A stretch of DNA of 64,000 nucleotides from Natronosalvus rutilus (GCF_024204665.1 NZ_CP100355.1:1593451-1657450); one strand, 5' to 3'; counted from the stretch's first letter, positions 1 to 64,000 are shown. A program made the numbers and translations. The notes: generated by a model from the sequence alone, not told the origin.

Positions 1-492
1 GACCGCAAATTCATCGAGTCCACGGTCGTCGACGAACTCGCAGGCGAACTCGGCGAGTCGTCGCGAGGCCGAGTCGGTCACCACCCGCGTCAGCGTCGAG
101 AGGTCGTCGCTCAACCGAGTTTCGTGGCCCGAGTAGACCCCCTCGGTGTTCTCCCGGAGAAAGACGAGGTCCGTCTCCGGTCGAACCGCGTCGACGCCGG
201 GATAGGCCCTGGCGGGCCGAACGTTGACGAATGAGTCGACGGCCTCGCGCAGCGGAAGAATCACGTCCGCAGCGGTTTCGCCCGCGGCACCGAAGAGCGT
301 CGCGTCGCTCGAGGCGACGAGGTCGTAGGTCTCCTGTGGAAGTGCCTCGCCGGTCTCGGCCTTCACGGCGTCGCCCGCAGCCGCTTCGCGAAACAAAAAG
401 TCGATGTCCAGCGCCTCGAGTACCTCGAGCGCTGCCGGCGTCACTTCCTGGCCGATGCCGTCGCCCGGGACGACGGCGATGTCGTGAGTCAT
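1..492 (-). CDS. leuB: 3-isopropylmalate dehydrogenase, N-terminal part (cut by window edge)
   Basis: The minus-strand frame opens with ATG at 492 and runs without a stop to base 1, giving the first 164 residues. They begin [17 protein letters not shown], the nucleotide-binding start of isocitrate/isopropylmalate dehydrogenases, and later show [12 protein letters not shown], the substrate-binding REN-E segment typical of the family. The enzyme oxidatively decarboxylates 3-isopropylmalate in the leucine pathway. leuC and leuD lie on the same strand but 6 kb upstream, so the usual leuCD-leuB continuity is broken. AT-rich TATA-like stretches around 536-545 and 573-583 could supply a separate promoter. 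The assignment as LeuB rather than another beta-decarboxylating dehydrogenase rests mainly on the nearby leu/ilv genes. Confidence 0.9.
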
Positions 493-622
493 GCTTGCAG
501 TCGTTCTGGAAGCCCAAAGAGGGTATCGAAAGCGGTATATTTGCCAGTTCTGGTCGTCGACGAGCGGTCGTATATCAATATATCGTACAGTCTCGGGAAC
601 CCGAATAGCCAGAAAGGTTATC

Positions 623-640
623 ATACTCGCATTCGAGTAT
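623..640. promoter_or_regulatory. Perfect inverted repeat between TATA-like box and a small ORF
   Basis: ATACTCG (623-629) and CGAGTAT (634-640) are exact reverse complements separated by 4 nt. The element sits after a TATA-like GGTTATCA (617-624) and 8 nt before the ATG at 648, where a repressor would block a leaderless promoter. The operator role is inferred. Confidence 0.4.
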
Positions 641-647
641 CTGCTTC

Positions 648-827
648 ATGGTGGTGCTCGGACGGAACCAGATCGCGTACAGTACACTGAATACACTCGG
701 GAAGCGAGAATTTTCTTACAGCGGGCTGGTGCTTCTGAACGTACTCTTCCTGTACCTCTTCGGATGGCTCACCGTCGTTCCGGTGCTGTTTACCCTCGGG
801 TTCTTGCTCCACGCACGAACCCTGTGA
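648..827 (+). CDS. Small membrane protein (59 aa)
   Basis: ATG at 648 opens a 59-codon frame ending at TGA 825-827. The first 23 residues are polar (MVVLGRNQIAYSTLNTLGKR), and the rest, about residues 24-54, is strongly hydrophobic, enough for one long or two short membrane spans with a central Trp-Leu-Thr turn. A TATA-like GGTTATCA lies 25-30 nt upstream, which suits a leaderless transcript, and a perfect inverted repeat lies between the two. Codon third positions are mixed, so coding support is moderate. I do not recognise the family. It lies divergently from leuB. Confidence 0.55.
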   Translation: MVVLGRNQIAYSTLNTLGKREFSYSGLVLLNVLFLYLFGWLTVVPVLFTLGFLLHARTL

Positions 828-1135
828 CGGAACTGAACAGGACCTCGTGGTACCGTCGACCCGTCACCCCCCAGTAACCAGGTACCGCGGTCACCTCGAG
901 GCATCCGTCGTCCGGAAAACGGAAACGTGACGACTGAAACGCTTCGAGCGGTCACTGTCAACGAGTTCGGCGCCGTCACGGATTCGTCGAGTCTAACGGT
1001 AGCCGGTGAGCCACCCAGCGGCAGCGCTGGATCGAACGTTCTCGAAGGGACTCGAGTGGTTCGACACGCGACGAGTGGTTCGATGGGTCCCCACGGCAAG
1101 ACGGTACGATCCGAGGTCGACCCCAGCGATACGGA
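828..1135. other. Intergenic, no feature seen
   Basis: This 308-nt stretch lies between the small membrane protein and the convergent end of the HTH regulator. I see no persuasive frame, RNA fold or repeat in it. Confidence 0.4.
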
Positions 1136-1984
1136 CTACGACACGGGCCCGTCTCGCTCTCGGGACCGAGCAGGATTCACGCCAATCGAGTGGTCTGTCG
1201 TGACCTCGTCAGGATCCACTGGCCTCGCTTCGTCACGGCACGTTTCGAAGAGGTCGACTGCCCACTCGTAGACGGCCTGGTCTTCGGTGACGAACCCTCC
1301 TTTGACGACGCCCTGCTCGTCAGTGAGGTCAATTCCCACCGCACTGTCGACGATCCCCACTGAAATTGGGATGTCTTCGAAGACAGAAACGTGGACGTTC
1401 GTTTCATCGAGCATCTCGTGCAATTGCTTCGCGGAGGTCGAATGAGTTCGGATGGTGTCGAGGACGTCCGGCGTGATTACCATGTCGAGGTGCGTGTTTC
1501 CGTGGACGGTCGATTTCCAGTCGTTTTCGATGAACACCGGGGCGACCACGCGCGTAACGCCCCGAATTTGGTCGCCAGAGCGGCGAAATTCGAGTATCCG
1601 TCGGATAATAGCGGTCGCGTCACTCTCCTCGAGAACGATGAGTTCGGCATCGCGAAGGCGCCGGACGTCGAACGTCAGGAGGTCGGACGGCAGCCACTGC
1701 AGGGGTTCACGCAGACGACGTTCGGCCTCCATCTCGTCCCCCAGGCGCGTGAACTTGTCACACACCCATTCACCAGTCGGTGTCGCCGTGCACTCCTGGC
1801 CCGAGCGTGCGATCCAGTTGCGCGCTTCGAGCTCCCGGAGAATTCGGGCAGTCGTGACTCGCGAAGCACCGATTCGATCACGTATCTCGTCGTGGCTTCG
1901 TGGTGCCTCGACCAGGAGCTCCAAGACTGCCACGCGGTTCTCCGAGTTCGCGAGAAACGCGGCGTCCTCGAGTGCATCGTCCAT
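1136..1984 (-). CDS. Winged-helix transcriptional regulator (haloarchaeal type)
   Basis: The 282-residue protein starts at ATG 1984 (MDDALEDAAFLANSENRV). An upstream extension is possible, but a TATA-like GGTTAATC about 27 nt upstream argues for 1984 and a leaderless transcript. Residues about 5-75 form a winged HTH (SHDEIRDRIGASRVTTARIL recognition region, then a wing). The rest is a ligand-binding-like domain ending in the stretch DEARPVDPDEV. The protein at 3586-4410 has the same architecture and the same end motif, so the two are paralogs flanking a methyltransferase. It probably controls a local gene. Its ligand is unknown. Confidence 0.8.
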   Translation of the reverse strand: MDDALEDAAFLANSENRVAVLELLVEAPRSHDEIRDRIGASRVTTARILRELEARNWIARSGQECTATPTGEWVCDKFTRLGDEMEAERRLREPLQWLPSDLLTFDVRRLRDAELIVLEESDATAIIRRILEFRRSGDQIRGVTRVVAPVFIENDWKSTVHGNTHLDMVITPDVLDTIRTHSTSAKQLHEMLDETNVHVSVFEDIPISVGIVDSAVGIDLTDEQGVVKGGFVTEDQAVYEWAVDLFETCRDEARPVDPDEVTTDHSIGVNPARSRERDGPVS

Positions 1985-2336
1985 GTCTATTGGTAACCCA
2001 CAACATGGGATTAACCTATGGGGTGAGATGCGCGTGTCCAATGGTCTGCTGATCGTTGGCCGAGTGCTTCGAGATCATTTGGCCTGGTCGCTGTAATGTG
2101 ACCCACGGCCGACGCAGGCGTCACGTCACTATCCGTTCGTCGTTCACACCGTGATCAGCGAAGACACCGTGACCGACGTAACCCCCGGAACGTCATGCTG
2201 GTGCGAATCGACGGATGAGAATGTACCCCACACGAAGGCGGTCCTCGAGCCGCATCGAGTGCGGGTCGTGAGAACCGGGCAGTCGAACGACCGCGACAGC
2301 AACCCAACCAGCCGAGGACACCCACGACGACCGATC
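1985..2336. promoter_or_regulatory. Divergent intergenic region between regulator and methyltransferase
   Basis: This 352-nt region separates two divergent genes. Next to the regulator start it holds an imperfect inverted repeat, TAACCC-N7-GGGATTA, overlapping the TATA-like box at about 2007-2014. The methyltransferase frame stays open through the region back to 2151, but codon use and lack of family resemblance argue that this part is not coding. Confidence 0.4.
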
Positions 2337-3395
2337 ATGACACTCGACGAAGAACGACTGAACCAGCACGTGCAGACGGCCATAACCGACTTTGGAGCGA
2401 CGGCGCACGCCCCGCTCGTCGTCATCGGCGACGAACTCGGCCTGTACGAGACGCTCGCCGACGCGGGGCCGCTCACGTCGGCCGAACTGGCCGAGAAAAC
2501 GGACACCGCGGAACGGTACGTCCGCGAGTGGCTCCCCTCACAGGCTGCCGGGGGGTACGTTACCTACGATTCGGAGACGGACCGCTACACCCTCACCCCC
2601 GAGCAGGCCGCAGTGCTCGCCGACGAGACCAGCCCGGCATTCATGGTCGGTAACTTCCAGGTCGCCCTGTCGGCGGCCAGGATCGAATCACAGCTCGCCG
2701 AAGCGTTCCGCACGGGCGAAGGCGTGGGCTGGCACGAACACGACGCGGACCTCTTCCACGCAATCGAGTACTCCTGGCGGCCACAGTACGCGGCGAACCT
2801 GGTCGACGACTGGATTCCCGCGCTCGAGGGGGTGGACACGACGCTCGAGGGCGGTGGGCGCGTCGCCGACGTAGGCTGTGGTCACGGCGCATCGACCATC
2901 CTGATGGCCGAGGCGTACCCGGAGTCGACGTTCGTCGGCATCGACCCCCACGAACCGTCGGTCGCGGCGGCCCGCGAGCGAGCAGCCGAAGCCGGCGTCG
3001 CCGACCGCGTGAGTTTCGAGGTGGCGACGGCCAAGTCGTACGATGGCGCGAAGTACGACTTCGTGACCACGTTCGACGCCCTCCACGACATGGGGGATCC
3101 GGTGGGTGCGGCGGCGCACGTCCGTGAGACGCTTACCAACGACGGTACGTGGATGATCGTCGAGCTGTTCGCCAACGACTGCGTGGCGGACAACCTCAAT
3201 CCGATGGGGCGGGCAGCCTACTCGATCTCGACGCTGATCTGCACGCCGTGCGCACTCGACCAGGAGGCCGAGCGCGTGCTGGGCGCACAGGCTGGCGAGA
3301 CGGGTATTCAGGAAGCCGTCACCGACGGCGGCTTCACCCGGTTCCGCCGGGCGGCCGAGACGCCCCTGAATCTCGTGTTCGACGCCAAGCCGTAA
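2337..3395 (+). CDS. SAM-dependent methyltransferase with N-terminal winged helix
   Basis: The 352-residue protein starts at ATG 2337 (MTLDEERLNQHVQ). Residues about 20-95 form a winged-helix dimerisation region (LGLYETLADAGPLTSAELAEKT), as in the Rv2258c-like methyltransferases. Residues about 176-185 carry SAM motif I, VADVGCGHGAS, followed by the acidic loop FVGIDPHE and motif IV-like YDFVTTFDALHDMGD. It should methylate a small molecule, but the substrate cannot be read from the sequence. It lies between two paralogous HTH regulators, which suggests ligand- or stress-controlled expression. An in-frame upstream extension to 2151 is open but lacks family resemblance. Confidence 0.85.
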   Translation: MTLDEERLNQHVQTAITDFGATAHAPLVVIGDELGLYETLADAGPLTSAELAEKTDTAERYVREWLPSQAAGGYVTYDSETDRYTLTPEQAAVLADETSPAFMVGNFQVALSAARIESQLAEAFRTGEGVGWHEHDADLFHAIEYSWRPQYAANLVDDWIPALEGVDTTLEGGGRVADVGCGHGASTILMAEAYPESTFVGIDPHEPSVAAARERAAEAGVADRVSFEVATAKSYDGAKYDFVTTFDALHDMGDPVGAAAHVRETLTNDGTWMIVELFANDCVADNLNPMGRAAYSISTLICTPCALDQEAERVLGAQAGETGIQEAVTDGGFTRFRRAAETPLNLVFDAKP

Positions 3396-3585
3396 GGCGA
3401 GACGAGCGAGCGATAGGGACCGGTGCAGGCGAAATGCTGTTTGTCTCGAACCGCTCGAGCACTGGGCATAACCGAACTCAAGTATCGAATAGTACGCTCA
3501 GACGATGTTGAGTAGACGGCGCGCATTCCGCACCGAGGGAGACGAGCACCGATACGCATTATACAGTGTCATGTGTAGACATACC

Positions 3586-4410
3586 ATGGAGACTGCCCTC
3601 GACGAGATCGACTTTCTCGCCAGATCGAACCACCGAGTTGGCGTCCTGGAGGGGCTGACCGATGGCGCCCGCGAACGGCGTGATCTCCGCGCCGCGACTG
3701 GTGCCTCTACACCGACGATGAGTCGGATTCTCGCCGACTTCGAAGACCGTCGATGGATCGCCCGGGACGGGCCGACCTATTACCTGACGTCACTCGGCGA
3801 GTTCGTCGCAGAGCGGTTCCTCGAGCTCCGCGAGGCAATGGAAATCGAACGGAGACTTCGGGACGTCTGGCAGTGGCTCCCCCAGGAGATGGAGGGGTTC
3901 TCCGCCGACCTCTTCACCGATGCGGTGGTCTCGTACCCCGGACCGGGCTATCCGTACGAGCCGATCGAGCGGCTCACCCACCTCATCGAGGGGACCACTC
4001 GAATGCGGGGGTTCGACAGTATCGTGTTCAAGTCGATCAACAACGAGACAGTGTGCCAGGCCGTCCTCGACGGGATGGAGCTCGAGTACGTGTACTCGCC
4101 GACAGCGCTCGAGAAGACCCTTGCCTGGAATCCAGAACGAGTGATGGAGGCGGCATCGTGTGAACACTGTACCCTCCTCGTCCACGACGGCCTCCCCGAC
4201 AGGTCCCGGTGTGGGCTCGGCATCGTCGACGACCGCGCCGGCATCTGCTGTCACGACCCCGAAACCGGAGCGCTGACGGCCGTAATCGATACGGATGCAC
4301 CGGCAGCTCGAGAGTGGGCCATTGCCACCTTCGAGCGCGTCCGTGACGAGGCGAGGCCAGTCGACCCCCAGGCGTTCGAGACGCTCAACTCGCCGGACCT
4401 CCACCCATAG
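3586..4410 (+). CDS. Winged-helix transcriptional regulator (paralog of 1136-1984)
   Basis: The 274-residue protein starts at ATG 3586 (METALDEIDFLARSNHRV). A TATA-like CATTATAC lies about 24 nt upstream, so the more distal in-frame ATGs are disfavoured. An N-terminal winged HTH (residues about 8-70, with the recognition segment ASTPTMSRILADFEDRRWIARD) is followed by a sensor-like domain containing C-x2-C (SCEHCTLL) and later CCHDPETG. The C-terminal ERVRDEARPVDP matches the other regulator. The protein reads toward the second methyltransferase. The cysteines might bind metal or sense redox state (inference). Confidence 0.8.
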   Translation: METALDEIDFLARSNHRVGVLEGLTDGARERRDLRAATGASTPTMSRILADFEDRRWIARDGPTYYLTSLGEFVAERFLELREAMEIERRLRDVWQWLPQEMEGFSADLFTDAVVSYPGPGYPYEPIERLTHLIEGTTRMRGFDSIVFKSINNETVCQAVLDGMELEYVYSPTALEKTLAWNPERVMEAASCEHCTLLVHDGLPDRSRCGLGIVDDRAGICCHDPETGALTAVIDTDAPAAREWAIATFERVRDEARPVDPQAFETLNSPDLHP

Positions 4411-4533
4411 AACGCGTTTGGGAGTCGAAGAAACTTCAACGACTAATGATACGTCAGGAACCACCGCCCCTGACGACCACGCCGGTCCACCGTGCAGAGA
4501 CAAACTGTCGTGACTCCAACTGTTTCTTCACGG

Positions 4534-4549
4534 GGCGAAATATTTCGCC
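4534..4549. promoter_or_regulatory. Perfect 16-bp palindrome, candidate operator
   Basis: GGCGAAATATTTCGCC is a perfect dyad with 8-nt arms and no spacer. It lies 46 nt before the methyltransferase start at 4595, directly upstream of the TATA-like region, where archaeal activators or repressors bind. The adjacent HTH regulators are plausible partners (inference). Confidence 0.55.
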
Positions 4550-4567
4550 GGATATGTAGATATATCC
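4550..4567. promoter_or_regulatory. Inverted repeat overlapping TATA-like box
   Basis: GGATAT (4550-4555) and ATATCC (4562-4567) are exact inverted copies with a 6-nt spacer. The AT-rich part (ATATAT, 4560-4565) is about 30 nt before ATG 4595 and is the likely TATA box, so binding here would compete with TBP/TFB. Confidence 0.45.
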
Positions 4568-4594
4568 AGCGAGCGTACTGCGATTCGAGGAATC

Positions 4595-5419
4595 ATGCTC
4601 GAACAAACAGAAATCCAGGACGAATGGACCGAAATCGCGTCGGGATACGACGAGTACGTCACCCCGTCGAACATGGCCATAGCGGAAGAGGCCCTCGAAC
4701 GGTTGGGGCTCCAGCCTGGAACGCGAGTGCTGGACGTCGCGGCCGGCAGTGGTGCGTTGAGCATCCCCGCGGCTCGCGCGGGGGCCCAGGTGCTGGCAAC
4801 GGACATCTCTCCCGCCATGGTCGAGCGTCTCGAGGCGCGTGCACGTGACGAGGGGCTCTCCACCCTGGAGGTCCGCGTCATGGATGGACACGCCCTCGAG
4901 CTCGAGGACGACACCTTCGACATCGCCGGATCACAGTTCGGCGTCATGCTGTTCCCCGACCTCCCGCAGGGACTGGACGAAATGACGCGCGTTACCAGAC
5001 CCGGTGGCCGCGTGCTACTGGTCACGATGGGACCGCCCGCCGAAATCGAGTTTTTGGGATTCTTCATCGGGGCCGTGAAAGCTATCGTCCCAGATTTCGC
5101 CGGCCTTCCGTCAGACCCACCGCCGTTACCGTTCCAAGTGGAAGATTCCGAGAAGTTGCACGAGAAACTGGCCGACGCCGGTCTCACGGAGATTCGCGTG
5201 GAGACGACGAATCATCGGCTGGCGTTCCACTCCGGCACGCAGCTATGGGACTGGGTGACCGCCAGCAATCCGATTGGAGCCGATTTAGTCGCCGATCTGA
5301 CGGCGGAGCAGAGAAAGGCGGCCCAGACGGTGCTGGACGACAAACTGAGCGAGCGTTCCGACGGGAGCGGTCCGGCCATGTTGAACAACACCGTCAACAT
5401 TGCTATCGGAACAAAGTGA
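4595..5419 (+). CDS. UbiE/COQ5-like SAM methyltransferase
   Basis: The 274-residue class I methyltransferase starts at ATG 4595. SAM motif I VLDVAAGSGALS falls at residues about 45-56, the post-I acidic residue is in LATDISPAM, and the motif IV region reads FDIAGSQFGVMLFPD. The C-terminal half resembles small-molecule methyltransferases of the UbiE type. A broken alpha/beta hydrolase follows after 18 nt with its own GGAGG site, so the two probably formed an operon. Two inverted repeats precede the start. The substrate is unknown; a role in quinone methylation is not supported by the neighbours. Confidence 0.85.
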   Translation: MLEQTEIQDEWTEIASGYDEYVTPSNMAIAEEALERLGLQPGTRVLDVAAGSGALSIPAARAGAQVLATDISPAMVERLEARARDEGLSTLEVRVMDGHALELEDDTFDIAGSQFGVMLFPDLPQGLDEMTRVTRPGGRVLLVTMGPPAEIEFLGFFIGAVKAIVPDFAGLPSDPPPLPFQVEDSEKLHEKLADAGLTEIRVETTNHRLAFHSGTQLWDWVTASNPIGADLVADLTAEQRKAAQTVLDDKLSERSDGSGPAMLNNTVNIAIGTK

Positions 5420-5437
5420 GCTGATCGGAGGAAACCA

Positions 5438-6335
5438 ATGATCACATAGGACACACAGGAACGACAAGCGGAGGATGCTCGAGAGCGGCTGCTTGGCGGC
5501 CTCCCTGTAACGGAACGACGACTGGAGCTAGCTGGGGTTTCGACAGCCGTTCTGGAGGGCGGCAACGGTCCGCCGATCGTCCTCTTGCATGGTCCCGGCG
5601 AATCGGCCTTCTGGTGGATGCGGACCATCCCGGACCTGGTGACGACCCATCGCGTGATCGTTCCCGATCTGCCCGGTCACGGGGCCTCGACGGTCACGGC
5701 CAACGCGATGGACGCTGACGCCGTGAAAGCGTGGCTTGGCGAACTGATCGAACAGACCTGTCCGACGCCGCCGACGCTGGTAGGGCACCTGCTCGGTGGC
5801 GCAATCGCGACTCGGTTCGCGAGCAATCACAGCGATCGACTCCGAGGGCTGGTCCTCGTAGACACGTTCGGCCTCGGTCCGTTTCGACCATCCGCGACGT
5901 TTGCGTTCGTTTTGGTCCGGTTCCTCGTGCGACCGTCGGATCGCGCGTACCACAGTTTCCTCGACCAGTGTCTGGTCGGATCGGGACGGCCTGGTCGAGC
6001 AGATGGGCGAGGACTGGGAGCCGTTCCTGGCGTACAACCTCGAGCGTTCGCGGACGCCGAGTGTGAAAGCCTCCATGCGAACCATGATGAAGGAGATCGG
6101 GGTACCCACGATACCGGCAGCGGACGTAGAGCGAATCACCGTTCCGACGTCCCTGATCTGGGGCCGAGACGACCGCGCCGTACGGCTCGAAATTGCCAAA
6201 GACGCGAGCGCCTGTTACGGATGGCCTCTGCGTGTGATCGATGACGCCGGTGACGATCCCAAACTCGAACAGCCCGAAGCGTTCCTGGAAGCACTGTACG
6301 AGGTGCTCGACGACTGGTTGCCCATCGAAGGATAA
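5438..6335 (+). pseudogene. Alpha/beta hydrolase, disrupted
   Basis: A strong GGAGG site at 5427-5431 precedes ATG 5438, but codon 4 is TAG. The same frame then reads as a typical alpha/beta hydrolase N-terminus (oxyanion region PPIVLLHGPGES, then VPDLPGHG) up to about 5970, where the continuation (MGEDWEPFLAYNLERSR, SLIWGRDDRAV, end at 6335) moves to another frame. The nucleophile elbow, normally G-x-S-x-G, reads G-H-L-L-G, so the catalytic serine is missing as well. Three independent lesions argue for a decaying gene rather than a single sequencing error. An internal start at 5585 could still make a truncated product. Confidence 0.75.
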
Positions 6336-6478
6336 AGATCGAGAACTGTACTACCTGTGCGTACCCGGAACGGGATCGAACCTGCCGCTCGAGGCGGGCT
6401 CAACGGAGTGGAAAACCACGTTCACCGGTATCGCCTCAGCAGAATCGTCTCGTCCGGATCGATGAACGAAAAGCGGAC

Positions 6479-7105
6479 CTACACTCGTTTTCCGTCTTCC
6501 ACGTAAGGGAGACTTTCGGCAGTCTCGTCGACGGCCTCGGCGTTCGCCTTCATCAGCGCCGTGGTGTCCCAGACGCCATCGACGAGGGCCTTTCGCTGGG
6601 CGTCGTCGACGCGCACGCCGACCGTCTTCCCGCCGTAGGTGACGGTTTCCTCGGCCACGTCGACGTCGATCTCGCCGTCGGGATTCGCTTCGACCCACGC
6701 CTGTAACTCCTCGACGACCTCGGTGTCGGCCTCGAGGGTGGGCATCCCGAGCGCGAGACAGTTCCCCGCGAAGATTTCGGCGAAGCTCTCGCCGATGAAG
6801 GCGTCGATGCCCCAGCGCATGAGCGCCTGGGGGGCGTGCTCGCGAGAGGAGCCACAGCCGAAGTTGGCGTTGACGACCATCACGGAAGCGTCCCGATTCT
6901 GTGGCTCGTTCAGCGGGTGGTCCTTCTCGTTGTCGTCGTCGTCGAATCGCTGATCGAAGAAGGCGAACTCGCCCAGGCCGTCGAACGTAACGACCTTCAT
7001 GAACCGGGCCGGGATGATCTGGTCGGTGTCGATGTCGTTGCCGCGGACGGCGACGCCCGTTCCCGATACCGAATCGACGCTCGGAATCTCGAGTTCGTTA
7101 CTCAT
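6479..7105 (-). CDS. leuD: 3-isopropylmalate dehydratase small subunit
   Basis: The 208-residue protein is the swivel-domain subunit of isopropylmalate isomerase, which converts 2- to 3-isopropylmalate together with LeuC. Hallmarks are [16 protein letters not shown] near residues 22-37 and [15 protein letters not shown] near 85-99. The start at 7105 overlaps the end of leuC by 8 nt, indicating translational coupling. It is the last gene of the minus-strand ilvBNC-leuCD run. leuB, which would normally follow, is displaced to the left edge of the window. Confidence 0.95.
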
Positions 7106-8519
7106 TCACCGTCACCTCCTTCATCGCCCGCACGTCAGTCACTTCCCCGTTGATCGCCGCCGCGACGACCATCCGGGGGTTCATTAACACGGTTCGGCCG
7201 TCCTTGCTCCCCTGGCGGCCGACGAAGTTCCGGTTCGAGGAGGAGGCACAGGCCTCGTCGCCCTCGAGCTGGTCCTCGTTCATTCCGAGACACATCGAGC
7301 AGCCGGCGCCGCGCCAGTCGAAGCCGGCCTCGGTGAAGATTTCGTCCAGGCCCTCCGCCTCGGCGGCCTGCTTGACCTGCTGGCTGCCGGGAACGACCAT
7401 CGCGCGGACGTCGGGATCGACGGTCCGGCCCTTCACGAGGCGAGCGGCCCGCCGGAGGTCCGGCAGGCGCGCGTTGGTACACGAACCCAGGAAGGCGACG
7501 TCGATGGGGTAGCCCTCCATCGTCTCGCCCGGTTCGACTCGCATGTGCTCCTGGGCGCGGCGTGCCGTCTCGACCTTGTCCGCGGGGAGGTCCTCGGGCT
7601 CGGGAATCGGCTCGGTGACGCCGACGCCCTGTGCTGGCGTGGTGCCCCAGGTGACGACCGGCTCGAGTTCGCCGCCGTCGATCGTCACGACGTCGTCGTA
7701 CTCGGCGTTGTCGTCCGATCGGATCGACTCCCAGTACGCCTTTCGCTCCTCGAAGGCCTCGCCCTCGGGGACGCGCTCGCGGCCCTCGAGCCACGCGTAG
7801 GTGGTCTCGTCGGGGTTGACGTAGCCCGCACGGGCGCCGCCCTCGATGGACATGTTGCAGATCGACATTCGCCCCTCCATGTCGAGGTTCTCGATGGCCT
7901 CGCCAGCGTACTCGTAGACGTAGCCGACGCCGCCCTCGGTGCCGAGTCGCCGGATGATCTCGAGGATGACGTCTTTGGCTTCGACGCCGTCGCCCAGTTC
8001 GCCGGTGACCTCGATCTTGCGAACTTTCTGTTTCTCCATCGCGACGGTGCCCGTGGCGAGCACGTCCCGGATCTGGCTCGTGCCGATCCCGAACGCGAGC
8101 GCGCCGAAGGCGCCGTGGGTCGAGGTGTGGCTGTCGCCGCAGACGATGGTCGTCCCGGGCTGGGTCAGCCCCTGCTCCGGGCCGATGACGTGGACGATGC
8201 CCTGTTCGCCCGTGTCGGGGTGGGAGAACTCGATGCCCGACTCGTGGACGTTTTCCTCGAGTTCGGCCATCATCTCCTCGGCCGCCGTGTCGGCGTACGG
8301 GCGCTCCTTGCTCGAGGTCGGCACGATGTGATCGACCGTCGCGTGGGTCAGGTCGGGGTAGGCGACCTCGAGGTCTCGCTCGCGGAGCATCCCGAACGCC
8401 TGCGGGCTCGTCACCTCGTGAATGAGGTGGAGGCCGACGAACAGCTGGTCCTGGCCGGTGGGCAGACGGGTGACCGCGTGGCGGTCCCAGACCTTGTCGT
8501 AGAGCGTTCCCTCGCTCAT
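7098..8519 (-). CDS. leuC: 3-isopropylmalate dehydratase large subunit
   Basis: The 473-residue aconitase-family subunit holds the 4Fe-4S cluster. The ligand motifs are visible as [10 protein letters not shown] and [14 protein letters not shown], and the N-terminal half has [20 protein letters not shown]. Its length matches bacterial-type LeuC. It pairs with LeuD, which it overlaps by 8 nt, and overlaps the small upstream gene by 4 nt (ATGA). It acts in the second step of leucine biosynthesis in the cytoplasm. Confidence 0.96.
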
Positions 8520-8755
8520 TCGTCGGCTCCGACCTCGGTCCCGCCGCGCTCGAACACCGCGTTCGCGTCGTCGGCGTCGCGCGGCGGCGTGTGGCTCACG
8601 TCTTTCATCGGGGTGGTTTCCCGCGACGGGTCGTCGCCGTCAGTGTCGGGGACCGCCTCGGCTTCTCCGCCGTCGGCGGCCACGATTGGTCCGCGGCTGA
8701 ACAGCTGCCCCGTCGATTCGCCCGTGTAGGGGTTCGTGTGGCTGGTTTCGGCCAT
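8516..8755 (-). CDS. Small conserved protein between ilvC and leuC
   Basis: Starting at ATG 8755 gives a 79-residue polar protein beginning [19 protein letters not shown]; an upstream in-frame ATG at 8824 would add 23 low-complexity residues. The end overlaps leuC by the ATGA junction, and ilvC starts 74 nt past its other side with the same orientation order (ilvC lies downstream at 8829-9899 on the minus strand and is transcribed first). It has no membrane segment or recognised motif. Its position inside the branched-chain operon suggests an accessory role, but none can be assigned. Confidence 0.6.
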
Positions 8756-8828
8756 CGTCGGTCGGATCGATTCGGTCGATTGCCTCGAATTCGTCGGTTT
8801 TGGAGCGTCTGTCGTTCGTGTCATCGGT

Positions 8829-17737: not shown

Positions 17738-17937
17738 TAACCCACCTTACCACCGTCGCCAATATAATTCCACCGGCGGCTGGATCGGTAGCTCTCGCCG
17801 ATACGGGCCGGTAGCCCTGCCGAGTGGCAGTCCGCCCGGTCGAAAAATCCCGTTCGAGACGCGTCGAAAAACAGCCGACCGGGGCCGATCCGCACGGAAC
17901 CGATGCACATAGCACGCTGGCAACGGAACGAGCACGT

Positions 17938-18495
17938 ATGAGCTACGAACTCCGCGCGCACACCGCGGACGTCGCCGTCGCCGCGAGCGGCGGCACCCTC
18001 GAGGCGACCGTGGCCGCCGTGGCCGACGGACTGGCGGCGGCTTCGTGTGACGAGATTCCCGGCGTCGACGCGGACAGGGTTTCGGGTGGCGATGCGGGGA
18101 GCGACTCGAGTGGCGACTCCGGTGAGAGCGACGATCGATTCACACTCGAGGTGCGCGCTGAAAGCCGCGAGGCCCTCCTCTTCGAGTACCTGGACGAACT
18201 CATCTACCTGCGGGACGTCCGCCTCGAGTTGCCGGTCGACAACCGCGTTCGGACGCTCGAGCGGGTCGATGAGGATGCGGGGGACGAGAGCGAGGGCGCG
18301 GGAGACGAGGGCGCACTCGAGGAACCAGCCAGCAGGGACGGACACGCCAGCGACCGCTGGCGACTCGAGGCCGACGCCCGCGGGATCCCGCTGGCAACGA
18401 TCGACGCCAGGGAGGTCAAAGCCGTGACCTACTCCGAGATGCGTCTCGAGGCCGTCGACGACGGCTGGGAGGCGTATGTCGTCTTCGACGTCTGA
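17938..18495 (+). CDS. Archease (RtcB activator)
   Basis: The 185-residue protein begins MSYELRAHTADVAVAA, matching the archease N-terminus with its conserved Asp (HTADV). The C-terminus reads AVTYSEMRLEAVDDGWEAYVVFDV, with the acidic metal-binding end. Archease accelerates RtcB guanylylation and allows multiple turnover, and rtcB follows 122 nt downstream on the same strand. Compared with the typical length of about 140, two acidic insertions (about residues 45-62 and 103-137) lengthen the protein; these are probably halophilic surface loops. Confidence 0.92.
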   Translation: MSYELRAHTADVAVAASGGTLEATVAAVADGLAAASCDEIPGVDADRVSGGDAGSDSSGDSGESDDRFTLEVRAESREALLFEYLDELIYLRDVRLELPVDNRVRTLERVDEDAGDESEGAGDEGALEEPASRDGHASDRWRLEADARGIPLATIDAREVKAVTYSEMRLEAVDDGWEAYVVFDV

Positions 18496-18617
18496 GTAGG
18501 GCGACGTCCCGGAGGGGTACCGGTTCAGGTTCAGATTCCGGTTCGGTGCATGCGCAACTCGGGACCTGGCGGACGCGGTCACAAAGGTCTTTCAGCGACG
18601 GCGCCTCACTCTCGAGT

Positions 18618-20081
18618 ATGACCACCACGTTCGACGCCGACGGCATCGTGCTCGAGCAGGTTCGCGAGCACGTCTGGGAGCTCCCACAGGAAGACGGGAT
18701 GCGCGTCCCCGCACGCGTCCTCGCCAGCGAATCGCTGCTCGAGGAGATCAGCGAGGACCGGACGCTCGAGCAGTTGCGCAACGCGACGCACCTGCCGGGG
18801 ATCACGAACTACGCCGTCTGCATGCCCGACGGCCACCAGGGGTACGGCTTCCCGGTCGGCGGCGTTGGGGCGATGGACGCTGAGAACGGCTGTATCTCAC
18901 CCGGAGCAGTCGGCTACGACATCAACTGCGGCGTCCGGATGATGAAAACGAACCTGACCTACGACGACGTCTCCGGACTCGAGCGCGAACTCGTTGACGC
19001 TCTGTTCGAGGCCGTCCCCTCCGGCCTCGGCGGCGGCGGCGTCGTCGAAACCGGCGTCGATACCGTCGAGCAAATCCTCGAGCGCGGCGTCGACTGGGCG
19101 CTCGAGGCCGGCTACGCCGTCGAGGACGACCTCCTTCATTGCGAGGACGAGGGCGTCCGGGCGGGCGCCGACGCCTCGATGGTGAGCCAGAAGGCGAAGG
19201 ATCGCGGGAAGAACCAGGTCGGCTCCCTGGGGTCCGGGAATCACTTCCTCGAGGTCCAGCGGGTGACCGACGTGTACGACGACGCCGTGGCGGAGGCGTT
19301 CGGCCTCGAGCGCGACCAGATCGTCGTACTCATTCACTGCGGTTCCAGGGGGCTTGGTCACCAGACCTGCAACGACTACCTGCGGAAGATCGAGCGCCAG
19401 CACGGTGGCCTCCTCGATCAACTCCCCGATAAGGAACTGGCGGCTGCCCCTGCCGGCTCGCAACTGGCCGAGGAGTACTACGCGGCGATGAACGCCGCGA
19501 TCAACTACGCCTGGGTCAACCGTCAGCTGATCATGCATCGGACCCGCGAGGTGTTCGCGGACGTATTCGACCGCCCCTGGGAGTCGATGGAGATGGACCT
19601 CCTCTACGACGTGGCCCACAACATCGCGAAGAAGGAGGTCCACGAGGTCGACGGCGAGGATCGGGAGCTCTACGTTCACCGGAAAGGTGCGACGCGGGCG
19701 TTCCCGGCGGGTCACCCCAACGTACCCGCAGCCTATCGCGACGTCGGCCAGCCGGTGATCATCCCCGGGAGCATGGGCGCCGGCAGCTACGTCCTTCGCG
19801 GGGGCGAAAACTCACTCGACCTCACGTTCGGCTCGACGGCCCACGGCGCCGGGCGACTGATGAGTCGAACCCAGGCCAAGAACGAGTACTGGGGAGAGGA
19901 CGTACGCGAGGAACTCGAGTCAGGCCAGGGGATCTACGTCAAGGCCCAGTCGGGGGCGACGGTGGCCGAAGAGGCCCCGGGCGTCTACAAGGACGTCGAC
20001 GAGGTCGTGCGCGTCTCAGACGAACTCGGAATCGGCGACAAGGTCGTTCGGACGTTCCCGGTGTGTAACATCAAGGGGTGA
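18618..20081 (+). CDS. rtcB: RNA-splicing ligase RtcB
   Basis: The 487-residue ligase joins RNA 2',3'-cyclic phosphate ends to 5'-OH ends and heals tRNA exons after intron removal. ATG 18618 is preferred over the longer open frame because the product then begins MTTTFDADGIVLEQVREHVWELP. The metal-site Cys104 sits in DINCGVRM, and the His240-Cys-Gly segment HCGSRGLGHQ is present. The guanylylated-histidine region reads STAHGAGRLMSRTQAK. Archease lies just upstream and supplies the cofactor activity. Confidence 0.96.
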   Translation: MTTTFDADGIVLEQVREHVWELPQEDGMRVPARVLASESLLEEISEDRTLEQLRNATHLPGITNYAVCMPDGHQGYGFPVGGVGAMDAENGCISPGAVGYDINCGVRMMKTNLTYDDVSGLERELVDALFEAVPSGLGGGGVVETGVDTVEQILERGVDWALEAGYAVEDDLLHCEDEGVRAGADASMVSQKAKDRGKNQVGSLGSGNHFLEVQRVTDVYDDAVAEAFGLERDQIVVLIHCGSRGLGHQTCNDYLRKIERQHGGLLDQLPDKELAAAPAGSQLAEEYYAAMNAAINYAWVNRQLIMHRTREVFADVFDRPWESMEMDLLYDVAHNIAKKEVHEVDGEDRELYVHRKGATRAFPAGHPNVPAAYRDVGQPVIIPGSMGAGSYVLRGGENSLDLTFGSTAHGAGRLMSRTQAKNEYWGEDVREELESGQGIYVKAQSGATVAEEAPGVYKDVDEVVRVSDELGIGDKVVRTFPVCNIKG

Positions 20082-20111
20082 TCGTCGTCAGATCCGGCGG
20101 CCTCGAGTTCG

Positions 20112-20354
20112 TCAGTTGATACGGAACGGGCTGTCGTCCTCGTCGCCCTCGCCACTACCATCCTCGTCTCCGTCTCCGCCAACGTCACCGTCGACGTACG
20201 GCTTTCTCGCCGTGATCGTCACCTCCGCTTCGGGAGCGTCCTCGTCCACCCACGGGCTGTCGTAACTCGAAAGTTCGATCCCGGTGACTTCCCAGCCAGC
20301 GTCCTCGATAAGGTCGACGAGTTCTCGCTGGTCGTCGAGCATGTCTCGGTCCAT
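20112..20354 (-). CDS. Small acidic haloarchaeal protein
   Basis: The 80-residue protein has a compact N-terminal part (MDRDMLDDQRELVDLIEDAGWEVTGIEL), a beta-like VTITARKPY segment, and then a Gly/Asp/Glu-rich low-complexity stretch before SPFRIN at the C-terminus. It is convergent with rtcB, 30 nt away. No function can be assigned. The ordered ends suggest a real protein interrupted by a variable acidic loop. Confidence 0.65.
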   Translation of the reverse strand: MDRDMLDDQRELVDLIEDAGWEVTGIELSSYDSPWVDEDAPEAEVTITARKPYVDGDVGGDGDEDGSGEGDEDDSPFRIN

Positions 20355-20465
20355 GAGCGGCGTTCGACCTCGAGGGGGAAATATCGTCGGCCCTGAGGAC
20401 CGGACCGGAACGCTTCCCTCGAGATGTCACTCAGGTTTTAAGACCCGTCCTCGAGAGGAGTACCC

Positions 20466-21803
20466 ATGACAGGATCTGGCACGTCTCGAGGGGATGGAGG
20501 ACTCGGGCTCATGGACGCCGTCGCTATCGAGGTCGGGCTCATCGTCGGCGGCGCGCTGTTCGCGCTGGTCGGCGTCGGCGTCGCGCTTTCGGGGCCGGGT
20601 GTCGTCGTGTCCTTCGCGATCGCCATTACCATCGCGGTCCTCGGACTCGTCCCGACGGCGATGCTCGGTGCGTCGTTCCCGACCACGTGTGGCCACTACC
20701 GGTATCCCGCCCGATTCGTCTCGCCCGGACTCGCGTTTCTGGCGGCCTGGGGGCTCGGAATCAGCATGTTCACCGGCGGACTACCGCTTTACGCGCTGAC
20801 GGCGGGGGAGTACGCCGCGACGCTCGTCCCGGTGTCCCCGGCAGCCGTCGGCGTCGGCCTGCTCACGCTCTTCTTCCTGTTGAACCTCGTGGGCATTCGG
20901 CTGGCCGCTCGCGTGCAGTTGCTCATGTTCGTCGGTCTCGTCGTCGCGCTCGGTTCGTTCGTCGTGCTCGGCGTCCCGAACGTCGACGCGGCGAACCTCA
21001 CGCCGGTGTTCTCGAGCGGCGCCGTCGGCATCGTCGCCGGGGCTGGCGTCCTCTACTTCACCTGTCTCGGGGCGAACTTCGTCGTCGACATCGGCGGTGA
21101 GATCCGCGATGCAACGGTGACGATTCCTCGATCGTTTCTCGTAAGCGTCCCGCTGGTGTTCGTGCTCTATGTGCTGGTCGCGCTCGTCGCCGTTGGCACC
21201 GTCGGTGTCGAGACGATGAGCGGCGAGACGCTCGCGGTGCCGGCCGAACGCTTCCTCTCGCCCGCGTTTCAGACGGTGTTCGTCGTCGGTGGCGCCCTCT
21301 TCGCCGTCGCCACCAGTCTAAACGCCACGTTCATCCTGGTTCCCCAGTACGCGAAGGCGCTCGCGGCCGACGGCGTGTTCCCCGCGGCACTCGGGGAAAC
21401 CAACGACCGGTTCGGCACCGCTCACTGGGCGCTCCTCGGGACGTACCTCCTCAGCACCGCCATCCTGCTCGCCCCGCTTCCCTTCGCGGACCTAGGCACG
21501 ATGCTCGCGTTCGGCGGCGCGTTCGTGGTCGCCGTCGTGATGTTCGCAGCCATCAGCGTCGTCCGGAATCCGCCCGCCGACTTCGACCCCGACGCGTTCC
21601 CCGTCCCGACGCGCCTGGCGTTCGGGATGGCGCTCCTTGCCGTCCCGCTCAACGTCCTCCTCCTCGGTCTCCTGGCGACCCAGTCTCCGACGCTCTTCGC
21701 GAGCTGGGTCGTCCTCTGTGGCTGTGGCCTGGGCTACTACGCCCTCCGAACGAACTATTACGGCTCGAGCGACATTGCTCCGACGGAGCACTCGAAACCA
21801 TGA
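20466..21803 (+). CDS. APC-superfamily amino-acid permease
   Basis: The 445-residue membrane protein has about 12 hydrophobic segments. It opens LMDAVAIEVGLIVGGALFALVG, the APC first-helix pattern, and TM6-like CLGANFVVDIGGEIRDATVTIPRS is characteristic of amino-acid/polyamine/cation exchangers. It overlaps the next gene by ATGA, so a coenzyme-A-dependent catabolic use of the imported substrate is conceivable, but the substrate is not evident. Confidence 0.85.
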   Translation: MTGSGTSRGDGGLGLMDAVAIEVGLIVGGALFALVGVGVALSGPGVVVSFAIAITIAVLGLVPTAMLGASFPTTCGHYRYPARFVSPGLAFLAAWGLGISMFTGGLPLYALTAGEYAATLVPVSPAAVGVGLLTLFFLLNLVGIRLAARVQLLMFVGLVVALGSFVVLGVPNVDAANLTPVFSSGAVGIVAGAGVLYFTCLGANFVVDIGGEIRDATVTIPRSFLVSVPLVFVLYVLVALVAVGTVGVETMSGETLAVPAERFLSPAFQTVFVVGGALFAVATSLNATFILVPQYAKALAADGVFPAALGETNDRFGTAHWALLGTYLLSTAILLAPLPFADLGTMLAFGGAFVVAVVMFAAISVVRNPPADFDPDAFPVPTRLAFGMALLAVPLNVLLLGLLATQSPTLFASWVVLCGCGLGYYALRTNYYGSSDIAPTEHSKP

Positions 21804-22909
21804 CGGACCATATCACGGAAACGGGAGTCGTCGGTGCTGGATTGATGGGGCGCGACATCGCCGGATTACTGGCGAACGCCGGCTACCCGGTGACGCAGGT
21901 CGACGTCGATGCCGAGGTCCTCGAGGACGCCCGAACGTACCACGAATCGGAACTCCCGGCGGAGCTGCGGGCGACCAGCCTCGAGAACCGAAGGGATCCC
22001 GCCGACCGAATCGCCTACGACACGGACGTGGCGGCTCTCGCCGGGACCGACTTCGTCGTCGAAGCCGTCCCCGAATCGCTGGCACTCAAACGCGAGGTCG
22101 CCGCGTCGCTCGAGGACGTCCTCTCTCCCGAAGCCGTGATCGGGACGAACACCTCGTCGCTGACCCCAGGCGAGATTGCCGCCGGTCTCGAACACCCCGA
22201 GCGCGTCGTCCTGTTTCACTTCGCGAACCCGGCACTCCGTCGGGACCTCGTCGAAATCGCGGGCGACGACGCGACCGACGGTGCCCTCGAAACGGCCCGC
22301 GAGGTCGCGTCGGCCATCGACCGGGAGCCGATTCGGCTCGAGCGCGAGTACCGCGCCAACGGCCTCTCGCGGCTGTCGGCGAGCATCAAGTGCGCAGCGA
22401 CCTGGGAGCTCCTCGAGGCCGACGTCGCCGCCGTCGATACCGGGGCGCAAGCCGTCGGGTTCGACCGCGGCCCCCTCGAGTTGATCGACCTGATCGGGCT
22501 CGACGTGCACCTTGCGACGGTCGACAACCTCGAGGCGGCCTACGGAGACCGGTACACCCCGCCTGCAGAGGTTCGAGCACGCGTGGAGCGCCTCGTCAGG
22601 GAGGGGAACCTCGGGAAGAAGTCCGGAGCCGGGTTCTTCGAGTGGGACGGATCGACCTGTCTCGTGCCGGAGCCGGACGAGCCCCACGACGTGACGCCGA
22701 TTCTTGCAGCGCTGGTCAACGAGGGCAACCGGCTCGTGGCCGACGGGATCGCCGACCCCGCCACCGTAGACGAGATTCTCAAGCGCGGCGGCGACAGCGA
22801 GGTCGGCCCCTTCGACCTGCAGGAAACGTTCGGGGACGAGTTCCTCCGTAACGCCCTCGAGACGCGCTACGAGGAAACGGGCGCGTCAATTTACGATCCC
22901 ACGTTCTAA
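21800..22909 (+). CDS. 3-hydroxyacyl-CoA dehydrogenase family protein
   Basis: The 369-residue protein has an N-terminal NAD-binding site GVVGAGLMGRDIAGLLANAGY (residues about 9-29), followed by NTSSLTPGEIAAGLEHPERVVLFHFANP, which carries the catalytic His. Two C-terminal 3HCDH modules include GFFEWDG. The enzyme oxidises 3-hydroxyacyl-CoA in fatty-acid or amino-acid breakdown. Translation is coupled to the permease by the 4-nt overlap. The catalytic motif differs slightly from the usual HFFNPV (HFANPA), so a related hydroxy-acid substrate is possible. Confidence 0.85.
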   Translation: MTDHITETGVVGAGLMGRDIAGLLANAGYPVTQVDVDAEVLEDARTYHESELPAELRATSLENRRDPADRIAYDTDVAALAGTDFVVEAVPESLALKREVAASLEDVLSPEAVIGTNTSSLTPGEIAAGLEHPERVVLFHFANPALRRDLVEIAGDDATDGALETAREVASAIDREPIRLEREYRANGLSRLSASIKCAATWELLEADVAAVDTGAQAVGFDRGPLELIDLIGLDVHLATVDNLEAAYGDRYTPPAEVRARVERLVREGNLGKKSGAGFFEWDGSTCLVPEPDEPHDVTPILAALVNEGNRLVADGIADPATVDEILKRGGDSEVGPFDLQETFGDEFLRNALETRYEETGASIYDPTF

Positions 22910-22918
22910 TCGGGCGAC

Positions 22919-24571
22919 TCAGACCAGAATCGGCGGCATCGCGTACGGATCGACCTGCACGTCGAGCAGCGTCGGCTCGTCGCTCCCGATTGCCGTCTCG
23001 AGTTCGGGTCCGAGGTCCTCGACCGACTCGACGCGGACCCCCTGACAGCCGAAGCCGCGGGCGATGGCCGCGTAGTCGACGCCCTCGTGGAAGTCCGTCG
23101 AGAGGTGGAAGCTGTCGGTGCCGATCTGGCTCGCCTTCGAAGAGCCCAGGCCGTCGTTGTTGAGCACGACGACCGTGATCGACAGGTCCTCTCGGGCGGC
23201 CGTCTCGAGGTCCGCGACGTGATAGCCGATGGCGCCGTCGCCCGTGAGCGCGACTACGTCGGCGTCGGGGCGGGCGGTCTGCATGCCCAGTGCCTGGGGC
23301 AAGCAGACGTTGATGCCGTCACTCCCCCGCGCCTGCAGGTAGCCGAGACCCGGCTCCTCGACCTCGTAGAACGCGCCCGAGAAGAATCCCGAGAAACTGG
23401 TCGCGCTCACGAGAACACCGTCGGCGGGGACGTGTTCGTTCAACTCGTGGATCACGCGGTGGGTCACGATCGGTTCGGCGTCGCTCGTCAGGTTGTCCTC
23501 GTGGGACTCGCGCCATTCGTGTCGGTCTGCCGCCAGGTCCGCGAGTCTCGACTCGCGGCCCCGGTAGTCGTCGGGATCGACTGCCTCGAGCAGCGCCTGC
23601 AGGGTCGCCCGAATCTCGGCCTGGACGGCCACCGCGGGCTCGTAGTTCCGGCCGAGCCAGGCCGGGTCGAGATCGACGTGGACAACGTCGGCGTCGGCGT
23701 CTAGCAGCGACCAGCCGACGGTCGTGAGATCGCCGAACCGGGTGCCGAGCCCGACCACGAGGTCCGCCTCCTCGAGGGCGTCGTTCGCGACCTGGCAGAA
23801 TCCCCACCGGCCGACCACGCCGAGGGCGTAGGGCTCGGTCTCCGCGACGGCCCCCTTGCCGTTGATGGAGGTGACGACCGGAGTTCGGGTTCGCTCGGCG
23901 AGCGCCGACAGGTCCTCGCTGGCGCCGGCCCTGACGACGCCCTCGCCGGCGAGGAGTACCGGTCGCTCGGCGTCCTCTAGCAGGTTGAGCGCGCGCGCGG
24001 TGGTTTCGGGATTCGGAGTCGGGCCAGGGGTCGAGTACGAGGCCGAGAGCGCGTCGGGAAGCGCGTATTCCGAGTCCCGGTCGAGCACGTCGCCGGGGAG
24101 GTTGACGTGAACGGGCGACGGAACACCCGTCGTCATCCGCCTGAGCGCCGTCTCGACCGCCTCGACCGCCCGCTCCGGCGATTCGGCGTCGAACGTCGCG
24201 CTCGCGAACGGCTCGAGGATCGCCTCGTTGTCGGCGTCCTGGATGACCTCCCGGCCGCGGATGTCGCGCTCGTTGTCTCCGGTGAGCGCGAGAACCGGGC
24301 TCGAGGCCCCGCTGGCTTCGGCCAGACCGGCACCGATGTAGGCTGCGCCGGGGCCGCCGACGCCGTCGACGACGCCGACGGTTCGGCTCGTCCGGGCGTA
24401 ACCGTCGGCCATGAGCGCCGCGCTCGCCTCGCTTCGACCCAGTACGTGCCGTATCGACGAATCGTTCAGACTCGAGTAGTACGGGTCCATCTGTTCACAC
24501 GGGAAGCCGAATACCGTCTCGATCCCGCTCGCCTCGAACATCGCCACGATCTGATCGGTTGTACCTGTCAT
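22919..24571 (-). CDS. TPP-dependent acetolactate-synthase-like enzyme
   Basis: The 550-residue protein starts at ATG 24571 (MTGTTDQIVAMFEASGIETVFGFP); longer upstream frames lack family resemblance. It has the three TPP-enzyme domains: N-terminal Glu region GRSEASAALMADGYAR, a central Rossmann-like domain, and the C-terminal TPP motif GDGAIGYHVADLETAAREDL with the following NN. It resembles the IlvB family, but the IlvB signature GQGG is replaced by GFPCEQMDP and no small-subunit gene is adjacent. The substrate is uncertain (benzoylformate/oxalyl-CoA-type decarboxylase or another 2-oxo-acid lyase). It converges on the dehydrogenase with a 9-nt gap. Confidence 0.8.
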   Translation of the reverse strand: MTGTTDQIVAMFEASGIETVFGFPCEQMDPYYSSLNDSSIRHVLGRSEASAALMADGYARTSRTVGVVDGVGGPGAAYIGAGLAEASGASSPVLALTGDNERDIRGREVIQDADNEAILEPFASATFDAESPERAVEAVETALRRMTTGVPSPVHVNLPGDVLDRDSEYALPDALSASYSTPGPTPNPETTARALNLLEDAERPVLLAGEGVVRAGASEDLSALAERTRTPVVTSINGKGAVAETEPYALGVVGRWGFCQVANDALEEADLVVGLGTRFGDLTTVGWSLLDADADVVHVDLDPAWLGRNYEPAVAVQAEIRATLQALLEAVDPDDYRGRESRLADLAADRHEWRESHEDNLTSDAEPIVTHRVIHELNEHVPADGVLVSATSFSGFFSGAFYEVEEPGLGYLQARGSDGINVCLPQALGMQTARPDADVVALTGDGAIGYHVADLETAAREDLSITVVVLNNDGLGSSKASQIGTDSFHLSTDFHEGVDYAAIARGFGCQGVRVESVEDLGPELETAIGSDEPTLLDVQVDPYAMPPILV

Positions 24572-24698
24572 CGTCTTCGCCCGCCACTCGCGAGGAGTCG
24601 CACTAGCGCGTGTGACTGGATGGCACAAAAATATATCCTTCCGAACAGGTTCGACTGTGTTCGTTGCCGACCATCTGAAACGCGTCTCGAGTGACCCG

Positions 24699-25466
24699 CT
24701 AACTCTCGATCGTCGTCCCGGCACCCTCACCGCGGAAGAACGCCGGCAGCGACTCGAGGCCGAAGATCGAGGCACGGCTCTCGAGGGCGAGCAGTGCCTG
24801 CACCTTCGCCGCCATGCCGCCGGTGACGTCCGTCGACTCGCTGGTCCCGAGGACGGCCTCGACGTCGGCGTAGTCCTCGATGCGCTCGATCACGTCCCCC
24901 GTGTCGTCGAGCACGCCGGGAACCGTCGAGCACAGTCCCACGCGCTCGGCCTCGAGGGCAGTCGCGAGTTCGACGATCAGTTCGTCGCCGCTGACGATGG
25001 TGACGCCCTCCCCCCGGTGGCTCACGACGTCGCCGTGCAGGACGGGGACGAACCCTTCCGCGAGCATCGTCTCGACCGGCGCCGTGGGGAGGTCGAGTCG
25101 ACCCTCGGCGTCCCGCGATGCGACCGAAAATGGGTGAACCGGAACCGCGGGGACGTCCCGCTCGAGCAACCGCTGGAGGACGAACTCGTCGAGCGTCTTC
25201 ATCGCGCCGTGGATCGCGTGGACGGCGCCCACGTCGTGCGTACCGTCGGTCGTGCTCACGCCGTGCTCGCTCGCGTGGACGTGGCCGAAGCTCCCGCCGC
25301 CGTGGACGATGACGAGGTCCTCGACGTCGCCCGACCCGAGCGCCGTCGCGACGGCATCGGCGGCCGTCTCGAGGGAGTCGGCGTCGAGCGTCTCGTCGCG
25401 ATCCTTATCCGTGACGACGCTGCCGCCGAGTTTGACGACGGTCGTTCCGGTACCGGAGCTGGTCAT
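24699..25466 (-). CDS. Isopentenyl phosphate kinase
   Basis: The 255-residue amino-acid-kinase-fold protein has the N-terminal VVKLGGSVVTDKD and IVHGGGSFGHVHA, including the catalytic His that distinguishes isopentenyl phosphate kinases from other family members. It phosphorylates isopentenyl phosphate to IPP in the archaeal mevalonate pathway. The start overlaps the mevalonate kinase end by ATGA, so the two pathway steps are made together. The adjacency makes the assignment firm. Confidence 0.92.
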   Translation of the reverse strand: MTSSGTGTTVVKLGGSVVTDKDRDETLDADSLETAADAVATALGSGDVEDLVIVHGGGSFGHVHASEHGVSTTDGTHDVGAVHAIHGAMKTLDEFVLQRLLERDVPAVPVHPFSVASRDAEGRLDLPTAPVETMLAEGFVPVLHGDVVSHRGEGVTIVSGDELIVELATALEAERVGLCSTVPGVLDDTGDVIERIEDYADVEAVLGTSESTDVTGGMAAKVQALLALESRASIFGLESLPAFFRGEGAGTTIES

Positions 25467-26449
25467 GCGAGTCGCTTCACCCCCTCCTCGGCTAGTTCGG
25501 CCCGGAACGCGTCCTCACAGCCGGGCGTGAAGCGCAGGGCCGTCTCCGTCTCCGGCGTCGGATCGAGCGCGACGATACAGCCGCCCCCGCCTGCGCCGGT
25601 GAGCTTCGCCCCATAGGCGCCCGCGTCGCGAGCAGCCCACACCATCGTCTCGAGGTCCCGCGCGGAAACCCCGAGCGCCGAGAGCAGGCCGTGGTTGAAG
25701 TTCATCAGTCGGCCTACCTCCTCGAGGTTGCCCGCCTGGAGAGCCGTCTCGCCCCGTCGAACGACGTCGCCGATGGCCGCGACGGTGTCGGCGGCGAAGC
25801 TGTACTCTTCCCGGAGGGCGCGGACGCCGGCGACCAGTTCGCCCGTCTCGCCGGCGCCGCCGTCGAAGCCGATGACGAAGGGCAGCTCCGGTGCCTCGAT
25901 CGGCTGGCAGTCGTCGCCCTCGACGCGGACGGCGCCGCCGGTCGCCGAGCAGAAGGTGTCAGCACGGGAGGCCTGCCCCTCCTGAACCGCGTGCTCGGTC
26001 CGGTAGGCTCGCTCGGCCAGTTCGTCGGTCTCGAGAGTGAGCCCGAGTTCCCGCGTCGCGGCGTCGATGGCGGCGACGACGACCGCGGCGGACGAGCCGA
26101 GGCCCGCCCCAAGCGGGATATCGCTCTCGATGGTGACGTCGAAGCCGACGTCGTCCTCGCCGGTGACGTCGTGCACCTGCTCGATAGCACCGTCGACGTA
26201 GCCCATCGCGGCGCTGATAAGCGGCTCGGGGACGTTCACGTCGTGGCGGCCGTCGTGCTGGCCGCCGTACTCGACGGTGAAGCCGTCTATACTGAGGTCT
26301 TCCGCCTGTACCCGGAGTCGGTCATCGGATCGCTGTTCGACGGTAACCCGTGCCCGTCGCTCGATGGCACAGGGGACTGCCGGCTCGCCGTAGACGACCG
26401 CGTGCTCCCCAAACAGATAGACCTTCCCGGGAGCGCTCGAGACTGTCAT
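25463..26449 (-). CDS. mvk: Mevalonate kinase
   Basis: The 328-residue GHMP kinase begins MTVSSAPGKVYLFGEHAVVYGEPA and has the ATP-binding PLGAGLGSSAAVVVAAIDA (residues about 109-127). The C-terminal motif is YGAKLTGAGGGGCIVAL. It phosphorylates mevalonate at the start of the archaeal lipid isoprenoid pathway. A TATA-like CTATTAACC about 28 nt upstream suggests a leaderless mRNA. The second gene of the pair encodes isopentenyl phosphate kinase. Confidence 0.95.
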   Translation of the reverse strand: MTVSSAPGKVYLFGEHAVVYGEPAVPCAIERRARVTVEQRSDDRLRVQAEDLSIDGFTVEYGGQHDGRHDVNVPEPLISAAMGYVDGAIEQVHDVTGEDDVGFDVTIESDIPLGAGLGSSAAVVVAAIDAATRELGLTLETDELAERAYRTEHAVQEGQASRADTFCSATGGAVRVEGDDCQPIEAPELPFVIGFDGGAGETGELVAGVRALREEYSFAADTVAAIGDVVRRGETALQAGNLEEVGRLMNFNHGLLSALGVSARDLETMVWAARDAGAYGAKLTGAGGGGCIVALDPTPETETALRFTPGCEDAFRAELAEEGVKRLA

Positions 26450-26581
26450 GTGGGGGCGTTCGGACGACGACGGTTAATAGCTATCTTCTCGCCGTCGCAT
26501 TTCGCCACCTCAAGGTTTTAACTATGCAATTTATAGTATTGTCTGGACGCGCTATTGTCGGCCTTTACCCCCGAAGCCGCC

Positions 26582-27337
26582 TCAGAGCACCCGATCGCTG
26601 TCCGGATTCTCGAGGTCCCACAGCAGTTCGGGCAGAAACGCCCCGAGGTTGTCGACGACCCGGCGCTCGCTCACGCCGAGGCCCTCACAGTGGTCGTGCG
26701 CCGAGTCCCGAATATCGACGTGGAGGCCGTCGTCCTCGAGCCAGACGCCCAGCGGGAAGACCGAACACCGCGTGGGCTTCCAGTCCTGCTCGAGGTGGAG
26801 CGAACACAGGCCGTCGTCCCGGAGGAAAGCACAGGCCTGGCCGTCCTCAGCGACGTGCGTGTCGCGGTCTTTGGCCTCCCGGGTGACGAACGGTTCGCCG
26901 CGAAACTGGGTCATCGTCTCCGAGAGGTTCGCCCGCTGGGCCAACTCGAGGAGATCCCGGTCGTAGAGCAAGACGCCGTGGTGGCAACACCAGGTGCAGT
27001 CCTCGACGCACTCGAACGTGAGGTCGGGATCGAACTCGACGATAACCCCCCGGTCGGGGTACACCTCGACGGGAAACGGCGGTTCCACGTCGGGTGCGAG
27101 GTCGCTCGAGTCGAGTTCGTTGTGCGTTTCGGGTGCGGACGGTTGGTCCAGGCCGAGGTGGGGATCGGTCTCAGCGCGTTCGTGTTCGCGGACGGGATCG
27201 CTGTCGCCGGCGCTGGCACCGGCGCTAGGGCTTGCCTCACCGTCGCTATCCCGCGTCTCGCGCTTGCTCCCGGCGTCGCTGGTCACGCTCGAGTCGAGGG
27301 GTCGCTGACAGAAGTGCCTTCCCACTCGAAAATCCAC
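26582..27337 (-). CDS. YkgJ-family zinc/iron cysteine-cluster protein
   Basis: The GTG at 27337 gives about 251 residues (a GTG at 27325 is an alternative; longer upstream frames look non-coding). After a Ser/Asp-rich N-terminal segment, the conserved core reads FECVEDCTWCCHHGV, then ACAFLRDDGLCSLH and KPTRCSVFPLGVW. This is the spaced cysteine set of the YkgJ/CxxCxxCC family that binds a metal or Fe-S cluster. The function of the family is unknown. It lies 31 nt after the small gene on the same strand. Confidence 0.8.
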   Translation of the reverse strand: MDFRVGRHFCQRPLDSSVTSDAGSKRETRDSDGEASPSAGASAGDSDPVREHERAETDPHLGLDQPSAPETHNELDSSDLAPDVEPPFPVEVYPDRGVIVEFDPDLTFECVEDCTWCCHHGVLLYDRDLLELAQRANLSETMTQFRGEPFVTREAKDRDTHVAEDGQACAFLRDDGLCSLHLEQDWKPTRCSVFPLGVWLEDDGLHVDIRDSAHDHCEGLGVSERRVVDNLGAFLPELLWDLENPDSDRVL

Positions 27338-27368
27338 GTCGAGGACGCTCCCACGAACCGGTCTCAGC

Positions 27369-27539
27369 TCACTGCCCGACGACGAGGTAGGTCCGCGCGC
27401 CGCGGTGCTCGAGCGAGACGGCGTCGGTGTCGACGCTCGTGCGAACGAACTCCTCGACACCAGCGGCGTCGAGATCGGTGACGTCGATTCGCCGCGTGCG
27501 TTGCTGTCTTGAGTCGTCGTGGGTCGAAGCGGTGTGCAT
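27369..27539 (-). CDS. Small haloarchaeal protein (56 aa)
   Basis: ATG 27539 gives a 56-residue basic-then-acidic protein, with a C-terminal half VTDLDAAGVEEFVRTSVDTDAVSLEHRGARTYLVVGQ that reads like a compact alpha-beta fold ending in a strand. It precedes the cysteine-cluster gene by 31 nt in the same direction, so the pair may be co-expressed. The family is not recognised. Confidence 0.55.
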   Translation of the reverse strand: MHTASTHDDSRQQRTRRIDVTDLDAAGVEEFVRTSVDTDAVSLEHRGARTYLVVGQ

Positions 27540-27680
27540 ACGTCGGCATTCGACCCGACCCACGTGAAGTCGATCCGTCCGCGGTGAAAGTGAAACTGGT
27601 TGGCGGATACGGGCTCGAGAGCGTCTGGGTAACTCGAAAACGGCGCCTGTCTCAGCCGGGCGTGCTCACCGACGGCCAGT

Positions 27681-28109
27681 TCACCCGAGCGTCCTCACCG
27701 ACACTCGGTGTGGCCCGTCGGCGGTCTCGAAGGCCACCGACTCGAAGATCGACTCCCGTGCTCGCTCGGCCCACGCTTCGAGCGCGTCGGCGCGTTGCTC
27801 TCGGACCGTTCCGGCACTCGCCTCGCCGCCGACACGCTGTTCGACGTCCTCGAGCGTCGGATACGCCGCGACGGTTTCGGCGTCGAGCAGGGCCGCAGCC
27901 TCGAGGTGAACGGCACCGGTTTTCGGCGAATCGTCGACCCGGTAGACGTGCAGGCGCGCCCGCATGCGGCCGTGGAACGGCGGCGTCGCCCGGAGGATTG
28001 CCCGCCCGGGGTTCTCGCGGGTGTAGACGAACGCGTTTACCACGTCCTCGGCGGCAACGGCCAGCGACCGGATGATCGTCGGGTCCCGATCTCGATCGTC
28101 GCTCGGCAT
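27681..28109 (-). CDS. Conserved haloarchaeal protein of unknown function
   Basis: ATG 28109 gives 142 residues; a start at 28136 would add nine. Clear globular character is seen in AAEDVVNAFVYTRENPGRAILRATPPFHGRMRARLHVY and in the C-terminal segment DALEAWAERARESIFESVAFETADG. There is no membrane segment or catalytic motif. It follows cbiZ on the same strand after 62 nt and may be part of the same transcript, but it has no known cobamide role. Confidence 0.7.
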   Translation of the reverse strand: MPSDDRDRDPTIIRSLAVAAEDVVNAFVYTRENPGRAILRATPPFHGRMRARLHVYRVDDSPKTGAVHLEAAALLDAETVAAYPTLEDVEQRVGGEASAGTVREQRADALEAWAERARESIFESVAFETADGPHRVSVRTLG

Positions 28110-28171
28110 AGACGACAGGAGGAAGCGGATGGCCATATAGACCGGCGACACGCTCGAGGCGAACGCAGGGC

Positions 28172-29008
28172 TCAAAGACGAAAGACCGTCGCCCGCGCGT
28201 CCGTCGAGACGCCGTACTCGGCCGCCGACACGCTCGCCGGAATCGTCGCGTCGGTTCCCTCGTACCTGGACGCCAGCGACGCCGTGATCGCCTCCCGAAC
28301 GCACGCCCGCGCGGCCGCTCCGACGGCCGTCGCGCTGCCCGAAAACGCCCGATCGGATCCCGACGGGTCGTGGCCGACGACGATCGCGTCCGTCGTCGTT
28401 CCGGGAAACCCCGTTCGAGCGAGGAGCGTCGCCGCCTTCGCCTCCGCCGCCACCGCGAGGAGGCTCTCGAGGGCCCCCGCCTCGAGCGCGTGGGTCGTTC
28501 CGACGATCAGATTGACCGTGCCGGCGTGGCGCTCGCTTCCTCCCTCGTCCCCATCGTCCCCACCGTTTCCCGAGTTCGACCCCTCACTCCGTTCGAGGGA
28601 ATCGGACTCGAGCCGTCCGTCGGGCAACAATCCTCCGTCGGGATCCATCGGCAACGCGGCTGGGTTCGAGATCCCGGCCGTGGCGTAGACCGTGACCGAT
28701 CCGCAGCGGGCGCCGCGCGCGTGCGCCAGGTCGACGCCGGTGAGCAAGACGGGGCGATCGTGCCGGCCGTCCGCAAAGCCTGCCCGCTCGAGGCGCTCCT
28801 CGACGTAGCGATCGAGGTTGTCACAGCACCAGCCCTCGGGAACCGAGACGTTGAACGCCCGGTCGGTTCGCGATCGGCCGCCGTTCCAGCCCGAGGAGAG
28901 CCACTCGATCCCGGGGCGGTGGGCACAGAGGATGCCGTCGGTTCGTTCGGCTTGGTACCCGGTGATAGTGTCACCGTCGGCGTCGGCATCGGCGTCAGTG
29001 TTATCCAT
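28172..29008 (-). CDS. cbiZ: Adenosylcobinamide amidohydrolase
   Basis: The 278-residue protein starts at ATG 29008, overlapping the cobD end by 8 nt. The family core is visible as SSGWNGGRSRTDRAFNVSVPEGW, VLLTGVDLAHARGA, TVYATAGISNPA and TVNLIVGTTHALEAGALESLL. CbiZ removes the aminopropanol tail from cobinamides, converting them to cobyric acid, so that imported precursors enter the archaeal pathway. A Ser/Gly/Asp-rich insertion sits in the middle. It is the last recognisable enzyme of the cobamide operon. Confidence 0.92.
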   Translation of the reverse strand: MDNTDADADADGDTITGYQAERTDGILCAHRPGIEWLSSGWNGGRSRTDRAFNVSVPEGWCCDNLDRYVEERLERAGFADGRHDRPVLLTGVDLAHARGARCGSVTVYATAGISNPAALPMDPDGGLLPDGRLESDSLERSEGSNSGNGGDDGDEGGSERHAGTVNLIVGTTHALEAGALESLLAVAAEAKAATLLARTGFPGTTTDAIVVGHDPSGSDRAFSGSATAVGAAARACVREAITASLASRYEGTDATIPASVSAAEYGVSTDARATVFRL

Positions 29009-30104
29009 CCACCAACACCTCGAGAAGCCGATCATTCGCCTCGCGGTCTTTGATCGCCACTCGGACGTGCGAGTCGAGTCCGCGGAAGGATCGGGCGTCC
29101 CGGAGGACGATTCCGGCTTCGCGGGTTCGCTCGAGGAGGTCGTCGACGGGATTGGCCGCACCACCGTCACCGTCGACGGAACCGGCTGCCCCGCCGCCAC
29201 CGCCGTCGCCGTCGACCTCGAGCAACAGGAACGGCGCGCTCGAGGGAGCCACCGCGTAGCGGCCGTCCGCCAGCAGCGCCTCGCACATTCGTTCTCGCTC
29301 TTCGGCGACTCGCTCTCGCGTGTCGCGCACGAACGCCGTCTGCCCCATGCAGTACGCGCCGACGGCGGCTGCGGGCGAGCCGAGGTTCCACGTGCGACGG
29401 GCCGCCTCGAGGCGCTCGCCGAGCGGGCCGAACGCGACGGCGAACCCCGCGCGGAGCCCCGGCAACCCGAAGAGTTTAGTGAGCGAGCGGGCGACGACGA
29501 CACAGTCGTCTTCCCGTCGAGCCATCGATTCCTGCTCGGTGAATCCGAGAAACGCCTCGTCGACGAGCAGCGTCGTCCCGGCCGCTCGGCACCGATCGGC
29601 CAGTCCCTCGAGTCGCGAGCGATCGGGGAGATTGCCCGTGGGGTTGTTCGGCGTGCAGACGACGACCAGGTCGACGTCCTGCAGCGACTCGACCGTGAAG
29701 TCGCACACCGCCTCGTGGGGCACGAACCGCGGCGTCGCCCCCTGGAGGCGAACCTCCCGGGCGTACTCGCCGAAACTCGGGTGTGGAACGACGGCCAGAT
29801 CGCCTGGTTCGAGGGTCACCTCGAGGGCGAGGCGAATCGCGGCGAGGCCGCCCGGCGTCGGTACGACGGCGGACGGATCACAGCCGACGTAGGTTCCGGC
29901 CGCGTCCCGGTACGCCGGATACCCGTCGTCGGGATACCGCCGGGCCGACACGAGCGCATCGGCGTAGACCGACTCGACGCCATCCGGCGTTCGCGGATTC
30001 GTGTTCGCCGAGAAGTCGAGCAGCGAGCGGTCGGGTTCCCCGCCGTGTGGAACGCGCCGCTCGCCGTCGATGGCGTCAGGGTGAATCGCCGTCACCCCTC
30101 GCAT
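29001..30104 (-). CDS. cobD: L-threonine-O-3-phosphate decarboxylase-like aminotransferase
   Basis: The 367-residue class I/II PLP enzyme starts at ATG 30104 (MRGVTAIHPDAIDGERRV). The motifs are FSANTNPRTP, VVCTPNNPTGN, LLVDEAFLGF and the Schiff-base lysine in SLTKLFGLPGLRAG. It makes the (R)-1-aminopropan-2-ol phosphate joined to adenosylcobyric acid by CbiB. HisC-like activity is the main alternative, but the surrounding cobamide genes favour CobD. It overlaps cobT by 29 nt and cbiZ by 8 nt. A Gly/Ala/Asp-rich insertion lies near the C-terminal domain. Confidence 0.9.
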   Translation of the reverse strand: MRGVTAIHPDAIDGERRVPHGGEPDRSLLDFSANTNPRTPDGVESVYADALVSARRYPDDGYPAYRDAAGTYVGCDPSAVVPTPGGLAAIRLALEVTLEPGDLAVVPHPSFGEYAREVRLQGATPRFVPHEAVCDFTVESLQDVDLVVVCTPNNPTGNLPDRSRLEGLADRCRAAGTTLLVDEAFLGFTEQESMARREDDCVVVARSLTKLFGLPGLRAGFAVAFGPLGERLEAARRTWNLGSPAAAVGAYCMGQTAFVRDTRERVAEERERMCEALLADGRYAVAPSSAPFLLLEVDGDGGGGGAAGSVDGDGGAANPVDDLLERTREAGIVLRDARSFRGLDSHVRVAIKDREANDRLLEVLVDG

Positions 30105-31119
30105 CCGGTGACCGCGGGTCCTCCGCCGTCGTCTCACCGTCGACGCCCAGTCGCTCGCAGACAGCTTCGATCCGCCGGCGAACGGCCGCCATCTCGTCGG
30201 GTGCCACGAGCGAGAGCGCCCCGCCCATGGCGACGCCCTCTTTCGCCTCCCCGGCGCAGTACCGGGTCATCGAGACGTGCTCGCTTCGCTCGAACGCGGG
30301 GTCGGTGACGACCACCTCGAGGTCGAACCGGTCGCCGGCCACCTCGAGGTCGACGCTCGGATCGTCGGCCACGAACGAGGTGGTCGCGAGTCGGAGCGGC
30401 CCGTCGATGCCGGCGTGGCGGAGGACGGTCGCGACGGCGACAAGTTGCGTCCCCCCGGCGAGAGTCACGTCGACGCCGGCCTCGAGCGCCCCGGCCGCAA
30501 CGCCGGCGACGGCAGCCTGGACGGGGTCGCCCACCGCCCGGATCGCCGCCAGCGGATCGCCCGCACAGTCGCCGGGCACGAGGTCGCTCGCCGCCAGCCC
30601 CGTCTCGACGACCGCTCGCTTGCGCTCGAGCGGATTCCGGGGGAGCGACGACGAGACGCCGATGGGTGCTCCGAGGGCGGTCGCAACCCCCAGGGCGGTC
30701 GTCGTCCCGCCCGGGATCGTCTCGCCGATCAGCACACGGTCGTCGGGGAGCGTCGCGCCGAACTGACGGGCCCGATCGTAGATCCCCACGGCGTCCGGAA
30801 CCGCCACGGCCTCGCGAACGTCGGCGCCTGGATCGGCCGCGAGGTCGACCGTCGGGGCGGCCGTCGACTCGGACAGGCCGGCCTTGAGCACCGTCGCGTC
30901 GAATCCGACGACCTCCCGAACGGCGCGGGTGATCGCCGCCGGGGTCGGGCACCCGGTCGGGCTCACCGGGGTGACGGGTGCGGCCGTCGGCCGACCGTAG
31001 ACCAGGATTTCGGCGTCGGCCGACGGGGTGTAGCCCATCACCGTAGCCGACGCCCCGGCGGCGCTGAGCCCGTCGATGAGTCCCGTTTCGGTCGATCCGG
31101 CGGCGAGAAGGAGCCTCAT
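30076..31119 (-). CDS. cobT: Nicotinate-nucleotide phosphoribosyltransferase of the archaeal CobT type
   Basis: The 347-residue protein has an archaeal CobT-like body, with IGETIPGGTTTALGVATALG and VTLAGGTQLVAVATVLR. It is expected to activate the lower ligand base of the cobamide to its alpha-riboside phosphate, the substrate of CobS. The start overlaps cobY by 4 nt and the end overlaps cobD, so the order cobY-cobT-cobD is translationally coupled. The base specificity cannot be read from the sequence. Confidence 0.88.
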   Translation of the reverse strand: MRLLLAAGSTETGLIDGLSAAGASATVMGYTPSADAEILVYGRPTAAPVTPVSPTGCPTPAAITRAVREVVGFDATVLKAGLSESTAAPTVDLAADPGADVREAVAVPDAVGIYDRARQFGATLPDDRVLIGETIPGGTTTALGVATALGAPIGVSSSLPRNPLERKRAVVETGLAASDLVPGDCAGDPLAAIRAVGDPVQAAVAGVAAGALEAGVDVTLAGGTQLVAVATVLRHAGIDGPLRLATTSFVADDPSVDLEVAGDRFDLEVVVTDPAFERSEHVSMTRYCAGEAKEGVAMGGALSLVAPDEMAAVRRRIEAVCERLGVDGETTAEDPRSPDARGDGDSP

Positions 31120-31841
31120 CGGAACGCCTCCTCTTTCTCCTCCCCGTCGCGGTCCCTATCGCTGCAGTACGTCTTCGCCACGCGGGCGTCGGTTCGTCTG
31201 TTCACGTTACAGGCCAGTCTGTGGTCGTAGCTGCGTGCAATCATCGTTTCATTGGAGGTGCCGACGACGTTGACCCCAGTCGGCGCGAGGTGGCGGTCGG
31301 ACTCGAGCGTCGTGTCGACGCTGAGTTCCAGCCGTCGTTTCAATGCGGTCGGGACGCAGACGGTCATCGACGGCGCCTCCCCGTCGGTACCCCCGTCTCG
31401 TCCCCTCGCCCGAACGCGGCGTCGGTACCGCTCGAGAACGCCGTCCACCGTCGCCCCTTCGAGCAACGGAAGATCCGCGGCCGCGGTCAGCACCGGCGTC
31501 GAAATCGGGATCGAGTTTGACTCGAGGATCGACCCGAGGTCGGAGACGTACCCGTCGCCGGCGGATTCGATAACCCACACGGGCTTGGCGGGCGTGACAG
31601 GCTCGAGGGGCTCGACAACCCCATCGACCTCGAGCGAACGCGTGCAATCGAGTTCCACCAGGTAATCGCGGGTATCGGGTGCGTTCGGCGAAACCGCGAC
31701 GGTAATCCGGCCGACCGCGCTCGCCTCAAGCGCCGTGAGCACCCGATCGATCATCGCGACGCCGCCGATCTCGTACAGCGGCTTTTCGACTCGGCTCTCG
31801 AGCCTGGTGCCCCGTCCGCCGGCCATCACCAGAGCGTCCAC
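31116..31841 (-). CDS. cobY: Adenosylcobinamide-phosphate guanylyltransferase
   Basis: Starting at GTG 31841 the protein begins with DALVMAGGRGTRLESRVEKPL, the nucleotidyltransferase G-G-x-G-T-R loop, and has VLTAAADLPLL as the metal-binding segment. CobY is the archaeal non-orthologous replacement for CobU; it makes adenosyl-GDP-cobinamide. The chosen start overlaps the cobS stop by 16 nt; ATG 31826 is a shorter alternative that would lose the first beta strand. The product has about 241 residues. Confidence 0.92.
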   Translation of the reverse strand: MDALVMAGGRGTRLESRVEKPLYEIGGVAMIDRVLTALEASAVGRITVAVSPNAPDTRDYLVELDCTRSLEVDGVVEPLEPVTPAKPVWVIESAGDGYVSDLGSILESNSIPISTPVLTAAADLPLLEGATVDGVLERYRRRVRARGRDGGTDGEAPSMTVCVPTALKRRLELSVDTTLESDRHLAPTGVNVVGTSNETMIARSYDHRLACNVNRRTDARVAKTYCSDRDRDGEEKEEAFR

Positions 31842-32632
31842 GCGATCACCCCCAGGTGGACGCCGAGCAGTCGCCCGACCTCGTTGGCCGCTCCGAAGAC
31901 GTCGCCGGAGACGCCGCCGAGCCGTCGTCGGGCCCACTGCCACGGAAGGGCGGTTCCCGCGAGCGCGCCGGCGAAAGCCGCGGCCGCGGCCGGGTGGGGC
32001 CAGGTCAGCACGGCCGCCGGAATAGCCAGCGCTGCGGGTCCGTAAAACGCGACTCGAGTAACTCCCTCCGTCAACTGCGAGCCGAATCCCTCGTGAGCGG
32101 CCGTCCCGAAGCAGGCCATCGCGGCCATTCCAGTCTTGGCGCCGACCTCAGCGGCGACAGCGACGCCCACGGCGACCGCGACTGGCGCGCCGGCGAGCGC
32201 GAGCGCGCCCAGTGCGAGCCCCGCCACGACCAGCGAGACGGAGAGCAGCGCGCCGACGCCCGTGGTCGTGTCCGTCATGACGGCCCGCCGGCGATCAACG
32301 TCGCCGTGGACGACGAGCGCGTCGCCGAGGTCGGCGACGCCGTCGAGGTGGTGGATCCCGGCCAGGCCGAAGACGGCCAGCGGGTACCCGAAGGCAATCG
32401 ACGCGGCCGGAAGCCGGTTCGAAGCGAGGAAGACGAGGGCCGCGAGTGCCCCGACGATCCATCCTACTATCGTGAAGGTCCAAGGACTCGAGCAAAACGC
32501 CTCCCAGTCGTTGCTCGCAGCGAAAGTTGCCCCGCCCGCGTTTCGCGACCTCGAACCGACGGGGAACCGCGTCAGGAAGGCAATCGCCCCACGGAGTGCA
32601 CGAACGGTGGCGCGTACCCGGCCGCCGATCAC
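31826..32632 (-). CDS. cobS: Adenosylcobinamide-GDP ribazoletransferase
   Basis: The 268-residue polytopic membrane protein starts at GTG 32632, overlapping the cbiB stop. Its N-terminus LRGAIAFLTRFPVG is the CobS signature, and HHLDGVADLGDALVVHGD carries the acidic metal-binding cluster. It joins the activated lower ligand to adenosyl-GDP-cobinamide at the membrane. The much longer upstream frame reading through cbiB has no CobS resemblance and is an artefact. Confidence 0.93.
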   Translation of the reverse strand: MIGGRVRATVRALRGAIAFLTRFPVGSRSRNAGGATFAASNDWEAFCSSPWTFTIVGWIVGALAALVFLASNRLPAASIAFGYPLAVFGLAGIHHLDGVADLGDALVVHGDVDRRRAVMTDTTTGVGALLSVSLVVAGLALGALALAGAPVAVAVGVAVAAEVGAKTGMAAMACFGTAAHEGFGSQLTEGVTRVAFYGPAALAIPAAVLTWPHPAAAAAFAGALAGTALPWQWARRRLGGVSGDVFGAANEVGRLLGVHLGVIAWTLW

Positions 32633-33615
32633 GGCATCCCCCTCCGAACGCGGGTCGCGACGAAGTCGGTGGGTGGCGCGACCAAGGCCTCGAGCGTCGG
32701 TGCGGACGCCGCACAGACTGTCGCCACCACCACGAGCGCGGCGGCGGCCAGGCCGACCACCGACACCGCACGCCGGCCGTCCTCCAGGCTCGGAAGCGAT
32801 CCCTCGGGGTTCAGCACGTACGCACCGGGTTTCTCGAGGCGGATGTCGAGCGCGCACGCCAACGTCGCTATCGGCCACCCCGAGTTCGGCGAGTCGGGAA
32901 CCCGCGCCCAGCGACGGGCGCGGAGCAGCGTTCGCGGTCGCCACGTCGCCAGGGCGAGACAGCACGCGGTGACTCGAGCGGGGACGGCCATCACGAGGTC
33001 GTCGAGCCGGGCACTGGCGGTGCCGATCGGTTTCGACGGGTAGCCGAGCATCGAGTCCAGGGTGTTGACGCCCTTGACCCAGGCAGCGGCCGCCGCTGCG
33101 GCGGGGAGCGAGATCGGACCGAGGAGCGCGAACGGGAGGAGCGTCGCGGCGAACCCGTCGGCGAGATTCTCGGCCGCGCTCTCGACGGCCGCCGAACGAA
33201 TTTCGGCGTCCGTGAGCGAGTCCACGTCGCGTCCGACGAGGCCACGAACGCGCTCGCGTGCGGTCTCGAGGTCGCTCTCGGTCGCCGTGAGGACTTCTTG
33301 TGCGAGGTCGAGGAGCGCCCGCACACTCGCGGTCAGAAATAGGACGAGCGACGCGGCGACCGCGCCGAAGAAGGGGTCGATCCCTCCCATCGCGACGACG
33401 AGATACCCCGCGATCACCGCCGGAAACAGGGGAACGAACAGGGCGACGAGGAATCCGATTCGACGCTGCGTTCGATCGTTCGTGGACCATGGGCGGTCGA
33501 GTCGGTCGATCAGCCGACCCAGCCACGCCACGGGATGAAGACGCGTCGGTGGCTCCCCGACCAGCAGGTCGAGGCTGAGCGCCAGGCCGATGGCGGCGAG
33601 CGTTTGGACCGTCAT
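32629..33615 (-). CDS. cbiB: Adenosylcobinamide-phosphate synthase
   Basis: The 328-residue membrane protein begins MTVQTLAAIGLALSLDLLVGEPPTRLHPVAWLGRLID, the CbiB/CobD-type signature, and has VESAAENLADGFAATLLPF and VKGVNTLDSMLGY. It attaches aminopropanol phosphate to adenosylcobyric acid. The start overlaps the HAD gene by ATGA and the end overlaps cobS, placing it second in the operon. Five or so hydrophobic segments are visible. Confidence 0.94.
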   Translation of the reverse strand: MTVQTLAAIGLALSLDLLVGEPPTRLHPVAWLGRLIDRLDRPWSTNDRTQRRIGFLVALFVPLFPAVIAGYLVVAMGGIDPFFGAVAASLVLFLTASVRALLDLAQEVLTATESDLETARERVRGLVGRDVDSLTDAEIRSAAVESAAENLADGFAATLLPFALLGPISLPAAAAAAAWVKGVNTLDSMLGYPSKPIGTASARLDDLVMAVPARVTACCLALATWRPRTLLRARRWARVPDSPNSGWPIATLACALDIRLEKPGAYVLNPEGSLPSLEDGRRAVSVVGLAAAALVVVATVCAASAPTLEALVAPPTDFVATRVRRGMP

Positions 33616-34346
33616 TTCATGTGGTCACTCGAGTCGTCGTTCGAACCGCTATCACTCGAGTCGTCGTCACAAGCCGCTTCCCCGCCGGTTAGCGCCGTTG
33701 CCGAACCGTTTTCTAACACCAAGTCGAGCCGATCGGGGACCGACTCGAGGGGCGTCTCCCCGAGCACGATCGACGTTCCCCCGGCCGCGTCGACGCCGCC
33801 GTCGGCCCGCGGATCGTCACCCACGTGGATCAGGTCAGTGATATCGACCTCGAGCCGTCGCGCCGTCGTCTCGAAGATGTGCGGCGAGGGTTTGCGCCAC
33901 CCACAGCCGACGCTCGTCACGACGGTGTCGAAGTCGTCGCGCTCGAGCGTCGAGCGAGCGAGGGTCCGGCCGACCAGTTCCGGAACGGCGCAGTTCGAGC
34001 AGACGGCGACGGGGCCGCGTTCGCGAGCGGCCTCGACCGCCCGGCGGGCGCCGCCCCGGGTCTCGACGTCGGGGTCGAACGCGGCGACGACGGCCCGACG
34101 AACGACGTTCCCCGCCCCGGTCTCTCGCCACTCGACGCTGGCGCTCGAGAGCGCCCGGCCGACGTGGGCCGGCAGCGGCACCTCCGCACCCTCGGGGGCG
34201 TCGATGGTCGGGCGAGCGTAGCGCTCGGCCCAGTCGCTGGGGACCGCTACACCGCGTTTCTCGAGTTCGGCCGCGACCGCCGTCGCCGGGTCCGCAGGTC
34301 GGTCGACGGCGACGAGCGTGCCGAACAGGTCGAACGAAACTGCCAC
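33612..34346 (-). CDS. HAD-superfamily hydrolase, first gene of cobamide operon
   Basis: The GTG at 34346 gives 244 residues starting with AVSFDLFGTLVAVDRP, a HAD motif I (D-x-F-G-T). Motif III/IV appears as GWRKPSPHIFETTARRL and LIHVGDDPRADGGVDAAG, so all catalytic aspartates are present. It is likely a small-molecule phosphatase. Its 4-nt overlap with cbiB makes it a candidate for the phosphatase step the pathway needs, but this is inference. The C-terminus is an acidic Ser-rich tail. A TATA-like element lies about 28 nt upstream. Confidence 0.85.
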   Translation of the reverse strand: MAVSFDLFGTLVAVDRPADPATAVAAELEKRGVAVPSDWAERYARPTIDAPEGAEVPLPAHVGRALSSASVEWRETGAGNVVRRAVVAAFDPDVETRGGARRAVEAARERGPVAVCSNCAVPELVGRTLARSTLERDDFDTVVTSVGCGWRKPSPHIFETTARRLEVDITDLIHVGDDPRADGGVDAAGGTSIVLGETPLESVPDRLDLVLENGSATALTGGEAACDDDSSDSGSNDDSSDHMK

Positions 34347-34446
34347 GTGCGTGTGACTGGTGCAAGTTAACTTTAGTTTCGCGGTCCGTGCCGACCGCAG
34401 ATTCGTCACTCGGAAGACTTTTTCCGCCGCCCTCTGATCGAACCCT

Positions 34447-34872
34447 ATGCGAGCGAAAACGCGTCGGTTGCTCGGCTCGATTCCAGCACTGATCGCCGTC
34501 GGCACGCTTCCGGTAGCGATTCTCGCATGGTTCTCGATCGGCGCGTCAGCGGCCGTCCTCGTCACACTCTTCTGCTGGGTCGGCCTGCTGCCGCTGTCGG
34601 GGGTGCTCATCGAGGAGGTCCTCGGAATCGACGTCGACCAGGACGACTCGGCCGCCGGCGAACGCAGGCCCGCGAGTCCCGACGAATCGACGATGGACCC
34701 CGTCGAGGTCCTCCGGGAACGCTACGCCCGCGGCGAAATCGACGATGAGGGGTTCGAACGCGGCCTCGAGACGCTGCTCGAGAGCGACGGTGGCGACCCC
34801 GAAACGATCCTCGAACGCCGGCGGAATCGCTCGGAACCTGACGACCGAAAAATCGAGCGCGAAACGAGCTAA
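34447..34872 (+). CDS. Membrane protein with C-terminal SHOCT domain
   Basis: The 141-residue protein has two hydrophobic segments at about residues 12-32 and 34-60. A SHOCT module follows near residues 83-108 (MDPVEVLRERYARGEIDDEGFERGLETLL, the short C-terminal domain with the R-Y-A-x-G-E-I-x-x-E-E/G-F pattern). This type is common in haloarchaea; SHOCT domains are small protein-interaction or oligomerisation tails. No specific role can be given. It is divergent from the cobamide operon. Confidence 0.8.
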   Translation: MRAKTRRLLGSIPALIAVGTLPVAILAWFSIGASAAVLVTLFCWVGLLPLSGVLIEEVLGIDVDQDDSAAGERRPASPDESTMDPVEVLRERYARGEIDDEGFERGLETLLESDGGDPETILERRRNRSEPDDRKIERETS

Positions 34873-35127
34873 TGCCATCGCTCGGCGCGTAGAGCGGCTC
34901 CCGTTAGGGAACAGGTTGCTGGCACGCGAACTGCTCCGGTACTGGATGACGTCGGGAGCCAGTTTCGTGTACGTGCTCGAGAACTAAAAGTGCTTCTCGA
35001 TAATTTGGCCTCGAGCGGGTCGGTACGCGCGGTCTTCTGGCTCCAGGGTCGATCCAACGAGAACGTTTCGGGCCGCACGTCCGCACCGAGAACTCACAGT
35101 TCGCACGACCGAGGCGAATCGTCGAGG
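34873..35127. other. Intergenic, no feature seen
   Basis: This 255-nt stretch lies between two convergent genes. I see no convincing reading frame, repeat or strong hairpin. Confidence 0.4.
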
Positions 35128-35724
35128 TTACTTGATCCGGGACAGTTTCTCCTCGACGACCTGCTGGAATCGGTGGTTCACGAAGACGTGCGCGAACGAG
35201 ACCGCGAGGAAGGCCGCGACGATCACGCCAGCGAGGGCCGAGAGCGGGATGGCCGAGATGCCGGGGACGCCGAGGAGGCCGGCGGCGAGTACCACCGCGC
35301 CCACGACGCTCATGGCTGCGTACCACCGGTCCCACCGTTCGCGACGGTGGGTGTCCGTGTCGAGGTACATCACGAGTAAATCCGCGTTGTCGGCCAGGGT
35401 GATGAGACCGCGATCCTGGTCGTAATCGACGATACCCGCGTCGTCCATCTTCGGCAGATGCGTCTGGTAGAGGGCGACGTAGACTCGTTTTCGCTGATCG
35501 GAACTCAGCGCGTTGATGTCGGTATCATTCTCCCAGGCCGCGATCTGTTCGGCGAGTTCACCCAGCGTTACCGTCTCCTCGGCCTCGAGTAAGTACGCGA
35601 GTACCTCTCGCCGTCGCCGGTTTTTCAGCAACTCGAAGATGACGTCTTTCGAGAGCGTTTCGTCGGTATCGTTCGCCGTAACGGAGGTTATCTCCTCGGG
35701 AAGGGACGTATCGATCGAGGACAT
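35128..35724 (-). CDS. HTH (DUF7344-like) protein with two membrane helices
   Basis: The 198-residue protein from ATG 35724 (MSSIDTSLPEEITS) has a winged-helix-like domain around residues 24-120 (LSKDVIFELLKNRRRREVLAYLL, then HLPKMDDAGIVDYDQDRGLITL). This is the haloarchaeal pattern of a DNA- or protein-binding domain fused to a membrane anchor. Two hydrophobic helices follow at about residues 138-183, and the protein ends with a short charged tail. Membrane-tethered regulation is plausible but not shown. The family name is from memory of the motif. Confidence 0.75.
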   Translation of the reverse strand: MSSIDTSLPEEITSVTANDTDETLSKDVIFELLKNRRRREVLAYLLEAEETVTLGELAEQIAAWENDTDINALSSDQRKRVYVALYQTHLPKMDDAGIVDYDQDRGLITLADNADLLVMYLDTDTHRRERWDRWYAAMSVVGAVVLAAGLLGVPGISAIPLSALAGVIVAAFLAVSFAHVFVNHRFQQVVEEKLSRIK

Positions 35725-36609
35725 TACCGGCACCTCCCGCCGGGAGATCGACGCCCGAACGCGGCCGGCCGCGCTCGAGTGCTGCTCAATCGCACCCAGT
35801 TCGATCGGCATCGAAGTCGGGCACGAGTCGGTTCCGTCCACCGTAGTTGATCGTTTACTGCCACCACAGGTCCGCTCGACTTCACCGAGGGCGACCGCTG
35901 TCCCGGCGAAGGGATACTCGCAATCACGTTTGACACACCAGTTTCTACGCCAACGGTATCGGTCTTAAACGCGGTCACGTTTTGCATCGCTTGCGAAGCC
36001 GGTACGTCGCCGCTTCTCGGCCCGAGCGATGAACGCGACGGCCCCTGCTCGAATTGGTCGAATCGCGACTCACCCGATGCGCCGTTTGCATCGGCGACGG
36101 GGGCTGTATCGAGCGCATACTGGCCCAGCCGACCATCGTTCCGTGGAGACGGGGGTCGCTCGAGGCGCGGCCTGAAGGTCGATCGAAAACGGGCTAGCGA
36201 GGGCTCCTCGGGACCACGTTGGCCGTTACGTCCATCCTCGACGAGCAGGTGAACTCTATCCAGCGACACGCGCGTCTTGCTCGAGAACCGACCGCTTAAC
36301 GGTCGTGGTCGGTTCGTCATCGAAGCCGACCGTTACTTCCCTCAGTCGTCACTTACCGAGCCCTAGCCACGGTTAGCGTGCTCGAACGGGGCCCGGGTTC
36401 ACCGGCGTGTGGCCAGGTTGAATCGGTATCTGGCCAGGGTCGATTCGGCGTTCGATCCACCGAAACGGAGCAAGCATCGACCACGACCACCGGGGCGCCT
36501 CGAGCGGGCAGTCTCGCTGTTGGTGGCGCCGTAGCCGGCGGAAAGTCCCTGTTACTCTCGAAACCATGTGACCCCCTTACAAAGACGGCTGGGTTCTCAC
36601 CGCCTACTA
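35725..36609. other. Long intergenic region between HTH-membrane gene and TFB
   Basis: This 885-nt region is unusually long for the window. It contains a TATA-like CTTACAAAG about 29 nt upstream of the TFB start, which fits a leaderless TFB mRNA. A minus-strand open frame (35724-36320) has no ordered domain and is probably not a gene. I see no tRNA, repeat array or mobile element. Confidence 0.45.
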
Positions 36610-37563
36610 ATGACGCGGTCCGTTACCGAACGCACACGACAGGAGTCACAGCGGACGAACAGCGGCCAGTGTCCGGATTGTGAGACGAACACGGTCGTGA
36701 GCGATCCCGACCGCGGCGAGCTGATCTGCCGGGAGTGCGGCCTCGTTCTCAGCGAAGAACCTATCGATTACGGCCCCGAGTGGCGGGCGTTCAACGCGAA
36801 AGAACACGATCAGCTCTCTCGCGTCGGCGCCCCGCTCACCCAGTCGATGCACGACCGCGGACTCACGACGACCATCGACTGGCGCAATCGGGACGCGAAC
36901 GGTCACACGATGTCGGCCGACAAGCACGGACAGCTCCATCGGCTTCGCGTCTGGCAGGAACGCATCCGCACGAAGAACGCCGGCGAGCGCAACCTCAAAT
37001 ACGCCCTCTCCGAAATCGACCGCATGGTGAGCGCCCTCGGCCTCCCCAACTCGGTCAAAGAGACCGCCAGCGTGATCTATCGGCGGGCACTCGACCGGGA
37101 CCTCATCCGCGGGCGCTCCATCGAGGGAGTCGCAACGAGCGCCCTCTACACCGCCTGCCGGGAAGAGGGTATTCCACGGAGTCTCGAGGAGGTGACGGCC
37201 GTCTCGCGGGTCGATCAGCGCGAGATCGGACGGACCTATCGCTACATCGCCGACGAACTGAACATCAACCTCGAGCCGACGAACCCACGCCAGTTCGTCC
37301 CCAGATTCTGTTCCGAACTCGGCGTCGGCAAGGACGTCGAGTCGAAGGCGGTCGAGATCATCGACGCGACGACCGACCAGGGACTGCACTCCGGGAAGTC
37401 ACCGACCGGGTTCGCCGCCGCGGCCATCTACGCCGCCGGACTCCTGTGTAACGAAACGATCCCCCAGCGAGCGGTCGCGGAGACGGCCCAGACGACCGTC
37501 GTCACCGTCAGGAACCGCTACCGGGAGCAACTCGACGCGATCGATCAGAGCGTCGAAGCCTAG
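36610..37563 (+). CDS. tfb: Transcription initiation factor B (TFIIB)
   Basis: The 317-residue factor has a zinc ribbon with Cys21-x2-Cys24 and Cys40-x2-Cys43 (CPDCE, CRECG), a B-finger/linker, and two cyclin-like repeats starting near residues 125 and 220 (YALSEIDRMVSALGLPNSV, then FVPRFCSELGVGKDVES). It recruits RNA polymerase to TBP/TATA and recognises the BRE. Haloarchaea carry several TFBs, so this is one paralog. ATG 36610 has a TATA-like box 29 nt upstream; the open frame further upstream is not family-like. Confidence 0.96.
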   Translation: MTRSVTERTRQESQRTNSGQCPDCETNTVVSDPDRGELICRECGLVLSEEPIDYGPEWRAFNAKEHDQLSRVGAPLTQSMHDRGLTTTIDWRNRDANGHTMSADKHGQLHRLRVWQERIRTKNAGERNLKYALSEIDRMVSALGLPNSVKETASVIYRRALDRDLIRGRSIEGVATSALYTACREEGIPRSLEEVTAVSRVDQREIGRTYRYIADELNINLEPTNPRQFVPRFCSELGVGKDVESKAVEIIDATTDQGLHSGKSPTGFAAAAIYAAGLLCNETIPQRAVAETAQTTVVTVRNRYREQLDAIDQSVEA

Positions 37564-37685
37564 TCGTAGCGTTCGCGTCAGTACTCGAGCGGGCTTGTTC
37601 CGGTTCTGAAGCGGCCTGAAGACAGTTTGAAGCGACCTGAAGACACAGCGATCACGAGTTTTCGTCGACGCGACCACGCTGCATT

Positions 37686-37862
37686 TCACATGATCGAGCG
37701 TTCCTCCCCGCTGTAGACGTCCTCGTCGAGCAGCGCGTGGAGGGACTGGTACGGGACGAACGCGACGAATGCGTCGTCCTCGTCGAACAACTCGACGCCC
37801 GTGTCGGTGTGTTCGTAGCGCGCACAGATGATCTGGCCTTCGGGCAGGATCGCGCGATACAT
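37686..37862 (-). CDS. Small conserved acidic protein (58 aa)
   Basis: The ATG at 37862 gives a 58-residue protein beginning MYRAILPEGQIICARYEHTDTGVELFDEDDAF and ending with an acidic C-terminal segment and ERSIM. It looks like one compact beta-rich domain. Longer in-frame starts (37943) add a basic segment that is less credible. It is divergent from the helicase gene. Function unknown. Confidence 0.6.
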   Translation of the reverse strand: MYRAILPEGQIICARYEHTDTGVELFDEDDAFVAFVPYQSLHALLDEDVYSGEERSIM

Positions 37863-38094
37863 GACTTCGAATACGCCAGCACGCGGTAAAGCCGTTTGCC
37901 TCGACCGCTGAAACACCACAATCATTATGTCGCCGTGTGCCAAAATTTTCGCTGGCGCATACCACCAACACCACCACCTACCGCTGTGCGCCCGGCTGCC
38001 ACTGCAGCCGTTTTGTGCGGCTACGGACCACCCTCACCTCGAGCGACGGCGCTCGAGCGAAATCGGTTTATCGCCGAGTCCGGTAGCCTATCCA

Positions 38095-40029
38095 GTGACC
38101 GACGACGCCGACGACGCCGACGACGCCAACGACGCTCACGACTCCACCGGCGGGGATGGAGTGACGGACCCCGATGACGCCCACCCGCCCCTCTCGCTCT
38201 CGGCGTTCCACGACGCCTGCCAGCGGGCCGGCCGCCCGCTGCTCACCGCTTCCGAACTCGCCAGACACCTCGAGCGACCCCACAGCGAGGTGACCGACGA
38301 CCTTGAGGCGCTCGCGGAGCGGGGCGACCTCGAACACCTGGCCGTCTCCAGGGACCCCGTGGTCTGGTTCCCGGCCGAACTCGAGGACCTGACCGAACGC
38401 GAGCGGGTAGTCGTCTTCCCGAAGCGCCGCGAGATTATCGTCGACCGCCCCGATCAGTTCACCCGCGCACAGCTCTCACAGTTCGCTCACCTCGCGGACG
38501 GCAACGGCGAGAGCGGCTACCGGTACGTCGTCCGTCCGGAGGACGTCTGGCAGGCCCCGCACGACTCGTTTGACGGCCTCCAGCGAACGATGCGACAGGC
38601 CCTGGGCCAGCGCTCGGACGCGCTCGAGTCCTGGGTCGAGAGCCAGTGGGATCGTGCCCGCCAGTTTCGGCTCGTCACCCACCCCGACGACTACACCGTG
38701 CTCGAGGCGCAGAGCGCGGAGATCATGGGCAACGTCGCCCGACAGAAACTCGACGAAGAGCACGTCCACGCGCCGATTTCCGACACCGAAGACTGGGTCC
38801 GCGAGGGATCGGAGGCGGCCATCAAACGGATCCTCTACGAGGCGGGCTACCCCGTTCGAGACGACCGCAACCTCGAGTCAGGGGACGCCCTCGAGGTCGG
38901 ACTCGAGGTCTCCCTGCGGGAGTACCAGCGGACGTGGGTGGATCGCTTCCTCGAGGCCGGATCCGGCGTCTTCGTCGGCCCGCCCGGCAGCGGCAAGACC
39001 ATCGCTGCGATCGCGACGATGGAGGAAGTCGGCGGCGAGACCCTCGTGCTGGTTCCCAGCCGCGACCTCGCTCGCCAGTGGGCCGAGACGGTGCTCGACG
39101 TCACGAGTCTGGAACCCGAGCAGGTCGGCCAGTACCACGGCGGCCGCAAGGAGATTCGTCCCATTACGATCGCGACCTACCAGATCGCCGGGATGGACCG
39201 CCACCGCTCGCTCTTCGACGATCGCGAGTGGGGGCTGGTGGTGTTCGACGAGTGCCAGCACGTCCCCTCGGACGTCTACCGCCGGAGCACGCACCTGCAG
39301 TCGCGCCACCGCCTCGGCCTCTCGGCCTCGCCGCTCCGGGAGGACGACCGCGCCGCGGACATCTTCACGCTGATCGGACCACCGATCGGCACCGACTGGG
39401 AGGCGCTGTTCGAGGCCGGCTTCGTCGCCGAACCCGAACTCGAGATCCGGTACGTGCCGTGGGGTGACGACGAACACCAAAACGCGTACGGGTCGGCGGA
39501 GGGACGTGAGCGCTACCAGCTAGCGGCGACGAACCCCGGCAAGGTCGCCGAGGTGCGCTACCTTCTGGCGTCGCATCCAGGTGCCCGCGCGCTCGTCTTC
39601 GTGGACTACCTCGAGCAGGGCCGGGATCTCGCGGCGGCGCTCGACGCCCCCTTTCTCAGCGGCGAGACGCCCCACCTCGAGCGCCAGCGGCTCCTGGACT
39701 CGTTCCGCCACGACGAGATCGACACGCTCGTGCTCTCGCGGGTCGGCGACGAAGGGATCGACCTGCCGAGCGCCGATCTCGCCATCGTCGCGTCGGGGCT
39801 CGGTGGCTCGCGGCGACAGGGCACCCAGCGAGCGGGCCGGACGATGCGTCCCGCCGGGGGCGCACTGATGTACGTGCTGGCGACCCGCGGAACGCGAGAG
39901 GAGGAGTTCGCCCGCCGCCAGCTGCAGCACCTCGGCCGGCAGGGGCTGACGGTTCGCGAGGAATCGGTCGAGCGCGATCTCGAGACGGAGACGGAGTCCG
40001 ATACCTCGTCTGAAGCCGCCGACGAATAG
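38095..40029 (+). CDS. XPB/Rad25-type DNA helicase
   Basis: The 644-residue superfamily 2 helicase starts at GTG 38095, with a TATA-like GGTTTAT about 28 nt upstream. The N-terminus is an Asp/Ala repeat, followed by a winged-helix and XPB-like damage-recognition region. The helicase core has Walker A GPPGSGKT (Lys301), motif II DECQH (near residue 385) and motif VI QRAGRTMRP (about residues 578-586). XPB-type proteins act in nucleotide excision repair and opening of DNA. The acidic C-terminus ends ETESDTSSEAADE. Confidence 0.92.
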   Translation: MTDDADDADDANDAHDSTGGDGVTDPDDAHPPLSLSAFHDACQRAGRPLLTASELARHLERPHSEVTDDLEALAERGDLEHLAVSRDPVVWFPAELEDLTERERVVVFPKRREIIVDRPDQFTRAQLSQFAHLADGNGESGYRYVVRPEDVWQAPHDSFDGLQRTMRQALGQRSDALESWVESQWDRARQFRLVTHPDDYTVLEAQSAEIMGNVARQKLDEEHVHAPISDTEDWVREGSEAAIKRILYEAGYPVRDDRNLESGDALEVGLEVSLREYQRTWVDRFLEAGSGVFVGPPGSGKTIAAIATMEEVGGETLVLVPSRDLARQWAETVLDVTSLEPEQVGQYHGGRKEIRPITIATYQIAGMDRHRSLFDDREWGLVVFDECQHVPSDVYRRSTHLQSRHRLGLSASPLREDDRAADIFTLIGPPIGTDWEALFEAGFVAEPELEIRYVPWGDDEHQNAYGSAEGRERYQLAATNPGKVAEVRYLLASHPGARALVFVDYLEQGRDLAAALDAPFLSGETPHLERQRLLDSFRHDEIDTLVLSRVGDEGIDLPSADLAIVASGLGGSRRQGTQRAGRTMRPAGGALMYVLATRGTREEEFARRQLQHLGRQGLTVREESVERDLETETESDTSSEAADE

Positions 40030-40091
40030 TTCTGACGGTGTCGTCGAGGACCAACGTCGCTCGAGTCTTCGATCGGCCGCTTCCGCTCACT

Positions 40092-40457
40092 CTACGCTCG
40101 AGGCGCCACCTGCAGGCCGACCTCCTCCTCCTCGGCGTCCGCCTCGAGGTCGCTTTCGGTCTCGAGTTCGACCTCGACGGTCGCCACCTCCTGGACGGTC
40201 ACGCCGACGCCCTCGTTCAGCTCGCGTCTCACGACGGCCAGGTCCTCGCCCCGGTCGCCCACAAGGACGAGTCGGGTCTCGAGGGTGACGGTCGTGTCGT
40301 TCAGGCCGGGCTCGAGGCCGCGGACGGTCGCGTCGTCGACGCGCTCGACGGCCGCGACTCGTTCGACGATTCGTGCGCCTGCGGTGACGAGGTCGCCGGT
40401 CGCGTTCACGGGAACGCGTACGGCGAGTTTCGCCACGACGGTCTGGTATCGTGCCAT
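40092..40457 (-). CDS. Conserved haloarchaeal protein of unknown function
   Basis: The ATG at 40457 gives 121 residues, MARYQTVVAKLAVRVPVNATGDLV and on, with alternating hydrophobic strands (TVRGLEPGLNDTTVTLETRLVLVGDRG) and an acidic tail. It looks like a small alpha-beta domain. The start codon follows a structured RNA region (40460-40548) by only 2 nt. I recognise no catalytic motif. It is convergent with the XPB-type helicase gene. Confidence 0.7.
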   Translation of the reverse strand: MARYQTVVAKLAVRVPVNATGDLVTAGARIVERVAAVERVDDATVRGLEPGLNDTTVTLETRLVLVGDRGEDLAVVRRELNEGVGVTVQEVATVEVELETESDLEADAEEEEVGLQVAPRA

Positions 40458-40459
40458 AG

Positions 40460-40548
40460 TCCCCCGCCGAGAGTCGAACTCGGGGGTGGGGCCGGCTCGT
40501 TCCGGTTGAGAACGAACCAGCGCCCGCGCGGTGTCCAACACCGGGGGA
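40460..40548 (-). other. tRNA-like cloverleaf fold in the leader of the 40092-40457 gene
   Basis: On the minus strand, 89 nt can fold as follows: a 7-bp outer stem TCCCCCG/CGGGGGA, a GTGT/ACAC hairpin, a 12-bp central hairpin with two wobble pairs, and a T-arm-like CCGAG-TTCGACT-CTCGG (40467-40483) with a box-B-like GTTCGACTC. A canonical D-loop GG and U33 are missing and the 5' base is U, so I do not call it a tRNA. An alternative simple hairpin also fits. Confidence 0.35.
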
Positions 40549-40656
40549 AACCGCGCGGTCCAGGCTCGCCGGCAGAACGGATGGGATCGACGGACCGACC
40601 TCGAGCAGGTGAGCAGGTCGGTAACGCGTACAAACCGTCCGGCCGGGAGAATGGAC

Positions 40657-40914
40657 CTACGCGGCGCGGACGGAGATTCCGTCGAGATTCGACGAAATCG
40701 GGGTCGGGTGACCGAGTGCCCGTCTACGACCCTTCAGTCCGGCAACGCCGGAAGTCCTGGCGACGCCATAGCGTCCGGAGACGCCGGTGACGCCCCAGCC
40801 AGCGACGTCGACACACCGACCGGCAGTGCCGGCGACGGCGTCGACGTCGGTGGCGACGCCCGCGTTGCCACTCATCGGGGCAAACGCGGGAATCGGGTGG
40901 GTCGTGGTGGTCAT
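40657..40914 (-). CDS. Possible small protein (85 aa), low confidence
   Basis: A minus-strand frame from ATG 40914 gives an 85-residue Gly/Val-rich protein (MTTTTHPIPAFAPMSGNAG and on) with a high GC third position. The promoter element GGGAAACGGTTAT at 40968-40980, identical to that of ilvB, predicts transcription starting near 40945, 30 nt before this ATG. The repetitive GACGCC-rich DNA also makes other frames open, and no family is recognised. Confidence 0.3.
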   Translation of the reverse strand: MTTTTHPIPAFAPMSGNAGVATDVDAVAGTAGRCVDVAGWGVTGVSGRYGVARTSGVAGLKGRRRALGHPTPISSNLDGISVRAA

Positions 40915-40967
40915 GGTCGGTCGCGATCTGTGACGATCGGCTATCCGATACATCTGGGGGGAGTGAC

Positions 40968-40980
40968 ATAACCGTTTCCC
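40968..40980 (-). promoter_or_regulatory. BRE/TATA element identical to the ilvB promoter
   Basis: The minus strand reads GGGAAACGGTTAT, the same 13 nt as at 12721-12733. It lies upstream of the minus-strand frame 40657-40914 and is probably a core promoter. Confidence 0.4.
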
Positions 40981-41103
40981 AGGGTTGTGGATCGTTCACA
41001 CCCATCAGGAACAGTGAGTGTCGCCCGAGGCGAACCTTCAAGGGAACCCGAGGGCAGTGTGAACTATGCAGCGTTCGCGCAGGCGAGACGGGGTGAGTAG
41101 ACG

Positions 41104-42969
41104 GTGAGCGAGACGCGGGAGGTGACGGTCGGCGAAGCGACCGACGGCACCGACGTGACGCTCCCCGTCGTCGAGTTGCTGACCGGTCGCGGGTTCGTCA
41201 CCGGGAAATCCGGATCGGGGAAGTCGAACACGGCGTCGGTGATCGCCGAGGAACTCCTCGAGGCCGGCTTTCCGCTGCTCATCGTCGACACCGACGGCGA
41301 GTACTACGGACTGAAAGAGGAGTACGAGATGCTCCACGCGGGCGCCGACGAGGAGTGTGACATCCAGATCGGTCCCGAACACGCCGAGCAGATGGCCTCG
41401 CTGGCGCTCGAGGAGAACGTTCCCGTCATCCTCGACGTCTCGGGCTACCTTGACGAGGAGGAGGCCGACGAACTCCTGCGAGAGACCGCCCGACAGCTGT
41501 TCGTCAAGGAGAAGAAACTGAAAAAGCCGTTCCTGCTGGTGGTCGAAGAGGTCCACGAGTACATCCCCGAGGGCGGTGGCCTCGGCGAGACCGGCCGACT
41601 GCTGATCAAGATCGGTAAGCGCGGGCGCAAGCACGGGCTGGGCATCCTGGGGATCAGCCAGCGCCCCGCCGACGTCAAGAAGGACTTCATCACGCAGGCG
41701 AACTGGCTCGTCTGGCACCGACTCACCTGGGAGAACGACACCAACGTCGTCGGACGGATCATCGACTCGAAGTACGCCGAGCTGGTCTCGGAACTCGACG
41801 ACGGCCAGGCGTTCATCCAGACCGACTGGATGGACGCAGGCGTCCGCAAGATTCAGTTCCGGCGCAAGCGCACCTTCGACGCCGGGGCGACCCCCGGCCT
41901 GGACGACTTCGAGCGTCCCGAACTCAAGTCCGTCTCCGACGCGCTCGTCGACGACCTCCAGACCATCTCCGAGCGTAAGGATCGCGAGGAGGACCGCATC
42001 GACGAACTCGAGAAGCGCCTCGACCGGAAAGATTCCAGGATCGAGACCCTCGAGGACGAACTCTCCTCGGCGCGAGACGTCTCAGAGGCCGCCCGGCAGA
42101 TGGCCGACGCGCTCTCCCAGGCCGAACCCGTCCAGACGACGTTTCCAGAGACGGGCGGCGACATGCGCCGACTGCACGACGAACTGGTCGACCTCGAGGA
42201 ACGGATCGAGGAACTCGAAGCCGAGCGCAATGAACTCGAAGCGAAGAACGACGACCTCCGCGAGCGACTCGCGGCACGTGAACGGGAACTCGAGAACCGA
42301 GACGACGACTTCGAGCGTCTCGAGGCCGAGAACGACGAGCTTCGCGAGCGCTGTCGCGAACTCGAGTTGTGGCTCGAGCCCGCGGATTCGGGTGGCGAAG
42401 GGGTAGTAGACGGCGGTGCCAACGAGGGGGCGACAGTCGACGGTGACGGAAACGTTGCCGAGAAGGTGGAATCGGAAGCGGAGGAGGGAGAAGAGACGCC
42501 GATCCTCCACGCCGACGGCGACGACCTCACGTTCGGCTACACGCCCGTCGCCGACGCGAGCGAGGACGACATCCTCGAGACCGGTGCGGCTGACGACCCC
42601 GCGACGGGACCGATCGACCTCGACATGATGATCCCCGACGAGCGCGACACCATCGAGGACCTGCTGGCCCTCGAGGAGATTTCGACTCGCGTCACGGCGG
42701 CCTGCGACGACTCCCGGTGTGACGAACCGACCGCTCGGCGCGTCATCGAGACGGTCGCCATCGACGGACCGCTCTCGACGACCGCGACGGCGGAGTCGGT
42801 CGGCCGCTCGCCCGTCGCCGTCCAGAGCCTCCTCTCGGAACTCCGAACCCGCGACGTCGTCGACCGCCGGGCAGACGGGACTTACGCCCTCGAGCCAGGA
42901 CTGCTCGACGCACTCGACAGGGAATCCGCGGTCGACAGAGAGTCCGCACTCGAAGCGGACGCCGAGTGA
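41104..42969 (+). CDS. HerA-type ATPase with coiled coil and winged-helix tail
   Basis: The 621-residue protein from GTG 41104 has an N-terminal HerA/FtsK-like ATPase: Walker A GKSGSGKS (residues 34-41), Walker B LLVVEEVHEY (near 144-153), then ISQRPADVKKDF. A long charged coiled coil spans about residues 285-425. The C-terminal ~90 residues look like a winged helix (GPLSTTATAESVGRSPVAVQSLLSELRTRDVVDRR). HerA pumps DNA with NurA during end resection, but neither NurA nor Mre11/Rad50 is adjacent, so this may be a stand-alone HerA relative. Confidence 0.85.
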   Translation: MSETREVTVGEATDGTDVTLPVVELLTGRGFVTGKSGSGKSNTASVIAEELLEAGFPLLIVDTDGEYYGLKEEYEMLHAGADEECDIQIGPEHAEQMASLALEENVPVILDVSGYLDEEEADELLRETARQLFVKEKKLKKPFLLVVEEVHEYIPEGGGLGETGRLLIKIGKRGRKHGLGILGISQRPADVKKDFITQANWLVWHRLTWENDTNVVGRIIDSKYAELVSELDDGQAFIQTDWMDAGVRKIQFRRKRTFDAGATPGLDDFERPELKSVSDALVDDLQTISERKDREEDRIDELEKRLDRKDSRIETLEDELSSARDVSEAARQMADALSQAEPVQTTFPETGGDMRRLHDELVDLEERIEELEAERNELEAKNDDLRERLAARERELENRDDDFERLEAENDELRERCRELELWLEPADSGGEGVVDGGANEGATVDGDGNVAEKVESEAEEGEETPILHADGDDLTFGYTPVADASEDDILETGAADDPATGPIDLDMMIPDERDTIEDLLALEEISTRVTAACDDSRCDEPTARRVIETVAIDGPLSTTATAESVGRSPVAVQSLLSELRTRDVVDRRADGTYALEPGLLDALDRESAVDRESALEADAE

Positions 42970-43094
42970 GCGGCGTCGTCGACTGGTCCAGCGGTTGTGG
43001 TGCGCAAATGGCTATAGAACGTATAGTTTGTGTTGCTCGAGAATCACAACCACACATCCGGGAGTGTTTTTAAAAATCGGGGAGTGATCGTCGT

Positions 43095-44240
43095 ATGAAC
43101 GACAGCGACGTGAATGTCGACGGCGACGAGGACGACGTAGACACCGGCGGCGACGTGGACATCGACGTCGACCGACTCAAGTCCGTCCTCGCCGCCGAAC
43201 TGGGGACGAGCATGACCGGACTCAAGGTCGTTGACGACGGCCTCAATCTGATTCTCGAGGTGTCGACCGACGACGCCAGCGGCCCGTACGTGCTGCGAAA
43301 GCCGAACAAGTTGCGAGATGCAAGCTACATGAACGACCTGCGACGGGAGTACGCGGTGATGGAGCGGCTTCGCGAAACTGCGATACCGGCGCCGGCTCCC
43401 ATTCTGTACGGCGATGACGAATCGATCTTCGGCGATCCGTTCTACCTGATGACTGCACTCGAGGGCGAACCGATTCCCCTCGGCGAGGACCTCCCCGAGC
43501 GCTTTCGGACGCCGCAGTCACGAGAACGGGTGGCTGCACGACTCGTCGAGACGCTCGCCGACGTTCACGTGGTCGACCCAGAGCCGTTCGCGGACGTCTG
43601 TCACTGCTTGACGCCGCGGGCCCGCGTCGACCGCGCCGTGGAACGACTCGAGGAGACGGTCCAGGTGACGGGTCACGAGGTGCCGACGCTCCGGTCAGTT
43701 GCCGGGTGGCTTCAGGAACACGCGCCGACGGAGACGAGGACGACGCTCGTCCACGGCGACTTCAGACCAGGAAACGTGCTCTTCGCTGGCACAGACCGAC
43801 CCGAAATCACCGGCGTCCTCGACTGGGAAACGGCCGCGCTCGGCGACCCGCTGATCGACCTCGGCTACCTGCTGCTCCGGTGGCGAGACGCGAACGACTG
43901 GCGACCGTCGCTCGAGGCGCTCGAGGCGCGACACGGGTACGAACACGAGGGCGCGCTCCAACAATTACGGGAGCAAAACGAGCGCGGCCTCAGCCCGTTC
44001 ACGGCGAAACCCGGGAGCCCCAGTCGGTGGGACCTGGTCGCTCGCTACGAAGCGGCGACGGGATTCACGTTGGAGCACGAGCGGTTCTATCGGGCGCTCG
44101 CGGCGTTCTCGCTCGCGGTCGTGTGGGAGGACCTCCATCGAGACCGACTCGAGGTCGGGGATGCGTCGGATTGGGAGCCATACGTCGAGTACGCGTCGCT
44201 GATGGCGGACGGTATTGTCGGCGGCGAGTTCCCGCTGTAG
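43095..44240 (+). CDS. Aminoglycoside-phosphotransferase-fold kinase
   Basis: The 381-residue protein has the APH/choline-kinase fold. The catalytic loop reads HGDFRPGNVLF and the metal-binding loop GVLDWETAALGDPLIDLGY, both intact. The N-terminus has a 24-residue Asp/Gly/Val stretch, then a nucleotide-binding region (GLKVVDDGLNLILEV, YVLRKPNKL). Such proteins in haloarchaea resemble the ACAD10-type acyl kinases and small-molecule kinases; the substrate is unknown. The TATA-like TTTTTAAAAA about 25 nt upstream fits a leaderless mRNA. Confidence 0.85.
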   Translation: MNDSDVNVDGDEDDVDTGGDVDIDVDRLKSVLAAELGTSMTGLKVVDDGLNLILEVSTDDASGPYVLRKPNKLRDASYMNDLRREYAVMERLRETAIPAPAPILYGDDESIFGDPFYLMTALEGEPIPLGEDLPERFRTPQSRERVAARLVETLADVHVVDPEPFADVCHCLTPRARVDRAVERLEETVQVTGHEVPTLRSVAGWLQEHAPTETRTTLVHGDFRPGNVLFAGTDRPEITGVLDWETAALGDPLIDLGYLLLRWRDANDWRPSLEALEARHGYEHEGALQQLREQNERGLSPFTAKPGSPSRWDLVARYEAATGFTLEHERFYRALAAFSLAVVWEDLHRDRLEVGDASDWEPYVEYASLMADGIVGGEFPL

Positions 44241-44392
44241 CGACGTCGACACTCTCGAATTCTCAAGAAACCGCCGGTATCGCGGGTTACGGGTAGCAGG
44301 TACCGGTTCGAGGATGAAGGTCGACCGTAGACGGCGTGGCGAGCGGCAAGGCCGACGCGAAGACAGGCGCGATAACCGACCGCGACGAACGA

Positions 44393-46084
44393 CTACGACG
44401 CTCGCGCGAGCGGCGTCAGACTCGAAGTGTTTCCGCCAGTATCGCCTTCGCTCGAGGTCGTGCCGTCAGTGTCGTTCGTTTCGTCGGTGCCGTTACTCGA
44501 CTCCGGACCCGACCCCGAACGCGCCCCGGACGCCCCGTCGTCGGCCGTCTCCTCGATCACGTACTGCTGACCGAGCATCGGGTCGAGCAACTCGTTGACC
44601 GCCGCCCGGTCGTCGGTGAGCACCGGCACGTCGTTGGTGTTCGGTTCGGCCATGTAGTTCTCAATCTCCCCGGAGAGGTCGATCGGGAGGCCGGTGTTCC
44701 GGTTTCGCGCCTGGAGGTCGGCTTCCGAGTAGCGCGTGGCGTTCTTGGTCGCGACAACCTGGATATTCTGGACTGCTCCGGTATCGGACGTACGGAAGCT
44801 GTACACCTGCGGGAAGACCTCGTCCATGGTCGCGTACTCGGCGCGATAGAACTGTGAGGCCGGGCCGCTGGGCGCGGAGATGACGTTCGAGATGAGGACG
44901 CCGTCCTCGCTCAGGTGGTCGTCGACCACTTGCATGAACTCGACGGTCGTCAACTCGAAGGGGACCTGGTCGCGCTTGAACGCGTCCAGGACGATCACGT
45001 CGTAGGTCTCGTCGCTGTTCTGGAGGAACGATCGCCCGTCTACGGTGTGGGCCTGGAGGTCCTCTGACTGCTCGAGGCCGAAGTAGGTCTCGGCAGTGGT
45101 GGTCACCTCCTCGTCGATTTCGACAACGTCGATCTTGACGTCGTACTGGCGCTCGAAGTCCTGCGGACCGGTGTAGCCGCCACCCCCGATGAACAGCACC
45201 CGGTCGACCGACTCGGGACTCTCGGCCATGAGCATCGTCAGGTGAAAGTACCGCGTGTACTCGAAGACGTGCCGGTCGGGATCGTTCAGGTCGCGCGCGC
45301 TGTGGCGCGTGTCGTCGAGGTATAGCGTTCGGACGTCGCCATTGTCGACCACCTCGAGTTGCTGGTGTGGCGTTTGGGTCTGGTAGACGACGTCGCCACG
45401 GGGGTCGAGGCCGATGGAGCTACTGGTGGCGGCACCGACCAGCAGGAGCGAGACGACGGTAACGATGGCGAGCGTCCGCCTCGACGGCCGCGGAAGCGAC
45501 ACGACGACAGCGGTTCCGACGAGCACGAACCCGAAGAAGAGGCTGATCTGCGTGATCGACAGCGACGGTATGAGCATGTACGTCGTCACGCCGGAGCCGA
45601 CGATGCTCCCGATGGTGCCGAGCGCGTACACGTGCCCGGAGGCCTCACCGATGCCCTCCTTGGCCGACAGTTCCGCCGCGTAGGGGCTGATGAACCCGAG
45701 GAGGTACGTCGGCGGCCCGAAGAGGATGATGATCGACGGGAGCGAGGCGTACCGCGGCGAGAGCGGGATGGCTGCCGTCGCGTACAGCAACATATCGCTC
45801 GTGTAGATGATGATCGCGATGTAGATTGCCGTGGCGAACAGCAACCATCGCATCTGGCTGTTCGATGCTCGCTCCGCCGCTCGCCCACCCTGCCAGTAGC
45901 CCAGACTCAGTCCGGCCAGAAAGACCGTCAGCAGGCCGCCGACCGTGTAGATGTGACTCCCGAACTGCGGTGCGACGATGCGCAGCGCGAGGATCTCGAG
46001 ACCCATGCTGACGACGCCGGAGACGAAGACGGCGAGTTCGGGTTTCGAGAATTTCGTCGACTCGAGCGCCCGTGAAACGTCCAT
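44393..46084 (-). CDS. Membrane-fused spermidine-synthase-like protein
   Basis: The 563-residue protein combines an N-terminal set of about six membrane helices (residues 15-230) with a C-terminal Rossmann domain of the spermidine synthase family. The latter has VLFIGGGGYTGPQDF, VDVVEIDEEV-like acidic binding and DVIVLDAFKRDQVPF. The substrate-binding Asp of true SpeE is partly retained, so aminopropyl transfer is possible but not certain. The C-terminus is a Gly/Ser/Asp-rich tail. It follows four hyperacidic genes on the same strand with a 53-nt gap and may share their transcript. Confidence 0.85.
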   Translation of the reverse strand: MDVSRALESTKFSKPELAVFVSGVVSMGLEILALRIVAPQFGSHIYTVGGLLTVFLAGLSLGYWQGGRAAERASNSQMRWLLFATAIYIAIIIYTSDMLLYATAAIPLSPRYASLPSIIILFGPPTYLLGFISPYAAELSAKEGIGEASGHVYALGTIGSIVGSGVTTYMLIPSLSITQISLFFGFVLVGTAVVVSLPRPSRRTLAIVTVVSLLLVGAATSSSIGLDPRGDVVYQTQTPHQQLEVVDNGDVRTLYLDDTRHSARDLNDPDRHVFEYTRYFHLTMLMAESPESVDRVLFIGGGGYTGPQDFERQYDVKIDVVEIDEEVTTTAETYFGLEQSEDLQAHTVDGRSFLQNSDETYDVIVLDAFKRDQVPFELTTVEFMQVVDDHLSEDGVLISNVISAPSGPASQFYRAEYATMDEVFPQVYSFRTSDTGAVQNIQVVATKNATRYSEADLQARNRNTGLPIDLSGEIENYMAEPNTNDVPVLTDDRAAVNELLDPMLGQQYVIEETADDGASGARSGSGPESSNGTDETNDTDGTTSSEGDTGGNTSSLTPLARAS

Positions 46085-46137
46085 TAGCCGCCCAAAGTGG
46101 GTCCACTGACGAGTACCTGTTGGATCGATCGACGGCC

Positions 46138-47319
46138 TCAGTTTCGTTTCGGCATCGTCGAGTGACGAGTCGTCGCCTTCATGTCCGCCCGTTTCGAGGG
46201 CGAGCGGGCGACGGTCGAGTACATCGTCCCGCGCCTGCGGCGGCTGCTCGAGCCGCCGAAGGGGCCGCCGTCGTCTCCGGTGCTCAGGAGGCTGTCATCT
46301 TCGTCTTCGTCTTCTTCGGCGTCGTCGGCCTCGTCTCTTTCATCGCCGTTCTCCTCGTCGGTATCGTCTCCATTTGCCTCCTCGTCCTCAGTATCTGCTT
46401 CGTCCTCGGCATCCGCCTCCTTGTCGTCACCGAGCCCCGCTGCCTCGAGCCCCGCTTTCAGGGATTCGACTTCGTCACCGAACCCGCCGACTGCATCCTT
46501 GAGCGCAGACGAAATGGAGTCCTCGAGGTCGCTGTCGCCGTCAGTTTCGTCGGCCTCGTCAGTTTCGTCGCTGTCAGTCTCGTCAGTGGCTTCCGCTGGT
46601 TCACTATCGGACTCCGACGTGGATTCCTCGCTTTCGTCCGTCTCGTCTTCGTCCTTCTGATCCGCTTCGCCTTCCTCGTCCATCTCGTCTTCGCCCGACT
46701 CGTCCTCGTCCGTCTCGTCTCCAGCCGCTTCACCCTCCTCCTCGTCGGGTTCATCGGCGTCGTCGCTCGCCTCGGTGTCGGCCTCGCTGGCCTCCTCGTC
46801 ACCCGTCTCGACCGCGACGCTCTTCGTGAGGAGGCCGTACAGATCCAGCACCGTCTCCTCGAGCGAGTCCGCGTCGTCCAGGTCGGGATCTGAATCGGGA
46901 TCGGGGTCAGCGAGCGAGGCCAACCGCTGGAGAGCCCGCAGCGTGGCGACCTGGCCAGGGTCGCCGTTCGCGATCGCCTCCGGGAGCGACGACGGGGCGG
47001 AGCCGTCGGGAAGCGTATCCAGGCCGACGCGCTCGAGCAGCGACTGGACGTCACCCTCCTCGACGAGTTCGTGTGCTTCCTCCGCGAGCGACGGCAGGTC
47101 GGTAGACGAAATCGGCTCTGGAAGACCGTCCTGGGCGCCACCTTCGAGGTCGGCGGTCAGTTCGAGTGGTCGCCTCTCGTCACCACCGTCACCGCCGTCA
47201 CCGCCGGCCTCGTCGTCCGCATCGCTTTCGTCCGCCGTCTCGCGGATACCGAGGTCGTCGAGCGCCGCTCGAGCGTTGGTCAATAGTTTCGTGATGCGGT
47301 CGTCCGTTTCTGTAGTCAT
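46138..47319 (-). CDS. Hyperacidic protein with short helices and a basic C-terminal tail
   Basis: The 393-residue protein starts at ATG 47319. The first 170 residues contain predicted helices (DRITKLLTNARAALDDLG, LPSLAEEAHELVEEGDVQSLLERVGL, DSLEETVLDLYGLLTKSVAV), followed by a roughly 100-residue Glu/Asp/Ser run, a helix LEDSISSALKDAVGGFGDEVESLKAGLEAAGLG, a second acidic run and finally a basic tail (SSRRRRGTMYST ... MPKRN). No family is recognised. The acid-to-base switch at the C-terminus is unusual for a halophile protein. It is fourth in the acidic cluster. Confidence 0.75.
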   Translation of the reverse strand: MTTETDDRITKLLTNARAALDDLGIRETADESDADDEAGGDGGDGGDERRPLELTADLEGGAQDGLPEPISSTDLPSLAEEAHELVEEGDVQSLLERVGLDTLPDGSAPSSLPEAIANGDPGQVATLRALQRLASLADPDPDSDPDLDDADSLEETVLDLYGLLTKSVAVETGDEEASEADTEASDDADEPDEEEGEAAGDETDEDESGEDEMDEEGEADQKDEDETDESEESTSESDSEPAEATDETDSDETDEADETDGDSDLEDSISSALKDAVGGFGDEVESLKAGLEAAGLGDDKEADAEDEADTEDEEANGDDTDEENGDERDEADDAEEDEDEDDSLLSTGDDGGPFGGSSSRRRRGTMYSTVARSPSKRADMKATTRHSTMPKRN

Positions 47320-47340
47320 GGGTAATACGCTCCGTTCCGG

Positions 47341-48021
47341 TCAGGTTTCGTCCTCGAGCACGGCGTCGACGATCTGCTCGCGCATTTCATCACCTTTGAG
47401 GTTCGCCTTCACGCCGACGTCCTTCGCGACCGACTGGAGGTCCCGGTAGGAGAGCATCTCCAGGACGTCCTCGAGGGTCTCCCGGCGCAGGTCCTCGAGC
47501 GTGTCGAGGGAGGGTGGACCGTTCTCGACGATCGCTTCGGTGTCCGTTTCTGTCTCTCCTTCTTCGCCCGAATCGGATTCTCCGTCCTCGGTCGTGGAGT
47601 CGTCGGATTCGTCCCCCTCCTCGCCCTCGTCGGACTCCTCGAGCGCGTCGTCGGTAGCGCTCTCCTCCTTCGCGTCGCCTTCCGCCTCACCGGCGGCGAC
47701 TCGTTCGGCCAACCCCTCCTGGCCGAACTCCTCGAGCCAGGCGGCGATCGCGTTCCGGAGCGACACGACGAGTTCCTCGAGGAACGTCCGGAGGCTCAGG
47801 CCCTCTTCGATCGCGTCGGTAGCCGTCTCCTGGATCGCCCCGCCGAGGCGTTCGCCGATCGAACGACCGAACCGCTCGCCGATTCGGGCGCCGGCGGCGG
47901 CGCCGATTTCGCCGGCCTCGAGTTCGTCGCCGACGCCGTCTCCGTTGATGACGGACTCGATGTCGACGTAGTCGAGGGCTTCCTCGACGACGATTTCCTG
48001 CAGTGTGGGGTCGTCGCTCAT
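47341..48021 (-). CDS. Acidic glycine-zipper protein with SAP/Rho_N-like C-terminal motif
   Basis: The 226-residue protein starts at ATG 48021 behind a GGAGG site. Residues about 30-65 form a helix with glycine every fourth position (IGAAAGARIGERFGRSIGER), six in a row, matching a block in the next gene upstream. Then come SLRTFLEELVVSLRNAIAAWLEEF and a Glu/Ser/Asp linker. The C-terminal ~55 residues (ETLEDVLEMLSYRDLQSVAKDVGVKANLKGDEMREQIV) resemble SAP/Rho_N nucleic-acid-binding helices. Function unknown. Confidence 0.75.
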   Translation of the reverse strand: MSDDPTLQEIVVEEALDYVDIESVINGDGVGDELEAGEIGAAAGARIGERFGRSIGERLGGAIQETATDAIEEGLSLRTFLEELVVSLRNAIAAWLEEFGQEGLAERVAAGEAEGDAKEESATDDALEESDEGEEGDESDDSTTEDGESDSGEEGETETDTEAIVENGPPSLDTLEDLRRETLEDVLEMLSYRDLQSVAKDVGVKANLKGDEMREQIVDAVLEDET

Positions 48022-48127
48022 TCAGATCCCTCCGTGGCCGGCGCGACGGTTGTTGATCCGCTTCTTTCGTCGATCCGCCTCGAGTGGCAGTTGCCCTCGA
48101 GTCGTCCGCTGATCACGGGGGGGTTCG

Positions 48128-48619
48128 TCACGACTCGTCATTTTCGTCAGTGGCGTCAGCGTCGTCCTCGTTGTCTTCGCTATCCTCGCTACCCTCGCCG
48201 TCCTCACTGCCCCCGTCTGCTTCGCCGTCATCGCTGTCTTCGCCGCCCTCACTCTCCTCACCCGTCGACTCCTCGTCTGACTCGCCGGCTTCACCACCGT
48301 CTTCATCGTTCTCACCGTCGGCCGCCTCGTCCGATTCGGCCTCGTCTTCCGCCGACTCGTCAGCGTCGTCCGTCTCCTCGGATTCCTCCTCGTCGCTCTC
48401 GAGGATCGAATCCACGAGGACGTCGCCGAGCAGTCGGCCGACCTCCTTGCCGACCGTCCGACCGACTGTCGCACCGATGAGTCCGCCTAACTCGGGCCCG
48501 ATCGGTTCTTCCGAGTCGAACTCGTCCTCGAGGGAGGTGCCCTCGAGCAGCGATTCGAAGTCAATGCCGTCGATGATCTCGTCCACGTCGACGCGTTGGG
48601 TCAGTGTGTCGTCGGTCAT
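48128..48619 (-). CDS. Acidic glycine-zipper protein
   Basis: The 163-residue protein starts at ATG 48619, overlapping the previous gene by ATGA. Residues about 8-72 contain IDFESLLEGTSLEDEF, then a helix with glycine every four residues (IGPELGGLIGATVGRTVGKE), like the next protein in the cluster. The last ~95 residues are nearly all Glu, Asp, Gly and Ser, probably disordered. The shared IDxES...IG-x3-G block with 47341-48021 indicates a common origin. No known domain. Confidence 0.75.
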   Translation of the reverse strand: MTDDTLTQRVDVDEIIDGIDFESLLEGTSLEDEFDSEEPIGPELGGLIGATVGRTVGKEVGRLLGDVLVDSILESDEEESEETDDADESAEDEAESDEAADGENDEDGGEAGESDEESTGEESEGGEDSDDGEADGGSEDGEGSEDSEDNEDDADATDENDES

Positions 48620-49689
48620 GCAGTTGCCTCCGCTTCCTGCTCCTGCTCCTGATCCTGGTCCTGACTCCCCTCTTCGTCATCCGATTCCTCGGCGCTCTCG
48701 TCGCCGTCGCCTTCCGACGCGGCTTCCAGCCGTTCGATCACCTGCTCGAGGACCGACCGGACGATCGTCGCGAGTACCTTCTCAATCGGCAGCGAGGAGA
48801 TGGCTCGCTCGAGCGGGTTGCGAAGGGTGTCGACGATCGAACGGCCGATGCCGCGGAACCAGTCGGCGATCGAAGAGAGGACGCCGCCCTCGCTTTCCTC
48901 GCCGTCCTCGGCTTCCTCGTCTTCGTCGCCGTCACCCTCGCCCGAACCGATTCCGGGCAGGAGTCCGCCGAGTCGGTCCCGCAGTCCGCCGAGGAGACCG
49001 GTCGCGGCGCTCTTGAGCCCGCCTGGGATCTTCCCGAGTGCGTTCGAGATGCTCTCGAGCGGCGACCCCAGGCTATCGAGGAGGCCAGTTACCGACGACA
49101 ACAGGTTACCGAGAAGGTTGTTGTCGCCCGGTCGGGCCGAGACGTCGAGGGTCACTTCGTTCAGGTTCACCTCGAGCCCGAGGACGTCCAGAAAGAGGCC
49201 GTCCAGGTCGAGGTGAGCGACGCCGGTGGCGTCCTCGCTCTCGTAGACCTCCTCGGCGTCGCGGTCGTGTTCTTCGCCGGGTTCCTCGCTCTCGCCTCCC
49301 GCTTCTTCCTCTCCCTCGCTCTCGCCGTCACCCTCGTCCGCTTCGTCGCCTTCACCGTCACCGTTTTCGGATTCTTCGTCGTCGTCAGCCGAACCGTCCT
49401 GATCCTCGGAGTCGTCGGGTTCTCCGTTGTCAGTCTCTTCGTCGGCGCTTTCGGACTCGTCCGCCGCGTCGCTCGAGTCATCGTCGTCTTCGGAATCTGC
49501 GGTTCCGTCGTCGGAACCGGAAGAGTCGTCTGTCTTTGTCTCTGCTTCGCCGCCGTCCGGTAGGAGCGTCCTGGGCTCGTCGCCCTCCTCGGCGAGGGTG
49601 ACGGCCGACGGATCACGGCCGACGTCACCCCTCGAGGTCTCGCGCTCGGCGGACGGCCTGTCATCTCGACTGTGTTTCTGGGCGACCAT
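48616..49689 (-). CDS. Large hyperacidic protein with a Leu/Gly-rich domain, first of the cluster
   Basis: The ATG at 49689 gives 357 residues. A TATA-like GTATATC lies about 25 nt upstream, so the transcript is probably leaderless. After about 130 acidic residues comes AHLDLDGLFLDVLGLEVNLNEVTLDVSARPGDNNLLGNLLSS and GLLGGLRDRLGGLLPG. This resembles a sequence type seen in bacterial and haloarchaeal proteins of unknown function (recalled, not searched). A second helical region (GGVLSSIADWFRGIGRSIVDTL, then LATIVRSVLEQVIERLEAA) precedes an acidic tail with QDQDQEQEQE. It is upstream of the other cluster genes and overlaps the next by ATGA. Confidence 0.75.
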   Translation of the reverse strand: MVAQKHSRDDRPSAERETSRGDVGRDPSAVTLAEEGDEPRTLLPDGGEAETKTDDSSGSDDGTADSEDDDDSSDAADESESADEETDNGEPDDSEDQDGSADDDEESENGDGEGDEADEGDGESEGEEEAGGESEEPGEEHDRDAEEVYESEDATGVAHLDLDGLFLDVLGLEVNLNEVTLDVSARPGDNNLLGNLLSSVTGLLDSLGSPLESISNALGKIPGGLKSAATGLLGGLRDRLGGLLPGIGSGEGDGDEDEEAEDGEESEGGVLSSIADWFRGIGRSIVDTLRNPLERAISSLPIEKVLATIVRSVLEQVIERLEAASEGDGDESAEESDDEEGSQDQDQEQEQEAEATA

Positions 49690-49843
49690 GATAGTATCCG
49701 TGAAGATATACAATGATCTCGCCCGTGTCATTTGGCCTTGCGTGTGCTATCCGCCGACGAGCGATGAACGTTGAGGACGAGCGGTGGACGGAACCTCGAG
49801 TGTCGAAGCATCCGGCAGCGACACCAGGAGAGCGACCTCGGCC
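49690..49843. promoter_or_regulatory. Promoter region of the acidic cluster
   Basis: The 154 nt between the acidic cluster start and the response regulator end include an AT-rich TATA-like GTATATC near 49709-49715, about 25 nt before ATG 49689. I see nothing else. Confidence 0.45.
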
Positions 49844-50296
49844 CTAGCTGGTGGGTTCCTGAACGATCGCGAACCAGAAGTCCTCGATCGATCGAACGAA
49901 CTGGAAGAAGTCGTCTGGGGCGACCGGTTTTTGGATGTAGTGGTCCGCGTCGACGTCCTGTGACCTGACGATGTCCTCTTCGGCGTCCGATCCCGTGAGA
50001 ACGACGACCGGAATCTCCGCGAGCGCCGGCTCGTCGTTCAGTTCCGAGAGGATCTCCATTCCACTTTTCCCCGGTAACTGCGGCTCGAGCAAGATGAGGT
50101 CCGGGCAGGAGTTCGATTCGTACTCCCCTCGCTGATAGAGGAAATCGAGCGCGTCTTCGCCGTTAGTTACTGTGTACAGACGGTTCGCGAGTTTCGCCTC
50201 GTGCAGCGATTCCGTGAAGAGTCGCGTATCGCCCGGGTTCGGTTCGACCAGCAGGATCGTGATTGGCTCCTCCGTCCCCGCTTCCTTCGCACTCAT
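49844..50296 (-). CDS. Response-regulator receiver protein with Glu at the phosphorylation site
   Basis: The 150-residue single-domain receiver keeps most CheY landmarks: LLVEPNPGD (Glu18 and, instead of a second acid, Pro19), Thr101 in VVVLTGSD and Lys123 in YIQKPVAP. The usual phospho-acceptor Asp in the LLDLNLP-like segment is replaced by Glu71 (ILLEPQLPGKSG). Such replacements often mimic phosphorylation or make the protein phosphorylation-independent. No histidine kinase is adjacent. It is upstream of the acidic cluster on the same strand. Confidence 0.85.
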   Translation of the reverse strand: MSAKEAGTEEPITILLVEPNPGDTRLFTESLHEAKLANRLYTVTNGEDALDFLYQRGEYESNSCPDLILLEPQLPGKSGMEILSELNDEPALAEIPVVVLTGSDAEEDIVRSQDVDADHYIQKPVAPDDFFQFVRSIEDFWFAIVQEPTS

Positions 50297-50348
50297 TGCG
50301 GAGCGTAAACGTCGAGACGGTATAACCGCCTCGTTACTCGAGTGCGCC

Positions 50349-50403
50349 CACCCGATTCTGGTCTCGAGCAGATGAAACTGGTTCGATCAGCACCCGATTC
50401 TGG
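50349..50403. repeat. 13-bp direct repeat
   Basis: CACCCGATTCTGG occurs at 50349-50361 and at 50391-50403, 42 nt apart, in the spacer between the response regulator and MetRS. Its meaning is unknown; it could be chance or a paired binding site. Confidence 0.4.
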
Positions 50404-50481
50404 CGTCAACACGCCGTTTCTCCTGAATCCGGCGAAAAGACGACTCCTCAGGTCGGATCGGTTCCCCTCGAGTCAGCGGCG

Positions 50482-52641
50482 CTATCGAATCTTCTCGCCG
50501 AGCCCGGCGTCGCCGTGGGTCGTCAGCAGGTCCGCCTCCTCGCCAGCCGCGAGGATCATGCCGTTCGACTCGACGCCGAACAGTTCGGCGGGTTCCATGT
50601 TCGCCAGCAGGACGCACTTCGTCCCCGGCAGCGAGTCGAGGTCGTGGAGTCGCTTGATCCCGGCGACGACCTGGCGGGTCTCGAAGCCGATGTCGACCTC
50701 GAGGCGAGCCAGGTCGTCGGCGCCCTCGATGCCCTCGGCGGCCTCGATTCGGCCGACGCGGATGTCCAGTTCCTGGAAGTCCTCGAAGCCGATTCGATCC
50801 TCGAGCAGGGGCTCGAGGTCGCTGGTGTCAGCGTCGGCGTCCGCTTCCGTGGTGTCTGCGTCGCTCATGCCGCCATCTTCGCGCTCGCCGGGTTCGTCAC
50901 TTTCGGTTTCGGTTTTGGTTTCCTCGCCCTCGTTCGAATCCGCGTCTTCAGCGGCGGCCGCAATCTTCTCCTCGAGCTTCGTCTCGAGTGCCTCGACGCG
51001 CTCGTCCTCGATTTTCTCGAAGAGCTCGCCGGGTTCCCCGAAGGTCCGCGGCGGCGCCTCGAGGGCGTCCTTGAGGTGGGTGTCAGCGACCGCGCCGTCC
51101 TCGCCGAGTTGCTCCCAGAGCGCCTGAGCCTTGCCGGGGGCAATCGGCTCGAGCAGGACGCCGACGGCCTTCGCGATCTGGACGCAGTCGCGGATGACCT
51201 GGGCCTGCTCGGGGTCGCCGTCCTCGAGTTTCCAGGGCTCGTTGCGCTGGATGTACTCGTTGCCGAACTGGGCGAGGCGGGTCGCGGCGAGGCCGACGTT
51301 TCGGAGGGAGTAGTCGTTGACCGCCTCGCGGAACTCGCCGATGGCGCCCTCGATGCGTTCCCGGACCTCATCTGAAACGGCTGCGTCGGGCGTCCCCTCG
51401 AAATTCCGCTGGGCGAACAGCAGCGAGCGGTACCAGAAGTTGCCGATCGTCCCGACGAGTTCGCCGTTGACCTTCTCCTGGAAGGCCGTCCAGGTGAAGT
51501 CGATGTCCTGCTGGAGGCCGCCGGTCGTCGTCAGGTAGTACCGCAGGAGGTCTGGGTGGAATCCCTCCTCGAGGTACTCTCTGGCCCAGATGGCGCGATT
51601 CCGGCTGGTCGAGAGCCCCTTACCGTCGATGGTGATGAAGCCCGTCGCGGCCACCGCTCGGGGGGCGTTGTAGCCCGCGCCCTCGAGCATCGCCGGCCAG
51701 AAGACGGTGTGGTGCTGGATGATGTCTCGACCGATGACGTGGACGATTTCCCCATCGTCCTTCCATACGCGCTCCCAGTCGTACTCGTCGCTCCCGACGC
51801 GCTCCGTGTACTGCTTCGTGCTCGAGATGTACTCGATTGGCGCGTCGACCCAGACGTAGAGCACGATGTCCTCGGCACCACCGTCGCCGATGTCGGTGTC
51901 CGGATAGTCGATCCCCCACTCCATGTCGCGGGTGAGACACCAGTCCTGGAGTCCCTCCTCGATCCACTGGCGAGGCTGATTACGGGCGTTGTCGGTGCCC
52001 TCGAGGCCGTCCAGGAATTCCGTCAGGTAGTCGGCGAACTCTGAGACGCGGAAGAACTTGTGGGTTCGCTCGCGGTACTCCGCCGGGTTCCCCGTGCGGA
52101 CGCTCGTCGGGTTCTCGATTTCGCCCGGCTCGAGGTGGCGCTGACAGCCCTCGTCGCACTCGTCGCCGCGGGCCTTCGCGCCGCAGTAGGGACAGGTGCC
52201 CTCGACGTAGCGGTCGGGCAGGTAGTCGTCGGCTTTCGGGTCGTAGGCGACCAGCACCTCGTCCTCGTAGACGTACCCCTCCTCGTCCAAGGTGCGAACG
52301 ATCTCCTGGGTGAGTTCGACGTTCGTCTCGTCGTGGGTGTGGCCGTAGTTGTCGAAGTCGACGTCGAACTTCGGGAACGTCTCCAGGTACCGTTCGTGAA
52401 ATCGCAGGGCGAACTCCTCGGGGTCGACGCCCTCCTTTTCGGCGGTGACGGCGATCGGCGTGCCGTGCATGTCCGAGCCGCTGACGTAGGCCGTCTCCTG
52501 GCCCAGCGTCTCGAGGGCGCGGTTGAACGCGTCGGCGCCGATGTAGCCGCGGAGGTGACCGATGTGAAGGTTGCCGTTGGCGTAGGGCAACCCGCAGGTC
52601 ACCACTGCGGGGCGGTCCGTCGGGAAGTCGTCGTGGCTCAT
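50482..52641 (-). CDS. metG: Methionyl-tRNA synthetase
   Basis: The ATG at 52641 gives a 719-residue enzyme. The class I signature is GNLHIGHLRGY (about residues 23-33), the zinc-binding knuckle reads CPYCGAKARGDECDEGC, and the KMSKS-type loop is GKGLSTSRN. After a Glu-rich linker, the C-terminal ~105 residues form an EMAP-II/Trbp111-like tRNA-binding domain (FQELDIRVGRIEAAEG) fused to the enzyme. It charges both initiator and elongator tRNA-Met. The linker acidity is typical of haloarchaea. Confidence 0.95.
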   Translation of the reverse strand: MSHDDFPTDRPAVVTCGLPYANGNLHIGHLRGYIGADAFNRALETLGQETAYVSGSDMHGTPIAVTAEKEGVDPEEFALRFHERYLETFPKFDVDFDNYGHTHDETNVELTQEIVRTLDEEGYVYEDEVLVAYDPKADDYLPDRYVEGTCPYCGAKARGDECDEGCQRHLEPGEIENPTSVRTGNPAEYRERTHKFFRVSEFADYLTEFLDGLEGTDNARNQPRQWIEEGLQDWCLTRDMEWGIDYPDTDIGDGGAEDIVLYVWVDAPIEYISSTKQYTERVGSDEYDWERVWKDDGEIVHVIGRDIIQHHTVFWPAMLEGAGYNAPRAVAATGFITIDGKGLSTSRNRAIWAREYLEEGFHPDLLRYYLTTTGGLQQDIDFTWTAFQEKVNGELVGTIGNFWYRSLLFAQRNFEGTPDAAVSDEVRERIEGAIGEFREAVNDYSLRNVGLAATRLAQFGNEYIQRNEPWKLEDGDPEQAQVIRDCVQIAKAVGVLLEPIAPGKAQALWEQLGEDGAVADTHLKDALEAPPRTFGEPGELFEKIEDERVEALETKLEEKIAAAAEDADSNEGEETKTETESDEPGEREDGGMSDADTTEADADADTSDLEPLLEDRIGFEDFQELDIRVGRIEAAEGIEGADDLARLEVDIGFETRQVVAGIKRLHDLDSLPGTKCVLLANMEPAELFGVESNGMILAAGEEADLLTTHGDAGLGEKIR

Positions 52642-52945
52642 ACTCGTCACCACTCGCCCGCGGGCGTAAAACCCGCCGGTTTTCGCCGCGCGGAGGGGGC
52701 AATTCCTGCCGGCTCGAGCGGCCGTCGAGGCAGTACCCGCGATGCGTGTTGGACCGACTGCGAGTCCTCTGAGATCAGGCTTGCTCGAGAATCAATTCCG
52801 TGATGGTCGACGGTGCGGTCGTCAGTGATCGGTACCTTCACCAATCAGGAGGCGTTCGTGTCATAACTTAATAAATAGTCTATCGACAGACTGCGTCGAT
52901 GGTAGTTCAATAGGTATTTAATCAATTACCTGGAAACGCACACCC
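52642..52945. promoter_or_regulatory. Divergent region between metG and the symporter
   Basis: The 304-nt region contains two inverted repeats near the symporter: AGTCT-N6-AGACT at 52877-52892 and AGGTA-N10-TACCT at 52912-52931. The second overlaps the TATA-like TATTTAATC about 30 nt before ATG 52946, so it could be an operator. An open minus-strand frame in this region lacks support. Confidence 0.45.
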
Positions 52946-54277
52946 ATGGTACGTGATACCTGGGCAACGCGGACGGGGTTCATCCTCGCCGCTGTCGGTA
53001 GCGCAGTGGGACTTGGAAACATCTGGCGGTTCCCCTTCCTGACTGGTGAATCGGGTGGCGCCGTGTTCGTCGTCGTTTACCTGGCTCTCGTCGCGCTCAT
53101 CGGCCTCCCCGTGATGCTCGTTGAGTTCGTCATCGGGCGACGGTCGGAACGGAATCCGGTCGGCGCGTTCAGACGCCTTGGCCACCCGTCCTGGAAGTTC
53201 GCGGGAGCCATCGGCGCGTTAGCGGGCTTCATCATCCTCTCGTACTACAGCGTCGTCGGCGGGTGGGTGCTCCAGTACATCGTGGCCAGCTTTTCGGGCG
53301 GGTACACCGGCGACACGGGAGCGTTCTTCGTGCAGACGGCGTCCGGCACGAATGCCATAATCTACCACGCTATCTTCATGGCGCTCGTCGCCGGCATCGT
53401 CTCGCTGGGCGTTCGTGACGGCCTCGAGCGAGCGGCCAAATTGATGGTGCCGAGCGTCATCGTGCTCCTCGTGATCCTCGCGGTCTACGCCGCCACGCTA
53501 CCCGACACCGGCCCGGGGTACGAGTTTTACCTCTCGCCGAACGTCGACACGTTCGCCTCCGATGCCGTGAACATTCTACCCGCCGCGGCCGGACAGGCGT
53601 TCTTCACGCTGTCACTCGGGATGGGTGTCATGATCACCTACTCCTCCTATCTCGGCGAAGATCGAAATCTGCTCAACGACTCGCTCATCATCGTTGCCAT
53701 CGACACGTTCATCGCGATCCTGGCGGGGCTGGTCACCTTCCCGTTCCTCGCCTCTCAGGGCCAGGATCTGGTGCAAGACGGTGGCGGGGCTGGCGCCGTC
53801 TTCATCAGTCTCGCGGCCGCGTTCGAGACCATGCCCGCCGGCCATCTCGTGGGCGGCGTCTTCTTCATCATGCTGGCGGTCGCTGCGCTCACCAGCGCGT
53901 TCAGCATCCTCGAAATGGTGGTCTCGTACGTGGTCGATACCTTCGACATCGCACGCGTTCCGGCGACGCTGGCGCTGGCAGCGATCATCTTCGTCATCGG
54001 CCTGCCGACGGCGATGGACCTGAACTACCTCGACGCCTACGACAAATTCGCGAACAACATCCTGCTGATCGCTGGCGGGCTCGTGCTCTCGCTGTTCATC
54101 GGATGGGTGTTCGCCTCCGACGCGCTCGAGGAACTCGGCCAGGGGCGTGGCGGCAATGGCGGATTCGACACCTACTGGATCAACGTCGTTCGGTACGTCG
54201 TGCCGATCGCCCTCCTCGTCACGCTGGCGCTCGCGATCCAGGAGTACGTGGAGTTCCTGCAGACCACGTTCTTCTGA
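52946..54277 (+). CDS. Neurotransmitter:sodium symporter (SNF) family transporter
   Basis: The 443-residue protein has the family start RTGFILAAVGSAVGLGNIWRFP, whose unwound TM1 holds the sodium sites, and about 11-12 membrane helices. The second substrate/sodium region ITYSSYLGEDRNL is present. It takes up amino acids or related compounds with sodium, common in haloarchaea. A TATA-like box about 30 nt upstream sits within an inverted repeat. The substrate cannot be set from the sequence. Confidence 0.93.
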   Translation: MVRDTWATRTGFILAAVGSAVGLGNIWRFPFLTGESGGAVFVVVYLALVALIGLPVMLVEFVIGRRSERNPVGAFRRLGHPSWKFAGAIGALAGFIILSYYSVVGGWVLQYIVASFSGGYTGDTGAFFVQTASGTNAIIYHAIFMALVAGIVSLGVRDGLERAAKLMVPSVIVLLVILAVYAATLPDTGPGYEFYLSPNVDTFASDAVNILPAAAGQAFFTLSLGMGVMITYSSYLGEDRNLLNDSLIIVAIDTFIAILAGLVTFPFLASQGQDLVQDGGGAGAVFISLAAAFETMPAGHLVGGVFFIMLAVAALTSAFSILEMVVSYVVDTFDIARVPATLALAAIIFVIGLPTAMDLNYLDAYDKFANNILLIAGGLVLSLFIGWVFASDALEELGQGRGGNGGFDTYWINVVRYVVPIALLVTLALAIQEYVEFLQTTFF

Positions 54278-54366
54278 CGGTCTGAGTCGACGTTACTTTT
54301 CCAGCGCCCGTTCGCCCGTGAGTCTCGATTCGAGGTGGCGCCGATCAGTCGCTCGATTCTCCCCAC

Positions 54367-55752
54367 TCAGTCGTCGCTGCCGCCGCTCGTCTCGGCCCGT
54401 TCGGCCATCATCGAGGCGGCGAGGCCGGTCCAGTCGCCCCAGTGGAACCCGGCCAGGGCCACCGCTGCCCAGCAGACGTAGGACAGGACGATACCGACGT
54501 AGATTCCGGGGAGCCCGTACTCGAGGGTGACCCCGAGCAGGTACGAGCCGCCGAGCATGAAGACGACCGTCCCCGTCAGTCGAGCGTAGAACGGCGTCCG
54601 CGTGTCGCCGGCCCCGCGCAGGGAGCCGGCGATGGGGAAGAAGATCCCGAAGAACAGCATCGAGACGGCGAATACGCGGGTGAACTCGACGGCGTAGCTC
54701 GCAGTCAACGGATCGCGCGTGAACACCCACACGAGCGGTCGCGCGGCCGCGAACAACAGGACGCCCGAAATGCCGAGGGTCACGATCCCGAGGGCCAGAA
54801 TCGACCGGGCGGCGTGACGCGCCGCCGCGGGCTCGCCCTCGCCGAGCGTCTGGCCGACGATGATGCTCGAGACGGTCGAACTTGAGCGGTACAACGGGCC
54901 CGTAAATTGTTGATAGATGCGGCGACCGATGTGGTAGGCCGCGTTCGCCTCGGTGCCGAACAGGAGGATCAGGGCGTTGAACGGGAAGTTCGCGAGCGAC
55001 GTACTCATCCCCTCAGCGACGTTCGGTAGGCTGACGGCGAATAGCTGGCGGGTGATGGTGAGGTCCCGCGGTCGAGCGAGCGAAACCGGTGTCCAGGGGC
55101 TCGCGATGGCCGCGACGACTGCGCCAGCCTCGACGGTTCGACTGGCCGCCGTTGCGACGGCCACGCCGACGATTCCCATGTCGGGGGCGATCCAGACGCC
55201 GAGTCCGAGCGCGACCGTCAACACGACGTTGAGCCCGTTCGCCCCGCCGTTGACGACCATCGGCGTCCGCGTGTCACCCGCGCCCTGTAACGCGTTCGCC
55301 CCGACGAGACCAATGATGCGCATCGGCGCCGCGGCGAAGACGATCGCCAGGTAGAGCCCACCGAGACGGACGACCGCCGATTCCGCCCCGAGCACGGCGA
55401 TCATCCAGTGGCTGGCGACCAGCCCGGCGATGGCGAGGGGGATGCCACAGAGGGCACCGATGAGAAGTGCCTGGGTGATCGCCCGGTCGCGCGTGCGTTC
55501 CGCGCCACGGCCCGTGTCCTGGCTCGAGAGCGCGATCGCGCCGGTTCCGAGGCCGAGGCCGATCCGGAGCGGCAGTTGCCCGTAGAGGTCCGCGAGGCCG
55601 ACCGCGGCGACTGCCGCGGGCGAAAACAGGCCGGTGACGATGACGTCGACGGTCCGCATCAGGGTCGTCAGCGTCTGCTGGACAGCGACGGGCCAGCCCA
55701 GGCGCAACGCTCGCCGCCAGACCTGCCGAACGCTCTCGTCGACTCGGAGCAT
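54367..55752 (-). CDS. MATE-family efflux transporter
   Basis: The 461-residue membrane protein has about 12 helices in two homologous halves (LRLGWPVAVQQTLTTLMRTVDVIVTG in the first, FAVSLPNVAEGMSTSLANFPFN in the second), and AVGLADLYGQLP, typical of NorM/DinF-type multidrug extruders. It likely exports drugs or toxic organic cations by ion antiport. It is convergent with the symporter with an 89-nt gap. No regulator is adjacent. Confidence 0.9.
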   Translation of the reverse strand: MLRVDESVRQVWRRALRLGWPVAVQQTLTTLMRTVDVIVTGLFSPAAVAAVGLADLYGQLPLRIGLGLGTGAIALSSQDTGRGAERTRDRAITQALLIGALCGIPLAIAGLVASHWMIAVLGAESAVVRLGGLYLAIVFAAAPMRIIGLVGANALQGAGDTRTPMVVNGGANGLNVVLTVALGLGVWIAPDMGIVGVAVATAASRTVEAGAVVAAIASPWTPVSLARPRDLTITRQLFAVSLPNVAEGMSTSLANFPFNALILLFGTEANAAYHIGRRIYQQFTGPLYRSSSTVSSIIVGQTLGEGEPAAARHAARSILALGIVTLGISGVLLFAAARPLVWVFTRDPLTASYAVEFTRVFAVSMLFFGIFFPIAGSLRGAGDTRTPFYARLTGTVVFMLGGSYLLGVTLEYGLPGIYVGIVLSYVCWAAVALAGFHWGDWTGLAASMMAERAETSGGSDD

Positions 55753-55970
55753 CTACTTGACGAACGGGACGTCGACGCTTAACAGCCCCCCGGTCGCGGC
55801 GAAACGGTCGGACGACCGTCTCGTCCGGCGAGTACCCGCCCCTCGAGCGAACGGCCCCGTCTCCGCCGGACAGTCGGGGACCAGTTCGGGACGGGTGACT
55901 CGAGAATGGGAGTGTCGTCGACAAGAGGTCCCGTGAGATTGCGTGAACGCGATACTCGAGCCGATCTACC

Positions 55971-57056
55971 TCAGTCGCAACTCGAGACGGGTGCCGTCGC
56001 CTGCGGCGTCAGTTCGGCTACGTCCGCGAGGAACGCCTCGAGCATCGCTCGCGTCACGTGCGGCGTACACACTACGCGCAGTTCGCCCGATCCGGTCCGT
56101 GAAATTCGCCAGCCAGCCTCACGAAGCGCCTCGAACGTCGGCGTCGACACGTCCGCTGCGACCAGCGGGAGCGTCGGCTCGACGACGTCGTAGCCGAGCG
56201 CCTCGAGTTCGCCGGCCAGCCACTCGGCGTTCGCCTGCGAGCGCTCGTACTGGGCGGCGTACCCGCCGGGCCAGAGTTCCTCGAGGGCGGCGACCGTGCT
56301 GGCGACGCCCGCCCCCGACCGCGTGCCGGTGAGCGTCGCCTGCGAGGTCGTCTCGAGGTAGGGCGTGTCGACGGCGAGTTCGTCGAGCAGGGTCTCGTCC
56401 TGGACAAGGAGGCCGCCCGCGGGGACGGCCGCCTGGCCCATCTTGTGCGGGTCGATGGTCAACGTGTCGACGCTCGCGTGCGCGAAGTTCCACTCGTAGT
56501 CCGTGAACGGGAGGACGAAGCCGCCCCAGGCAGCGTCGACGTGAAAGAGCGCGTCGACTGCTCGGGCGACCTCGCCGAGTTCCGGGATGGGATCGACGCG
56601 TCCGTACTCCGTCGACCCGGCGACGCCGACGACCAGGGCGGTCTCCTCGTCGGCGGCCTGGCGAACGGCCTCGAGGTCGGCCCGGTGGTCGTCGTCGGTC
56701 GGAACGACGCGGAGATCGACCTCGAGCACGGTCGCGGCTTTTCGGAAACTGAAGTGGCCGGACTCGGGCATCACGACGTTCGGACGGTGATCGTCGGCGC
56801 GCTCGCGGGCGATTCTGACGGCCTGGAGGTTCGCCTCGGTGCCGCCGCTGGCGACGTACCCAGAAGCCTCGGCGAGTCCGGCGACGTCGCCGAGGCGCGA
56901 GACGGCCTCGCGCTCGAGTTCCGAAACCTGCGGATAGGTGCCGGGATCGCCGGGGTTGGTCGCCAGAAAGCGGACGGCGGCCTCGCGAGCGACCGGGTGT
57001 GGCTCGGTGCACATAGAGGAGAGTACCCGGTCGAACGACTGCGGCTCGGCTCGCAT
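55971..57056 (-). CDS. mfnA: PLP-dependent MfnA-type aspartate/tyrosine decarboxylase
   Basis: The 361-residue group II decarboxylase has the Schiff-base Lys205 in [16 protein letters not shown] and upstream [11 protein letters not shown] and [15 protein letters not shown], plus HVDAAWGGF. In haloarchaea, MfnA homologs most likely make beta-alanine from aspartate for coenzyme A (known for related archaeal enzymes); tyrosine decarboxylation is used for methanofuran in methanogens, so the former is more likely here. The gene stands alone. Confidence 0.88.
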
Positions 57057-57465
57057 ACCTCTGTGGAGGAGAGTCGGCGGTTTAGTGGTTGTCGTTCTTG
57101 TTCGTACGCGCGGGGCGGTGTCGAGGCGAGTGTGAGCTGGTTCGTCGGCTGGTCGGAGACGGTGGGAAGCGCCGAAACCGAAAAATCCCGGACTGTTTCA
57201 CCGGGTAATTCTCGAGTACGTACGAACGTTCCGGACGGAAAACGGCGGTATCGAGACGAGCCCATCGACGCACACGGCCCAAATCGACGGTAACGAGCCA
57301 TTATTCGCGTGCCAGTCCGATGGTCGATCGTCTCTGAAACTCTTCGAACCACGACTAATCGTTCAAAAATACGTGAACGAACCCAACAGTTCGAAGTAAA
57401 CTACGTAAATTTAATGAGTGTGATAAGAAAAAGTTTATGTGCGAAAGGCGGGGTTACGCAAGTGC
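57057..57465. promoter_or_regulatory. AT-rich intergenic region upstream of the exported beta-helix gene
   Basis: The 409 nt between MfnA and the beta-helix protein are progressively AT-rich toward the second gene (TAAACTACGTAAATTTAATG near 57400). They contain a TATA-like AAGTTTATG about 31 nt upstream of ATG 57466. I see no other gene. Confidence 0.45.
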
Positions 57466-58416
57466 ATGGCGCAGAAGTCCCCCACTACCGACGTTGAATC
57501 TTCGACTACCCTTCGAAACTCACTGGTAAGCCGTCGTTCCTACGTTCGATCGATCGCGACGGCCGCGGTCGCAGCGGGCGTCTTCGGTGGCGTTGCTGAC
57601 GCCGCGGCGGCAGAGAGCGACTACGAAACAGTGACCCTCGACCCCGGCGAGGACCACCAGGTCACCGTCGGAGATGGCGAGACGCTCGAGAACGTCCTGT
57701 TCGACTGTACGGCTGAGGGCGCGCGCGTAACCATCGCGGCCCACGCGACCGACTGGACGATCCGCAACGTCGGTATCAAGGGTGAGTTCGACGTTGGAAG
57801 CCCCGACGCAGCCTTCGGGATTTCCGACCAGGGTGGCAATACCTCGACCATCGAAAACGTGTACGTGGCCGACGGTGCGATTCACGGCTCGGAAGCCACC
57901 GACGAGACCGCCTTCTGGGTGTCTCCTGAGCACAGCGGCCACATCGACTTCAAGAACGTCAACGTCCAGAACTTCCCGGACAACGGCATCTACGCCTCCG
58001 CGCCGGCCGGCAAGGGTGGCGGCACGATCCACATCGACGAGTGCTACGCCGCGAACAACTACGTGGCGAACTTCCGAATCGGCTCGGCGGGCAGCGCCGT
58101 CACGAACTCGAGCGTCCAGGTCGACCGCGACGGCTACGGCGGCCGCGGCATCTGGGTGTGGGCGCCCGGCGAGTGCGAGATCGACAACTGCCAGCTCAAG
58201 CTCGGCGGCCACAACTACGCGATCGACGCGGGCGCGAACGGGAGCGGGACGTCGGTGACAGTGACCGACACCGACTACAGCACGGACTTCCACGGCGGGG
58301 TCAACGAGACTGCCGGCTCGAGCGTCGACTTCGGCGACGGCGTTGGGAACGACCCCGAGCCGACGATTCCCGACGGCGTCCCCGAGACGGCCGAGGACGC
58401 GGCGAGCGGGAACTGA
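57466..58416 (+). CDS. Tat-exported beta-helix (pectate-lyase-like) protein
   Basis: The 316-residue protein has a twin-arginine signal (VSRRSYVRSIATAAVAAGVF, about residues 21-40). The secreted part begins ESDYETVTLDPGEDHQVTVGDGETLENVLFD, then TIRNVGIKGEF, HIDFKNVNVQNF and GGRGIWVWAPGECEIDNC, which recur as strand-turn units of a right-handed beta-helix. No catalytic residues are evident, so sugar binding or structure is possible. The next gene is a longer paralog with about the same N-terminal half. It probably works outside the cell. Confidence 0.85.
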   Translation: MAQKSPTTDVESSTTLRNSLVSRRSYVRSIATAAVAAGVFGGVADAAAAESDYETVTLDPGEDHQVTVGDGETLENVLFDCTAEGARVTIAAHATDWTIRNVGIKGEFDVGSPDAAFGISDQGGNTSTIENVYVADGAIHGSEATDETAFWVSPEHSGHIDFKNVNVQNFPDNGIYASAPAGKGGGTIHIDECYAANNYVANFRIGSAGSAVTNSSVQVDRDGYGGRGIWVWAPGECEIDNCQLKLGGHNYAIDAGANGSGTSVTVTDTDYSTDFHGGVNETAGSSVDFGDGVGNDPEPTIPDGVPETAEDAASGN

Positions 58417-58868
58417 GTCGCCCTGTTTGCTGACGTAGCGACGTAGCGGCCCTCCACGTCGCCAACGCGACTCTCTTTCTGCGTTTCATCGCTCTGACGG
58501 CACCTGCCACTCCAGTGTCTCCTTCGAGCGACTCGAAACTCGTTCGAACACGCCGAAACCACCTCCGCACTCGATAGGTCACTGCAACGACCCGTCGTAA
58601 CCCGGGATTACGCTCGAGGCGTCGCTCGTTCGTTCATCGGTGGATGAAGGTCACGGCAGTCAGTCTATCGTCTCGTTCGGCCGTCAAGACGCGTCTCGAG
58701 CGGTAAGATACAATTACTGCCGTCCGTTACGCCGTCGCTCGTATAAACTATTGTGAGTAATTGTTCTTACTTTCGAAAGCACACGTTCCGGTTGCTGTTA
58801 TTATCTGTAAATTCAATGGATGTTGTCTACGGAAGATTTAAACCAGTATCCTCGCATTACCCGAACGC
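58417..58868. other. Intergenic between the two paralogs
   Basis: This 452-nt spacer is AT-rich in its last 140 nt and holds a TATA-like GATTTAAAC about 29 nt before ATG 58869. I see no gene, and the signal-peptide region of neither paralog recurs here. Confidence 0.45.
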
Positions 58869-60932
58869 ATGGCACGCGACTCTTCGGTACTGGATGACGA
58901 TTCGGCTGCGGGACACGACGGGAACGTCCCGCGAGACGGTAATACCACGTTACTCGATCGACGAAGCTACCTCAAGCTCGCGTCCGCGAGCGCGGTGGCG
59001 GGTCCGGCACTCGCAGCCGCCACCGGCAACGCCGCGGCAGCCGACCACGACGTGATCACGGTCCCCGCAGGACAACGTGAAGTGATCCGCGTCGAGTCGA
59101 ACGAGACGCTCGAGAACACGCTCGTCGACGTCACCGCCGACGGGGCAACGGTCACTATCGCCGCCCACGGCACGAACTGGACGATCCGAAACGTCGGGAT
59201 CAAGGGCCGCGTCACGAGCGAGAACGCCGTCTTCGGTATCTCCGATCGCCAGGGTGGCACCTCCAGAATCGAGAACGTCTACCTGGGCGACGGCGCCACG
59301 GACGGCCACCGCCACGGCGTCGGTCTGTGGGTCGCCCCCCAGCACAGCGGCCACATCGAGATCGACCGCGTGAATATCTCCGAGATGGGCGACAACTCGT
59401 TTTACTGCTCCGCGCCGGGATACAACGGCGCCGGCGGAACGGTCGACATCTCGAACTGTTACTCCCGGGACTCCTGGGTCGCTCACTTCCGACTCGGCGA
59501 GGGGACGGTCACGAACTGCACGGCCGTGAACACGGGCGCGCACAAGGACGGCCGCGGCATCTGGGCCTGGGCCCCCGGCGACGTCGTCGTGCAGGACTGC
59601 AACCTCGCGATGAACGGCCGGCACTACTCGGTCGTCGTCGGTGCCAACGGCGGCTCCTCCACCGTTCGGATGGAGAACACGCAGTACGACACCGGCTACA
59701 GCGGGGGCTTCAGACGAGCAGGAGGCTCGATCGACCTCGAGTCGGGCAACGGCACGTCGCCCGAGGACGTCGTTCCCGAGGGCTGTCCGACCAGCGCGGA
59801 GGCGGCCGCGTCGGGAAACGCGACCGGCGGTGAGAGCCGTATCGTATCCGCGACCGACCAGCGCGACTCGGCTGACCTCCCCAACGTCATCGTCTTCGAC
59901 GGCCGCGACGCGTCCACGGCGACCACCGACTACGCGTTCACCGTGACCGGCGACCTCGAGTCGTCCACGGACGAGGGGGCGACGATCGACGAGGAATCGA
60001 CGGTCGACGGGTCAAGCGCCGAGGGCATCGTCGCGAACTACCTCGACGCCTACCGCTTCGACGGTGAACTCGAGAGCCTCCAGCTCGACGGGGACGCCGC
60101 GGTTCGCGTCAACGGCGTCGAGATCGACCCCAGCGAGTTCGACGACCGCCCCGAGAACGTGCTCCTCGTCGAGGGCGCGGACGCGGACGTCACCCGCTAC
60201 GAGTTCGTCGTCGACGGCGAGGTCGTCCCGTCGAATTACGAGAGAGCGACGATCGACGACGCCGACGCAATTACGGACGGTCACGTCCACGGAACCGTCG
60301 CGAACTGGAAGGACGCGTTCCGCTTCGACGGCGACCTCGAGCAGCTGACCGTCGACGGCCCCGGTGCCGTTTCCCTCAACGGCGAGGAAGTCGACCCCGG
60401 CGAGTACGGCGAGGATCTGCCGAACGTCCTCGAGATCGAGGGCACCGGCGAGCCCGCGAGCTACGAAGTCACGGTCGAGGGAACGATCGCGTACGAGGGC
60501 GACGACGACGAGGTGACGGTCCGCTCGGGAACGACCGTTCAGAGCTCGATCCTCGAAGGCAGCCAGCGCTACCGGTTCTCCGGTGCACTCACCGACGTGA
60601 CCTTCACAGACGGTGCGGCGGCGGTTCGGCTTAACGACGAGACGGTCGATCCCGACGAGACCGGCGACGACGAACTCCTCCCCCACGTGTTCGTCGTCGA
60701 CGGGACGAACGCCGATGGTCCGTCGACGTACTCCCTCCAGGTGGACGGGTGCGTTCGCAAGGCCGACTATCGAAACGCCTCGGTCGACGAGGGCGACCTG
60801 CTCGAGGACCGTACCGTCCGCGGCGCCGTCGGCAACTGGCTCGACGCCTACTGGTTCGACGGCGACCTCGAGGACTTCACGCTACTCGGCGACGCCGAGG
60901 TCGACGTCGTCTACAACGCTCGGGACCAGTAA
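58869..60932 (+). CDS. Tat-exported beta-helix protein with four C-terminal repeats
   Basis: The 687-residue protein has a twin-arginine signal at residues about 31-48 (RRSYLKLASASAVAG) and an N-terminal half (about 60-315) closely matching the neighbouring 316-residue protein: TWTIRNVGIKG-type units, QHSGHIEI and GRGIWAWAPGDVVVQDC. Residues about 337-423, 427-513, 516-600 and 603-687 are four diverged copies of a ~85-residue module (LPNVIVFDG, then a VDG/VTG strand, DAYRFDGELESLQLDG and VNGVEIDP). The repeats may bind carbohydrate or a cell-surface partner (inference). Confidence 0.85.
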   Translation: MARDSSVLDDDSAAGHDGNVPRDGNTTLLDRRSYLKLASASAVAGPALAAATGNAAAADHDVITVPAGQREVIRVESNETLENTLVDVTADGATVTIAAHGTNWTIRNVGIKGRVTSENAVFGISDRQGGTSRIENVYLGDGATDGHRHGVGLWVAPQHSGHIEIDRVNISEMGDNSFYCSAPGYNGAGGTVDISNCYSRDSWVAHFRLGEGTVTNCTAVNTGAHKDGRGIWAWAPGDVVVQDCNLAMNGRHYSVVVGANGGSSTVRMENTQYDTGYSGGFRRAGGSIDLESGNGTSPEDVVPEGCPTSAEAAASGNATGGESRIVSATDQRDSADLPNVIVFDGRDASTATTDYAFTVTGDLESSTDEGATIDEESTVDGSSAEGIVANYLDAYRFDGELESLQLDGDAAVRVNGVEIDPSEFDDRPENVLLVEGADADVTRYEFVVDGEVVPSNYERATIDDADAITDGHVHGTVANWKDAFRFDGDLEQLTVDGPGAVSLNGEEVDPGEYGEDLPNVLEIEGTGEPASYEVTVEGTIAYEGDDDEVTVRSGTTVQSSILEGSQRYRFSGALTDVTFTDGAAAVRLNDETVDPDETGDDELLPHVFVVDGTNADGPSTYSLQVDGCVRKADYRNASVDEGDLLEDRTVRGAVGNWLDAYWFDGDLEDFTLLGDAEVDVVYNARDQ

Positions 60933-61052
60933 ACCAGTTCGGCGATTCGGTGGTACCTCACGACGCGATGCGGATCGAACGAAACGAGGGCCGTTCTAAT
61001 TCTACGGAGACAGATCAATAGTATAATACGTCGTAGATGACAACCTGGGTGC

Positions 61053-61804
<752 letters not shown>

Positions 61805-61808
<4 letters not shown>

Positions 61809-63040
61809 ACCTCCGGGAGAGCTTCCGCATCAGTTGGCGGTCGATAGCCGGGCACAAACTTCGCTCGACGCTGACCACCCTCGGCGTCATCATCGGCATC
61901 GCCTCGGTCATCACGTTCATGATCCTCGGGGGCGCGTTCACCGACGACATCCTCGGCGACGTCGGCGAGGAGAACGCGCCAATCATGCAGGTCCAGACCC
62001 AGACCTCGCCGGAGGCGGGCACCGGCATCATGATCGTCGACTCGCCGATCTACACCGAAACCGACGTCGAGACCATCGAGTCCATGGACGACGTCGCCTA
62101 CGTCGCGCCGCTCGGGGACCTCTCGGCCGTCCAGTTAACCCGCGGGGACGACCGCGTCACCGGCAGTTTCACGGCCATCGCGACCAGCGGGGAGCGATTC
62201 GAGGACGACGACCTGTACACGCTCACCGAGGGCGAGACCTTCACCGGGGGCGACGAGGCCGTCGTCAACACCGGTGCCGCGCAACTGTTCGAGGAGAACG
62301 TAACGACCGGCGACGAACTGACGGTCGCCCTTGAGGACGGCTCGCGGACCACCGTCACCGTCGTCGGCGTCGTCGACGAGGACCTCACGGGGCAACCCGT
62401 TCAGCCCGCAGTCTACCTGCCCCTCGAGTCCCACTACAACGTCACGGTCGAGACGCCACGCGGAACGACGGAGCGGGCCTATCCGACGCTCGAGGTTCGG
62501 GCGAGCGGGCTCGAGACCGTCGACCCGGTCCAGGACGACGTCGTCGAGTACTTCGAGAGCGACGCGGACGCACGAGAACTCAAGAACGACGGGGATCGGA
62601 TCGAGGTGCAGACGATCCAGGACGCGATCGATCAGGTGACCGGCATCATCGACCAGCTCACGGTCTTCATCGGCGGCATCGCCGCCATCTCGCTGGTCGT
62701 CGGCTCGATCGGCATCGCCAACATCATGATCGTCAGCGTGACCGAACGAACCCGCGAGATCGGGATCATGAAGGCTGTCGGTGCCCGAAAACGGGATATC
62801 GTCCAGCTGTTCCTCGTCGAGTCGGTGATTCTCGGCGCCGTCGGCGCGGTCTTCGGCGTCGCCCTCGGCGTCGGAGTCGGCTACCTGGCCGTCTCGGTTC
62901 TCGGGTGGCCGATGGTGTACCCGCTCGAGTGGATTGCCATCGCGGTCGCAGTCGGCGTTGGCGTCGGCGTGCTGTCCGGGCTCTACCCCGCCTGGCGGGC
63001 GGCCAGGGTCGATCCGATCGAGGCGCTCCGCCGCGAATAA
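61805..63040 (+). CDS. MacB-family ABC transporter permease
   Basis: The 411-residue protein has one N-terminal membrane helix, a large extracellular MacB core domain (about residues 45-270), and an FtsX-type C-terminal region with three helices ([37 protein letters not shown], the permease coupling element). Translation is coupled to the ATPase. This two-gene system usually moves peptides or lipids across the membrane surface without a substrate-binding protein. No binding protein gene is adjacent. Confidence 0.92.
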
Positions 63041-63069
63041 CCAAGTCACTCGAGCCCGTACCTGTATCC

Positions 63070-63705
63070 ATGTTCGCGGACAGAGCCGACGCCGGGAACC
63101 AGCTCGCCACCGAACTCGAACGACGGGGCGTCGAGGCCGACGTCGTCCTCGGCATTCCGCGTGGAGCCCTTCCCATCGCCCGACCGGTAGCCGACGCGCT
63201 CGAAGCCGACCTCGACGTCGTCGTCGCGCGAAAGATGGGCGCGCCGTCGAACCCCGAACTCGCCATCGGGGCCGTCGCGAGCGACGGCGCGGTCTGGCTC
63301 AACGACTCGCTCGTCGAGCACCTCTCGGTCTCCAGCGATTACCTCGAGGACGTGCGCGAGCAGGAAGCCGAAAACGCGGCGACGAAGGCGGCTCGCTACC
63401 GCGACGAGGGCGAGGCAGGAACGCTTCCCGACCTCGAGGGAAAGCGCGTCGTCGTGGTCGACGACGGGGTCGCAACGGGGGCGACGGCCATCGCCTGTCT
63501 GCGCCAGGTACGTGAGGCGGGTGCGGCCCACGTCACCCTCGCCGTTCCCGTCGGCTCGCCGGATTCTATTTCCAGGCTCGAAGACGAAGCGGACGCGGTC
63601 GTCGCCCTCCAGACGCCGGCGAGCTTCCGCGCGGTCGGTCAGTTCTACCGCCGGTTCGACCAGGTGAGCGACGAGGAGGCGATGGCGTATCTGGATCGGT
63701 CCTGA
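63070..63705 (+). CDS. Phosphoribosyltransferase (PRTase) family protein
   Basis: The ATG at 63070 gives 211 residues. It begins MFADRADAGNQLATELE and has VVVVDDGVATGATAIACL, a PRPP-binding loop (D-D-x-x-A-T-G). A hood-type region GIPRGALPIARPVADAL precedes it. This type is common and may act in nucleobase salvage or as a regulatory protein; the base is not evident. An upstream in-frame extension overlaps the permease and is not family-like. Confidence 0.87.
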   Translation: MFADRADAGNQLATELERRGVEADVVLGIPRGALPIARPVADALEADLDVVVARKMGAPSNPELAIGAVASDGAVWLNDSLVEHLSVSSDYLEDVREQEAENAATKAARYRDEGEAGTLPDLEGKRVVVVDDGVATGATAIACLRQVREAGAAHVTLAVPVGSPDSISRLEDEADAVVALQTPASFRAVGQFYRRFDQVSDEEAMAYLDRS

Positions 63706-63763
63706 CCGAACGGATGTACTTGACGTTTGCCGATTCGTTCCTCATCGACGGTGCATCCCTCGT

Positions 63764-64000
63764 CTAGAGATACCGACGAACGTCGCGCCGGTAGGCACGA
63801 TACACGTCCCCGAATTCACGTTCCAGCGAACGTTCCTCGCGTCGGACGACCAAGTGAACGGTAGACAGCACGACCGGGAGTACGACGAGCAGCCACGCGG
63901 TGTTCAGAAGCAATGCGATCCCCAGATACAACGCTGTCCACCCGACGTACATCGGGTTGCGACTGAACGCGTACGGTCCGGTCGTCACGAGCGCCGTCGG
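63764..64000 (-). CDS. Isoprenylcysteine methyltransferase-like membrane protein, C-terminal part
   Basis: The minus-strand frame runs off the right edge, so only the last ~78 residues are seen. They contain GPYAFSRNPMYVGWTALYLGIALLLN, the ICMT/PEMT-family segment with the conserved N-P-M-Y-x-G, and RREERSLEREFGDVYRAYRRDVRRYL, including the E-x-x-L...F-G-x-x-Y-x-x-Y pattern that binds SAM and substrate. It should be a small integral methyltransferase of unknown lipid or isoprenoid substrate. Confidence 0.75.
   Translation of the reverse strand, partial: PTALVTTGPYAFSRNPMYVGWTALYLGIALLLNTAWLLVVLPVVLSTVHLVVRREERSLEREFGDVYRAYRRDVRRYL

Follow-up and report, generated by a model that had tools for sequence, protein, structure and literature searches.

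A candidate accessory module of GvpC-less haloarchaeal gas vesicles encoded by a conserved four-gene unit

In Halobacterium, loss of GvpC results in weak, irregular gas vesicles, and loss of GvpI results in very long ones (PMC7688916, PMC4390858). The partners of GvpI are GvpH, GvpF and GvpL, and GvpA is not bound directly (PMC7688916, PMC9372576). Vac regions without gvpC and gvpDE are already known (PMC4390858, PMC3403918); the second of these publications, the Natrialba magadii genome paper, notes that the GvpI homologue is long and that GvpC, GvpD and GvpE are missing (PMC3403918). According to a 2015 review, the named gvpC-less species form no visible vesicles, so that the function of GvpC-less gvp sets is unobserved (PMC4390858). 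A table in a 2022 review credits gvpC to some of those same species (PMC9501494).

The locus described here lies in a window of 64,000 nucleotides (the whole stretch of Natronosalvus rutilus DNA that was analysed) and consists of four consecutive minus-strand genes at 46138-49689, for which an earlier note, made from the DNA alone, had the coordinates and strand correct.

48616-49689, minus strand: g1, 357 aa; acidic linker, conserved 58-residue core and two C-terminal helices
48128-48619, minus strand: g2, 163 aa; glycine-zipper block and acidic tail
47341-48021, minus strand: g3, 226 aa; glycine-zipper block, acidic linker and SAP-like three-helix domain
46138-47319, minus strand: g4, 393 aa; acidic GvpI-like paralogue, on the basis of HHalign
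49705-49713, minus strand: TATA-like TTGTATATC 5' of g1, a putative promoter read from the sequence

The products are very acidic, as had been noticed, with Asp and Glu making up 31, 43, 31 and 35% of g1, g2, g3 and g4, respectively, and g1 and g2 do overlap by ATGA (48616-48619). The leaderless start proposed for g1 is not established: a TATA-like element is situated ~20 nt 5' of the ATG at 49689, a spacing slightly shorter than usual for leaderless haloarchaeal genes. The g1 start at 49689 (MVAQKHS) is preserved in the near relative G007, and g1-g4 are under purifying selection, with dN/dS values of 0.23-0.35 for the four genes against the same relative. Searches of Pfam, NCBIfam and the PDB with g1-g4 gave no match above the cut-off.

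The order and strand of g1-g2-g3-g4 are kept in ~30 other Natrialbaceae genomes, and the same order is present in named Natrinema, Natrialba, Natronorubrum, Halopiger and Natronococcus. Among the 61 genomes nearest to the window, g3 is present in most members of the family; a first contig scan with g3 as the sole query found nothing. An apparent exception (G267) retains g2-g4 and has lost only g1. The genes for the spermidine-synthase-like protein and the receiver, which had been listed as neighbours of the set, do not belong to it. Together with metG they adjoin the unit only in part of the genus, and because the order of the unit is kept while its flanks differ even within the genus, both fall outside the unit, and an operon that includes them is ruled out. 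The gene downstream of g4 (window 44393-46084) encodes a fused MFS/spermidine-synthase protein (NF037959, E 1.4e-66). Elsewhere in the window, the proteins encoded at 57439-58416 and 58869-60932 resemble each other in their N-terminal parts, and both have an RRSY motif close to the start, possibly a Tat-type signal.

Two of the four proteins contain a glycine zipper.

48416-48499, minus strand: g2 glycine zipper, G41-G65, seven Gly, one per four residues
47833-47904, minus strand: g3 glycine zipper, in the AlphaFold2-predicted helix of residues 36-73, homologous to the g2 block

Glycines spaced four residues apart form runs of up to seven in g2 (G41-G65) and up to six in g3 (G40-G60). Shuffled sequences matched the run in 0 of 20,000 cases for g2 and in 1 of 20,000 for g3, and even a run of five is absent from every other called gene in the window. 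The block common to the two proteins is homologous, as BLAST with g3 retrieves g2 (E 1.4e-5) and HHalign aligns their N-terminal profiles at 97.6% (E 2.9e-12). The accompanying ID-x-ES motif is literal in g2 (IDFES), but g3 has VDIES. The AlphaFold2 model of g3 has, besides a long zipper helix (residues 36-73, with pLDDT ~79-93 from residue 41 onward), one further helix and a three-helix domain at the C-terminus that is modelled with confidence. The retained gene order, the homology of the block and the predicted zipper helix of g3 support a conserved four-gene unit with a shared structured block, as the earlier note had proposed. Of the tightly packed or membrane-inserted helices that it further suggested, membrane insertion is unsupported. 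Read from the sequence, the zipper helices are highly charged and no long hydrophobic stretch is seen in g2 or g3, and insertion into a membrane is therefore unlikely. Against the glycine-zipper outer-membrane family PF13488, g2 scores 12.1 bits, below the cut-off of 25.

No described system with this set had been recognized, but the set is found together with gas-vesicle genes and is located, in other lineages, within or beside a gvp cluster. Co-occurrence was surveyed in 293 genomes of the order, using strong matches to the g1 core and, for GvpA, PF00741. A strong g1 match is found in 99 of the 293 genomes; GvpA is present in 98 of these 99, as compared with 24 of the 194 genomes without g1 (Fisher p 2e-53, kinship ignored). 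The association is observed both inside the family (p 1e-6) and outside it (p 6e-30), again with kinship ignored. The sole genome with g1 and without GvpA (G120) is 70% complete and has a stop within the g1 frame. In a 27-genome MetG tree, joint absence of gvp and g1 is seen on ~4 separate branches (G001, G089, G183 and G010, the last of which is 70% complete), and the two never change in opposite directions; a sign test on this tree gives p 0.125, the pairs being too few to reach significance.

Physical linkage points the same way. Outside Natrialbaceae, g1 lies no more than 15 kb from a GvpA/J/M gene in at least 20 of 45 g1-bearing genomes, and genomes of other families carry g1 and genes resembling g2 or g3 in or adjoining the gvp cluster. 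The order on a Halocatena salina plasmid is gvpF-G-H-(g1, g2-like, GvpI-like)-J-K-L-M, with all three inserted genes annotated "hypothetical protein", and in G041 g1, g2-like and GvpI-like genes likewise lie between gvpH and gvpJ. Within the window's own genus, the unit stands beside gvpO, gvpA, F, G, J, K and L in G003 and G004. The module is not adjacent to gvp genes in the window and in nearly all Natrialbaceae. In the window's genome, the gvp set comprises gvpA, N, O and F-M and is split (G000 C1; L067:7986-8219, L068:6022-7939, L069:8623-13496): gvpA-N-O occupy one site, gvpF-M are found at a distance of ~125 kb, and a second gvpA stands by itself in a remote position.

Because g1-g4 occur almost only in genomes with GvpA, lie inside the gvp cluster in several lineages and are found where GvpC, the usual surface protein, is absent (see below), they are probably overlooked gas-vesicle parts; that they are linked to gas vesicles we hold with high confidence, and the link is strong. 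The lack of linkage in most Natrialbaceae would fit a module with no functional tie to gas vesicles, which shares lifestyle-linked gain and loss with gvp and hitch-hikes in some gvp clusters. This explanation is barely credible given that linkage recurs in several families, that Halocatena and G041 have g1 and g2-like genes within their gvpF-M operon, that g4 is a GvpI-type paralogue and that 98 of 99 genomes with g1 have GvpA.

The relation of g4 to GvpI is most apparent at its C-terminus.

46141-46227, minus strand: g4 C-terminal tail, with two ST(M/V) motifs (YSTVARSPSKRADMKATTRHSTMPKRN), common to the GvpI tail

In GvpC-less clusters, the protein encoded between gvpH and gvpJ is acidic and ~310 aa in length. 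The tail of this long GvpI-position family matches Halobacterium GvpI (hmmsearch E 4e-16 against one target; HHalign 96.5%), and g4 in turn matches the family at 99.2% (HHalign, E 6e-20). Profile comparison thus makes g4 a paralogue of this long, GvpI-like family. The direct comparison of g4 with GvpI is weak (HHalign 49%), and the ST(M/V)P repeats of the GvpI tail are present in g4. The gene does not hold the gvpH-gvpJ position but follows g3, and in the window's genome that site is occupied by another paralogue (L069:10379-11287). With 393 aa and 35% D+E, g4 does not fit the short basic Halobacterium type of GvpI. Among the few clusters compared, two GvpC-bearing gvp sets (L071:9280-9660 in G012 and L142:9427-9861) have a short basic GvpI and GvpC-less sets have a long acidic one.

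The distribution of GvpC is nearly the inverse of that of g1. Strong GvpC matches were obtained in nine genomes, all with GvpA and all without g1, g2 and g4; the profile has two rows, and its weaker matches (E 1e-6 to 6e-8) were not counted as GvpC. In a tenth genome, G061, gvpA, N and O are accompanied by a GvpC-like gene and g1 is located elsewhere, such that nine of the ten GvpC genomes lack g1 (p 9e-7 including G061, from few GvpC genomes and with kinship ignored). G061 also contains six GvpA-family matches, apparently in two gvp regions (L181:6628-9335). Within Natrialbaceae, GvpC was found only in G012 and G061, and the GvpC profile has no match in the window's genome. BLAST of Halobacterium GvpC against g1-g4 yielded no match among the matches listed. 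Both g1 and GvpC are missing from ~15 GvpA genomes, which shows that a gvp set can persist without either; these genomes, and the presence of both in G061, weaken the idea of a strict exchange of GvpC for g1. On the strength of the inverse relation, we tentatively suggest that g1-g4 might be a stand-in for GvpC. Our preferred reading, which we consider reasonably probable, is that g1-g4 constitute an accessory module of a GvpC-less haloarchaeal type of gas vesicle, probably located at the shell surface or at the assembly complex and replacing GvpC.

Species with such gvp sets are reported without visible gas vesicles (PMC4390858), and the two gene sets are kept and lost together, with g1-g4 under selection. 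Both observations would also suit a GvpA-based compartment other than a buoyancy vesicle, for which g1-g4 would provide a specific coat or cargo adaptors. We regard such a compartment as very unlikely, as the core gvp genes are present, including N, O and F-M, and the absence of vesicles in laboratory conditions may reflect silent expression. It is quite unlikely that in haloarchaea without GvpC the four proteins form a non-homologous coat (one strand-helix protein, two glycine-zipper proteins and a GvpI paralogue) around the GvpA shell, possibly of a non-classical compartment.

Conservation within g1 is concentrated in a short segment.

49063-49236, minus strand: g1 core, residues 152-209, four short strands then a helix (HLDLDGLFLDVLGLEVNLNEVTLDVSARPGDNNLLGNLLSSVTGLLDS)

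In this core, 17 of the 58 columns are invariant, and dN/dS against G007 is 0.05, as compared with 0.63 for the preceding linker. The AlphaFold2 model of g1 is of low confidence overall (mean pLDDT 54), and a fold search with g1 gave no match. Two Salipaludibacillus proteins (L130 and L136) resemble g1 in the core, at 59-63% identity, but are short and secreted, with a signal-peptide-like start, and are encoded away from gvp genes. The core itself is thus not specific to gas vesicles.

The C-terminus of g3 forms a separate predicted domain.

47350-47508, minus strand: g3 C-terminal SAP-like domain, residues 172-224, pLDDT 87-97

Its best Foldseek matches are to DEK and 3'-exonuclease structures (~1-1.7 A over 40-49 columns, E > 2), the matched parts of which are presumably SAP domains. 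The predicted g3 domain, with a three-helix arrangement like theirs, superposes plausibly on the helix-extended-helix fold of SAP domains, but the Foldseek E-values are above 2, and Pfam SAP gives no match among 41 g3 proteins. In some haloarchaea, the C-terminus of ribosomal protein uS3 is the same SAP-like end, following an acidic linker (L065:6353-7330, L066:6223-7170), and is similar in sequence to that of g3 (common end MSYRELQxLAKDVGVKANLSREEM). The matches in G044 and G046 are uS3 and not the module.

The SAP-like domain, found also at the end of uS3, could be accommodated by a module that belongs to the gas-vesicle system but functions as an assembly chaperone or regulator rather than at the shell surface. 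The zipper proteins would then hold GvpA/J/M soluble, and g4 would play the part of GvpI towards the accessory complex. Nucleic-acid binding by the SAP-like domain of g3 would tie assembly to gvp expression. The resemblance of g4 to GvpI, which binds GvpH, F and L and not GvpA directly (PMC7688916, PMC9372576), and the absence of GvpD/E from GvpC-less gvp sets (PMC4390858) are in keeping with such a role. However, the inverse relation to GvpC favours the shell surface, the Foldseek E-values for g3 are not significant and DNA binding is putative; we consider the chaperone or regulator unlikely.

If g1-g4 instead form an accessory module that replaces GvpC, g1 may bind the shell or its growing edge through the hydrophobic strand-helix core. 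The glycine-zipper helices of g2 and g3 would pack together, with the acidic tails keeping the assembly soluble in molar KCl, and g4 could use its GvpI-like tail to dock on the GvpF/H/L accessory complex. The four proteins would jointly control vesicle strength, shape or length, which elsewhere is done by GvpC and GvpI, and would do so from a module that, in the window as in most Natrialbaceae, has come apart from the gvp cluster. Such control of shape and strength where GvpC is absent is the most economical reading. In the open-licence literature, we found no report of expression, deletion or binding for g1-g4. That GvpC-less genomes carry a separate conserved module puts names to candidate genes for the missing coat and renders the question testable in Haloferax volcanii, a routine host for gvp expression. 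Should the g1-g4 proteins bind the shell, they would offer new handles for vesicle engineering in imaging and antigen display, a purpose usually served by GvpC.

Among described proteins, Halobacterium salinarum GvpI (144 aa, basic) has repeated ST(M/V)P tail motifs, as does g4. In contrast, g4 is acidic, has 393 aa, lacks the final RLYGxR part and is encoded outside the gvpF-M operon, where it accompanies g1-g3. Natrialba magadii and Haloterrigena turkmenica have a long GvpI homologue whose published description is in accord with the ~310 aa GvpI-position protein of the window's genome, of which g4 is a paralogue; it is placed in the gvp cluster, and the passage on it does not mention a separate g1-g4 unit (PMC3403918). 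Haloarchaeal GvpC has helical repeats, whereas g1 has a strand-helix core and g2 and g3 have glycine zippers, and no sequence similarity of g1-g4 to GvpC appears among the BLAST matches listed. GvpC and the module are alike in having an acidic region, in being non-GvpA components of the same system and in the near-exclusive occurrence of GvpC and g1.
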